Assembly (NCBI GenBank): GCA_018105865.1
Contig: CM030842.1
Coordinates: 16,963,917-17,027,916, forward strand
Reading direction: 5' to 3'
DNA from: Metaphire vulgaris
Taxonomy: Eukaryota; Annelida; Clitellata; Crassiclitellata; Megascolecidae
DNA: 64,000 bases
In this document: positions 1 to 64,000 of the stretch, piece by piece
Layout of the letters: each line of letters begins with the position of its first letter
Position numbering within the stretch: position 1 is the stretch's first letter
The notes under the pieces: model-generated
Database searches by the model: none
What the model saw: only the letters and a program-made list of their open reading frames with translations
What the model was told of the DNA's origin: nothing
Program-made: the position numbers and the translations under genes

Positions 1-694
1 TTTTTGTGCCTAATAGATGTAGTTATGACTTGCATGGTATTTGTCACGATATGATTTTTACAAAAAGCAAAGAGTAAAGCAAAATCACCAGACAGGATCA
101 ACTGTATCCCTAATGGATGGACGACTCCAGGTTTTGGATTTAAATCCCAAGGCACATGCACTGGAATATTTCTGGCAGAAAAAAATTCTCTTTCTTGCAC
201 AACAAGCTATGACGTCATCTAAATCCAAAAAACAGACACACACACACAAACACACACACTTTTAAAGTCACGACTGCTCTTCAGATGGAAGGAATGCGGG
301 TGAAAGATGGGAAGAAAAGAGAAGTGGCACTTTCCCAAGGCACATCTTTCTCTCAAGGATATAAATCCATGGGCAAACAAATAAAACAAAAAGCACAATG
401 GGAACACCAAGTGACCCAATGCATTAATATCCCATCCTTAGGAAACCACAGAAAGTCTCAAAAGGTGATAAAAGATAAGTTAGGCACTCAACTAAACATA
501 AAACTCTGGACTGTGACCAAAGTGTTAGACACACCTCTCACTTCAAACAGTAAAAATTAATTAATTAATTAATTAATTCATTCATTCATTCATTCATTCA
601 TTCATTCAGTAACAGAATTATTAACATGGTTTTGCTCTATATCGAGTAAATATCCTTAAAAAGAACTTCTATAGTGCCATTTTAGTACTCTTAA

Positions 695-808
695 GTAATT
701 TATTATTAAAGGATGGTTGCATAAAAGTTGGACATACTGGCAGTTCTTTAGTATTAGAACTACCAGTATGTCCAAGTTCTATACAACCATCATTTTATCA
801 TAAATTAC
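695..808. repeat. Foldback (palindromic) element, about 114 bp
   Basis: Two arms of about 50 bases pair around a short AT-rich loop centred near base 750. The inner arm GGACATACTGG is answered by CCAGTATGTCC, the middle arm GGATGGTTG by CAACCATC, and the outer arm GTAATTTAT by ATAAATTAC. The symmetry over the whole length suggests a small foldback transposon. A microRNA precursor is possible but the outer arms are too long and AT-rich for a typical one. Confidence 0.7.
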
Positions 809-2330
809 AATGTACCTTACATTACTGAAATCATTCTGTACAGCTGAGATCAGCATATACGGTACTTCCGGTAGAGCAAATTTCCTCACATCATAAAACC
901 ACCATTAAACCACACCAGGTCACATCCACGCCAGGTTGGATAGACATAACATATGAACTTCTATGGTGCCATTCTAGTACTGTACTTGCTATCAGTTGAC
1001 AGTCGCTCCAAAGTAGAAAGCAAAGCAACCCCTCCCCACTGTCTGATTCAATAAGTCAGGATATAAGGCATGCCTTACTTTTTTAAATTTACGCCAAACA
1101 AGACAGATAAAATACTGAAAAGCAATTAATTTCAAACATTTGTTTCCAGTTTTCACAGTTTTTAAAAATGAAAAGCCAATTGAACAATTGAACAATCTGT
1201 AGCACTTTCTTTTGGGTTCAATTCTCACATCATGTCTTCCTTGCCATCTCTTATACCAGAGGTAGTGATTAAACCTTCGGCCCACGGGCCACGTCCGGCC
1301 CGCAAGGTCAGTTTATCTGGCCCACCACTTAAATTTGCTTTATTAAACTAGATGTGATTTCGCTAACTTTTTGACAACCTTTACGGTAAATAAATATGTT
1401 GATTCCCTCGTTTTTTGATTGCACTGCAGGATTCTTCACCCATGGCTAACATGAAATGCTAAACTTAGTTGGTTTTTTAACTCAGACTTTCCGTCCTGGT
1501 CTGTAAGTATTGAACAGACAAGTTATGCTACCCACACTTGTTATTCCTTCAGTTATCCTCCCTGCAGTCAAAAACGTTCAGTGATCCCAGGCTTAACCCA
1601 TGTCTTAAGCCATACCTTAGGTCTTCATTCTCACTGCTACTCTTTCCAATACTCTGTCAGAAAAGCAGATTACTGGGGTACACAAATTTGAAAATAGACA
1701 CTTACATTCCATTAAAAACCCTACAAAATTTACAGACATCAACAAAAATCACACAAGTAAGCACATCCCGAAAACAGCAACACAGCAGCGGCAACACAGA
1801 AGCGGCAAAAAGCTCGCACGTGCCTCAAAATTCCAGACACGCCGGTGAGAAAAGCAGGAAATCCAATGACAAAAAAAGAAAACGTATAAACAGAATTTTC
1901 AAAACACGTCCTTTCTATTAGTGGTGAATGAGGCGCGCCGCTGACACACGAAAATGAACGAAATTCCCAGATGGACAGAACCACGAAAGAATAACAAAAG
2001 CTCTGAAACTTTCAAAGGTCAGAAATAACTCATTCTGCAATAACAAGAGATTTTTATAATCATTGGTCACACTGACGAAACTAAGACCCTACATTCAAAG
2101 CCAACAAATTACACCATAGACACAGAGGCAGAATAAAATTTTTCGGGCCCAATACACATATTTCTGAGGCCCACTGGATAAAAATTCTCTGAACCAACGG
2201 TCTGCATAGCGTCAATGAAACTTTATATTTTTTCAAAATCTCAGAAAACTTTCAGATATACAGATCAAGTGTGAAAAAGTGGTGACGACCTTTTTTGCTT
2301 ATCAAGCTTTTCAGGACATTGCGTGACAAA

Positions 2331-2388
<58 letters not shown>
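2331..2388. repeat. (ATT)n microsatellite
   Basis: About 19 uninterrupted ATT units. It is preceded by a block containing ACCTTTTTTGCTTATCAAG, a motif shared with other repeats near 20576, 50885 and 51090, so it is probably part of a mobile-element end. Confidence 0.95.
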
Positions 2389-3103
2389 GTGAACATTTAT
2401 AAAGCACAAGTTCGCAATGCAGCAAAAAATGCGCTAATGTCAGTCAGTGTTAGCTATTATGGTGCATGTACGCAAATTTCTCTTGTCCATTTTTCAAAAC
2501 TTTTGGCGTCACTCTCTTGTGATGTTGCAATTGGTGCCCCCCTCCCCCACCCCTGCACATCCAGACCGACGCCATTGCCTCTGACCGTGTTTGTCTAGAC
2601 GTCTACGATGAAATTCGTTCCTTGACTTAGAAAGTCTACTACCGGCAAACCAGTATTTAAAAAGACTGTTGCGAAACAATGGATCTGGGCCCTGGTTGAC
2701 TAAATTGACCGAATTTACGTCCAGGCTGCAGAAGGAGATGCAGACTGGTCCAGATGAACTCTCTCACCTCTGGTAATCAGCTACTTAACACCACGTCCCC
2801 AATGGGCAAATCAAAATCTGATAAAACCCGGGGCCTAATTCGGTATTCTCACAGCGGCACACTGGTGAGTTAGCTAGCAAATACATTAAAACTGAACTTT
2901 GAGGAAAGGCTGAGAAGGCAAACAAACCTAGTTCCAGTTATATCCCTTCCATTCAAATAATGGCCTCTTTTAGTGAAATATTCCAGACTTGTAGTGTCAC
3001 AACATTGACCAAAGGGTAAGACAGCGAATAAATTATATCTGATGCAATCGATAGGAACACTGGAAGAAACAGCCTGCGTATACCAGTAGGCAAGTTACCG
3101 GTA

Positions 3104-3274
3104 CAGTGGATCCCACTTTATCGCATACCGCTTAATTGCATAACCCGCATAATTGCATAACATAAAAACCCGAACCAGTGTTTTGTGTATCAGATGGCCC
3201 GGCTATTTGCATAGCCCAGTTAATCGCATAAGCAAGGTTAGCACGGCACCTATGCAATTAAGCGGGTTTCACTG
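3104..3274 (+). mobile_element. pogo/Tigger-like MITE, copy 1
   Basis: A 171-bp element with terminal inverted repeats CAGTGGATCCCACTT and AAGCGGGTTTCACTG, flanked on both sides by TA. TA target sites and CAGTG ends match the pogo branch of Tc1/mariner. The interior consists of repeated TTGCATAA/TCGCATAA words. It has no coding capacity. A second copy at 3799-3984 is in the opposite orientation. Confidence 0.7.
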
Positions 3275-3798
3275 TACTATTTAATTCTTAACACAAGATG
3301 AACAGCAATTCTAGAACTCTTGATCTGTCAAAACACCATTATTTACCACATGCAACAAAAACTTGTTTATGTGTTTTGATTCATAAGCTTCAGAAAATAG
3401 GTCTCCATGTCCTTGTCCAATAAGAGAACTGAATAAAAAAATGTGTCAGCAAAAACAGATGGAAAGGAGAGAGATTAGCAGGCGTTCAGCAAAGGCAGAC
3501 ACCGAGAGACAGACAGACAGAGACAGACAGACAGAGTCAGACTTATTTTTAAACAAAATATCCATTTGCTGATTACTGTTTGCTCTGTACCTTAGCATTG
3601 TTATATTTTTATGATCAATAAATGACATATATCTTATTAACTATGACCTGTATAGATAAACATGAAGACTTGAATATAGACTAAGACTCCAAAAACAATC
3701 AAAATTAATATTCTACCAATAATAATAATAATCTAATTATAATTATTCCAGTAAATTCAGAAATCTTGGCATTTAGATGCAATTTTAAAAGGCATATA

Positions 3799-3984
3799 CA
3801 GTGAAACCCGCTTAATTGTGTAGGTGCCGTGCAAGCCTTGCTTATGCGATTAACTGGGCTATGCGAATATCCCGGACGTCTGAAAATTAATTGTACACAC
3901 AAAACACTGGTTTGGGTTTTTATGTTGTTATGTGATTATGCGGGTTATGCAATTACGCGGTATGCAAATAAGTGGAATCCACTG
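3799..3984 (-). mobile_element. pogo/Tigger-like MITE, copy 2 (inverted)
   Basis: A 186-bp relative of the element at 3104-3274, read on the opposite strand, again bounded by TA and with ends CAGTGAAACCCGCTT and AAGTGGAATCCACTG. The two copies lie 0.5 kb apart as an inverted pair, with patchy divergence, so they are independent insertions rather than the ends of one element. Confidence 0.7.
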
Positions 3985-4241
3985 TACTCTGCATCTTCCT
4001 GTTAACACTACAGTACACCAGTTCTTTAAGCATTTCACCGTTTGCCCAGAGAATACTTGTCCATTCTACATTACATTACAAATAAATGAATGGTAAAAGG
4101 GTTAAAAAATCCACATTGGGTGGCCTGTTGAACAAAGAGCATTCTACATATCATTTCATGTAAGCCAAGCTCAGTATTTTAAATTCATACTGAATCACCT
4201 AAAACATTCTCTCTCAACAAAATTTTCCAATTCATTTCTAT

Positions 4242-4550
4242 ATGTTCCTAGTGTCAACACAGAAATTGGAAAGTGCATTTCTGCTGCAGAACAAAAAATC
4301 AACCTGGCGCTCTCTTCCTCGGGTTCTTAAATCTTCCAGTGAACTAAGTTCCTTCAAAACTCGACTTAGGCCTAACCCCTTAACTGGGCAACTATTTGTA
4401 ACTCAATGTAAAATGAACGAGCGTTACTTGGGGCACCCAGTTAAGGGGTTAAAACACATCTCTTCCATCTGGCTTTTGTTCCCATGCACTACTTCACTGC
4501 TTTCACTCTGTCCGCTCTTTGGAACCAGTGGTATATATCAACCAAGGTAG
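4242..4550 (+). mobile_element. LINE reverse-transcriptase C-terminal remnant, split by a MITE
   Basis: The frame contains WRSLPRVLKSSSELSSFKTRL, the pattern seen at the C-terminus of many non-LTR reverse transcriptase proteins. An 81-bp TTAA-type element (4372-4452) interrupts it directly after this motif. The sequence beyond the insertion (ACACATCTCTTCC onward) continues the same kind of C-terminal region, so this is a nested insertion in a dead LINE fragment and not a host gene. Confidence 0.6.
4372..4452. mobile_element. TTAA-flanked mini-MITE (piggyBac-like), copy 1
   Basis: Ends are CCCCTTAACTGGG and CCCAGTTAAGGGG next to CTAA on the left and TTAA on the right. The core word AACTCAATGTAAAATG is shared with copies at 35321, 52842 and 55870. 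TTAA target sites with CCC-starting ends are the hallmark of piggyBac transposons. It has no coding capacity. Confidence 0.75.
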
Positions 4551-4814
4551 TGTGGGTGAATAAGCCTCCATTTTATAAACTTAGACCAGTTTTTTACTTT
4601 CACGCCAGTTTCAGGTTTTGTGGGGGAGACGTCACTGCCTGAAACGGACCTGATCTTCCCCCCAAATGACCCTAATTTATATTTCGAGTACCATCAACTG
4701 AAACCTTTCAGCATTAGAACTGCTTCAATCAAAATTCACAATTATTGTTATCGCCAATTCACCTAACGGAAAACACAGACCTAGGCAACAACTCCAATTC
4801 TAACTGGGCACAAC

Positions 4815-4960
4815 CAGTGTTGGAGTTGTGAAATTTGAGCTGGAGGGGGGTGGTTGAGGGCTGAAATTCAATGAATGACAGACACTGCATTACCCAATGC
4901 GGTTTTTGGGAAGGTTGAAAAGTTAGCTGGGGTTCAACCCCCCCGGCAACTCCAACACTG
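4815..4960. mobile_element. hAT-like MITE (CAGTGTTGGAGTTG family), copy 1
   Basis: A 146-bp element with ends CAGTGTTGGAGTTG and CAACTCCAACACTG and a perfect 8-bp target duplication GGCACAAC on both sides. Eight-base duplications and CAGTG termini fit the hAT superfamily. A second copy is at 25789-25963. Confidence 0.85.
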
Positions 4961-5052
4961 GGCACAACTGATAGAAATTTTAAACCGTGAAATGCTCCTC
5001 TTCCCCAATCCCTTTGTAAGTAAGAAAGACACCCCCATCTGAATCTGATTAC

Positions 5053-5118
5053 CTTGATCTTGACCAGTTGCCCCATTTTGCGAATGTCTTCAGCGGAAGT
5101 GGTCGAAGGACCGGCCAT
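5053..5118 (-). CDS. First coding exon of an unrecognised gene (partial)
   Basis: On the minus strand an ATG at 5118 opens 22 codons, beginning MAGPSTTSAEDIRKMG, and ends at a good donor site (AAG then GTAATC), phase 0. It faces the plus-strand exon at 5227, so the two share a ~108-bp divergent promoter. No further exon could be assigned with confidence. One possible last exon lies at about 2673-2744 on the same strand after the acceptor CTCCTTCTGCAG, giving a short tail starting PGRKFGQFSQ, but this link is speculative. I do not recognise the protein. Confidence 0.45.
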
Positions 5119-5226
5119 TCCCGACGATTAGTGTTGACCGCTAAGCAGTGGATGGTCGGCGGTCGACGAGACGGCGGCTGAGACGCTCACTGTCCATCGG
5201 AACGAGCGAAAAGAAAATAAGACAAA
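5119..5226. promoter_or_regulatory. Putative bidirectional promoter
   Basis: The 108 bases between two outward-facing start codons are GC-rich (CGGCGGTCGACGAGACGGCGG) with no TATA box. Both flanking exons end in good donor sites. The arrangement is inferred from the two exons and depends on both being real. Confidence 0.4.
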
Positions 5227-5824
5227 ATGTTCGGAAAAGCAGGTAAAATATTCCGCCTTAAAATCAAAAATTCGTGCAAAATTATTATTATCATTAACTG
5301 CGATCGTTCTTCTGTTTCGACGACGATGCGTCTAGTTTCTAGGTCCTGTGCCGATCAAAGAGGACATTTAAACAAAGATTGGATAAAAACCGGAGTCCAG
5401 ACGATCTACATTTCGTTTTTGTGTAATGTAACGCCTAGGACACTCTCCTGGGGTTCTGGTCCTCTATTCGGCGGAGATTCCGACGCCGGTTTCCGACCTA
5501 GTGTGTCGTCAGAATCGAGTCCGGAATTTGCCGGTATCCGCCTATACCGGGATTACCGGCTGCATGTAGACAGCACGCCGGTAATAATCGGGATGCCAGA
5601 AGCTTGGACTTGTATTTCTTAGCTAATAATTACTCCCAGAAGACTTTGCCTTGGAGCAACCTGACTGGCGGAAGAAAGCGCTGATCCCACGGGACCCTCC
5701 ACTTCGATTGCCACTTTCCGAAGCCAGACTAGCAGCAGATTGGTTCATTGTGGCCTATTGGCCGCCCAGTCAGCATCTGACCATCCAGAATTTATGGAAT
5801 TTTATTTACTTGGCTAACAGATAG
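5227..5824 (+). CDS. Small two-exon gene, 66-aa protein of unknown function
   Basis: Exon 1 (5227-5242) encodes MFGKA plus one base and ends at a donor GTAAAATA. Exon 2 (5640-5824) follows the acceptor TACTCCCAG in the matching phase and runs to TAG. The 66-residue product has a charged first half (EQPDWRKKALIPRDPP), then an aromatic, hydrophobic second half (AADWFIVAYWPPSQHL, then WNFIYLANR at the end). There is no signal peptide. Composition looks coding, and the frame is open through the whole exon. I do not recognise a family; small mitochondrial or membrane-associated proteins can look like this, but that is only a guess. Confidence 0.5.
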
Positions 5825-7219
5825 ACCGGAAATGGGATTGTATATTCCTTCCTTAATATAAGCAATCAGTTACATCACAGAACATCGATTCCCTCTTACG
5901 CAACAGATGCGCATTTGAAATTTTTTTCATACATACCGGTACACATTGCACTACCTGTTCCAACAGCTTCATTCATAAGACTGTCTTTCTAGTTTTCCTT
6001 CCAAGTCATTAATCATTCTTCAATTACATTTATAACTATTCGTCTGTCAATTTATTCTCTTATTTATGTTCTAATTTGTTCGTCGGTGATCGGCGGCAGC
6101 CTGTGATATTAAAATTAATGTTTATATATGCTTTGTCATGTTTGAGATGCCTTGCTATTCTGACTTAATGAAGTTCACTCAGTTCCTCCTCCCACATTAC
6201 AATTATCATGATTTATTGCGTAAATTGTTCAAATAGTTATCATCATACTTGTTCGACTTTATGACAATGTATTATTTCATAGTAATTAAACTCAAAGAAC
6301 CTGCATACAACTGTGAGTGTACTATGTACGGAAATAAATCAGTACAAAATTTGATAAATTTAGAAACTAAATGGATGAAGACAAAATCAACTAAGATACA
6401 ATGCAATGCATCTGATAAAACATTTTTCCTAAATGCTTCGGTATAAAGTGGAAATTTAGTCCAAGATAATTAGATCAAATCTTACGTAAACACGTTCATA
6501 GCAAACACTTTCAGAAAATCAAAAAAAATAATCATGATAATTCTTGTTGTCCTGTAAGTGACACATTAAGATTACAGATCACCTCACGTTAAAGCAGACA
6601 AACATCTTTGTAGACATTTCGCTGCCGTAATACTAAATGAACGCATTCTACACGCAGTCTAACACGATAGTAGCGATGTTCTTATGATAAGCAGCCATCC
6701 ATCCACCTAAGAATAACCGATGTCTCGCGTATTTCGTCTATCTAGGTCAAAAACATATGCCGAAATCTCTACAAGATCGCACACTACCGGAGAATCATCA
6801 TATCAACCAGTGAAAACTTGTGAAATCGTTTTCAATGCGGCGCCGGTCTTCCATAGGGCTCGTGTGTTAATGATACCACAGCAGACTGGATTCCGATGAC
6901 GATACTATAAAATAGGAGCGCAAGAACTCCTCGGTTTCTGCCTCTTGTAAACAAAAACAGCAAAACGACGTCGCAATGGTTGTCTGTCTGCCTACGTTTG
7001 GCCGACAGTTTGACCGTCTGTGACGATGTTTCTGCAGTGCGTCGCAGTTCACACGCAACGGGCAACCCCTCACTGAGACCCACACCCCCTCTCTCTCCTG
7101 GAACTGTTTTCATCAGACAAGTCGACATACATGTAGGTGTCTCTATAGCTGTTTACTCCAATAACACACAATAGCTGTTTCCCATCTCGCCAATAACACA
7201 CAATAGAATAAATCCCATC

Positions 7220-7250
<31 letters not shown>

Positions 7251-7483
7251 GTTCTGCACAAACACCCCCACAAATTATATCCCAGGAGAAAAAGAAATGC
7301 GAAATTGTTATTCAGCAAAGGCGCTAAAAAGATTCATACGAAGGCAAAACACAATGCATTAGGCTTAGGCTGCGTTAGACTATGACACACCAACAACAAC
7401 AGACAGTCCATAGAACAGACCATGCGCTTAAAATAATGGTTTGAATGTTTAACACGTAGCATAGGACTCGTACCGTGCGAACA

Positions 7484-7485
7484 TA

Positions 7486-7520
<35 letters not shown>
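7484..7520. repeat. (GCG)n trinucleotide repeat
   Basis: Twelve GCG units inside a GC-rich stretch. No surrounding exon is evident, so it is treated as a repeat in a possible promoter or 5' untranslated region. Confidence 0.85.
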
Positions 7521-7978
7521 TACATAAACGTCTGTAAATCCCGAACGGAAATTTTAGTTCACCGTCCCCCTGTACGATCAGCGATTTCTTCAAGACTGTG
7601 TTTAGCATGAACCGGTCTTATCATCGTAGGCCTTGTGAACGACCTCCCCATCTACCTGTCGGTGCTAGAGACCTTTTCAAATAATAATAATTATCGTTAT
7701 TACGAGCGTCTACTCGGTGCGTTTAAATCGATCTTCTCTGTAAAAACAACGCCAGTACGCGAACCAAACAAGCGTCGAATAGCACCATCTCAGGCGAGCC
7801 CGATCATAATGAACTGGCGGCGCACTTGAGTGGGCAGTGTTTGGGTGGGGGAAGGGAGGGAAGGAGGGGAGGAACGGGGGGGTCTCGGCCTTTAGACGGT
7901 CTTCTTGACCGTCGTTACGTGTGCGAGCCACTCCACTCCACCGGGTCACGTGCTCTAGATCCTAGCGTAAACAAGTAC

Positions 7979-7990
7979 TGCGCATGCGCG
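7979..7990. promoter_or_regulatory. NRF1-type binding site
   Basis: TGCGCATGCGCG matches the NRF1 palindrome YGCGCAYGCGCR at every position. It sits in the GC-rich stretch that also has CACGTG about 30 bases upstream. NRF1 sites are typical of CpG-rich promoters in animals; which gene it would serve is unknown. Confidence 0.5.
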
Positions 7991-8132
7991 TCTACGATTC
8001 GTTTTTCTGTTCTAACGGGGGCTTCGGTTTCTCGATCTCGAGAAACGTTTCAGCAACAACTATTCTCAAATGATTAACGCGGCAGACGTTCCATTAAAAA
8101 TATCCCTATGAAACTATTAATATGTATGTAAC

Positions 8133-8574
8133 GTCGGCGTAGCCACGGCGGGGTGACACGGGGGCCGCCCCTCCCAGTGTTTATTCTAGGCCTTCTCTGG
8201 GGAGGAATTCCCCCCCGTTTTAAAATCCCCCCAATTTTTATATGTTAGCTGGGGCGATGGAAACCCCCCCAGTGTGGAGACTCAGACCTTGTCCCCCAAA
8301 CATTTCAAAATCCCCCCAATGTCAAGGTGGCTAGAATAAACACTGGCCCTCCCCTTTTTTCTGCCCCGGGACAGGTCGGGGGAATTGCGCAAGACCGTTC
8401 AGAAAATGTTGGGGGATAGGTAGATGGCACGATCGTAGAGAATGCGTGGATGTGCGTAGCGAAGAATATTATTTTCCTTTAAGATCTTTTTTGTTGACGG
8501 AAATTTGAAATTTTTATATCCGAAAATGTCGATGTCCCCCCCCCGCCGCATTCCGGAACCCTGGCTACGCCAAC
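8133..8574. mobile_element. MITE of the GGCGTAGCC family, carrying a nested MITE
   Basis: Ends GTCGGCGTAGCCA and TGGCTACGCCAAC are inverted repeats, and the interior near the right end (GAAAATGTCGATGTCCCCC, GGAACCCTGG) matches the copy at 55038-55262. A second element (8175-8345) lies inside the left half, so the insertion order is readable. No target duplication is clear. Confidence 0.6.
8175..8345. mobile_element. hAT-like MITE (CAGTGTTTATTCTAG family), copy 1
   Basis: Ends are CAGTGTTTATTCTAG and CTAGAATAAACACTG. The flanks GCCCCTCC and GCCCTCCC resemble an 8-bp duplication. It is nested in the element at 8133-8574. Other copies are at 13137-13305 and 49643-49752. Confidence 0.75.
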
Positions 8575-8700
8575 GGTATAATAAAATCCGCCTATGTGAC
8601 TAGTCCAGTTTCTTTGGCGCCACTCTGTAGAAGGATGTTAATTAACAGGGACGAGTCTTACACTCGCGCCACTAAAGCACCTGTTTTTTTTCTCATATAT

Positions 8701-8719
8701 AATAATAATAATTATTATA

Positions 8720-8799
<80 letters not shown>
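8701..8799. repeat. (TTA)n microsatellite
   Basis: About 33 units, imperfect at the left edge. The long tyrosine-rich reading frame that crosses it is an artefact of the repeat. Confidence 0.95.
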
Positions 8800-8800
<1 letters not shown>

Positions 8801-9223
8801 GAGTTTGCAAAATGTCTCCAAGGTTCAAAATTTCAATCTTGTTAGTGCCCTATACTGTATTTCTTAGGCTGTGGCTTGCCTCAGACCTCGCTGGAGAGTT
8901 CAAGACGCTGTCTCCCCCCCCCTCCCCTAATAGTCGGATCACAGCAAGTTTGCCTGTATAAGTGATTGTGCCTCCACATTTTTGTATTACTGTCATTGTT
9001 CATAATCATACAAGAAAAGGCAAATCAATGAAACTGCAACTGCGTGCATTGCGTAACTTTAGGCTGCATCTTGTGGCGACGGGCCTAATATTACTTGTAG
9101 ACTAAATGTGTCTTGAAGACAAGGCTATAGCCTATAATAAACCGATTATTATTCTTCACATGAAAGTCTTCGCTAGCCTCGGGTAAATCCCAGTGATGCT
9201 TAAAAGTAAACTTCACGCGACTC

Positions 9224-9262
9224 CTCCTCTTCCTCCTCCCCCTCCTCCTCCTCCTCCTCCTC
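9224..9262. repeat. (TCC)n microsatellite
   Basis: Imperfect then perfect TCC units; similar tracts lie at 53484-53519 and 62143-62202. Confidence 0.85.
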
Positions 9263-9805
9263 TTGCACATCATCTCCTCCACTCCTCATAATCGGTGCGA
9301 TTATCCTTTAGCTGGAAAATGGAAACCCCCGTGACCCTATGACCCACAAACTGGGTCTGGTTCAGTCAGATAGACCTATTGCTCAGCGTCTTTAAGACGA
9401 CAGAGGTCACCGAGGCCTGTGACCCCGTCTAACTGCGCCCAGGAGTTCGCACGGATGGAAAGTCCAGTAGGGGCGTAGCCAGGAATTTGATTTGGGGTTA
9501 TTATGTGATGGGGGGGGGTATATAAGTCTTTAAAACTGTGAAAATCATAAAAAGCGCATTAAAATTTTAAGGTAGTCTGAATTGGGGGTAGCCCCTGGAG
9601 TCCAAATATGGAGAGAAGGCTTCACTTTTAGTCTTAAATAGTTGCCTTTGGTTAAATTTCAGACAGAATCGCAGGCGCCAACTGGTTCAGAAACTGCAAG
9701 CTTTAAGCACTAGTCTAGACTATTAGGTCGTTCGGAGAATGCACATTATATTACAAATAGAACAACCCGAATTATTAACTGACTATCTCCAGAAACTTGC
9801 AGTAA

Positions 9806-9807
<2 letters not shown>

Positions 9808-9865
<58 letters not shown>

Positions 9866-9876
9866 TATATATATAG

Positions 9877-9929
<53 letters not shown>
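9808..9929. repeat. (TA)n dinucleotide repeat, interrupted
   Basis: Two long TA runs separated by a short block with CCTATATATATAGCC, together about 120 bases. Such a tract is self-complementary and can be a spot of assembly uncertainty. Confidence 0.95.
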
Positions 9930-9931
<2 letters not shown>

Positions 9932-10892
9932 TGCAGTGGTTCTCACACTGGGGTCCATGATCCCCTCAATATATAGGCCTACTGTATATCTCACCAACAC
10001 TTTGGAACGCAAAACACGCTGACGCTGATGGTTCTAAGAGTGCTGCTTGCATTTGAATTTAAATTTGATGATTGAGATTCGCAATTTTCTGATTACATAA
10101 TTGATTGGCAAAACAAGTATAGGCCTAGCTTATGTGTTAATTACAGTTAATTGAATAGTCTATTCGAATTTTATCAGGTCTGCGAGTAGCAGACCTGATA
10201 AATGACAGACGTTTCACGCAAGAACCATCACGCAAGAAATCCTAAAAAAGTTTTTCGAGAATCGCCGATAAATAATAGCAACCAGTCCAGTGCAGCTAAT
10301 TTGTCTACACGCGGAGAATAGGAGTTGAGACAGGGGTCTTGTTTATATCGTTTGTGCCTGCACAGCGTCGACCCGATGCTCATCGTGTTGTTGTGTCAGA
10401 TCCAGTGAAAGCGATCGGCACACCGACCACAGAGTCATTCATTATCATATACACAGAGACTTGAACCGCCCGGCGAGGATGGCATTCCTATATCGATCCA
10501 GAAGCACGCAGGACCTCGAGAAGGACTCCGTAAAATATGCACAACCGACTGTACGGATATTCTGGGCGCTATACAAATACTACATTACATTAGACGCTGC
10601 AGCGCTGTTGATCGATGATTCCTCAGATAAAACTCGGATTTAAAAATGCAGTTTAAGCACTAACGGACATAACAGAGAGAACATAGGAGATAGATAGAGA
10701 GGGAGATACCGATTTTTTTCTACGCAGCCATCTTGACCGTTTGCAAAGCGGTCGGTGGCTCTTACCGCTTATTGTAATAAAAACAAAGCGAATTTGCAGA
10801 TTGGTGACGTCAAGCAGGACTATTAGGAAACGGGATACCGTATTTTAGATTGCTATTGCAAATCAGGACAGCCTTATCAGTTTCTTTCTTAC

Positions 10893-10900
10893 TATAAATA
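10893..10900 (+). promoter_or_regulatory. Candidate TATA box of the lysenin-like gene
   Basis: TATAAATA lies 102 bases before the ATG at 11002, a normal distance for a TATA box plus a 5' untranslated region. No other promoter element is obvious. Confidence 0.4.
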
Positions 10901-11001
10901 CCGACTTCGAGGAGAATCTTAATCTTAAAGGCGAAAAATCCTCGCATTTCAAAGGATTCTAGTTTTTTAAAAGTCAAACATCAAAATCGACAATTTTTAA
11001 A

Positions 11002-13070
11002 ATGGAAGAAGAATGCAAAAGAGAGAAAACTCACGAACAGACTTCCGAATTTTCCAAATTGCGCGGTACGTCTTATGTTTATTTTCTAATCTTGTCCCAC
11101 AGGCGAGAAAACTGTAAGATATTTTAAAGAAATCTCTAATTTAGTTATAACTGTGCAGTCACAGAATGGCTTTATGAAGACTATTGGCTATATTTCATTC
11201 GAATATGAACTTTCCATTAAAATGTGCTACTATGTTGCAATGCCTGACCTGGTTTATCCACCATGGACTGTCACACGTTTGTCCGGCCGGATGCCATGGA
11301 GTTGACCTGCATCTTGAGAATAATAGTGATTGGCGTGCCATCGGCTGATGCTACTGAGCATTATGAAATGGCGCTATAGAAGTTTAAGATAATATCACGT
11401 TAGTTTTTAAAAAACCTATATCAGATCAAGGCAAATTATTTACTTTAACAATTTCTTGGGTTGGTCTAGAAAGAGACAGCAAGTATGAAAGCTAAAAGTG
11501 AAACGACATTAATGAGACGCAAATCAAAGAATAATATTAAACGAGCAGGCATAATTGTTGCCTGCCTTTTTAGCGCCCAGCACCGAAACCCTCAAGGAAA
11601 TAAAGGTGAGGAGTCGGGGCCAGTGGAAGCGAGTCTTCGACGAGGAAAACCACACGGATCTTCCGATAACACACTGTACCAAGTCCACGTACGGACTGAA
11701 GACGAGCGAGCAGGACGAGACTACGATAGTGGCCAAGCACAACACGCGAGAGGGAATCTCCAAGGGAGCGAAACTCAACGTCAAATCGATTGACGTTGAA
11801 TTCAAGGCGAACGTCGAGTACAGGTTCCTTCTTTTCAGACGATAAATCAGTGTCAGTTTTTGTGTTTTTAAAATCATTGTGTTCTCAATTGTTTTTATAA
11901 TTTTATTACAATCACTGGTATGTACTATGTGGTCTTGTATGTAGCATGTACTATGGACAAAAACCAATTTGCATACTGCATAGGTATTTTTTAAAATGCT
12001 GCCTGCCTTGCAGTCGAAAGTCTTGCCCCCTCTCTGGAAAACAATCAAATGACGGTCCTGCCTGAGTTCCCGACCGTTGTGTTTTGCTGCAGGAAAATTT
12101 CTGTCGGTCCCATTGACCATCGCTTCATAAACCTTTCGAAGAAAGAACTCTTCTCATCAAGAAATCCTATAGTGAAATCCTTTCTATATGTTCTGCCATC
12201 TGCAAATCTTGTTATCATGTTATCATTCTCCATAGAAATACTTTGCTGCGACTGCCTATACCTGGACCTACAACCTTGACCACCACGGACTACGGATTAA
12301 TATGGACTATGGATTCTGCCCAGTTTGAGCGCTCGTGAATAAACTGGTGCGCCGCGCCAGGCTTTCGAGCAGCGCTATAGAAATTTCGTGTTTTTACTTT
12401 ACTTTACAGCTACGAGCGGGCGAACACCGTACGCCAGGTGCGTGGTAAGGAGATCCAGCGCTCACGGGAGGAGACGACGACCTTCACCGTGCCGCCGAGG
12501 ACGCGCCTGGTACGGTGGCAGTACGTCGCCGACATCGTCGGCAACGAGTACGACTTCCACCACACGCTTACGACGACGGACGACGCCGTCCCGGTGGACT
12601 GCGAGGTGACGGCAACGGTCGAGCACAAGAGGGAGATAGTGTTCGGGTCGACCCCGGTTCGAATCCGACACAAGGACGACGGGCGCTACGTGACGATCGT
12701 CACCAGGGACCGCTGGCCGGCGGCGACGCTGGGTCACAGCGACCGCTTCCAGTTCGTCCTGTGCGAGTCGGGCGAAGGAAAGGAGAGCGTCAAGATCAGG
12801 TCGCTGTCGACTCCCTGTCCCGGGTACGAATACCTGTCCGCCTCGGCGTTCGAATGGGTCTACGGCGGCCGGAACAGGGATTTCGACGACGCCAAAAGTC
12901 TGTACTGGTTCCTCAGCAAGAAGCCACCGCTGTACGACGGAGACGTCGTCACCTTTCGTAACCTGAATTACGAAAATAAGTACCTGTGCTACAGGAAGAA
13001 GAGTCGGAAATCAACCGACGTGTACTGTCTCACCAGGAAGGAGGAACAATGGATCCTGGAAGCGGTTTAA
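11002..13070 (+). CDS. Lysenin-like pore-forming protein (aerolysin-type), three exons
   Basis: Three exons, 11002-11065, 11574-11823 and 12410-13070, join in consistent phase to 324 residues, close to the 297 of earthworm lysenin. Donors are GTACGTC and GTTCCTT; acceptors are CTTTTTAG and ACTTTACAG. The third exon shows lysenin-family hallmarks in order: VPPRTRLVRWQ (residues 132-142), RWPAATLGH (206-214), GYEY (243-246), GDVVTF (282-287), VYCL (309-312) and WILE near the end. In lysenin, an aerolysin-like N-terminal half forms a nine-subunit beta-barrel pore and a C-terminal beta-trefoil domain binds sphingomyelin in target membranes. The frame is intact with no stop. There is no signal peptide, as in lysenin, which is released from coelomic cells. 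Exon 1 (21 residues, starting MEEECKREKT) is the least certain part because it rests on splice phase and the TATA box only. Activity is inferred, not shown. Confidence 0.87.
12361..12409 (+). repeat. SINE-like 3' tail forming the last intron's acceptor
   Basis: The block CAGCGCTATAGAAATTT followed by TTTTTACTTTACTTTACAG is the same kind of tail found at about 18 places in the window (GCGCTATAGAAG or GCGCTATATAAAT). Here the pyrimidine-rich end runs straight into the AG used by exon 3 of the lysenin-like gene. Confidence 0.6.
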
Positions 13071-13136
13071 ACGGAGCAAAACGTGAAACGGACGACGCTG
13101 CAGCCGAGGAGGCCTTTCTATGCATTGTGCATGGAA

Positions 13137-13305
13137 CAATGTTTATTCTAGCCACCTTGACATTGGGGTGGGGGAGTTTTACATGTTTGGAGGATATGGT
13201 TTGTCTGCCCATAAACCTTGACGCAACATATAGAAATTTTGTTTGGGGGAATTTTCAAACTGGGGGGGGGCGAATCTCCTCCAAACAGGTCTAGAATAAA
13301 CACTG
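13137..13305. mobile_element. hAT-like MITE (CAGTGTTTATTCTAG family), copy 2
   Basis: A 169-bp element starting 67 bases after the stop codon of the lysenin-like gene. Ends are CAATGTTTATTCTAG and CTAGAATAAACACTG; flanks GCATGGAA and GCGTGGAA are an 8-bp duplication with one mismatch. Its right end carries AATAAA at 13295-13300, a possible poly(A) signal for that gene. Confidence 0.85.
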
Positions 13306-14119
13306 GCGTGGAACATTCTGGGATCGAGATTCGAACACATCGCTGTCTTTTTTTGTCAGCGACTCCAGCTTGTCTCTCTTTTCTGTGAGCCGTGCCTATG
13401 TTCCGCACAGTGGATCCACACATCTATACCTGCTATTTCTAATGACTCTTCCAATATCTAATTTCCTAGATGGTCTCCACTTTCTCGGATGAGTTGTCAG
13501 AAAGTCCTTCTCTTCGTGAACGTTAATATTTCTGGGCTCGATTCTACGTTGCTTCAACTAGGTTGTGACTGTGCGACTGACGCCAAGTGCATTGCTGAAA
13601 TGGCGCTATAGAAGCTCTTAGTTAGCTAGTTAAAGGACATAGTAGGCGTGTCGCTATTTTCTGTGCTATTCGCATCGATGACCGGCCCTCAATCGCAGGT
13701 TTCCCTCATTTTATGTCATCCAAATTCCAATAGGATTATTCATCGAGCCCAAACATTGTCAGTAGACGAGGGGAACTATTTTCAAAGACCTAATGTTGTC
13801 TGCAAAACTTCTCCCAGTTTTATGCGAGATTTTTTATCGTCTGCAATTCGCTAATAACTGATGTTTTAATGAAATTAATTACTGGGACTGAATAAATGTT
13901 CTAAATCTAGTTGTGGGGTCATGACCTGAAGTAATGATGGCTGAAATCTCAATCCTTTCCCCGACCTCGCAACATCCGCAAAGAGTCCAGCATTGAATGA
14001 TTGATTCGTGTACTTAGCAATACAATTCCTTTGCGCTTTCGATGTCTTCTATAGGCCTAATACAGTAAAGGCCTATGAGTCAAAATAGGCGAACCGCTTT
14101 GTTTTCTCGGTCTGCTGAC
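13306..14119. other. Intergenic DNA
   Basis: No gene seen. A SINE-like tail (GCCAAGTGCATTGCTGAAATGG then CGCTATAGAAGCTC) lies near 13580-13617. Confidence 0.5.
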
Positions 14120-14827
14120 TTAACACGTTGAGCGCTAGGGACGTCAACTGACGTCCTTATTTTGGTTTCTCAGGGCGCTAGGGACGTCATATGACGTCCC
14201 TCGTTCAATGCAAACTATTTTAGCTTATGCGGATCTTGGAATCATTCTTCTGCTTCCTATAGTTGCTAGAATGAGTGACCAATCAAAAAGGCGTATTCTA
14301 TGGAAGATGTATGAATATTTGTCCTATAACATTTGTTGAAAAACCACAATAATATTCAACCACAGCCTCGTAATTATAATCATCCCTTTTCGTATAAACG
14401 TACACCTGGAGAATTCCTGCTACGATGTAATTACGTGGCTTGCATTGTCAAGTCTTCCATCCAGTGAAGCGGACAATTTTTGGCCCCGGGGGGTGAGGAA
14501 GGCATTTGGACCAGATAATAAAGGCTGGAATTTTAATTGAAGTTGTGTCCATTTTATGGCAGTAATTTCTCCAATCGCCATTGTTGAGCTAACTATTGGT
14601 CCGTCACCTTACAGGTCACCTGAATTGGCACATACCTGAGTAAATTGAACATGATACTAGTAGCAGATGGCTTCTAAACGCATCTGCTTCAAAATATTTA
14701 CAGGCATCTAACGTGATTGTGTCTTGAAAATAATCTAGCGGCATTCACGCTGGCGGCTGGTCACGCATTAACGCATTCTACACCACCCGCGCCTCAGTAA
14801 TCAATCGTATCGCAGTCAACGTGTTAA
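14120..14827. mobile_element. TTAA-bounded non-autonomous transposon, 708 bp
   Basis: The left end TTAACACGTTGAGCGC and the right end GTCAACGTGTTAA are inverted repeats that include TTAA at both extremities, as expected for a piggyBac-like insertion. Subterminal repeats of GGGACGTCA palindromes occur at 14137-14205 (GACGTCAACTGACGTCC and GACGTCATATGACGTCCC). The interior has no coding frame. Confidence 0.65.
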
Positions 14828-15196
14828 CTCTGATTTTTCTTAATCGAAGTCAAAGAACCCTGAAGACCCACAATAGGCCTAATGGCTCCATCATCTGTTA
14901 TGACGACTTAGGCCTATCTATGATTTTACTGACAGCAACATTTATAGGCCTACAGGCTACAGGCCTACTTAATTGCTCGCATTTATGATTTATCACAGCT
15001 AGTCGTTAGAGTATCACTAGCAGGAGTCCTATAGTAGTCGATGGCGTAGCCAGGGTTGCAGTATAGGGGCCATCATCACTTATACGGACGAACTTGGCTT
15101 CACTGATCCCACTTTCCAGGGGGCGAGCCTCTGACTCTCTGACTAGTAAGAGAAATGAAATTAAAAGATATACTATAGGCTACATTATACGTTCTT

Positions 15197-15236
<40 letters not shown>
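15197..15236. repeat. (AAC)n microsatellite
   Basis: Thirteen AAC units followed by AAG. Confidence 0.95.
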
Positions 15237-15237
<1 letters not shown>

Positions 15238-15335
15238 GAACATTAATTGATCAAAAATTGAATCATTTTCTGTGTAACTATGAATTTCACTGACTGTTTC
15301 TTTTTCATTATGAGAAATTAGTTTAACTTTTTTAT

Positions 15336-16367
<1,032 letters not shown>

Positions 16368-16598
16368 ATCCGAATAGCTGAGCGCTTATCATAAAGGGAA
16401 ATCAAGAAATCGAATAACTACAAAAACCTAGCTAGACAGTTCTTTAGAGCGTAAATGATCCACAGCAGATAATCAAAATATGCACATAATAAAGTCCACA
16501 ATCGAGCGATAAGTAAAATCTGGCAAAGGGTGAGTTTGAAAGTATTCTCGTGCGAGAAACTTATCTACGGAGAGGCGTGTGACTGGACGGAGCGCCGT

Positions 16599-17442
16599 CT
16601 AACGACGAAAAGGCGCAAATCTTTTGAAAAGCGCATTGAGGCCGAATTCCGGGCGATCGAAGGGGGTCGAGGTCTCACCGTCTTCTGCTTGGTCGCAGTA
16701 GGGGGGAGGAACAAACACGGAGGGGTCGGAAATCGAAAGAGTGATGTTAGTGTACAAATCTTCGAAGGTAAACGTCTTCCCCGAGCTGACATACCGAGCT
16801 TGAAGAGCAGAGCCAACCGGAATGCAGTTGTCGGGGCTGAGGATGACCTGTGACCCTTCCACGGTTTCAGGACCGACGGACAAATAGCTCCACAGCTGGA
16901 CGGCGAGAGCTCCGGGTGGAGCGCCGAGACTGAACGATCCTTCGAGAGTCCCGTTGGAATAAAAGCAACACTGGTCAGGATCGAGAGGGCACCAAGGCAA
17001 AAGCAGGGTTCTACAACGTTTCGTCGCCCTCACGAAGGTGTATAGCGTGGCGCCAGACTTATCGCAGAGAAGAATTTTCGAGGTGGCGACGTTGTCTTCT
17101 GTGCTGTCGTCAGCGGTTCGTTTGTTCGCCTGGTCACGGTAGAAGATCCCTTCGGAAAAGTGGACCTTTTTTCCACTTTTCCCTTCGACCGTTGTCCTTT
17201 CGTAAAAGTTTGCTGTCAATGTGTCGGGCAAGCAGCAACCTTTTACGCCGTTGACACCGGCCTTGTTTTCGTCATCGCGGTCTTTCCAGAGCGAGAGCAT
17301 GTCGATGGCGGACATCTTAGCTGACCAAACAGATGATGAACGGTGCTTGTTGTAGTCGCTCTGTTGAAACGCTGCGCTGTCGACGACTCCACCAACGACC
17401 ACGACGAACGCAAGCAGAAACAAGGCATTACGAAAAGAAGCC

Positions 17443-17444
<2 letters not shown>
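16599..17444 (-). CDS. Ependymin-related secreted glycoprotein
   Basis: A single exon of 281 codons. Residues 1-24 form a signal peptide (hydrophobic FLLAFVVVVGGVV). The body carries the ependymin pattern: CCLPDTLTANFYE at 70-82, GIFYRDQANKR at 99-109, the central cysteines with LPWCPLDPDQCC at 149-160, and FTFEDLYTNITL...DPSVFVPPPYC ending at Cys250. Nine cysteines are at 70, 71, 127, 144, 152, 159, 160, 207 and 250; N-glycosylation sites are NGT (164) and NIT (233). Ependymin-related proteins are secreted, bind calcium and hydrophobic ligands in a beta-sandwich, and are abundant in marine invertebrates. A 31-residue tail after the domain (acidic, then LFKRFAPFRR) is unusual. The start is clear because the ATG directly follows a GA tract with no earlier in-frame Met that fits a signal peptide. 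Confidence 0.88.

Positions 17445-17446
<2 letters not shown>

Positions 17447-17512
<66 letters not shown>
17447..17512. repeat. (CT)n tract abutting the ependymin-related start codon
   Basis: About 33 CT units on the plus strand (GA on the coding strand), ending 2 bases from the ATG at 17444. It would lie in the 5' untranslated region or core promoter of the gene. Confidence 0.95.
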
Positions 17513-17514
<2 letters not shown>

Positions 17515-17830
17515 AGAGTCGAAGAATCGAACCGACAAAAAGCAACGTCTGTGCTTCTGAGCGTTTGCGTCTTGCCTAGAGTAAGACGCTGTCTTTTATT
17601 GTCTTTGCAAGTATCGGAGACAACCGTTCAGAGCCGCCCAAAACCCGTTTTGACGAGCAAAACGTCTTATGATGGGAACGAAGCCAGGAAAAAATCACGA
17701 CGATTCTTATCTGCACGTTATCACGAACGCCCGATACTCAACGATCACTATCATAATTATAATATTAGACTAACGTTGCCAAAAACGAATTTTGGCTCGA
17801 ATCCTGACTATGCACCACACCGCACCGCAC

Positions 17831-18028
17831 CAGTGGCGGCTCCACCGGGGGGGCCAGGAGGGGGCCCGTGCCCCCTATTGACTGCCTGGCCCCCTCAGTG
17901 GCCCCCCTAGTTGGGACCCTATACTTAATGCTACATACGTTAAACAACAAATGGTTGGCCCCCCATGATTAGAAGTTGCCCCTCCCCCAACGGCCCCCCC
18001 CACTTGCCAAATCCTAGAGCCGCCACTG
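17831..18028. mobile_element. hAT-like MITE (CAGTGGCGGCTC family), copy 1
   Basis: A 198-bp element with ends CAGTGGCGGCTCCACC and GAGCCGCCACTG and a perfect 8-bp target duplication CACCGCAC. Related copies are at 43277-43500 and 49853-50003; all share GGTTGGCCCC and CTTCTAATCATG or their complements. Confidence 0.9.
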
Positions 18029-19031
18029 CACCGCACCACACCTTGCACGCATGGGCGGGGCGCACTCCTATCGGCCCCGTCGGTCCAGGCCGGGATACTT
18101 TTTGAGAAGTGAAAACTGAAGAATTGTAATTCTTTAAACTGTTTGATTTAATTTTCATCTCGAATTTAGAAGGGAGGGCGAATGCACTGCTGAATAAGGC
18201 TTTGTAGTTTAACAAGATCAGGTAAGATCAGATCTGAGATAGGCATGTCATATACTCATTTAACCCGAAGGTGTCAAACTCGGTAGTCATAGGCTTATTA
18301 GATTACATTAGAAGATGGAGATTAGATTAGATTAAAAGATGGAAGAAGGCACTGAGACGAATGAGGCAGCTGCTGCCGCGGGAAGGGGGTGAATGCACTG
18401 CCGATTAAATAAGGCTTTATAGTAGCCAGATCAGATAAGTACGTCAAACACCGTAGTAACGTAGGTGTATCAGTTGACATCAGATTAAAAGACGGAGGAA
18501 GGCACTTAAGTTAGACGAACGAAATGGGGAGACAGACCGAAGGACAGCAAAGGGTGACAGAAAGAAAACGGGGGCACCAGGGAAGCAGGAAGTCATTTGG
18601 GGGGCAGGGGGGGGGGCATTTGCCCCCTTCTGATTTTGAGGGAAAAAATTTATTTTTGCCAATGTTTGTGTTATTTAGATTTTACACGCCCTAAAGAAGT
18701 GCTTGATGATGTCGGGTAATTTGAAATAACTACTCTTTAACTAACCGTGAAAATTGGCTGACAAGAAAAAAAGGTCGTCAGCTTTTTCGCAAACTTGTTG
18801 TAACTTCTCAGGTCGAAAGTGTTTTGGCCCCCCCCCTGAAAAACAGTGAAATGACGTCTCTGCAGGGAAGCAGTAGAGGGCGCTAGAGAGTGTTTCATCC
18901 AGAGAGGGCAGTCGGAATTGGGTCTCGATCGAAACGGATCAGTTAGTCCCCCACTGTGTTCGCATAAAACGCGGAAACAATCTCACGGCTCCAGCGATTC
19001 AATTGGTCAACAGCGCTTCACCGTCCATACA
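18029..19031. other. Intergenic DNA with degraded repeats
   Basis: Two imperfect tandem blocks around 18216-18330 and 18331-18510 share AGATTAGATTA/AGATCAGAT and GAATGCACTGC words. A G-rich block at 18598-18660 and a C-rich one near 18825 with AAAAAGGTCGTCAGCTTTTTC look like a transposon relative of 20560-20640. No gene seen. Confidence 0.45.
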
Positions 19032-19090
19032 ATGGACGAGTTTATTGTTAAACGTCGTAAGCTGAATATATCGAAGACCCTGAACAAACT
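19032..19090 (+). CDS. Candidate first coding exon of an unrecognised gene
   Basis: ATG at 19032 opens MDEFIVKRRKLNISKTLNK and ends at a strong donor, CT then GTAAGTAC. An ATTGG (inverted CCAAT) box lies about 35 bases before it and the region upstream is unique sequence. The exon ends in phase 2, so it cannot join directly to the TPR exon at 22274 (phase 0); an unseen exon would be needed. I do not recognise the protein. Confidence 0.4.
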
Positions 19091-19478
19091 GTAAGTACTT
19101 CGGATAATACAACATCTATGCGAATTATTCAATAGTGATGAGTGGTAGGACTAGGACTATACTACGAAAAACTAACCGTATAAGACTCCTCAACACTTGA
19201 CAGGGACACCCCCGAGTTGTTTTTCTCCATAGTTTTCCATCCTTTCCAATCCCATTGTATGGAGCCCTTTTGATATTCTTGATTTTATACAGTATCTTCT
19301 TGCTGACTGCCGTCGTTTTCAATCACACCTCCAACACTTCTGAATGACCTGACTTTCCATTTTTATGTCCATCATTGTCATATTCACGGGTTTTGTATTG
19401 TATTCCCTTTAGTTATTTCTTCGTCCCCCCAACATCCAAGACGTACCGTGAAGATGGGGAAAAGGTCGTTAGTAAGTT

Positions 19479-19760
19479 CAGTGGCGTATCCAAGGGGGTT
19501 GGGGTTAAAGTTTCCCCTTGGCCGCCGAAATTTTGTTTATGAGTTTCCATGTATATTTTATTTTTTGACGCGTCGTTGGTGTCAAAACCAACTTGGCTAT
19601 AGATGGTAAATGTCTAAGTAAGAGGCGAGGACCTTTTTCGCTTGTCAGCTAAAAAAAGTAGAGGTGATAACGTTTTTTGCTGCTCAGGATTTTTCCAAAG
19701 TTGGTCACGGTCAAAACCAAAAACCAAACCCCCCTTTCGAAAATCCTGGCTACGCCACTG
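19479..19760. mobile_element. hAT-like MITE (CAGTGGCGTAGCC family) with perfect target duplication
   Basis: A 282-bp element with ends CAGTGGCGTATCCAAG and CCTGGCTACGCCACTG, flanked by AGTAAGTT on both sides. The interior contains CGCTTGTCAGC and TTTTTTGCTGCTCAGG, words shared with other C-rich repeats in the window. No coding capacity. Confidence 0.9.
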
Positions 19761-20118
19761 AGTAAGTTAGGCACCTCGACCCTCAGCGCTCCGCTGCCGC
19801 TATATAGTAAACGGGCCGGGGTACATTTTATTGTCTTCCGCCGCCTATGCTTGCACGTAAAATTCCCGGATATAAAGGCCTAATCATAAGGTCCCATTTG
19901 TGACGACATTTTCCTCAGCACTGATTTGAGATTTCACATGCTCTATAGAAGCTATCGAGATAGGTCTATTAGGCCTAGGCCTAGGCCTATACTGCATAGC
20001 GTAGCCTTTGCGCTGTTCTGTTTCGAACACAGGATCATGTCTATACTTTTAAATAACATTTAGAAAGTCTGGTTTCCGAAAGAAATATCTCGATTGTCCA
20101 CTTTCCTTTCGTTGTCTA

Positions 20119-20121
<3 letters not shown>

Positions 20122-20187
<66 letters not shown>
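20122..20187. repeat. (AT)n dinucleotide repeat
   Basis: About 33 uninterrupted AT units. Confidence 0.95.
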
Positions 20188-20191
<4 letters not shown>

Positions 20192-20317
20192 TAAAATTAA
20201 TCATGTTCTTTAAGCCTGAGCGAATCGGAATCGATGCCCAGTGTCAAACGCTTGGTCTACTTCAGTGGCGGTTCCAAGAATTTTTGCTGGGGAGATGCAA
20301 TGAAGTTTTTAAATACA

Positions 20318-20350
20318 GGCTTACTTAGCCTCCTAAACCACTTAAAATCA

Positions 20351-20425
<75 letters not shown>
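20318..20425 (+). mobile_element. CR1-type LINE 3' tail with (ATT)n, truncated copy
   Basis: Only the last ~35 bases of the element (ACAGGCTTACTTAGCCTCCT, then AAACCACTTAAAATCACA) remain before 24 ATT units. It equals the tail of the LINE at 15336-16366, so the microsatellite was delivered by a strongly 5'-truncated insertion. Confidence 0.8.
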
Positions 20426-20694
20426 CAGGCCCATTAAAAGGGGGCCCAGGAGGCCATTTGGCCCGGGCCTCCATCTGTTGGGGGCCTCCCATTTTTCCCT
20501 TGTCTAGAATGTTGGGAGAGCTAGAAAGCTCAATTGCTACTACTTACTAGGAGGGGCCTCAAAATTTGGTGATGACCTTTTTTGCTTGTCAAAATTTGAA
20601 TTATTTTGGGAAGGTTAGGGGAGGCCCGGGAGGCCTCAAAATTCCAACTGGCCGAGCCTCATTCAGCCTCTGAAGGGGCTTGATTATTATTATT

Positions 20695-20743
<49 letters not shown>

Positions 20744-20774
20744 AAGTTGTTGTTGTTGTTGTTGTTGTTGTTGT
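20695..20774. repeat. (TAG)n then (TTG)n microsatellite
   Basis: About 17 TAG units followed by about 10 TTG units, directly before a 17-bp minisatellite. Confidence 0.9.
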
Positions 20775-20775
20775 A

Positions 20776-20860
20776 TTTGGACGCGGTAAGCATTTGAACG
20801 TGTTGGGCATTTAGACGCAGAGATCATTTCGACACGGAGAGAATTTGAACGCGGTGGGCA
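20776..20860. repeat. 17-bp minisatellite, five units
   Basis: Units such as TTTGGACGCGGTAAGCA and TTTGAACGCGGTGGGCA repeat every 17 bases. The array recurs with six units at 21081-21182. Confidence 0.85.
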
Positions 20861-20862
20861 TT

Positions 20863-21080
<218 letters not shown>

Positions 21081-21182
21081 TTTGGACGCGGTGAGCATTT
21101 GTACACCGAGGGCAATTAGACGCGGAGGGCATTTCGACACGGAGAGCATTTAAACGCGGAGGGCATTTGAACGCGGTGGGCA
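21081..21182. repeat. 17-bp minisatellite, six units
   Basis: Same unit family as 20776-20860 (TTTGGACGCGGTGAGCA first, TTTGAACGCGGTGGGCA last). Both arrays end in the same TTCACAGTG, which points to duplication of a larger block. Confidence 0.85.
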
Positions 21183-22273
21183 TTCACAGTGCTTTTAAAG
21201 AAAGTTGGTGGGGTGCAATGATTTTCTAGGAAGTTGGTGAGGGGATGAAATAAAATCCAGAAAAAGTTGACAAGCAAAATTAAAGGTCATGAACAGTGTT
21301 TTGCCCAGCAAGTGTAAATAAAACTTCTCAAAAAAGACTGACAAGCAAAATAGGTCATCAGCTCTGTTTTACACACAGATAGGCCTACCCGGTGCACACG
21401 TAGCTGCATATATAGCAACTCGGACCGGTAGACCCCCAAAACGTTGACAAGCAAAAAAGAGGCTCGGTGGGGGATGCATCCACAGTCAGTCGAGATGGAT
21501 TAAGATACCAAAAGAAAGCAGCAAATTTTCCGAGAGAAGAAATCTTAAAGTAGCAAATTGCAAATTGTTTCAAAAGATATCGGCTAAGTAAGCGATATTA
21601 TAGAAAGCAGCATAAATAAATACTGAAAGTTTGCATTCTCAAATAGGCATATTAATTTATTTTTGTCGCTCTCTTTATAAGGCAAAGAGTGCGGTAAAGT
21701 GGCTAAGAGCTAATGGAGTGATCTATTTTTATAGTGATGGCGATAATAATATTGCGGTAAATTGGGGTAAAATCCGGATTTTTCTAAATAAACATTTGGT
21801 TTCGACGACTTCGGCGTTCCATAGTCATGGGTCTAAGTGCACTTTGTGAATTCATGTTTACTGTCGTTTCATTTGTTGTTTACTTGACTTTTAATTATAA
21901 TATTCTATTTAATTCGTCGATTACGGGTGCAATTTAATGGAATTATTGGTAATTACACATTAAATTTGTGATTTTTTGAAAATCGATGCGAAACGTGACT
22001 ATTAAAAGTTCTAAATTCTAATTATTTATATATCGCCATACATAATTGTGCGTTGCAGATAATGTAAATAGTAGTGATAATAATTATGATACTAATAACA
22101 AAGTCTAGAATGTATAAGAGCCACTGTAACGTGTTAAAATCAAATCTATAAACTTTTATAATGTTAAGGCAAAATAGATGGTAGTAGAGAACTAGAGAGA
22201 CGAAGGACCGTTGCATTGCAGTACATACAATTTGTGACTGAGGTTGCTTATTGCAAGATTGTTACCGTTTCAG
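21183..22273. other. Intergenic DNA upstream of the TPR gene
   Basis: No exon could be assigned, although the first exon of the TPR gene probably lies here or further upstream. AT-rich; words like GACAAGCAAAA in 21265-21455 belong to a degraded transposon. Confidence 0.4.
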
Positions 22274-25169
22274 GGCAGCGAATGTAAGAAAGAGGGAGAA
22301 AAATGCTTGAAGGAGGAAAAGTACTTTGAGGCCATGTTGCACTTCACAAAAGGAATCAAATATGATCCTCACAACCCAAACATCTACTTTGGGCGCTCCG
22401 AAGCATTCCTTAGAATCCAGCAATTTTTCTATGCCATTGATGATGCAAAGGCTGTTATTCGAATGCTTCCTAAATGGCCTAAGGTATCTTTCAAGAATTA
22501 GCATTTTATGACATTTTTGTTATCTATGATGCAATATCTTGTTACTTAACTGCGTTTAGAATTAATTGCCTTCAGTAATAATTATACGGTCTTGTAATGA
22601 TCTTGTAATGATATTGTTGAAGTGTGATCTTTATGACTAATTCTTTCATTCTTTGTATTTGTTAAAAGCCTCTGCTGTTTATCTGCTTACTTTGCAGGGC
22701 TATTTGAGAAAAGCTGAAGCTGAAAGCACAGCCGAATGTTTTTCCGAAGCAGTGGCCACACTTAAGGTTCAGTCTTAATCAATGACAATTTGGATGATAG
22801 CTAATCTACACACACACACACACACAAACGCACACACTCATAACACATTTATATGTATTTTATTTGAGTATGTATGATTAAGTTCGGTTGCAAGGCAGTT
22901 ATAGTCAGGCGTTGCAAATTCAAAAGTAGCATCGTGTTGATGAATAGAATGTATGTTCATCTCCAGCACTAACATTGCAGTGCACACTTGCTACTTACGC
23001 AGAATGTGTTAGGGTGCTAAGTGATACATTTGCACCGGGTGTGTGTACGCATTGATAAGCATAAATACAATATTAATGATGCATCTTGTGTAATTGAGAA
23101 GTTCACGCATGCGTGCCTGTGTGCTCACAGTATCTTGCCTTGCTTTATTGTATCGGAGTTGATTTTTTGCTTTGGCTCTGTGTAGAAAGGACTAGAGGAA
23201 AATCCCGACGACACAAAACTCCAGACGGAACTCGAGAAGGCGAGAGAAAGCTGGAAAAAGCAACGAAAGAGTAAGCAAGAGCAGACTTTTCGGGCATAGT
23301 CAATTCAATTGAGTAGTTTTTCTCTCTCACCGTAATTGTCCTTGATTATTGGGAAGACATTGAGGTGTCTCGGGCAGAAGAAATGCAATTGCTTGCTACT
23401 AACTAACCAGCACTTCTGAGTAGTACATGAGACTTTGTGTAAGTAGGTCAAGTCAATTAATTAAAATAGGTACATAAGGTAGGCTGAACTATGTTTTCAG
23501 ATTATGGTTCTCACACAGGGCAGACCATACTGAACCACATTAAGCATTGTTGTTATTATTATTATTATTACTCATCTGTCAACAAAAGTGAAACAATATT
23601 AGTTCATTAAATAGAAATGTTTGGCATCGACTGAATCACTTAGCGAGTAAATAGCGACCACCGACTGATGCCAAGTGCATTACTAAAATTGTGCTAGAGA
23701 AGCTCAGTAATAGTAATAAATAGAAGGCATGCATTGCTAAAGAAACGCAGGATACAAGCAGTGTCATTTAGTTATTATCTGTTCTACATTGCAGGCATGA
23801 AACAATATTGTATTCCTAGATTGCATAACTGGAAGTGATAATACTTGTAATGTTTAGGTGAAAATCGCATGCCTTGGTTTGGGATATCTCTTGGCTTGAT
23901 TGTTGGCATGATCATAATTGTTCTTGATGAGAAGATTGCAAGGAAACCTATTTTTCAGGTGAGCTCAGAGTTATGGAATCAGTGCACAAGGTAGCATTTT
24001 GTTGATGAATAGAATAGTGTGTACGCATTGATAAGCATATCAGGACCGAAAAATCAGGCCGGCTTACTGGTTTTGACGATGGGAATTACGATTAAAATCA
24101 AGGAGTGACCATCGACTGAATGACAAGACCAAAGATCATTGCCAAAATGGCGCTATAGGAGTTCATTGATGACGATTACCTGCCCATATGACATAATGTA
24201 ACAGTCCGCATTGTTTTTTGCTGGGAACTTCATAATGGAATGCATTTATCTTGTGGCAATATTATTATATTTGTTCCATAGGATGATTATGTTCGCACTA
24301 CAAGCCTTGTTGCCTTGGTTTCCATCTGCTATGCTCTTGCCAGACTGTACAGGTTAGTTTCCAGAACAATCTAGATGAAATTATACAACCACAGAGGATG
24401 ACATTTAATTGTTTTTGCATAATATAATTAATTAATTATGAAATCATTAGGTTAAAAATTATGTTGTTTCTGGTGCACAACAAATTTGTAGAATTTAAAA
24501 ATAATTTTACTGAACCACAGGTTATCTACAGACATTTTTAGTAATTATTATTTAGTATTTTATTTATTTTTATTTTAGTTTATTATTAATACAATGGTTC
24601 TAAACAATAGCTCCATAAAATATTGTTTCAGTAATTTTAAAAATGATAATGGAGTTTATTTGGTAAATCTTCTCTTAGGTATTTTATTCAAGCGCAAAGG
24701 ACAAGTCTCATCGAGCCTCCACCAGATCTGCTGGGAGGTGAGTGAAACATTTCAATTGAGTTTTTCTTTATTTGATGAATTCTTTTTGATTAAACTTTAA
24801 ATTGCATTCAGTTGTTGCAGCCAAGGCAACTTTTGTCCACAGTTTTAAGCTTTCTGCCAAACTTTGTGCACTCGCGTTTGGCAAATTCATATACGTGACC
24901 GCAACCAGAATATTTTAATCAGTTGAGTTACATGGTACAGTTATAATTTAAATATTAGGCAATATGCCATAATTCATTTAGTGGGTTCACAAAACATTTA
25001 CTAAGGTCTAAGGTGAATAAAAATAATAACGGGCTTAATTACATGCAAAGATGTTGCCAATCTAGATATCCTTAGCTGAAGGATATTATCTTTGTTTTCA
25101 GACGGTTCAAGTGTACTAGAAGGTGCAAATTCAACTGCACAAAATTCAGAAAATTCAAAGAAGCGGTAG
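22274..25169 (+). CDS. TPR protein with two C-terminal membrane segments (5' exon missing)
   Basis: Seven exons join in consistent phase: 22274-22483, 22698-22766, 23186-23270, 23858-23958, 24282-24352, 24679-24737 and 25102-25169, giving 220 residues to the stop. The first exon starts at an acceptor, so at least one upstream exon is missing. Exons 1-3 hold tetratricopeptide helices like those of STI1/HOP co-chaperones (KKEGEKCLKEEKYFEAMLHF, IYFGRSEAFLRIQQFFYAI, GYLRKAEAESTAECFSEAV). Exon 4 has a membrane segment (FGISLGLIVGMIIIVLD) and exon 5 a second (TTSLVALVSICYALARLY). The product is thus likely a membrane-anchored TPR adaptor, plausibly binding Hsp70/Hsp90; the chaperone role is inference. 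A poly(A) signal AATAAA is at 25503-25508. Each intron begins GT and ends AG. Confidence 0.8.
23507..23571 (+). mobile_element. LINE tail variant with (TTA)n in a TPR-gene downstream intron
   Basis: TGGTTCTCACACAGGGCAG and CATACTGAACCACATTAAG form the same TGGTT/AACCA stem as the CR1-type tails and end in a short ATT run. The same variant recurs at 40611-40676. It lies in the intron between 23270 and 23858. Confidence 0.65.
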
Positions 25170-25788
25170 CCACGACAGCTGAAAAGATCTATGGAGAAAT
25201 AAGCAAATCGTGAAATAAGTGTTGGAAATTTGAATGAGAGCATGAAACTGTTTTGTTGAAAGCAAGTGTTATAAACTGACTGAGCACAGTAAGGACTATT
25301 ATTATCCAAAACCCATTGCCTTGTTGTGACTGTGGATGCCTGACTGCAATTGACATGTCAAACAACTATAAGTCAATTAAAAGGATGTGATAGTGTAATA
25401 GTCTTGTCAAGTTTAAATTGTATTCAGTCTTTACACAATGAATCGAGCTAGCACAGCTTTTGCAAACAATTTCAGCCATTAGATCACTCATGGTGAAGGC
25501 AGAATAAACCCTTTTGAAAATTATTAATAATTTTTAAATGCCAAGTGACCCAAGAATCAACCCTCATCAAAACCCCTGTGCACCAACCATTGCATAAGAA
25601 TAGACACACAAACAGAAAGGTTGCACACATGGTTTCCCCATTTTTTCCTGAAAATAATTTATTACCAAATCACTAGTCATATATAAATGGGTTTTCCCGT
25701 AAAACACCTATTTAATAATAGTATTTTTACCACCAAGCCTTCTACATATCTATCATTTCTCAGCATTTGGTTACCAGTACTGTATACC

Positions 25789-25963
25789 CAGGGTTGGAGT
25801 TGCCGGGGGGTTGGGGAGTTGGGGGTTGAACCCACCCCCCACCGCTAACTTTGCAACCCTCCCAAAATCGCATATCGGGTACAATGTGGTACAAACAGTT
25901 TCTGCCATTGATTGAATTTCAGTCCTCAACCCCCCGAGGTCAAATTTCACAACTCCAACACTG
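25789..25963. mobile_element. hAT-like MITE (CAGTGTTGGAGTTG family), copy 2
   Basis: A 175-bp relative of 4815-4960 in the opposite orientation, with ends CAGGGTTGGAGTTG and CAACTCCAACACTG. Flanks TGTATACC and CGTATACC are an 8-bp duplication with one mismatch. Confidence 0.85.
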
Positions 25964-26075
25964 CGTATACCCATATAATTTCTACATACGGTCATTATGT
26001 TAAAGAGGCCACATACTGTATTATCTATGACTAGAAGGCACAATACTGCATTTTTGTAAATCCAAATTCTAGACA

Positions 26076-27586
26076 TCATAAATCATAACTCTCTGCGATG
26101 CAGTTGAGGAAGTTTGAGAAGATGTCCTGTCCTCTGAAGGAATTACGGAAAACAAATTCATAGAAATAAGAAGGAAGCAAGGCTCGACTGGTGCCGCTCT
26201 GTTTAACCAATCTGCGCTTTAGACGCATCCACATGTTTTTAATGGTCTGAAGATGAATGTCCCGATTGTTTCGGTTGACGAAGTTACTCTTGTCGATCAC
26301 GCTGTGTCTGTAGATGCCGTGCTCAATGCTATCAATGTTAGCATAAGCAGCCCATTCATAAGAAACAATATGAGATCCAGGCAAGACGTGCTTTACGATT
26401 TCCGCCTGTAGAGTTTCTGCTGTCCTGTCGGGAACTTCAACAAGGAAGCACTTTCCAGAGCCTCTTTCTACGCCACCAAGCAACCAGGGTCCCTCATTCC
26501 CATCATAGTATTTTTCACGAAAGTACATACTCTCATCGATTTCTACGAAAATCGCTTCACCATTTTCATCCTGTCCTCCAATTTGAAGGGCATGACGTTC
26601 GACAAAATACGCGCATTCATTACGACAGAAATTGCACCATTCTACAGCTGAGTGCGCACTGATACTTAATTCACGGACTATTACAGTCTGAGGCAGGTCG
26701 GTTGACCAGAAATAGATGATTCCTAATATCTGATCAAGTCTGAGTCCACTGTGTATAAAGAAGCTTCCAAGGCGTACACTCAGACGAATTGAACAAGAAC
26801 GACACGACCACCTCCTCTTATCTCCTCCCTGTTGGTAGGATATTAAAGAACATGGCTTTTTACATGTTGGGCATTTCATTGTATTCTTGATCAATCGACG
26901 TTTAGCACACCATCTGAGACAGTCATCTGGTGTTGAAAGTGCTGACATAAGTGACAAAAAGTTCCAGGTCTCAGTTGTCATCTGAGTTTCATCAAGAACT
27001 TCTGCAACCGGTACTATTTCTTTCGGAGCTCGCCAGCTTCCACTCGTATCCAGTAACTGCTGTTATTCAAATTGCAAAATTCATATAGTTTCAAAATGAA
27101 ACTTAAATTGATTACTTAATCCATGTTACTATGAAAAATGTGTGACAAAACATTCTTATTTGAAACAAAGATGCCAATAGTGTATTTCATGCATCACTCA
27201 ATAATAACGCCACTTAATAATGTTTTGTCCATATCTAATATTTGCGGTACACATGTGCTCTTAGTAATCATTCAACACAATATATGTGAGTTACGCTTAC
27301 TAACCTAAAGGCAAGAATGTAAGCGATCATTAGTTCCTTAAAGTAAACTTCCAATGTGTTAAAAAATCTCTCGATTGCTCTATCCAGTGTGATCCACTGA
27401 CATTTGGCAGTTATGAGAAATCATAAATAACGCAGGGTAGGGAGTGGCGATATGTAAATTCTAAATATAAATGCTATGGGGACAATTAAGCAAACTCACT
27501 TGGTCAGTCATTTTAAAATGAAATTGATTTTCAAATCGATCGACAGTTAAATGCATTGGACCTCGTAGATCAACTGCAAACATCCG
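26076..27586 (-). CDS. Merlin-type (IS1595/ISXO2-like) transposase gene, spliced, active site altered
   Basis: The main exon (26076-27059) encodes 327 residues; an upstream exon (27500-27586, 29 codons) joins it in phase 0 via GTGAGT and AATAACAG. The protein has an N-terminal zinc ribbon (CPTC...CRSC) and the Merlin/IS1595 DDE-type core, recognisable by VEIDES, LLGGVERGSGKCFLVEVPDR and a GTSRALLPSYFYEFVFR-type end. The first catalytic aspartate is present in VEIDES. Where the family has S-D-x-W the protein reads SYEW, and where it has T-I-E-x-x-W it reads TIKNMW, so the second aspartate and the final glutamate are replaced by Y and K. The full-length frame without stops and the added exon favour a host gene over a working transposon. 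No terminal inverted repeats were seen. The 5' end may be incomplete: a possible extra start exon (MVFSETRNK) at about 27626-27652 would need a 39-base intron. Confidence 0.8.
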
Positions 27587-29207
27587 CTAAAAAGAGATTT
27601 TTAAACTGCAAAAATTATAAAATACTTTGTTTCGGGTCTCACTAAAAACCATGTTTGCTCCTGTTCTGTGTAGGAAGTAAGTAAAGCTGTGAATTTTGCC
27701 ATCATATAGTTATAGTAATAATAAAGTAAAGGCTCCAGCTGAATACCGCGCGTTAGAGTGCAGGGTTAACTCCACCATTAAATAAAAATTAAAGTTAAAG
27801 TAAAATCTCGTTAAATTCTATAGTGCTTTCAAACGCAGCACCAAATTAGCTCCTTATTACTAGACACTTAATTTAATGTGCCATTGGCCCATTGCTTTCT
27901 CTAGACATGTGTTTGCTTTCGCAATACCACAAGAGCTGCCAGTGTAATCGTACGCGCCTTAATCGAACGTTTAAATAAGTCTGGACAAAATGTAGTGGTC
28001 GGCCAGTCGCTGATATCTAGGCTAGTAGTGAAATTAAATCATGGCAGGCTCTTGATAATATTTTGAGGTAACATGGTCATTGTCACAGTTAAGAATCTCA
28101 TGATCTTAAAGAGTATTTGCCCTTCAGCACTAATTGGCCATTTATCAGAATATCCAGTAGAGAAATGTGAGTACAGCTACAGAGAGGCACAAAAAGTGCG
28201 GTTGGAACATGGAAAGAATGTACTACTTAGTTGTGGAAATAATAATTGTCCTGTTACTCACAGCTTAATACAGGGCAATAGTAACATGGGTTTTATGGTA
28301 ATTGCAAGACATCCTAAGGCTAATAAATTCAGTCAAACGAATAAAAATGGATCCCATAATGTTATATTTTTCAACAATGCATCACAGGCATATTGACAAC
28401 TTGGCTATTTTGAAAATTAAAAAGGCAAATATCTCATTTAAAAAATTTACACTTGAAAAGTACAACCTCAAATTTAAATCTGGAAACAATCAATTCTACA
28501 TTTAAAAGGCACAGAAGAACACAAAATGCACAAAGAGAGTAAAAGCTTCTTTCACAAAACATTGATTTGTGGATCACTCATTTACTAAGGACACGTTAGT
28601 TGTAAATAATGTCAGACACTGTGAACCAACAAAAATTTCGTCACCGATTTGAAATGTGGCATTTATTTGAACGATGAACAACATAATTACATTTCTCCAC
28701 ATTAGGCTAACAAACATCGCTGATAGCTAACCACTCTGCACTTCTTTGCAAAACAGCCATTGGTATTTTCAATCAATCATCAATCAATCACCATTCACAT
28801 TTTTCCTAAAATGACTCAAATTCAATGTAAATAAACTCATTATGGTACTTGTACTCAATTACCGGTACTTCCATTATCACAATTTTAACGGTGCGACAAA
28901 TGCAAACTATCTTTGCTCAAAAACAGTCAGATGATTAACGATAATTATACAGAAACAAAGAGATCACTCGGGATTAAAGTTAGAGATGCTAAGTTACTAC
29001 AGTGGCTCATAAATTAGTGTGGCCAATTACTTTAAATGAACCAAATTACTTTCCTTAAGTGGCCCGTGAAACAATCATGACTTTGAAAATTGCTATATTT
29101 CTGTAAAAACTATAGGTCAAATATTAGCAAGCTGTTGATGAATTCTCAAGGACAGTATGAATAGTTATGACGCAAGTAAAATATTAATATCATATTATCA
29201 CGAACAC
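27587..29207. other. Intergenic DNA between the transposase gene and FoxP
   Basis: AT-rich. The 107-codon frame at 28073-28396 shows no family and no splice signals I trust. A short repeat tail (AGTAAAGGCTCCAGC, ATTCTATAGTGC) is at 27725-27830. The FoxP 3' untranslated region should occupy the right-hand end. Confidence 0.45.
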
Positions 29208-29828
29208 TCAACAGATGCCTCTATTTTCAATTGGAATTCTTTCGCCTCTTCTCGCTAACTTATCACTGTCAAAAGGGCGTTGGACAACAAGAGACAGCGG
29301 TTCTGCAGATCCAGTTGGCAAATGCGCGTAGTCGCTGCTCTGATATCCATGGTGCTTGAGGTCGGCCAGTGATGACCCTGTATTCACCAGCATATCGGGT
29401 GAATACGGCAGACGATCGACAAAGCTACAAGCGCCATATTCTTCGGGTTCGACGGTCTCTTCTACCTTGAATTCTTTGACCATGCCATCTCCACTATTGC
29501 TGCCATCTCTAAGAACAGCAACGTGCAAAATTATTCAGACACTTCGCATGGCAAATCGGTCATTTTCAACTAAATAGATTCTGAGAATAATATTTTGCAA
29601 ATTGTGAATATCTGAAACATGAAAAGGCCAACATTTATTAACATAGAATATTAAAATTTCACTCATCAATCTTCATCAGACATCTCACCATCATGGGACA
29701 TGAAGCTAACTCAAATTTTCCTAAGTAATCTTAAGACTTACCTATTCACCATCGGTTATACGTAGTATTGTAAGGCGATCTTGTCTTTGGCCATTTTTGC
29801 CATGCTTATTGCGCTATATAAATTGTCT

Positions 29829-29871
<43 letters not shown>

Positions 29872-31499
29872 CATAATAATAATAGCTCAAGCAAACATTA
29901 GCATATTCTATAAATAGCATATGAAGAAGATCCATTCATTAGGTATCTAAATAAAACGACAGCTGATACTAAGTATCTTTAAATACTGTACTGCTGTTTG
30001 GAACTTAACTAAGTGCACTTGCACTTATTCAGCATCAAATCGTCGGTAGCAAAGTGTAGTAAGACATAGTCTTCAATTTAACGTATGATCAATTCATTGA
30101 TCCCAGTGTAATACCCTGTAATCTCCCGGTGGCAATCTGGATTCAACTGCGACGACCAAACTTCTCGAGATGAAGTAATCTCATCAGACGTAACACTGTG
30201 AGATCTCTGTTTTAAAACAGCCATCAAGGAATAAATGAAATGACACGATGCACTTGTAAAACATGATGCAAATGACAGCTAAAAAGACTTACAGACGTGC
30301 ATTAAGTGCCAATAAAATTTAGACTAGTTAAATCCTGGGCATTGGGCTTATTAAAGGAGAAGTTATTCAACGACTACCTGAAAACAGCCATTGCCTCTCA
30401 AAGACAACTGCCATTGGTGAAGAGCAGCAGCACTCTCTGTCACCGAAGTGGGACTTTGATAAGTGCTACAAAAGTACATACCAGGTAAATGAATTCAAGA
30501 CAACCAAACAATTGTACACAAACATGCACACGTGCACACACACACACGCGCGCGATAGTTTATTCATAAATGCCATTATTTAGCAAAAATAATAATAATT
30601 CTCAATTTTGGAGATTGCAATAACAAATCTGGCTAAATTGCAGCATCAAATGTCAGCCTATCAATGTTCAGTGTATTTAGTGCTCTGATGTAATGCCCAG
30701 TCATCAGACCAATGCATTAGGCAAGCCATGTTACAGTCTGCTCTGCACCAGTATGGACATATGAATGTCCAGGGATCAAACCCAGGTTGACAGCACATCT
30801 GAGAGACAGGACTGATGCTCTACTATATGAGCCACAGAGCCACTCAAGGCAACGTAAAATCAGCGACTATATTAGTTCTAATTATTCGAACATGCCTACA
30901 GGCAGTTTCAGTCCTGGACCCGCATTTTGGATATCTATCAGATATCTGACTGCTTTAAAGGTTTGAAAATCTATAAAATGTATAGCCACCATTATTATAT
31001 TTTGCAATATAGACACATTAATAGGGTGGAAAGTGACGGATTTTTCTACTCCACTGACATCACTGCAAGGTGTTTGAAGGTTCTAAATAGAAATTTGGGT
31101 GAAATATCGACATGAATTTTTGGGTCGCCCGAAAATTTTTCATGGACTATATAGTCCAGGGTTTTTTTTCGAAAGTTGAGCGAAAATTTGTGGTGTCGTA
31201 GAGATTTCATATTTGCACCGATTGAAGCCCCGTCGATGTCTACAAGGAATCTGGACCCGCATTTTGGATATCTATCAGATATCTGACTGCTTTAAAGGTT
31301 TGAAAATCTATAAAATGTATAGCCACCATTATTATATTTTGCAATATAGACATATTAATAGGGTGGAAAGTGACGGATTTTTCTACTCCACTGACATCAC
31401 TGCAAGGTGTTTGAAGGTTCTAAATAAAAATTTGGGTGAAATATCGACGTGAATTTTTGGGTCGCCCGAAAATTTTTCATGGACTTATTATTATTCATG

Positions 31500-31549
<50 letters not shown>

Positions 31550-34500
31550 GCTCAAGCAAACATTAGCATATTCTATAAATAGCATATGAAGAAGATCCAT
31601 TCATTAGGTATCTAAATAAAAAGACAGCTGATACTAAGTCCAGGGTTTTTTTTTCTAAATTTGAGCGAAAATTTGTGGTGTCATAGAGATTTCCTATTTG
31701 CACCGATTGAAGCCCCGTCGATGTCTACAAGGAATCTGGACTGTTTGACAACTGTAGGTACCCAAACTGGAGTCGTCTCTGAAAGAATTCGCTGTCGTCA
31801 ACTGTCCACACGGCTCCTCTGCTCCTTTCAATGCGCTTGAAACATTTGTGCAGACTGAGATTATGCCTGACTGCATTCTGAAATGGGGAAAGCGTCAATT
31901 TCAAAATTCAAGGAGTCAAACTGACAAGTGTAGAGCACAATTTTACTAAATGAGCCTTCTCTTCAAACCACTTTCTCAATGGTGAAGCTGTCGAATTAAA
32001 ATTCAGAAGTACTACTGTGGACCTAGTGACAAGAGTAATAAAAGTCAATTACTGGTATTTAAAAGTAAAAATCTGTTAAATCAAGAACCTTCCACGTTGC
32101 AAGGTTTTTGCGAAAGTAGGCAAAAGTGTGGACGAACCATTGGTAGATCTCGTTCAGAGTTAGTCGTCTGGCCGGGGAGTCAAGTAGGGCCTAAAACATA
32201 TTCATCCATCTACGGTAATTTAAATGACCATCAGACAACAAAGAATCAAATAAACTCATAGCTGAAAATCAAATTTATCTAGACCATGGGTCCTATTACG
32301 TACTGCAAGCAACCAAGTGCATAGGAGAAGTTGTCAGTTGAGAGAGTTTTAAGATGGAGTAAATCAAAATGAAATAATCTAAGGCTGCGATACGTTATTG
32401 GCAGAAATGTATTGAAAATGCATGAAAATAGCTGTTATTCACAAATAGTATCTGCTATTCTGAGTGTGCAAATATGCTGACTCCATTTCTGAAGATGGAG
32501 AGTATCGTTAAAACCAAAATTTAACAAGTTTCCCACAATGTTCTCAAAACAGCAACATTGCTTTTAAGTTCAGTAAACACACTTGGACACAGCGACAATT
32601 AATTTGTGTCAAACCGATCTGTAAACCTACAACAAGTGACCTGAATTTTTTGCACAAACAAACATCAACAAAATTCTGGCAAAAACCATACATTTCCTCA
32701 TACCTGTCTGATGAGAGACGCATATGTATAAGGAGGCCGCACCTCGGTGCTCATGTACAATTCTGCATTGTGCTGTATATCTGAAGGCAAAGTATAAAAT
32801 GTTGAATACTGAGAAGTGCAAATCCTTGAACACTATTAAGAGATATTTACACTGACTGCCAAACTCATACTTTACTTACATGCTTACTTTTATCACCATT
32901 TCTGAACCTGCTTGCTAGATACGGTTTGATAAGTTTATATTAGTTATCTGCATAAGATAGTGTCAGAATCAACGAATGTAAATTGACTTCATCTAGTTTT
33001 ATCCCGAGAATCCCAAAATTCCATTAGTGAGATGTCTGTTTAAGAACAGAATCCACTATTTTACAGAAGTATTAACTGAATAAATTAATTAAGCACGCAG
33101 GCAATTGAATTCAATAACTGATTTGGAACAGCTGCATAGAACTCTCACCAGATGAAAGCAGAATGGATGACCTCTCCGAGGACCTACGTCTTACTGGCCC
33201 TCCCCCCACGGTCACCCTGCCATGGCCTTGAGATGGAGACGGCAGTTCTGGGGGCGGCGTGGTGGCCGCGAAAACATCTCTCGAAGCCCCGATGGAACAT
33301 GGCTTCAAGTCCGTCGCAGGCTTTAGCGAATCCAGGAAAGATTCTGCCGAGGTGGAAAGACTCGGTCCAGCGTATCCGTCGGTCGGCACATTCTGCGAAG
33401 CGAGGAATCGAAGCGCCGGTGCCAGGAGTGGCATCGGCGCCAGTCGAGGAGAAGGGTTCAGCCTCCCAGAATTCATCGGACTCGACGAGTCTGGGACGGA
33501 GGGATTCAGGGAGAAACGCGACAAAGGATCGGAGGAGGAACGAGCAACCGGATTTAACCGCGGATCGTCGTCAGGTTCACTCTGCTGCAAAATAATTACC
33601 AAAACACAAACAGTCTGCAATTATATAATGACCGCACTACTAATCAATCGGTTGATATAAGTGCACGTGCATTCAATATTATTCTGAGCCATTTCAAACG
33701 CACATAAATAGCAAGTGATTGACAACCTGAATAAATGGCAGTCACCACAAAACATCCGAGTACAAATATAATCAAGAATTGTGGCATGGAATAATTTTTA
33801 AACAACCTATTCTAATCACATAAAAGCCTTCTGCAAACCATTTAGACTTCAAAAATCAGACTGCTTTCATATTTTAACATTAGAACCTACCACGGGATCA
33901 CTTGCATGTGAATGTCAATAGACAAGTTTCTGTGTAACGTATAAGCATATCCAAATAATACATAATTATGAAACTACGATATTTGAACTTTATCGCAAAT
34001 ACCAGAGATGTTCAAAAACATTGTCTCAAGATCTAAGTCCAGTTTAGGCGAATGCTTACTGGCGTCGGTGGATATTGTCTCAATACTGCAGGAGAAGTTC
34101 TTCTGACAATCTGCGTCGGTGTTAAGGAACGAGGGGGCGAAGGTGAAGAATAGAGTTGATGGCGAGGAGGAGGAGGAGGAGGAGGAGGTGGGGGAGATGA
34201 GAAGCAAGATACCGTATCATTTGGCTTTTCACGAAGATGAAGTAACATTGCTTGCAGTAGACATCTTTCCCTTTTAATCTAAATACACCAGAGATGTTAA
34301 AACGAGACATGCCAAGGTCACGCTAAATGAACTACCGGTAGTGAAATTCTATGATAATAAGCAGAGTGGCAAAGTGACATTATTTGCGTTTGACAGTACC
34401 GGTACATACACTATCCATTAACATTTCCCAAAGTGACAGTCATTATTGACTACCTGCCAACTGAAATGGCTATACTAGCAAATTACTTTACGATTATAAT

Positions 34501-36720
34501 GAAAGTAATTTCATCCATTTATTGGAAATTCATGAAGTGAACAAATTTGCTAACAACAACACCAAAAACAACAACAAAAACGACACCAATAAAGTGACAA
34601 TAGGCTGACAATACAGTGTATCAAATACTGCGTATAACTGTACATTATGCATAACGCAATAATTGCAGTAGATATTATTCTTGCAAATACCAACGCCCGA
34701 CAAAAGTAAACAGAAGAACAAACACGCCAGAAACAGATATCTTACATTCAGCGGAGAAGCAAGTCACTTACTGTACAAAAGATTGCAACTGAAGCAGAAG
34801 AACAAATACAATGATTTTACAGTTATCCATACAATCCAGGGAAGAAACAACGCAATACAAATGCTGCAAAGACAGATTCAGGAGCCAAGTAGCTTCTATG
34901 CAATACACAAGGGTAACAATCTTCACACACAAACCTTATTATTTATTTATATAGGAAACACTGAATAAAATCAAGCCTGCCAAATAGATGCAGGTGATAA
35001 ATAACTGCCTGCTGCGTTACAATTGATTCTCACCTGGATCTGCAGCTGATTAACGATCTCCACCTGAATGCGCAACTGTGCTGCATGTTTGTCATCCACC
35101 CGGTGCCTGGCACCCAAGTGCCTGATTGGCAAGAACAAAATTTACCGTAGGTGTAAGCAGTACTTTTTTCTATGAATTTATTAGAAATTATGTGAAATGA
35201 GTTCCCAAACCGTTTTTTCTGAGAAAAAAAGAATTGGTAACTCATTTCACGTCTGTTTTGCCATAAGAAATTATAATAGGATTTGCCCATTGGACACTAC
35301 AATTTAGGCCTACAGCATACTTAACCCCTTAACTGGGGAATAAATCTGTAACTCAATGTAAACTGGACGGCTCTGAGCCGTCGCGCCCGGTTAAGGGGTT
35401 AAAGAAATATAAATGTCTTTCCCAGGAAACTGAAAGAGACTCAAAGATTTAATATATAATTAAAACCGTCCAGAGTAAAAGTAATGCAGAATACTGGTAT
35501 TAGGCTATACATCTTCCAGAATCTGGTGAAAAAGAAGTGGGAACGTCATTCCAGTGCGTTTCCACTGAAAAAAGCACTGGATATAAGAATTAAGGGGATC
35601 AAAATCTGTTTCAAAGTGTCAGGCGGCCGTGAAAAAATTTCGCAGGTACGGTCACTTTTGCCTCTGTTCAATAAATTCGATAAAAACCTTCTGTAAAAAA
35701 AATCTATAAACTCTGTCACAAATACAAGTCAGATTAAATCCACGATATTTTAAATCCTACCAACAAACAATTTTTTTAGAATCAGATAATTTTTAAACCT
35801 GACAAACGAGTAGATGTCATCGCAGGGTTCTTCACAGTCTGGCCACTTGCAGAAGCCGTTCTTATAAAGACAGCGCACTGTGTCCAAAAAGTCATTCTCT
35901 TCATCGTCGTGGCAACTGTCCTCCTGACTCTTTGGGTTTCCATGACGATAGCGGTGGTCGTAGGCATCTGTTGTTGTCGACGATGACATGGCTCCATTTA
36001 TCTCTAAGACGAAAGATGATATGACATCATTGAAATCGCAGCATCATCATTATGATATATAACACAACTACTGCAAAAGCAAGCTCTGATATATGAAACT
36101 GGGGCCATATATAAGGCAGTTATTCAATTTCTAATACGATTGCTGCCCAACATTATCTGTCTTTTATACAAATTCTGCAGTATTTTCAGTGTCTCTATTC
36201 TACACAGTTGTGCTCATAGCAACAGACAATAGCACATCAGTATAAAGCCATCATGTGCTCCAGTCCATTTCTGTCATGCTAAAATGAATTGATTGTTTAG
36301 GAATGACGATACAATAAAACAACAACATTAGATCGTATGAAAATAATTGAGCACATTTATTCTGACATCTGATATTATCTTCCACATATAATCTGCTATT
36401 GTAGCTGATACATTTTATGTAGAATCTTCATAAAACGATTTTATTTATCTTCTTCTAAATCTGTATGAACTAATTTTAGTCTCACAGCGATACGACTGAA
36501 CACTGACGCAGAAGCAAAAGAAACCCAAAACTAAAACCCATCAAGGTGAATTATGCGCACAATCTTCACTCGGCCACTTGCACCTTCGCTCTGTCACTCG
36601 TAATGCACACGTCCAAGCGTATTCTTGCACGATTGACAAGCACTTCAAGGCAGATTGGATTCACAAAGTCCACAGCCAGAGCTGAGACCAGATAATTTGC
36701 AAAGTTGCAAGCAACTACCA

Positions 36721-36752
<32 letters not shown>

Positions 36753-38163
36753 GGCCTCCATCAATAATCATACTTGAATCTCGAATCATAAGAAATCTCA
36801 ATGAAGACTTACAACAATGGAGCAAATATAAAGATATAGCATCATTTATATTGTATATGTTAATTCTACTGAAAAGTGCTGGAGCAAAATTGATTTTTTG
36901 CTTTTCTCATCTAAGAGGTGATTCTGTCTGAGTTATTTTATTTTTTACTATTACTAAAGCAGTAGGCTATATGCATACAGTTATCAGACACTTTTAAAAT
37001 AATTTTGCTGTGAAGCAATTTCCAAAAATTCATTTTGACTGAAAACATATAATTAAATTAACAATGCTGAGATTTTTGGAATGTGCGCAAGATTTTGCTA
37101 ATTTAACTATGACCAACAAATTCTAAAGCTCTCTAAATGCAAACGGTCTAATGTGCATCCCAATTTTATTCTTTGTAGCTCTTTGGGCTTTCAGTGCATA
37201 TATGTTGACAGCACATTTCACAATTACCCCAACTGACCTATCCCCCTATGATTGCCCCCAACAAATCTGACTGACCTTTCTGGATTGGTACTTGGCTCTA
37301 ATTTGGATTTGGCATTATGATAGTGGCGCTATAGAAGCTGATCGATTGATTGTTTGTCTCTGTCCCAGGTTAGTTTCTTTCGAAGTATGAAGGTCACCGA
37401 TGACCTTGATGCACCTAAATAAGACAAGTAAGTTGGATGAGATTTCTAGGACCTTCATTACGTAGGCCGAGCGCTGCTTCTATCCAACACTCACCAGGAA
37501 ATGTAACGTGTGATGTGAAGTTCTGGTCGAGGCACTCTGGATAACGGCCCTGGAGATTCTCCGCCGTGCGACGAGATCCCTCCCTGTCCGTCTGGTACTC
37601 GAGAGCAGCGTCTTGAGAAGGACTCGGGGAGTGGGAGCGAAGGAGCGGTGGACGAGGGTACACGCCTCGGCCAACTGGTGAGCGACCATTGGTCATCGCA
37701 TCCATACCCTGGTCCAGAACACAAGACTGACCATTAACAGATTCAGATGGTAAGTGCATAGGAAGCTGAAAGCACAAACAGAATTAATTCACTGAAACAT
37801 ACATTATTAAACAGCTGCATCAGTGCTGCGTACAGAAAGTGCGAATACGAAGCAGTAATAAAACGCATCAATGGAATACATCGAATGAGCGATTATGCAG
37901 ATACCAAGCTAATAACTACCGACCATGGTACAGTGGTAAGTGAGCAGGCAAGGCAGTCATCTGGTCAGAGGTTCAAAACTTGGTGATAACAGAAACTTCA
38001 GTTGCTTCTGTCACAAACACCAAGTACCATTAGTCTCAACTGTGCGATGCCAATGTCGGCGCTTATTTAGTGGAAGAAAAGGCTGGCAACTGATGCCAAA
38101 GAAAATATTGAAGACACTAACAATCCAGGCTAAAGGAATACAGTTATAAATCAATAAATCAAT

Positions 38164-38210
<47 letters not shown>

Positions 38211-39558
38211 CACACAAAGGGGCTGTCCATTAATTATGTCAACAATTTTTGGGCAATTTTTGACCCCCTCCCCCTTGTCAACAACTGTCAACTTTCACTT
38301 AACCCCCATAATTACGTCAACAACTCTTGACCCCCCCCCAAGATCAATGACAGGTCCCAATAACAAGGTTATTATTTTTGTGATGATGACCATTTTTCCC
38401 TTTTTTCCTCATCGAATGTCAAAATGTGGTGGTGATGACATTTTTTCTAATGCTTTTTTCCATTGTAATAGGTAGTATTCCATGAAATTTCCTATTTTTT
38501 GATTATTTGTAAAAAGTGAAGTTGACGTCAACAATTTCACTTTTTACAAATAATCAAAAAATAGGAAATGACCCCCCTCCCCTCTCCCCTGTCAACAACT
38601 GTCAAACTTTTCCAAACCCCCTCCCCCCTAAATTGTTGACATAATTAATGGACAGCCCCAAAGCCAATATATACCGGTACACAAAGCCAATACAATCTAT
38701 TCTTGTGTCCCATTAAATGGCCTCAAGGCCCAAGCACTAAATTTCCACTAGCATACTAGCATAGCAGTAGAGAAGCTAGTCAAAATACAAAAGAGAGAAA
38801 GACATATTGACATACATACAGTACAGCTGATAGCTAAACACAACAGACTGCAATAAATGTCGACGACCTGACAAGAAATCCATATTGAAACTTGTTCATT
38901 TTTATATCCTAGTAAACTCTTGCTTTAACAGCAAACACGCCTAGGTAGACAAATACTCAAAGGTGTTAGAAACTAAAAGAACTAGCATACTGTTTAAAGA
39001 AGTCATGATTCCAATTTGTAAAAAAAGTCAAAGAAATGACTTCTCTGAAATTGGTACATCAAACAAAATTATTCTATGACAAGTTAACAAGTTTCTAAAA
39101 TGTTTTTAAAGCCAACAAGCAACAGAAATAAATATAAAAACAAAACATAAATAATATTTATGCACTTCTATAGCACCACTTCTAATACCTAAGTGTATCA
39201 ATCGATGGTATTTCAAATCCATCAGCAAAAGATCCAGGTCATTCCAGAGATCAGTCAGAGGGAGAGAGGGAGAGAGAGAGAATACATAAGAAATCAGAAT
39301 AAAACTAAACTATGAAACGAAACTTCTGTTGTGAGCACAGTCTTATGATATTTCAAATCATAAATACTTTATCCAGATAATATTGCTTGTAAAAAGTCAA
39401 AACCAGTGCAGCATTCAAGAGAAAGTGCAAACCTCGTTCTGTTTGAGAAGCGAATTGCGTTGGAGCCGATGAAGCAGCTGCAGGTGAAAAGGAAGATTTC
39501 TATAGAGCAGGTGCTCTTCGACAGCAGGAGACATCACGGTCAAAGAAGAAGGGTTCAT
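29208..39558 (-). CDS. FoxP: FoxP forkhead transcription factor, twelve exons
   Basis: Exons in gene order: 39433-39558, 37495-37765, 35799-36003, 35034-35121, 34060-34278, 33149-33584, 32704-32780, 32089-32190, 31762-31877, 30378-30465, 30115-30206, 29208-29508; every phase matches and the sum is 706 codons plus stop, near vertebrate FOXP2 length. The ATG at 39558 is the first Met after an in-frame TGA 24 bases upstream. Domains: a C2H2 zinc finger ([10 protein letters not shown]...H...H, about 184-210); a leucine zipper ([15 protein letters not shown] through LLQAMLLHL, about 217-246); ten prolines (259-268); a 145-residue low-complexity exon; and the forkhead ([42 protein letters not shown]; about 463-546), split between TWK and NAV as in vertebrates. 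FoxP proteins dimerise through the zipper and act mainly as repressors. The N-terminus is short: 42 residues with a Leu/Gln-rich helix and no long poly-Q. Confidence 0.93.
29760..29974 (+). repeat. SINE/LINE tail with (AAT)n plus a copied segment
   Basis: TATTGCGCTATATAAATTG is a typical SINE-like 3' tail and is followed by an AAT run. After it, the ~95 bases from AGCTCAAGCAAACATTAGC to GACAGCTGATACTAAGT recur almost unchanged at about 31550-31638. The stretch lies in the last FoxP intron. Confidence 0.7.
30735..30850 (-). repeat. tRNA-derived SINE
   Basis: On the minus strand GTGGCTCATATAGTAGAGC fits the A box and GGTTTGATCCC the B box of a tRNA-type internal promoter, about 35-40 bases apart. 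No complete cloverleaf or acceptor stem is evident, so this is a SINE head, not a tRNA gene. It lies in the FoxP intron between 30465 and 31762. Confidence 0.65.
30914..31735. repeat. Tandem duplication in a FoxP intron
   Basis: Unit 1 (30914-31250, 337 bp) and unit 2 (31251-31735, 485 bp) both start CTGGACCCGCATTTTGG and end GATGTCTACAAGGAAT. Unit 2 has an extra ~150 bases (31488-31638) made of an AAT run and the segment also found near 29880-29974. Outside that insert only a handful of bases differ. Confidence 0.9.
34160..34194. repeat. GGA repeat coding the FoxP proline tract
   Basis: GGA units on the plus strand (TCC/CCT on the coding strand) give the ten-proline run within the FoxP exon 34060-34278; a length polymorphism here would change the protein without a frameshift. 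Confidence 0.85.
35321..35402. mobile_element. TTAA-flanked mini-MITE (piggyBac-like), copy 2
   Basis: TTAA, CCCCTTAACTGGG at the left and GGTTAAGGGG, TTAA at the right, with the core AACTCAATGTAAACTGG. It lies in the FoxP intron between 35121 and 35799. Confidence 0.8.
36720..36751. repeat. (CTG)n repeat in a FoxP intron
   Basis: About ten CTG units (CAG on the FoxP strand). It lies between exons 37495 and 36003 that already join in phase and has no acceptor before it, so it is intronic and not a poly-Q exon. Confidence 0.85.
37915..38155 (+). repeat. tRNA-derived SINE
   Basis: GGTACAGTGGTAAGTGAGC resembles an A box and GAGGTTCAAAACTTGG a B box 33 bases further on, followed by about 150 bases of tail ending in a CA repeat. 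Its place upstream of FoxP exon 2 is intronic. Confidence 0.55.
38164..38210. repeat. (CA)n(TA)n repeat
   Basis: About 15 CA units then about 8 TA units, immediately left of the MITE at 38219. Confidence 0.95.
38219..38659. mobile_element. MITE with 30-bp inverted ends GGGGCTGTCC and an internal palindrome
   Basis: A 441-bp element with ends GGGGCTGTCCATTAATTATG and CATAATTAATGGACAGCCCC, both continuing into TCAACAATTT or its complement. The centre (38487-38570) is a second palindrome with ~38-base arms around GTTGACGTCAAC. Flanks allow either CAAAG or AAA as target duplication. I do not assign a superfamily. Confidence 0.85.
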
Positions 39559-40610
39559 GTCACTGCGTCCCTCCCTCCCTCAACTTTCCACCCCCTCCTC
39601 AATGATCTCCACCCCCACAATCGAGTCTTCGTCACCAGAAACTGAGTTTACACTCGACAGCAACAGGCTTAAAAAAGCCGCGATTCTCTTCGCTGATTCA
39701 ACGCAGGTGACACCCCTTCTTTCTGAATTGCATGTCAAGTCATCAAGTGATGCCAATCATCACTTATTATCCTTGTCTGCCGGCAAGCGTGACGACGATG
39801 TTGCCGCTGTTGTGGGGCACTGTATCGACAGAGTTTACGGTGTAATCTCTGGCTCTAGTTCTCGAGACAAGTCCTGGAATGTAACCGAGTACTAATAATA
39901 ATGTTCCGTGATCAAACTGCCGCCTTCTCCATCGAGTTCAGTGAAACTGTACGACGCCTCTCAATAGAACCATCTTCTAGTGGTGAGTGACAAGGACACA
40001 CATTAGACATAGAATGCCCTTCCTGAAAGCAACAGAACCCAATCAAATTTCAGTCAGAAACAATTTATCGTAATTTATGCAGAAAATTCACATTACCCGG
40101 TAAACAAAAAATATCACAAATAAATAATAATTATAGAAAGGAATAACATGATTACGAGTACTGCTACAAAGGATTTTGAATCCAAAGCACAGCATAGCAT
40201 TAACAAAGAACCAATTGCAAAGTCTCAACAGTATTTCAAAGAAATTTTACTTGCAGTATTAAATTACAGAAGCCTAGACTTTAAAAAAACAAATTCAACA
40301 CAGCATAAGAACATGGTGCATGGGTCCTGACTCCTGAGTAAACGCTTAAAGGTTTTATTGCTTGTGTCATATAAAGGCAAACAATGTAGCATGTGTGTGT
40401 GTGTGTGTGTGTGTGTGGGGGAGGGGTGTATGTGCAAGGGCTTATGCATTAATGTCACATAAAAGGAAGACAAAGTGAATACATGCGACAACAAAACCCA
40501 CGAGTTCGCACTGAAAGTCATGGAAAGTGCATTGGCAATGTAGGACATGCAGCATGCTACAGTGTGAACACTGGCAAAACTGATGAGCAGAATTTCAGCC
40601 ACGAAAGTCT

Positions 40611-40676
40611 CAGTGGTTCTCACACAGGGCAGGCCCTACTGAACCACTTTAAACCTTGTTATATTATATTATATTA
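40611..40676 (+). mobile_element. LINE tail variant ending in (TATAT)n
   Basis: CAGTGGTTCTCACACAGGGC and CTACTGAACCACTTTAAAC form the stem also seen at 23507-23571; the tail here is ATATT units rather than ATT. Confidence 0.65.
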
Positions 40677-41939
40677 AGTCATTGCATCAGGCATCATGCA
40701 GGAATGCAGTGCAATGGATACTGACATAAAAGCAACAATATCAAAAACAACTATTTTAAAATGCATTGAATAAACTGCCACCATCATCACCGCCACCACC
40801 ACCAACAACAACGAGTTACTTGACGACTAACGACTGAAATACCAAACTTTATGGGGATGGGGATGTATCAACTGACAGGGACTGTTGCATACTAGGAATG
40901 TACCGGATACTGAAGCAATAAATAAAAGCAATTAAATTTCAGCTGTGACGAAATGGAAAGAAATTCAGCACAGAACACTAAATTCGCTTTTATGTATCAT
41001 ATTATGAATAATTCATTAGCCAATGCCACCAATAACAGGCCAAAAGTCCTAGGCTTAACTATACCAATAGGCTGCTGAATAGAACATCTGAACAGGTATC
41101 AAATGGCAGAGATGAACTTAAAACCCATTTCTTGCACATTTTCAGTAAAAAAAGTGTTGCATCCCAATGGAAAAATTTCTGTGGACACCCAAGTAAAGCT
41201 CTCCTCTTTAGTAGGTCTATCATAATTCTTTGTTTAAAACATGCAATGTATTTTGACTTTTGCTTGCAAATGTCAATTCGTCTGATTCTGTTAATCACAT
41301 TGGCGTAAATTTAGATGAAAAAATGGGGGCACAACTAGGGTTACCACGCATCCCGGTTTCCCCGGACAAGTTCTCTTTTCGTGCTCCTGTCCTGGCGGCT
41401 TTCCAGAAAAGAGGCTATTGTTCAGGTTTTTCGCCGTCCTGGGATGGGGTTCAAATGTCCAGGGTCCCAGCGATCTGTAGGGGCTCTGCGGGCGGGCCCG
41501 TAAAATTTTTAACACATGGTATGGAATACTATATATTAACACCCGGAAAAATCTGATAAACAAAAAAGTTCATCAACACTTTGTCAGAAACTGTTGTTAA
41601 GGGCCCGGAATTTCTCTCGGTGGTGCCCCTCCACTTAATATTGGTCAGATTTGATGACAATTTTGCGTGTCCTTTTTCCATCTGATAATTATGGCAACCC
41701 TAGGCCCAACCCTTTACCTTCCCTCTTCCCTATGGTAGTCTCTTAAAAAGTGGGGGTCTCGAGTCTAGCTGCCTAATAGAAGGCCTATGGGCATAATCAT
41801 ATATCTGATAGTGTTTTCATAAGCCTATGTGAATTTTCCTTCTGATGTTGAAGTTCTGACGCTAACTAAAACGATTCCGATTAGAGATACACCTCAGAAC
41901 ACCGACTTACAATACACAATAATAATAATTACAACACGC

Positions 41940-42300
41940 AACGCCGAACTGCACTAACTTCGAGCTGTTTCAACTGTCTTTCTCTTCAGCGTCAAGCACT
42001 TCACGAACGCGATTAGCATAGAGCCACAGACGACGCACGTGGCGTTTAAGCGGAGAGACCGACCTCCATCCGTCAATCGCACACGAGCAACCGAATAAAA
42101 AACTGGCCTGTATTCTGTTGCTAGCGTTTGTCGGTCAGAGCCAGAGAGCGTACAAGGGGGCGCGGACGGGATCCGTTCGACCCCCCCTCGTCTAGCTCCT
42201 CCTGTCGTCTGCGGAGGAATCACTGAAGGGCGGCGACGGCGGCGGCGGCGGCGGCGACGACGACTTGGCGAAATAAGCGCCTCGATCCTAGTCCTACGGC
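41940..42300 (-). promoter_or_regulatory. GC-rich candidate promoter region of FoxP
   Basis: The stretch is clearly richer in CpG than its surroundings and includes (GGC)n at 42230-42255. On the minus strand a donor-like GTTAGTGC follows CTCGAA at about 41957, so a non-coding first exon of FoxP could end here. This is inference from composition and position. Confidence 0.3.
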
Positions 42301-43276
42301 GAGTCTATGGACTTTGCCTGGGCCTTGCTTAGAGCCTCCTAGGGCCTCGTAGGCGTTGATCTACAAGGTCAGGGATTTCTCTATAGGAGTGAATCTTACC
42401 GAAGAAAAAGACCAGCGGTCACCTCTCCCCCGCTCACCCTCACCCAAGGACACGGAGGTTTATCTGAACTCAAATGACGCTAATATCGAGACATAAACAC
42501 GATTACGCAAACAAAGGTCAAGTACACTAAGGTGATGGCACTATGGGAGGCCTAAAAAAGACTTTGACAAAAGCCAGAATCTGTTTTGTTGTTTTGCAGT
42601 TGTTGTGTAGTCGTTGTTGCTGTGTTGTAGTTGTTATTGTTTGTCTAACTGTCCTATTTAATTACTGTGATTCGTTGCTGTCTTTGAACATTATGTTGAC
42701 GAGTTTTCGAAAATACCTTAAAACTATAACGAACCCAATACAGGACAAAACAAACGCAAACTTTATTTTTACGACACCCATTGACCATCTTCGTTAAAGA
42801 TATGGATAGACTTTAATAGAAGAAACTAGCATAGCCTACATCTGATAGGTGACTCACCGACTAGTCATATCGATTATCGGTCAGACTAATAATGTCTTCG
42901 TAAAACAAAAGAATATCATATTATTGTTCTCCAGTGCCTATAATTAATTATAGATTTCCTACAGCAGTTTTCAATGTTTGCATAGGGCCTTCGCTTTTTG
43001 GTATTTTTATTGTCGACATTAAGAGAAACCTCTTTCACTATTTCACTATTTTACTATTAATATTATTTTTAAGGACCAGGTGCATAGCGCTGACTACGAT
43101 GGCTGCTGGTACTAAGTTGGGTTAGCACTGTCTGTTTAAAAACGCTCCTGAAGACATAAAATCGACATCTTTTATCGATCGAGGACGGATCTCTCCGCCA
43201 TCTTGTTCGTCGTTTCTTTTGCGTCCGCGTGTTTCAGCGGAAGTTGACGACAACGAAGAGATTAACATCAGCGGAG

Positions 43277-43500
43277 CAGTGATGGATCTCCAGGATTTGG
43301 CAAGTGGGGGGAGGGGGGCGTTGGGGTGGCAACTTCTAATCATATGGGGCCAACCATTTGTTGTTAGGTATGTAGTATTAAATATAGGGTTCCAACAGGG
43401 GGCCACGGGAGGGGGGCAGGCACTCAATAGGGGGCACGCCCCCCTGTGGAGCCAACGTACACTTTGTCCCCAGGCGCCGAATACCCTAGATCCGCCTCTG
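43277..43500. mobile_element. hAT-like MITE (CAGTGGCGGCTC family), copy 2
   Basis: Left end CAGTGATGGATCTCCAGG and ATTTGGCAAGTGG correspond to the inverted right end of copy 1; the right end is TAGATCCGCCTCTG. Flanks CAGCGGAG and CAGCGTTG share only five bases, so the duplication is eroded. Confidence 0.7.
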
Positions 43501-43520
43501 CAGCGTTGTAGTGTCCTTTC

Positions 43521-43705
43521 CAGTGGCGTCGCCAGGAATTTTTTTTTGGTTGGGGGCAAAAGGGGCTAGCGTGTCAGATTCCTTACCCACCCCTCACCTC
43601 CCCCTCCACAGAAAACTTTCTCACCGGATTTGCGCGAATCTGGTAGGTGGTCTGGGACAGGTTGGGGGCAGCTGCCCCCATTTGACCCCCGTGGCGACGC
43701 TAATG
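43521..43705. mobile_element. hAT-like MITE with perfect target duplication, nested in another repeat
   Basis: Ends CAGTGGCGTCGCCAGG and GTGGCGACGCTAATG; the 8-bp duplication GTCCTTTC is perfect. The interrupted host sequence (TAGTGTC...CAAATGGCTCACCATTTTTC) is a copy of the repeat found at 47340-47400 and 61020-61060. Confidence 0.9.
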
Positions 43706-44030
43706 GTCCTTTCAAATGGCTCACCATTTTTCGTGGCATTTCGAATACTCCAGAGTAAAATTGAGGCAGAATATATTGACAATTCTACAACAATTTGTAA
43801 ATTTCCATTTGCAATATAAAAAACGAATAAGCAGAAGTAGCACAATTTCAAAATCCGGCCGTTTTAAGAAATTGCACAAAAGAGCAACCTTTATAACTGG
43901 ACATTTTCTTCTGCACAATAATAGTACAGTCAATATTATCTGATAGAAAACTGCATTCACATCAATCACATGGAACTGGCAAGCACTCATCTTGGAAGAT
44001 ACCTTGATATATGGAGGACTATAACAATGA

Positions 44031-44031
44031 A

Positions 44032-44118
<87 letters not shown>
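44031..44118. repeat. (AAT)n microsatellite
   Basis: About 29 AAT units at the end of a LINE-like segment (GGAAGATACCTTGATATATGG). Confidence 0.95.
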
Positions 44119-44121
<3 letters not shown>

Positions 44122-44536
44122 GTATGAATAGTCTAATAACATAATTAAACCAGTAACAGATGTCCTATAGTAGCTGTTATTGATGAGGCGTATTTCTCAA
44201 TAGGACATAATCGAATGGACTTCTCTATGGTTCTGTACATTCACCGACCTAAAGCATGAATACACTGTACGTGAGAAACATTTCCACTTGTAAAGTCAAT
44301 AATAAGCAACAATGCTTAATTAAAGCAGGTTCAAGGGACAACCAAAACACGATGACAGCCACAGAAAGTAAGCTATAATAGCAAGTAAGTAAATTTTCAA
44401 GATGATCTTTAATTTAGAAGACAACAGGATAAAATCAAAATTAAATTTAAAAGGAAAATTCTGTATAAAGCAGAATACTAGGCTAACACAATCTATCTCA
44501 GGCAAAATGATCCAAAAAATTAAAAGCACAAATTAA

Positions 44537-44538
44537 TA

Positions 44539-44593
<55 letters not shown>

Positions 44594-44943
44594 CGACGAC
44601 GATGATGACGACGATGACAATGATGATGATTATAATGAAACAAATAAGAATATAATGCCTTATTTGAACAGATTATTCATGTTATTGATCAAATAATGAG
44701 ACATATAATGAGAGGAGACTCACTCCTAAGGGAAATAATAGAAGGACAACTAGAGGGGGAAAAGACCAAAGGAAGACCACGAGAGATGCTACTTGACTGG
44801 ATGGTGGAAAAGGACTATAAAGACTTAAAGGAGAAAGCTATGAACAGGAATGAATGGCGAAATTGGAATACAAAACCTGCCTACAGGCAGAATACTATGA
44901 AGAAGAAGAAGAAGAAGAAGAAGAAGAAGAAGAAGAAGAAGAA

Positions 44944-44999
<56 letters not shown>

Positions 45000-45120
45000 C
45001 AATGATGATGATGATGATGACAATGATGAAGATGACGACGACGATGACAATGATGATGATAATGAAACAAATAAGAATATAATGCCTTATTTGAACATAC
45101 TATTCATGTTATTGATCAAA
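44537..45120 (+). mobile_element. LINE ORF2 C-terminal fragment between duplicated (ATG)n flanks
   Basis: The frame at 44690-44890 reads RGDSLLREIIEGQLEGEKTK, GRPREMLLDW and NRNEWRNW, the C-terminal signature of several LINE reverse transcriptases (EG...GRPR...DR..WR). It runs into (AAG)n and (ATG)n. The block on its left (ATG/GAC units, then GAAACAAATAAGAATATAAT and CTTATTTGAACA) is repeated nearly exactly on its right (to about 45118), so the fragment sits between direct repeats of about 150 bases. Confidence 0.7.
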
Positions 45121-45140
45121 ATGCTACGAAGCAAATGGAT

Positions 45141-48100
45141 TTAATGATAAAAGAAAACCAGTAACCGCATTGACCTCAAAATGTTCTGATCCAAAACCGA
45201 GTTGACTGGGGCGGACTTTGGCCCAGCTGGGGGCATAAAGTTCTTGGACTTCTGGGCGGCAGAACCAGCGTTCCGTGACGTCTTGGCCTTGTAGGAGTCA
45301 TTGGAGTGCGAAGGATAAGGGTCAAACGTTCCGGCCTTCATACCACCATCCTATTCTCAACAGTTACCAGTAAATCATAACATTTATATAACATGGCATC
45401 TACAGTGTACAGTGGATAAAATACAAATGTATATAGGAAGACTAGTTGACAGCTAAGGATTTCAGCCAGACAATCAACTGCAGGGATAACCAGTCAATTA
45501 GTCAAAAGTCAGTCAGCCTGTCAAAACTTCAATGCTCTTTAACATATAACCACAAAACATGAAATAATTAGATAATTCTACTCGTACAACAGTTCACTTG
45601 ATTCAGAATTTGGAAAGAAAAGGTCAAAATATATGAACATTGAAGTACCGGGTACTTGAAGTACATTTATATTGAAGTAGATAAATGAAGTACATAATAA
45701 CAGTGGGTAGATAAAATCGGAATATTTTTCCACAGAGGAACAATAATTGTCACACCCTTTTTCCAGGTGATGACGGCTTGAATGGTTTAACCTCCCAGTT
45801 TTTCCCTCCGGTTTTCTTATCCGGTGGTTGCGGTCTGTCAGGTCGAAATGGATTATCGTCAAAATAAGCCCGAGGAGCCATGTTGAGTCGAAAAGCGCCC
45901 CCTTTTGACGCCTTTTTGTGCGCCTCATTCTCCTTCTATTTTTGTAAACACATAACAACAGAAATATACTAGTACTGATCGTGAATCTTGTCAATAGTAA
46001 AAAATAGCATCAGGCAAATAATTAATCAGCTGGAAAATACATTTTGAACAAAATTAATACATTACTGGTAAGTATGCATGCTATTTGAAATAGTTATTCA
46101 TATGCATTGTTAAAGACATAGACATTGTAAGCTGTGTTCTGAAAGTGTTTAGATTGTGAAAATCTGTGGTTGTTTTGAATACTTGTGGAAACTGATATTT
46201 TTATCTATTGGCTCTTTGAAATTAGTTAGTTTCAAATCTTTTTAAGAGCTTCTTTCTCTTGACTGAAAACAGCAACTGGCCAAGTTCAGAAATTAGTAGA
46301 CATTTTGGAGCTTTCATTTGTGTTCAAAAACTTGAAGATAAAGCACAATACTTACATTAAACTTTTAAACAGAAACGAGAATTTACTTAAACTCCCTTAA
46401 TATTCACTTGATAAATTTTGATCATCTGATGAAAAACTTTGTAAGAAATCGAAACACAACCTTTGCATTTTCCCGATATTGGTCGTAGTTATCGCTTTTG
46501 TATTCATTGTAGTGTCCAATAGTAACATTTGAATACCTGGATTCAAGATGAAACAAAATTAAGGACAAAAGAGATGAATTAATTAAGCATAATACTTAAA
46601 TAGTACATTAAATTTAATTTTTCACAAAATGATGCAGTATAAATGTTATTAACACTCACACACACACACACATGCACATGCATACACACAGATACAAACA
46701 GCAGCTTATGCCAAAGGTACCAACAAACACTGCCATGGTTTTTGCATGGGAGAAAGGGATCACAATCCCTGGGCCCTGCATACTGGCTTCCCCTCCCCCA
46801 CTGGTCTACTTGGAAGCATCATGCTGTCAATAACTTATTGAACTAATTTATTTAGTATTATGAAACAATAAAAAATTCTCCCCCCCCCCAGTGATCTGAT
46901 TCTCAAATACCACTCTGCATATCTCCAAGTGAAAAGAAATTGGTACTCTTTCTTAATGTTACCTTCTCTTATTTCGAAAAATCTAGTGAAACTAAATGGG
47001 TTGGAGGAAAGTGCACACTTGGAGTAATTTTTAATTCGTTTCATCACTCTTCTGAATTTTTGCATATCTATAGCCTACTGTAGCACTAGTCCTGTCTCAA
47101 ATTTTTTCTAGCGCTTTCGAAATGCCACAAAAAATAATGAGCCATTTGAAACGACACTATACAAAGTCTTTCAGAAATCTATTCTCTGTCAAATGTAGCA
47201 CTGTCCAATTTCAAACAGGGTATCAATTTTATAATATTTTTGTGGTCTATAAAACCTGTAATAGAAGAAACCAGCTCTCTTAAGCGCCATCTTATCTCTC
47301 GATTGATTTTTAGCCATTTGACAGAGAATAGATTTCTGAAAGACTTTATATAGTGTCATTTCAAATGGCTCATTATTTTTCGTGCATTTTGGCATTTCAA
47401 AAGCTCTAGAAAAAAATTGAGACAGAATATGATGACAATTCTAGTACGGTTTGACACAGCAAAGATGGGCACACAAGAATACGTGGTTTTAATTCGTTTA
47501 ATCACTCTTCTGAATTTTTGCATATCTATAGCCTACTGTAGCACTAGTCCTTGCAATGTCCCATTTCAAACAGGCCATGTTGGCTCACCCAATATTAGGC
47601 TTGTGGCACCCTCCAAGGGAGGAAACCCAAATCAATTTATGAAACAGATATCCAATGTATCTTTATCTGCAATAATCACCCATATCCTGTTCCCTTCTTT
47701 CCAGGATTTGTGTAGAAATTTTTCCCAGGTGCTTTGTATGCTTTTCCTTGTTTAACCTGAGAACCGAGAGCTGGAACAGGCCGGAGAAAGTTCCAAAATG
47801 GCTTCCAACTCCTGACCTGGAATGAAAAATCACAAGTGAAATCTACAGTAACGCATTAATCAGAAACACAGGAGGACAGCTGCCACGTACAACAAGTAAT
47901 TGCACCTCAAGAAAATAACTTTAAATTTCTATTTTAAAGATGAGGATTAACGAAATATCGATCACATCAATCAATGAATCAATCAGCCAATCAGCCAATC
48001 AATTAATCAACTTCTATAGCGCCACAATCATAATGCCAAGGACACCAGCTAATGGCATGCCAAATCCGATCCAAATTAGTGCCAGGTCAGGTCAAACCGA

Positions 48101-49202
48101 AAAGGTCAGCCAGACCAGATCAATAAGATTTGAGTCCGACAAGTACTGAGCGCGCAATGCTAAATACCACAAAGGATTCTAATTAATCCAATGCATGAGA
48201 AAGTATTAAAATACTAAAGGCAAAAGCCCAATGGCAGATAAAGCAGCTTACGAATGAGATTAACTTACGGAAGCTTTTCACCGCTGCTTGGAACGAAAGG
48301 CTTTGCGATGTTTTTTGCCGCTTCCTTTTTTCGATAATCGCGTCTCATCTTCACTTGATCACTGTACGCCTCTCCTTCCAAAATCCTGGGAAAGCTCTCC
48401 GTAAAGTAGCCGGCCTGAGTGCCCGCCTTCAACTTTGATCCACCGGACAACATCTGGCGCTTTTTTGGTTCAACTGTCCTGAACGACACTTTTGGGAACA
48501 AACAGTAGACGCAAAAGAAACCTTAGAATAATTTCTTACAATTAAAAAGCAATCTCTGTTTAGTAAATAAAAACCCGGACTCTAACGACATAAATATGCC
48601 TTTGTTTTGAGAACATCTACAATATTGTTATTCCATGGCGTGGAAATAAAATAGATATTTCGTCAACCGATTTTACAACAAATATATAAAAGACATTATG
48701 TATTAAATTTCTCAAGGTATCCTAGAGTACAATATTGCCAAAGCCCAAAGTGTAAGACCTGCAAAATTCTCTTTCAAATTAGTATCCGCCGACTACACTA
48801 AAATGTGGCCAACAACAGTCGGTGCTACCAGAAAATCTAATCAGGTTAATTTACTTCAAGAATATGATTCACAGAATTGAATGAAACTGAAAGAATTCAT
48901 TCCAAAGGAGGCCTTAATAGCTGTGTCATATTCTACAATCTCAAGAGATGACTGTATTGCAGTTTTATTTCTAAATGCCAGTACAGTGATGTCTTGAATG
49001 CGGCACGTACTAAGATATGCATAACATGTTAAATAGGCGCACACAAGGCACAGCTGTGTACATGTCTGTGCGAACAAGAGAGCCAGTCGTCGTTTCCATT
49101 ACCACTGGTGTTCTTGTACTCGTCGCCGATTGAAACGTATCCCATCTCCTGGAAAAGAGCGACTCTTTCCATGTCCGTCTTAGTGAACTTTATGTCCGTC
49201 AT
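45141..49202 (-). CDS. CFAP96: CFAP96 (C4orf47), ciliary/flagellar microtubule protein, with an apparent frameshift
   Basis: Exons: 49103-49202, 48269-48488, 47680-47816, 46461-46536, 45792-45935 and 45175-45350 (or to the stop at 45141). Family landmarks in order are TDMERVALFQEMGYVSIGD, QMLSGGSKL, AGYF, AAKNIAKPFVPSSGEKLP, then SGVGSHFGTFSG, PVPALGS, YKAPGKNFYTNPGKKGTGYG, NVTIGHYN, KGGAFRLNMAPRAYF, KAGTFDPYPSHS and PPAGPKSAPVNS. CFAP96 belongs to the set of proteins associated with axonemal microtubules. In exon 3 SGVGSHFGTFSG and PVPALGSQVK are in different frames: one base is missing around 47780, and the exon length (137) is also one short of what the phases need. An alternative acceptor 5 bases downstream would restore frame but scramble about 12 residues. 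The very C-terminus is uncertain: exon 6 may splice at GTCAATG to an unseen last exon or read on to a stop. A perfect X-box lies about 1 kb upstream. Confidence 0.87.
47122..47395. repeat. Foldback of a LINE-like repeat in a CFAP96 intron region
   Basis: Arms 47122-47195 and 47315-47395 are inverted copies (AATGAGCCATTTGAAACG against CATTTCAAATGGCTCATT). The 119-base spacer is the reverse complement of sequence at 61098-61235, where the same unit exists as one linear copy. The foldback therefore formed from two head-to-head copies. Confidence 0.8.
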
Positions 49203-49361
49203 CCTGTCGTCAATTTCAACAGATCTTCGAAGTGGCAGAGACCTACAATTTCCACTGCAAAGACTTTCATTTCAATCCACAAAATAATGCGAAATCGAGC
49301 CAACGCAGTGCACAATATACTCAACAATAAAGCTTCCATAGCATTTAAAGACCAACCACAA

Positions 49362-49436
49362 TGACCCTTTGGATTAAATGACCCTTTGGATTAAATGACC
49401 CTTTGGATTAAATGACCCTTTGGATTAAATGACCCT
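49362..49436. repeat. 17-bp tandem repeat, four and a half units
   Basis: TGACCCTTTGGATTAAA is repeated four times without change and then ends in TGACCCTG. It lies about 160 bases upstream of the CFAP96 ATG, so inside its 5' untranslated region, first intron or promoter. Confidence 0.95.
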
Positions 49437-49642
49437 GTATGAATGACCCCCACCTTTGACTACCTCATACTAAGATTAAGCGCCTGGGAATAAGGAGCCA
49501 CTGCGGTACTGTCTTTGAAAGCGCTAAAGAAATTAACAAGATTTTACTTACTTACTTACTTACTTAGACTCTAGACTTAACGCAGACGAAACTATGCAAG
49601 CAGCAAGAATGATGGACATCATATCCATTCGTTAATTAAGTG

Positions 49643-49752
49643 CAGTGTTTATTCTAGCCATCTTGACATTGGGGGTTGAAATGTTTGGGGGGACAAGATT
49701 TGTCTCTCCACGCTTTGGGAGATTCCCCCAAACAGGCCTAGAATAAACACTG
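49643..49752. mobile_element. hAT-like MITE (CAGTGTTTATTCTAG family), copy 3
   Basis: A 110-bp copy with ends CAGTGTTTATTCTAG and CTAGAATAAACACTG. Flanks ATTAAGTG and AATTAAGC overlap but are offset, so the duplication is only approximate. Confidence 0.75.
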
Positions 49753-49852
49753 AATTAAGCGTGCCAACGGCTGTACTGGAGCTATAAAAATCGAGCGTGA
49801 CCTTACGCTAAATAGGCTTATTCTTTCTAAAGAGTATATGTAGGCCTAAAAG

Positions 49853-50003
49853 CAAGTGGGGGCCGTTGGGGTGGCAACTTCTAATCATGGGGGGCCAACC
49901 ATTTGTTGTTTAATGTATGTAGCATTAAGTATAGGGTCCCAACAGAGGGCCACTGGGGGCCAGGCAATCAATAGGGGCACGGGCCCCGGTGGAGCCGCCA
50001 CTG
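49853..50003. mobile_element. hAT-like MITE (CAGTGGCGGCTC family), copy 3
   Basis: Right end GGAGCCGCCACTG is intact; the left end has lost about 20 bases and starts CAAGTGGGGG. The target duplication CCTAAAAG is perfect on both sides, so the end deletion arose before or during insertion, or through internal loss. Confidence 0.85.
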
Positions 50004-50219
50004 CCTAAAAGCACAAAGTATATTAGCGTTAGGTCTAGAAGTTGAAATCGCATGCACTCTTACCGTAAAATACAGCAGTTGTCAATCGCTTGTCAACTAA
50101 TTCCAGTGAGCTGATTCCGTCTGCCGATCGAAGGGCTTCTAATTTCAGAATTTTACGGAACAGTTCTTTTTTTAAACAAGAAACTTCATCTGGGACGGAT
50201 CAGCCGCAGGTGCGCCTTC

Positions 50220-50233
50220 GTCACCATAGCAAC
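50220..50233. promoter_or_regulatory. X-box (RFX binding site)
   Basis: GTCACCATAGCAAC fits the X-box consensus GTNRCC-N(0-3)-RGYAAC at every position. RFX factors drive ciliary genes through such sites. It lies between CFAP96 (minus strand, ATG at 49202) and the plus-strand exons from 51353. A non-coding CFAP96 first exon near here, spliced to an acceptor TCTTTGCAG close to 49260, would place it in the promoter. Confidence 0.7.
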
Positions 50234-50823
50234 GGCGAGAATTAAGCGTGAATTCAGAGCACGTGTCAGCGCTGACGCCTGGCGAATGGTTTTGTCTTAT
50301 TCGGTATAGCAGTGGTACTGGTTAGAAAATGACGCTTTTGTATCTAATTTCGTCCAACTCATTAGACTGAGTCCTGCCATTGTTTTATCCAGGGTTGTTA
50401 GGAGAGATCCCCAATTAAAAAAAATTCTCCCAAGACCCCGGCGCTGAAAAATATTGCATTAAACTGTGCCTCTTTCCTTCCGGCCAAGTCAGCCCTCCAG
50501 GCTCCAAAGATCTGGATTCTGGATAAGGTAGGTTAGACTTTGGACCTACGGGACTTGGGTAATTTTCTCTAGGGGTCGACGCCTATGGTGCCCGCATATT
50601 AGGGCGGGGCACTTCCCCTGGAAAATGCAAAGACCAATAGGCCCTTTTTCACTGTGAAATTTGAAAATCTTGCTAAAATATTAACCGTGACCATCTTGTT
50701 TCACCCGCCCCCTGGAAAATTTATATGGGCGACCATGTTGACGCCCCATTTGATTTTGATTCAGTTAAGCGTCATGAACAGAACGCGCACATCTATTTCT
50801 CAGCTTCATCATAGGCCTAATTA

Positions 50824-51006
50824 CAGTGGCGATTCCACTATGTTGATGACTGGGGATGCATTCCCCACCGGGGTTCCGGATCACCTTTTTTGCTTGTCAA
50901 CCTATTTTCCGGCGAGTTTTTCCAAAAAATTAGTGAATTTGAATGTCGATGGTTACATCAGTGGTCTTCACACAGGCTTGCTTGCCTCCTAAACCACTTA
51001 AAAGCA

Positions 51007-51068
<62 letters not shown>

Positions 51069-51269
51069 GTGATAAAAACCGCTAATGACCTTTTTGCTTG
51101 TCGACCTTTTTTGCAAGTTTTTTAAAACATTTAGTGTGCAAAACACTAACAATGACCTTTTGGCTTTTGCCTCTCTTTTCTTGTTTCTTCTTCACTTTGC
51201 ATCCCCCCACCAACTTCCTACAAATGTTTTTCACCCCCCCCCCACCAAGAATTCCTGAAACCGCCACTG
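50824..51269. mobile_element. hAT-like MITE interrupted by a CR1-type LINE tail
   Basis: Ends CAGTGGCGATTCC and GAAACCGCCACTG with flanks CCTAATTA and CCTGATTA (7 of 8 bases). Inside, 50943-51067 is a truncated CR1-type tail with 20 ATT units; the words CTTTTTTGCTTGTCAACC before and CCTTTTTGCTTGTCGACC after belong to the MITE. Confidence 0.8.
50943..51067 (+). mobile_element. CR1-type LINE 3' tail with (ATT)n, truncated copy
   Basis: Begins GAATGTCGATGGTTACATCA, equivalent to the bases just after the stop codon of the LINE at 16202, and continues through AACCACTTAAAAGCACA to ATT units. Confidence 0.85.
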
Positions 51270-51352
51270 CCTGATTATAATTAATTTAGATTAAACAGTT
51301 TACGTAGTTCGATTACTTAGTATTATCAATAAACCAGATTTGCTTTATTCAG

Positions 51353-52017
51353 GTGTGTTCTGAAAGAAAGAACAGCAAGATTGCGAACTGTAGAGGTGCG
51401 GTTTATATCAGAGATGAGCAAAATAGGCATCACGAAGTAGGCAATTTATGTGAAGCAAGTTAACAAAGTCACCGTCAAATGCCAGGAAATTCGACATTCG
51501 TGAAATGTTGATTTCGTCTTATGATAATTATAACACCGATTAACGTATGTTCATTTTCTGTTTTCCTCTAAACATTGCCTTGAACAGAGACGTAGCGGGG
51601 TATCCGGCGCCCCCGGGGCCAAAACATACTGATGGCGCCCCCCTCAATTTCAACTTCTCAACAGCAAAATAAATGTCGTCGCCACTTATGAGCGCGAACG
51701 GCCTATACAAATTGACTTGACTACGCGTTAATGCCCTTTGCTACCCCCCGACCACCCAAAACCCGATTTTGGTGCCCACACCTCGGCGCCCTGGAGGCAT
51801 ATGCCCCCTGCTCACCCTAGCTACGCCCCTGCCCTTGACGCACTCTTCCTGTCCTGTTCACAGACCTAATCGCAAATGCACAAGCTTCGTACTCTGGAAG
51901 CATCGCCTCGACAACCGTGCGGAACATGGATTGACTCTCTTCCACCGCAATTCCATCGCTACTATTTCCGGACGACGTCGTGAACAAAAAAAGAAACCTT
52001 CCCAGTTGATTGAATGA
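51353..52017 (+). CDS. Two 3' exons of an unrecognised gene
   Basis: Exon 51353-51436 follows acceptor TTTATTCAG and ends AA before GTAGGC; exon 51864-52017 follows GTTCACAG in the matching phase and ends in TGA. Together they give about 78 residues: a basic helix (LKERTARLRTVEVRFISEM) and then FVLWKHRLDNRAEHGLTLFH followed by a lysine/arginine-rich end. The donor is weak, but the phase fit and protein-like composition support it. The first exon(s) were not found. Its position beside an X-box makes a ciliary role conceivable, which is a guess. It ends tail-to-tail with Kv4, 425 bases away. Confidence 0.5.
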
Positions 52018-52088
52018 TAATTATTAACAGCGAAGATGTCTTTGGTGCCTCCATTTTGAAAAGTTTCGCCAAAGAGGCATCCTGCAGT

Positions 52089-52110
52089 TTAACCCCAGTT
52101 AAGGGGTTAA
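52089..52110. repeat. Minimal palindrome of the TTAA mini-MITE
   Basis: TTAACCCC, a short centre CAG, then TTAAGGGGTTAA: only the two ends of the 80-bp element remain. It probably derives from an internal deletion or a solo-end remnant. Confidence 0.65.
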
Positions 52111-52190
52111 TACGATGAACGAAGAAAAGAGAAACAGTCTGTCTTGTTTGGACCGACATCAGCAATAATAATATTCTCTTGATTCTTTCT

Positions 52191-52193
<3 letters not shown>

Positions 52194-52228
<35 letters not shown>
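52194..52228. repeat. (GT)n microsatellite
   Basis: About 17 GT units in the presumed 3' region of the plus-strand gene ending at 52017. Confidence 0.95.
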
Positions 52229-52229
<1 letters not shown>

Positions 52230-52442
52230 TGCAAACCCGATCTTTTACAAACTTGTAGACATAACTCGCTCACAAAAATGAAAATTTTCGCAATAAAATT
52301 CCCGGCAGAGCTGTGCGCCGAACTAGAGCAGCCACCGGAAACTTTTGCGCACAGCTCCAGCACAAGCAAACGGGGGTCGCCTAACGGGCCCCGAAATATA
52401 TACCGGATGGATGGGGGGATGGCGGAGAAAGCCGTTACGGCA

Positions 52443-53178
52443 CTATAGTTCCGACAGTTGAAGGTCCTTTCGATCGGCAGAAGAGGTTTTTAAACTGTCT
52501 TTGATTCCGTGAAATTCTAGGCTCGTGTTCTTATCGTGCGACGTGCGACTGTCCGGTTTCGCGTCGTCGTTGTGGACGATTGCATTGAGACTGGAACGCG
52601 ACTGTTTTGGAGTGTCGTTGGCAGAGGTGTGCGCCACCGACCAGGTGACCCTGGAACTCCTCACCTTGGGCGAGTTCTCTACCTGCGTCACGTGATCGTG
52701 TTTCGAGTCTCGTTTCTGCGAACAGCAGTGCAATTGGAATCGCACGTTTGAAAAGCAAGCGTTGACTATCAATGACTAAAAACATTGAATTAGAATTTAG
52801 TCATCATTTCCACCTGTCTTTCGCTTAAAGCGACCCTCTTATTAACCCCTTAACCGTGTATTTAACTTAACTCAATGTAAAATGGACAGTTATATCCGGG
52901 ATCCCCAGTTAAGGGGTTAAGATGTCCAGCCCAATATAAGGGAGCGGCGAGTGGATTGGGGCGGGGAAAAGCGGGGGGATCAGGATCTGCGATTTTGAGA
53001 GAAACACAATCCTTAATTTGAAAATCCATGTTTGCTTCTTACTGTTCAGCAAAATCCGTCTCAATTTAGGATTAAAAAGAAACAATATTTCACTTGCAAA
53101 CTGATCTAGTGTTTTTCTCTGCTCTGTCTATCTATCCATCTATCCGTACCTCTGTCTCCAACTATCTCACTTGGTGCC

Positions 53179-53223
<45 letters not shown>

Positions 53224-56140
53224 GTCCTGTCTCTGTCTTCCTTTCTCTGTGAGTCTGTCTCTCTCCCTCTTATCTTATCGATGCCCCGTTCTGTTTATTT
53301 AGTCCATCGGTTAACTGCGACGACGACAGACAGCTGATGAATAAATAATCGATTACTGTTTACAACGATAAACCAACAGACACACACACACGCACACACA
53401 CACACACTGCTCGCCACGGGTCGTATTTCGGCGCTCTTTGATAATCTCCACTTCCAACGCTGAACGAATTGTCCCGTCACATTCTCCTCCTCCTCCTCCT
53501 CCTCCTCCTCCTCCTCCTTATTCTTTTTTTCTAAATATTGCATTAATCGATCGAGCCGAGGGCAACGGTGTTTAGATGCTCCTCCTCCCCTCCCCTCCCC
53601 CTCCCGGATATCATCTCTCCCCAGTCGCTGCCTGTTGACTCGTAGCAGCACCACCGGCACCACCACCACCACCACCACCACCAGTGGCGGCGGCGGTGGC
53701 GTCCCATACCGGAAGGAAGGAGGTCAGGAATCGATCCGGAATAAGCGAAAATGGCGGCGCTTAGCATAGATGAATTTCTGAGCGGCGGCGGCGGCGACCC
53801 CAGGCGCCAGGGGTGTACCCAGGACCCCCCTAACACCCTCCCTCCCTCCATCCGACGACGACGAGTTATGGGCGGTTGGGGTTCCTTCCTTCGTCCTTCC
53901 TTCCTTCGTCCTTCGTCCTTCTAGAGTCTGGAAACTTCCTTCTTTACGGGGGCCAATGTATGCAGTCTCGCACCCAAGAAAGCTTCGGCGCTTCACCCCT
54001 TATCCCTGTGCTTTGGGTGAAATGCGAAATAAACACGTAAACAACGGGACATGCAGCCAGACAGACAGACAGCAAACAGACAGACAGGACCGTGACCAGT
54101 GATCGTCCGTCTGTCTATCGTTCTGTCTTCCCGTCTGTCTCTTCAACTCTGTCTCTGTCTGTCTGTTTCTCTGTCCAGCTGTCTCTGTCTAAGACCGTTT
54201 TCCTACTATTTCTTATCTCTGCTTGTGTCTCTTCGTTCTGCATAATTTGTCGTTGTGCGTCATTTTGATAAGAACGACGACGACGACGACGACGACACTT
54301 TTAATCAATTTCTGAACGAATGGCTTTGGCGCCAAAGGGCAGCAGGTGCCCGGTCGAAGCGCTATATAAATGCCTCCTCCTCAGTGGCAGTCGATCGACC
54401 ACCATCAACTTCCGGTCTGAAAATGTCTGTCGTCCAGCGCATCCCCCACTGCATCCCCCACTGCATCCCCCACCAATGACCACCATCCACCCCCACCCAC
54501 CGCTGCTATTTATGGCGGCATTACACGGCCGACTGACTTTCTGATTTGACTGACTGACTGACTTACTTGCTGGTTCAACGGCGTCAGGCATTGGTTGGAG
54601 GGGAGGGGGGTTGGAAGTTGGGGTCCCAATGGTAACTATAAAACGGGGACCTTAAACGCTGATTTGGGAGGGGGGTGTCAGACGCCACTGCCCCTCCCCC
54701 AACTCCTTTCATCCAACCACACGTTCGCCAGAGTTCGGTAATGAAAAAGCGTAAATGCGGTGGGGGGTACCTGACGACCCTTGTGGCAGCACTTTTGCAG
54801 GCATGGACATCTCGCCCTCACGGCTGGCGAATGGGAGCTTGGGCCGCCGGTGGGGCGATGGTCGGGGGCCGATGCCTTGAGGAGGGGGGCATCGCCACTC
54901 GTCTTCTCCGGAACGTCGCAGGAAAACTCAACGTCCACAAATTCTCTGTCCTACGAGAAAATAATAACGAAATACAAAAGATAACGTTAAGCTAATACGG
55001 GTTTTCCAGTGCTTAATTTCACCTTAAAATCTTCAGCCATTGGCGTAGCCACCGGGAGGAGTGGCGCCCCCTCATTCTGGCTGGGGTCGGTCGTGGGATT
55101 TGCGCAAAACCGATGAGAAATTTTTGGGAGGAGGTAGCATGATTGAGGAGTGTACGTGATCGTGCTAAGAATACCTTGACTACCTCTTTTACTCATAGGA
55201 GACTTTTATGCTAGAAAATGTCGATGTGCCTCCCCTATTCTGGAACCCTGGCTACGCCACTGTCTTCAACATCGATTATCTATAGCTCCATCGCCATTCG
55301 TAGTTGTCATTTGTCATTTGAGAGACATTTATGAAAGAAAGAAAGAAAGAATGAATGAATGAATGAATGAATGAATGAATGAATGAGATGTCGGATCAAT
55401 AACACAAATTTACAACTTAAGAAAGATTACTGAACAAAACTAAAAGCGCCATCATTGATACTAGAAACTGGTATAGAAATACACTGTGCGCCAATAAAAC
55501 CAACCCTTTTTATTGCTTTATTGTGGCAATAATTTTGACAAAATAAAAAGGTTTGTGTCTTATTGGGTCGCAGTGCTTAGGCCCCGCAACGCATACATAT
55601 TCGATAAAAAGCTCCTCTATCGAAGGACGTTCAGTCGCGTGTTGTACCGTTGTTTTTTCAAGGCAGGTGAGCATATGATGGTGCTGGAGTTGGAATAGGT
55701 CTTCGTTCTTCAGATGGACACCGGAGGCGTCTTCGTTTTGTAGCGCCGATAGAATCTGTTGCGTTTTGCGTTTGGTGTTGATGAACGCCTTGACGGCCGA
55801 CGCCTTTGCCATCTGGACGCGAGTCAACCGCGCCCTCTGAACCGGAATAAGAACAACGCAGTCTTCTTATCAACCCCTTAACCGTGTGTATTTAGCTGTA
55901 ACTCAATGTAAAATGGGCGGGATATATCCGGGATCCCCAGTTAAGGGGTTAACACGTCGGCCGGTGTCGGGACGAGTTAACTCGTGCGCAATGTTGACAC
56001 CGGGACGCCGTTGACGAATTAACACGTCCTATTTACGTTACACGGATCTCTTTGGTCGTTCGGCGTAAGCGTTTTTGCGTGGGGGTGGCAGCCACTGTGT
56101 TAGGTAACCGCTATACAGGATGCGTCAGAAAAACAGTTGA

Positions 56141-56184
<44 letters not shown>

Positions 56185-58037
56185 GGGGTTCTAGACGATT
56201 TCTATAGCGCAATAAGCAGCAAAAGTTCAAAGACAGTTCAAAACTCGAATATCCGAAACAGTAGGGGTTCGAAACCTAATTTAGCGACAGCCTATTCGAC
56301 AGTTCGCCTCCATCGAAACAGAGAAACCTAATTTATGCGACAGCTTTCATAGTCTGAAGAAAAATATTTTTGTCAAAAATGTTTTGTCTGTGTTTTTTCC
56401 GTTAATCAGTGATTTCGTTAGTTTGAGTAGTCGGCAGATCAGTAGAGATAGCCTACTTTTATTATATGCCAGTGTGTCTGTGTGTGTGTGGGTGGGTGAG
56501 GGGTGGGTGGGTAGGTAACGAATTATTCTCAAGATATATGAATGAAGAGGCATTGCATTTGCAATGCTTAAAGTAAGATAGAGAAAAAACACAGCAGAAG
56601 AAGAAAAAACAATGCTGAATGTAGTTTTACATTTTCACTTAAAATTATAGAACAACATCAACATCATTCGTATTGGTTAAAATGGACATTTTTAAATCAA
56701 TTAGCACTTTTGACATTGAAGAGGACCTAGTAATGAAGTTTTTTCAAAAAATTAGGGCACTATCTCTTGTATATCAAAAGTTAGTCTTTTGCTTAAAATG
56801 GACATTTTTATCAGGTGCTCTTTTACCTGTACTATTCAAATATTTCCGCTTTTTGTCATCGTAAATTTAGTTACTCTGAAACTGATATCTTGAGATCACG
56901 ACGGGATTAAAGAGGTTAAATCAGGCGAGTTAGACCAATACTGTACTATTCAGAAAGTGAGAGATAGAGACAAGAGACAGGCAGACAGACATAAACAGAG
57001 ACAGAGAAAGAGAGTCTGGATAAGGAATGTTGGATAAGGGAGCATGCATGGGAAGATTAATATTAGAGGGGAAACGGGATATCTTCCGTTTGACTTCATC
57101 CAATCCAGATTCTCTCCTTCCACTGGCATAAATTACCATTAAATTTGGCATTGCGTATAAAAATCTTGGCGATTAACGCAATGCTGCTGCTGCTGCTGCT
57201 GCTGCACGTACGATTGATCAGCGTCTACTAAGAACCTATTATATCGGCTGTCATGTGTAACCTGTGGCTTTGGCGTCTCTGTCTGCATGTCTGTCTGTCT
57301 GTCTCTGTCTGTCTCTCTGCGGGATCTAAAGTATCATCGTTCGGCCGACATCATAAAAATGCGAAACCCGAGTTGTGTGAGAAAGGAGGAAGCCGACGGA
57401 GGAAGACGGAGGTTTTACTTTCACCGGCGAACGAACGAAGGAGTCACGCACGCGGCATCGTATCTCGTCTCTCGCCGAGATGGTGTTACTTCCCGGAAAT
57501 TCACGCACGCAGTTCACGCCTAGGTACGCGAAGGTGCAACGGGAAACGCCGACTGTCTCTGCAAGACCCGCCGCACCTGGAATTAACCTTCCGCCGAACG
57601 CGAACCGACTGAACGCCCGACAGCGGCGGTCTTTCTGATTTCAGGTTCAACCAACCGACGGCGTAGCCACGAGGGGGCGGCGCCGGGTGCAACCCACCCC
57701 TCAAACTCTCAAACTCGGACTGGAGCCAGTCGAAGAATTTGCGTAGATTCCATTAGAAGATTTTTTGGGTGAGGAGGGAAATTGCCGACAGAATCGATAT
57801 ATACAATAAGGCCTATTTAGCTCATGGACACTCAAAAATTAATCGCAATTTAAGTATTTTAAGTAATATGCACCATGCAGAGTTCACGGTCTCTCATCGT
57901 CATTTAACTTCTATAGCGCCATTTTTGGCATTGTCCTTGACATCAGTCGTTTTGGCTAATTTTACTCAAAAACTTCAGATCCCGCGGGGGAATTTCAAAA
58001 CTCTCCCCCTCAAACTCCCTAGTCGAACTAAATGGGA

Positions 58038-58095
<58 letters not shown>

Positions 58096-60467
58096 TATGT
58101 GTGTGCATGTATGTGTGTGTGTCCTGATGCTATTGTATATTCTGGTGGAACCCTAACTAGGCCAATGGAACCGTTTGCACTCAGAGGTATCTCTTAAAAC
58201 TACAGCCTTTAAGCAATTATGTCCGAGGCTGACATTTAAAAGTAAGATTTCTAATTATGTGAAGCTATCGAACGTGCGATATCACTTGACGGACAGACAG
58301 ACATTCAAAGGCGCCTCGCAGCCAATAATAGCCTCTCCAGACAATACAGCACAGCAGTTGACGACAAGACCTCTGCAATTGAATACAACAGCACTGAACA
58401 ACATATCTCGTTGCTTTGGCTACTTTTTCCTCTTGTCTTCTTCTTCTTCCTCCTCCTCCTCCTCCTTCTTCTTCTTCTTCTTCCTCCTCTTCTCCTCCTC
58501 GAAAAAGCACTTTCTTCGGCTTCATAGCCGTGTTATAACTCTCGCCTTTCTTCGAAGAACGCTTTAATAATTTAGCGTTTTCACTCGATGTTATTATTTC
58601 GGCTTTCCTTTTTGACCTTCGGCTTAAAGAATGCGTGGTCTTCAAACGACACGCTCCGAAACCTTTCATTTGCAAAACACAGACCATCGTCAGAAATTCA
58701 CCGTCGAAACCAGGATGTCTGCGGTTGTTGGTTGGGGAGTTGGTCGAACCTCGGGTTGACCCGGGACCATGCAGTATTTCTAGCGACCATATTTACTGCT
58801 CGGTCAAAACTCTCTCCAACTGTTTTCGAACCTCGAGTGTTAAAGTCACAATTGGTCAGCATTTTTAAAATTTTGACCTAAAACAGAAGTGGAAGGAACT
58901 CATTCAGACCCATCGTCCAACCCAATAGGGAAAGACGGAAGGAAAGAAAGAAGAGAGAAGACCTAAACATAGTATAATCGAGATGAAAATAATTAAATTC
59001 GAGGTACGTTAGAATAGTTTTCCTGTGATTTGGTCTTTTGGTTTCAAGGATCCTATTATCAACATAGCCAAACGAATAAAAAAAATGCATGTCCACAAAT
59101 TAAAAAAGCAGACTTATAAACCAAAAGGAATTATTGCAAATTTTTATGTCAATTGATGTTCGGCAAGAGAACCTCAAATCTGGAAACGTCTTCGAAAATA
59201 TTTCCGTTATCGATCTGCAGAAGCTCTAGAAGTCTGAATCCACGCATCCAGTGGCGTCCTTAGCACCCTAGGTACGCCCTCGCACAGCATCCGTGAGATC
59301 GAGACATATATAGGTAGGCCTAAAGGTCGAAATTATGGATGGGGGGAGGGGAGTTTGATGCCCCATTGATTTTAAAAACAATCGGACGCTGAATGTATCG
59401 TTAACGTCATGACGGATGATGGCCAATTCTGACCTTTTGCTTCAGATAAACCAACGCATTCATAACCAGAGATCTTCATCGTGTTCATTGATATTGCCAC
59501 GAGGGGGAACGGGTGGCCAGGTACCCCCTTTCGGGGCCAGACTGGTCGTGAGTTTGGTGCAAAACCGATTGGAAAGTTTAATCAGTTATGGGTAGGATAG
59601 GGTGACTGCCGACGTGGTATCATATATAGTCGGTTAAAATGCTCCAAATCTCAAGGTTTGTATCGAATACTATCTTACGACGCAGGCTCCCCGAGCCCAC
59701 CCCCACGGTCTCATTTGTAGTCGAATATGACCAAGTTGGTCTGCAGAAATGAGTGTGTCCTATTCTTGAGTCCTGGCTACGCCACTGTATGCATGTGCAC
59801 CCCCAGTCTTCGATACGTTAGCAACCGTTGCCTGATATGCGTTGAGGCCGATAGATGTAGCGCTGTTCGCCGAGAAATAGCGCTATAAGAATTCCCGATA
59901 CGGACGCCGCATCACGAACGGCAAATAAACCAAACGATGAAAGTGAAACCGGAAGAACGGAGAGCAGCGGGCGCTATATAAATGTACTCTTCAGATGCGT
60001 GCGTGTGTTTCTTTGACTCTTTGTGTGCGCGGCTCTGTCTATCTGTGTGTCTGTCTGTTTGTCTGTTTGTCTGTCTGTCAGTCTGTCTAAGTGATGGAAC
60101 GTTGAAATTTTTCTCATCAACAATTTTATTAAAGAGTCAGGATTGGCGAAAACTGGTCTTCACTCGCATGCTAAGTGCGTCTTACTCTGGCTCGTCATGC
60201 GGGACACCTGACGCAATCTGCTTACTTACTTACCAACTGCAGTGTAAAAATGGCGGGCGCTGGCTGGAGGGAAGGCGGGAGGGGGGTGGGTAGGGTTGAC
60301 CGACCTTTTGAGCTTTGCGTTTGTCGGACCTTTGGTTCTGGTGGTAGATGCGACTGAAGTTGGAAACGATGACTGGAACTGGAAGGGCGATAACGAGGAC
60401 TCCACTCAGCGAACAGACTCCACCGACGATCTTTCCAGTCACGGTCCTTGGCACCATGTCACCGTAC
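52443..60467 (-). CDS. Kv4 (Shal) voltage-gated potassium channel, C-terminal part
   Basis: Four exons in gene order, 60305-60467, 55648-55836, 54771-54950 and 52443-52715, give the last 267 residues in consistent phase. The first starts inside the selectivity filter (intron in the Gly codon before YGDMVP, as in vertebrate KCND genes) and contains S6 with [16 protein letters not shown], including the PVP hinge, then [16 protein letters not shown]. The next gives [18 protein letters not shown] and [14 protein letters not shown]; the third EFVDVE, PSSHSP and KCCHKGRQ; the last KQSRSSLNA, all Kv4 landmarks. Kv4 channels carry the fast A-type current in neurons and muscle and associate with KChIP proteins through their N-terminus. 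That N-terminus, the T1 domain and S1-S5 are absent here and must lie beyond 64000. The introns hold many MITEs and microsatellites. Confidence 0.93.
52842..52920. mobile_element. TTAA-flanked mini-MITE (piggyBac-like), copy 3
   Basis: TTAA-CCCCTTAACCG at the left and CAGTTAAGGGG-TTAA at the right with the core AACTCAATGTAAAATGG. It is upstream, on the gene strand, of the last Kv4 exon. Confidence 0.85.
53180..53222. repeat. (CTGT)n then (CT)n repeat
   Basis: About eight CTGT units followed by CT units, with further CTGTCTCT-rich sequence to 53275; similar CTGT blocks occur at 54060-54190, 60020-60090 and 61865-61885. Confidence 0.9.
53484..53519. repeat. (TCC)n microsatellite
   Basis: Twelve TCC units in a Kv4 intron. 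Confidence 0.95.
55038..55262. mobile_element. hAT-like MITE (CAGTGGCGTAGCC family)
   Basis: A 225-bp element with ends CATTGGCGTAGCCACC and CCTGGCTACGCCACTG. Flanks TCTTCAGC and TCTTCAAC form an 8-bp duplication with one mismatch. The interior matches 8350-8560. Confidence 0.88.
55331..55386. repeat. (AAAG)n then (AATG)n tetranucleotide repeat
   Basis: Four AAAG units followed by about nine AATG units. Confidence 0.95.
55870..55952. mobile_element. TTAA-flanked mini-MITE (piggyBac-like), copy 4
   Basis: CCCCTTAACCGTG at the left (with TCAA instead of TTAA) and CCCAGTTAAGGGG-TTAA at the right; core AACTCAATGTAAAATGG. It lies 34 bases upstream, on the gene strand, of the Kv4 exon 55648-55836, close to its acceptor. 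Confidence 0.8.
56143..56183. repeat. (ATT)n microsatellite with adjoining reversed SINE-like tail
   Basis: About 13 ATT units; GATTTCTATAGCGCAATAAG follows at 56198, the inverted form of the GCGCTATAGAA tail. Confidence 0.9.
58041..58092. repeat. (TA)n dinucleotide repeat
   Basis: About 26 uninterrupted TA units. Confidence 0.95.
59249..59787. mobile_element. Probable hAT-like MITE (CAGTGGCGT ends)
   Basis: Begins CAGTGGCGTCCTTAGC and ends GTCCTGGCTACGCCACTG. Flanks CACGCATC and TATGCATG match poorly, so this may be two fused or overlapping copies. Confidence 0.45.
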
Positions 60468-60665
60468 CTGGAAAACACACACACACGCACACACGCATCA
60501 GTGGCAGCAGCGACCAACCAGATGACCGCAATCCTTATATATATGTTAAACGGATTTCAAGCTGGTCCCCAGGAAAATTTCGTCTTAAGTCTTTCCCTTT
60601 AGATATCCCCCAATTCCACCTTTCCTCCCCTGCAGAAGTAGCATCATCAGTATTACAGTATTATT

Positions 60666-60677
60666 AGTATTATTATC

Positions 60678-60751
<74 letters not shown>

Positions 60752-60793
60752 CAGAAGTAGTAGCAGTAGTAGTAGTAGTAGTAGTAGTAGTAG

Positions 60794-60822
<29 letters not shown>
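60666..60822. repeat. (TAG)n microsatellite
   Basis: About 50 units with a few interruptions (GCAGAAGTAG, GGTAG), upstream on the gene strand of the Kv4 filter exon. Confidence 0.95.
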
Positions 60823-60824
<2 letters not shown>

Positions 60825-61360
60825 GCCTATGGATGTGGGCGTGGTTCAACATCATCGTCATCTCATGGAGGGCGCCACAAGCCAAATATTGGGTGGGCCA
60901 ACATGGCCAATATTTCAGAAGAGTGATGAAACAAATTAAAACCACATATTCTTTTTGTCCCCATCTTTGCTGTGGTGGTACTAGAATTGTCAATATATTT
61001 TGTCTCAGCTTTTTCTAGAGTGAAATGCCACAAAAATAATGAGCCATTTGAAGTGACACTATACAAAGTCTTTCAGAAATCTATTATCTGTCAAATGTCT
61101 AAAAATCAATCGAGAGATAAGATGGCGCTTAACAGAGCTGGTTTCTTCTATTATAGGTTTTATAGACCACAAAAATATTATAAAATTGATACCCTGTTTG
61201 AAATTGGACAATGCTTGTGCTACAGTAGGCTATAGATATGCAAAAATTCAGAAGAGTGATGAAAGAATTAAAACCATGGAGGGCGTACAAGCCAAATAAT
61301 GGGTGGGCCAACATGGCCAATATTGGATGTCAAGCGTGGTTCAACGATCAATCATCTCAT

Positions 61361-61394
<34 letters not shown>

Positions 61395-61600
61395 ATAATT
61401 TTGACATCTCAATCTATATATCTCAATTAATGGCAATATTATGCCAATATATTGGGATTTGGGGTTATTAGTTCCACAAAACATTGTAATTTGCCAATTG
61501 AAGTTGGGTGGGCCAAACACATTGTGGCCCATTGGACCTAAATATTGGGTGGGCCATGGCCCACCTGGCCCACCCTGTTGCGCCCCCATGCGTCATCTGT
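60825..61600. repeat. Composite of LINE-like repeats
   Basis: GGGTGGGCCAACATGGCCAA and CATCTCATGG occur at both 60850-60915 and 61270-61362; the unit AATGAGCCATTTGAAGTGAC at 61040 matches 47140 and 43712. An (AT)n tract is at 61363-61391, and GGGTGGGCCA words return at 61505-61580. Fragments such as FRRVMK suggest the dead end of a non-LTR protein. Confidence 0.6.
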
Positions 61601-61864
61601 ATGAAGTGAAGCATACGTGACGCATTTCACGGCTTGTTTCCGTTTAGGAGTGACAGGCGCATACGGAACGCCATCGGCGGGAATGGGCCGTTTCCTTGGT
61701 TACCGTGAAGAGTAGTCTCTATGGCGACTGTCACGTGAGGGGGCGCTCCTCTGCGTGACGTATGTCGTCCGGGGAATGACGGAAGATAATGCAGAGGCAA
61801 ATGTTGACTGCCCTTCAATGCACGTCACGCTGATTGATGATGCTGGCGAATAGCGACTCTACTG

Positions 61865-61868
61865 TATC

Positions 61869-61940
<72 letters not shown>
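61865..61940. repeat. (CTGT)n(CT)n repeat
   Basis: Five CTGT units followed by about 25 CT units. Confidence 0.95.
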
Positions 61941-62142
61941 AGAAAGGGAGTTTTGGGGATTCAGGATGTTTTTCAGAAGTTCACAGCCAACGGGGAAAAA
62001 CTCAGAGGCCTATATTAGGAGGAACGGGCTTTCGGGGGGGGGGGGGAGGAGCCGAATGATTCCGAAATTTTCCGTTCAGCCCATGAGACAGATTCGGGTG
62101 CATTTTGCCGGTCATTCAATCATTCGCGTGAGTTCGAGTCTC

Positions 62143-62202
62143 AATCCTCCTCCTCCTCCTCCTCCTCCTCCTCCTCCTCCTCCTCCTCCTCCTCCTCCTC
62201 CT
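62143..62202. repeat. (TCC)n microsatellite
   Basis: Twenty TCC units. Confidence 0.95.
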
Positions 62203-63421
62203 CATGGAACTTCATTCGAGCGTGTCGGGACCGTTAGAGTCCACGACGAAAAGCATCTGGAAGCATTCCTTTAGGTGGGAGAGGGGGAAAGAGATGAGAG
62301 ACCGTCACCGAGGGGAGGGATGATGGGCGGGGGGCAGCGGACAGAGGGGCGAAGTCGTGCCTTGTGTACGCGGAGGAGTCGGCCCCCGAAAGACACCAAA
62401 GGTCCCGAGGGACAGAGACCAGATGGCGGCGGACGGTGGGTGGGTGGGGGGGGGGGGGCAGCCCATAGCCCCTACGCCGCTCCATATCAGGTTGATGTCA
62501 TGCAAATATCGGTACATTCCAAATGACGTCAGACAGAGAGAGGGGGGAGAGAGACAAAGGAACAAGAACCGAGATGCTCTGATTAATTAATGTATGGATT
62601 CTTTATACATAACGTCTCTCTTCTGTCCCTGAACTCTTAGCCAGACATGTCTACCCCCCATCCCCTTCCCTCCCTCCTCTAGTTAGAGTGGGATAGAGAA
62701 TGCTTCTTCAGTTTTACAGATTCAGAACCAGTTCCAATTGCAACCAACCAACCATGCAGCTCCCAGTTTTTTTTTTCGTTGACATTCAATTCTCCAATCC
62801 ATGCAATCATTGATATTTTGCATTGCCTTCGGCCAATAACATTTCATCCCGATGTCTTCAATAAAATCAAAATAAAAAAATTAATGAATTCTAGTGACTT
62901 ATTTGGTTTCACTATTCATATACTATACACTATACTATACTATACATATACTAATTTTTATACTATACACTATACTATAGTACTATTCCAGCTATTGGGA
63001 TACTATAAAAAGTAAGTCCAAAAGCATTGCAATTAAAATGACACTTGCTTTGACCGCTCTAATGGTATACATATATGTAGAATAGCGGAGGGGGGGTTAT
63101 CAGGTTATCATCGCAATGAAGCAATGCAGAAGTGCCTGGGTCCATGAAATGCGCTATATAAGCTGTGCGCTGTATTGCCTTTGAGGGAGAGGACTGGAAC
63201 TACGTCTGTTCGTGGGGAATCCGTTGCATTGCATTCGATCGCCATCGGTCGAGGACCAGGGAGAGAGAGGTTCATTCGATCGTAAAACACCCTTCGATCA
63301 AACTGTCAACGGCCGCCGCCTTCCATCATCCATCAGAGATACGATCGAATCTCCTCTCTCGTTATCAATTGCTCTTTTCCAACCGATAACCGGTTTTCTC
63401 TATCCCTGTCTCTCTGTCTCT

Positions 63422-63449
63422 ATCCATCTCTCTTTCTCTCTTTCTCTCT

Positions 63450-63507
<58 letters not shown>
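63422..63507. repeat. (CT)n/(CTTT)n repeat
   Basis: Mixed CTCTTT units followed by about 30 CT units. Confidence 0.95.
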
Positions 63508-63509
<2 letters not shown>

Positions 63510-63824
63510 CTTATCCGTCGGGTGCATATAGGCGGATTTTTATTAAAGGCTAGGGTAGGCTTAAGCCTACCCAACTAATCTTACCAAAACAAAACAAAAT
63601 TTCCATCAACACCAGGTCTGTCGCGTGCTGGATGGCACCCCCAGACCTCCATGCTAGCCTACCCAAATATTAAACTCTAAATCCGCCTATGGTCGGGTTC
63701 ATAGAGTAGAACGATGGGGGTAATATATTGATATTATTGGACCATATAGGATAGATCAATGCAATACGAATTATTATGTCAACTGTTAAATATGTCGAAA
63801 GGCAGTGTCCAGCACAGAGTCCTT

Positions 63825-63850
63825 CTTCCGGCGGAAGTGGCGGCCATCTG
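63825..63850. promoter_or_regulatory. ETS-type palindrome with adjacent GCGGCCATC motif
   Basis: CTTCCGGCGGAAG contains two inverted ETS cores (CCGGAAG-like) and is followed by GGCGGCCATCT, similar to a YY1 site. Such pairs mark housekeeping promoters. A gene starting beyond the window edge is possible. Confidence 0.35.
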
Positions 63851-64000
63851 CCGAGATTTTATCGAACCATCGGTCATCGCAGGTCACGCGTGTTGACCCG
63901 CTCCATTTTCCAGTTTCTATAATATTCGCGTGAGTTGCGTCTTTGCCTTGAAGACGGCTTCGACGAAAAGCGCCACTGAGCGACGAAACGAAGCGGAAAC

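Follow-up and report, generated by a model that had tools for sequence, protein, structure and literature searches.

A divergent lysenin-family gene with a predicted hydrophilic first exon in the earthworm Metaphire vulgaris

Lysenin is an earthworm protein that makes holes in cell membranes. It serves as a sphingomyelin probe and has also been tried as a nanopore, and its module belongs to the aerolysin-like β-pore-forming fold family (PMC3526787, PMC4865846). In the available part of a 2026 review, the representative lysenin species are Eisenia fetida and E. andrei only (PMC13295531). A comparison of Enchytraeus crypticus with E. fetida reports lysenin in E. fetida only, as far as its accessible text goes (PMC8460440), and mass spectrometry has revealed lysenin-like proteins in Dendrobaena veneta (PMC6411149). 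The genome paper of Amynthas corticis reports 111 matches for 15 defensive genes and, in the part available, lists lysenin and fetidin as known defensive genes without details (PMC7846840). Because lysenin is named there among the defensive genes, a megascolecid relative may be implied in print. The genome of Metaphire vulgaris was described as 41 chromosomes, each between 11.0 and 50.2 Mb long, with a total of 728,570,957 bp; the main text of that paper does not contain the words "lysenin", "toxin", "pore", "immun" or "fetidin" (PMC7666815). A full-text literature search, with some sources available in part, found no description of the gene reported here or of any megascolecid lysenin sequence.

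In this study, we analysed a stretch of 64,000 nucleotides (the window) of Metaphire vulgaris, Megascolecidae, on contig 11 of the 728,303,522-base assembly. On its forward strand lies a lysenin-family gene that is real and apparently intact. The initial annotation had proposed an intact three-exon gene here; its coordinates hold, and the joined exons are in frame over 975 nt and encode 324 aa. Exon 1 (11002..11065) ends in phase 1, one base after its 21 codons, and its product is hydrophilic (five K/R, six D/E) and shows no signal peptide. The start codon, flanked by A at -3 and G at +4, is preceded at 109 bp by a TATA-box-like TATAAATA (10893..10900). Intron 1 (11066..11573, phase 1) runs from GTACGT to CCTGCCTTTTTAG, with a moderate donor (score 2.42) and a strong acceptor. 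Exon 2 (11574..11823) encodes the N-terminal half of the pore-forming module, including the equivalents of Trp20 and Lys21. Intron 2 (11824..12409, phase 2) lies within the predicted pore hairpin. Its donor, CAG|GTTCCT, is weak (score -2.66) and its acceptor, TTTACTTTACTTTACAG, is strong. An alternative end of exon 2 at 11817 has a still weaker donor (score -4.35) and would give a product of 322 aa. Exon 3 (12410..13070) completes the pore-forming module, adds the C-terminal β-trefoil and ends with the stop codon TAA. All five family landmarks claimed at the outset are present in exon 3 in the expected places: RWPAATLGH (12711-12737), GYEY (12822-12833), GDVVTF (12939-12956), VYCL (13020-13031) and WILE (13050-13061).

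Donor scores came from a simple frequency table, and acceptors were judged by eye. The splicing of the gene, above all at the weak exon-2 donor, is predicted from these signals. Exon 2 has a GC3 of 0.72 and exon 3 one of 0.84, against overall GC values of 0.36 and 0.40 for the introns and 0.44 for the 3' flank. The GC of exon 1 is 0.41, a composition that is not coding-like by itself. A possible poly(A) signal, AATAAA, lies at 13295..13300 on the forward strand, inside a repeated stretch. It is weak evidence because this stretch recurs elsewhere. The repeat in the 3' flank (about 13137-13305), which includes the AATAAA, recurs elsewhere in the window as well as close to several paralogs of the family. 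No transcript of the gene was found, and its database relative P0001 is a genomic-looking contig that enters intron 2.

Other features were also found in the window. Downstream of the lysenin-family gene, at a distance of about 3.5 kb, lies an open reading frame for an ependymin-related protein (16602-17447, reverse strand; Pfam PF00811, E 5.8e-8). A 328-codon open frame on the reverse strand (26079-27062) carries an ISXO2-like transposase domain (PF12762, E 4.9e-12). A reverse transcriptase piece (15327-15830, forward strand) matched PF00078 below its cut-off. Exon-like frames of an ion channel (60233-60556, reverse strand; PF00520) and of a TPR protein (22238-22498, forward strand; TPR models below their cut-offs) were also present.

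The assignment to the lysenin family, made initially from the letters, was supported by both sequence matching and structure comparison. Exon 3 matched lysenin (PDB 3zx7, 5gaq and 5ec5) with E values of 9.7e-36 to 2.5e-35 and a best score of 126.8 bits, and the first non-lysenin match after the lysenin entries had an E value of 0.89. Exon 2 alone aligned without gaps and co-linearly with positions 4-79 of the lysenin chain at E = 0.038, with an unrelated match ranking ahead at 0.012. Within the same genome, paralogs matched exon 2 over their N-terminal halves, with E from 5e-13 to 3e-9, and the paralog at 1.442 Mb on contig 6 matched lysenin chain positions 12 to 296 at E = 2.2e-53. Because the paralogs bridge exon 2 to the whole of lysenin, the identity of exon 2 as the N-terminal half of the pore-forming module is settled. 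The pore-forming module (exon 2, then exon 3) thus precedes the trefoil in the order of lysenin. No Pfam model was matched by exon 2, exon 3 or the relatives P0004 and P0007.

Each structure prediction used 9 sequences. In the model of exon 3, the trefoil was well predicted and its fold matched lysenin; for most of residues 1-71, the pLDDT stayed under 50. Since these residues are the pore-module part of the model, only the trefoil of the window protein can be considered modelled. The full fold, an aerolysin-type sheet with a C-terminal β-trefoil, was matched in the relative P0004 only. The best 16 Foldseek matches were all lysenin, both for the exon-3 model and for the full-length relative. 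Other aerolysin-family structures were not among the matches listed (50 per structure comparison), which says nothing against distant kinship.

A genome search with exon 3 gave 15 matches, and a query with a contig 33 paralog gave 18. By place, about 15 lysenin-family loci can be distinguished, with four on contig 6, three on contig 11 (the window copy counted), seven on contig 33 and one on contig 14. Several are incomplete or broken: the copy at 1.489 Mb on contig 6 (L013) lies in two frames, that at 10.76 Mb on contig 33 has one inner TAG, and other contig 33 copies are in pieces. A tree was built from 20 trefoil-half sequences, with the pieces at 10.719, 10.778 and 11.919 Mb on contig 33 left out. 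The window copy paired with P0001 (100/95), and the two next joined the contig 33 copy at 8.311 Mb, weakly and on a long branch (82/83). The other three contig 33 copies grouped separately with P0005 and P0007 (100/100). In exon 3, substitutions at 10 of 219 residues separate the window copy from P0001, and all the differences are conservative (R/K, V/I, N/D, A/G, A/V). For two contig 6 paralogs, dN was 0.17 and dS was 0.32, which suggests that they evolve fast yet under some constraint. Of the database relatives P0010-P0013, P0012 was compared with lysenin; at 239 bits, it scored above three Metaphire sequences, which reached 127-185 bits.

Without knowledge of the species, the initial annotation had left two outcomes, an extension of the family outside earthworm-type annelids or a divergent annelid member with its gene structure. 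The second stands and the first does not. Haemoglobin linkers, which are not known to us outside annelids, gave 8 matches in this assembly and none in 14 control genomes, of which those named are all prokaryotes. In sequence, the linker agrees with an earthworm origin: it is identical to that of Glossoscolex at 67 of 121 positions and to that of Lumbricus at 61 of 120, and the latter two share 65 of 120. For mitochondrial COX1, the only match was weak, covered 47 model positions and lay on a nuclear contig. Because the host is a megascolecid, the gene leaves the family within earthworms yet takes it beyond the family of Eisenia. The window gene is a divergent member of a known family, and its layout is largely explained, with a first exon predicted to be swapped and a lipid pocket predicted to be altered.

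The first exon had been described as having no counterpart, and this did not survive the comparison with the paralogs. The window and nine of the 14 other loci were scanned for phase-1 exons running from an ATG to a donor and encoding a hydrophobic core. In at least four of the nine loci (1.442 and 1.449 Mb on contig 6, 16.862 and 16.866 Mb on contig 11), the corresponding place is taken by a phase-1 exon for a signal peptide, with donor scores of 3.2-4.3 and 0.4-1.9 kb upstream of the domain. The background for such exons with a donor above 3 was 4 per 128 kb (the window, both strands). The scan gave no convincing signal-peptide exon at four contig 33 loci (L016, L018, L019 and L020), and upstream of exon 2 in the window it gave no signal-peptide-like phase-1 exon with a donor score above -2. 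A candidate leader exon starting at 11512 was excluded, its donor falling inside exon 2. By eye, a phase-1 acceptor directly 5' of the lysenin domain was read in the window and in six of seven paralog contexts; a clear acceptor before the domain was not seen at L013. Upstream of L013, a leader-like peptide with a donor of -0.1 matches the start of P0004 at 19 of 20 residues. Nearly the same 20-residue peptide lies upstream of the locus at 1.442 Mb (L011), in a block common to both loci, so that L011 has two leader-like exons in tandem. In P0004, the leader is fused to the domain on a contig of 1,238 bases, and the genomic gap between them is about 1.2 kb (L013) or 0.9 kb (L011). Because leader and domain stand apart in the genome, P0004 reads as spliced. 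The exon-3 part of P0004 is closest to L013, and its leader has no clean tie to a single locus (L013 or L011).

To our knowledge, lysenin is without a signal peptide, and its numbering sets the conserved Trp of the domain at residue 20. In the available text of one study, a signal peptide is said to be removed from Eisenia lysenin (PMC11077637). Among the database relatives, P0010 and P0011 have signal-peptide-like starts and P0012 does not, so the leader seems to be variable within the family. A TATA-like box stands 86-89 bp 5' of the ATG in three of five paralog signal-peptide exons (109 bp in the window exon). With a donor threshold of 2.3, set just below the score of exon 1 itself, the combination of TATA box, Kozak context and phase-1 exon occurs at 2 sites per 128 kb (the window, both strands), exon 1 included. 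For this reason, exon 1 is likely and not certain. The promoter and exon 1 had no match in 240 kb that comprised the family loci and the remainder of the window. Overall, the window copy appears to have replaced or lost the signal-peptide exon.

The second intron also sets the window copy apart. It is absent, with the frame open at its place, from six paralogs (1.442 and 1.449 Mb on contig 6; 16.862 and 16.866 Mb on contig 11; 10.749 and 8.311 Mb on contig 33). Because the homologous position is uninterrupted in all six, an intron gain in the lineage of the window copy is the simpler reading. P0001 enters sequence resembling the end of intron 2; since its contig continues into this similar sequence, it seems to have the intron too. 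Joining exons 2 and 3 at the weak donor makes the hairpin 4-6 residues longer than in the paralogs.

The residues of the lipid sites were compared in 12 genome sequences and 8 database sequences, with P0009-P0013 left out, at lysenin positions taken from the available text of PMC3526787 and from the alignments. The window protein keeps the equivalents of Trp20, Lys21, Gln117, Ser227, Tyr233 and Tyr282. It differs from lysenin at Tyr24 (Phe), Tyr26 (Glu), Glu128 (Asp), Lys185 (Asp) and Gln229 (Phe), and P0001 has the same exon-3 changes, including Asp at 185. The phosphocholine pocket of sphingomyelin-specific lysenin is therefore not complete: Ser227, Tyr233 and Tyr282 are kept and the phosphate-binding Lys185 is Asp. 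The acyl-tail platform of Tyr24 and Tyr26 is absent (Phe and Glu). Asp at 185 is not unique to the window copy, because it is also found in the copies at 16.866 Mb on contig 11 and 10.761 Mb on contig 33. The signal-peptide paralogs on contig 11 have Ser and Asp at this position, as against Lys in both contig 6 copies, and these paralogs at 1.44-1.45 Mb keep Lys185, Ser227, Tyr233 and Tyr282. In the contig 33 copies near 10.7 Mb, residues 24 and 26 are aromatic where readable (two copies), and residues 233 and 282 are Phe or others (three copies); the copy at 8.311 Mb departs from this pattern. In the contig 6 and contig 11 copies that were read, Trp20 is kept, with Phe and Glu or Asp at 24/26. 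The contig 33 copies near 10.7 Mb and the contig 6 and 11 copies thus show a complementary retention of the two lipid sites of lysenin. From Asp185, Phe229 in place of the gate residue Gln229, and Phe and Glu at 24/26, we predict that the lipid preference of the window protein departs from strict sphingomyelin.

In this study, we believe that the product of the gene is probably an intact lysenin-family protein, divergent and about 324 residues long, and presumably a leaderless pore former whose lipid recognition has changed. Its mode of action is most likely that of lysenin. The soluble monomer would bind phospholipid head groups through the C-terminal β-trefoil together with a neighbouring site in the N-terminal module. 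Bound monomers would then form a ring at the target membrane, and the long hairpin, from the end of exon 2 to the start of exon 3, would unfurl into a β-barrel pore. Because a short hydrophilic exon stands in place of the signal-peptide exon, the protein is probably cytosolic. It would be made in the cytosol and released upon cell breakage or by a non-classical route, with a putative role in defence.

An ordinary secreted paralog would be expected if the hydrophilic exon were a chance open stretch and a signal-peptide exon lay further upstream or used an odd donor. The four paralogs with signal-peptide exons, the leader of P0004 and the leader-like starts of P0010 and P0011 fit this reading, as do the only moderate donor of exon 1 and the leader-like exon of L013, which matches P0004 with a donor of just -0.1. 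However, the window holds no usable signal-peptide-like phase-1 exon with a donor above -2 upstream of exon 2, where the paralog introns span about 0.4-1.9 kb. The hydrophilic exon is also preceded by a TATA box and starts in a favourable context, and P0012 is an existing leaderless-looking relative. We therefore regard a secreted product as unlikely. Decay of the copy, with the leader lost, the exon-2 donor poor and the full protein no longer produced, is more improbable still. The weak donor, the altered first exon and the visibly broken state of other copies (L013, the 10.76 Mb copy and the pieces on contig 33) point in that direction, but exon 3 is open for 219 codons with a GC3 of 0.84, and 10 of 10 conservative differences from P0001 would hardly be expected under neutrality.

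The retention of a lipid- or sugar-binding trefoil with pore formation lost would account for the better preservation of the trefoil half, the hairpin that is split by an extra intron and lengthened, and the missing platform for the sphingomyelin tail. However, the Trp20 and Lys21 equivalents are kept, Trp20Ala lysenin was reported unable to oligomerise (PMC3526787), and hairpin length varies among the paralogs too; we give this reading about as little credit as a secreted product. A leaderless pore former remains our preferred reading. More tentatively, and with somewhat more credit than either of those two, pheretimoid lysenins may be split into secreted and exon-swapped cytosolic pore formers, with the window copy perhaps recognising a lipid other than sphingomyelin, such as an invertebrate ethanolamine sphingolipid. 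The roughly 15 megascolecid loci differ in their lipid pockets and in the presence of a signal peptide; as natural variants, they lend themselves to the study of lipid choice by lysenin and of how the worm escapes self-harm.

Among the aerolysin-like β-pore-forming proteins, the window gene is placed through lysenin only, and no direct sequence match was found. Lysenin of Eisenia fetida (PDB 3zx7, 3zxd, 3zxg, 5ec5 and 5gaq) has, like the window protein, a β-trefoil and is co-linear with it across exons 2 and 3. It is without the extra N-terminal exon product, and its hairpin is 4-6 residues shorter at the exon junction. The four signal-peptide paralogs, two of which lie on the same contig as the window, share with the window copy the same domain and the same phase-1 first intron. 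Unlike the window copy, they have a signal peptide as their first exon and are without the second intron.
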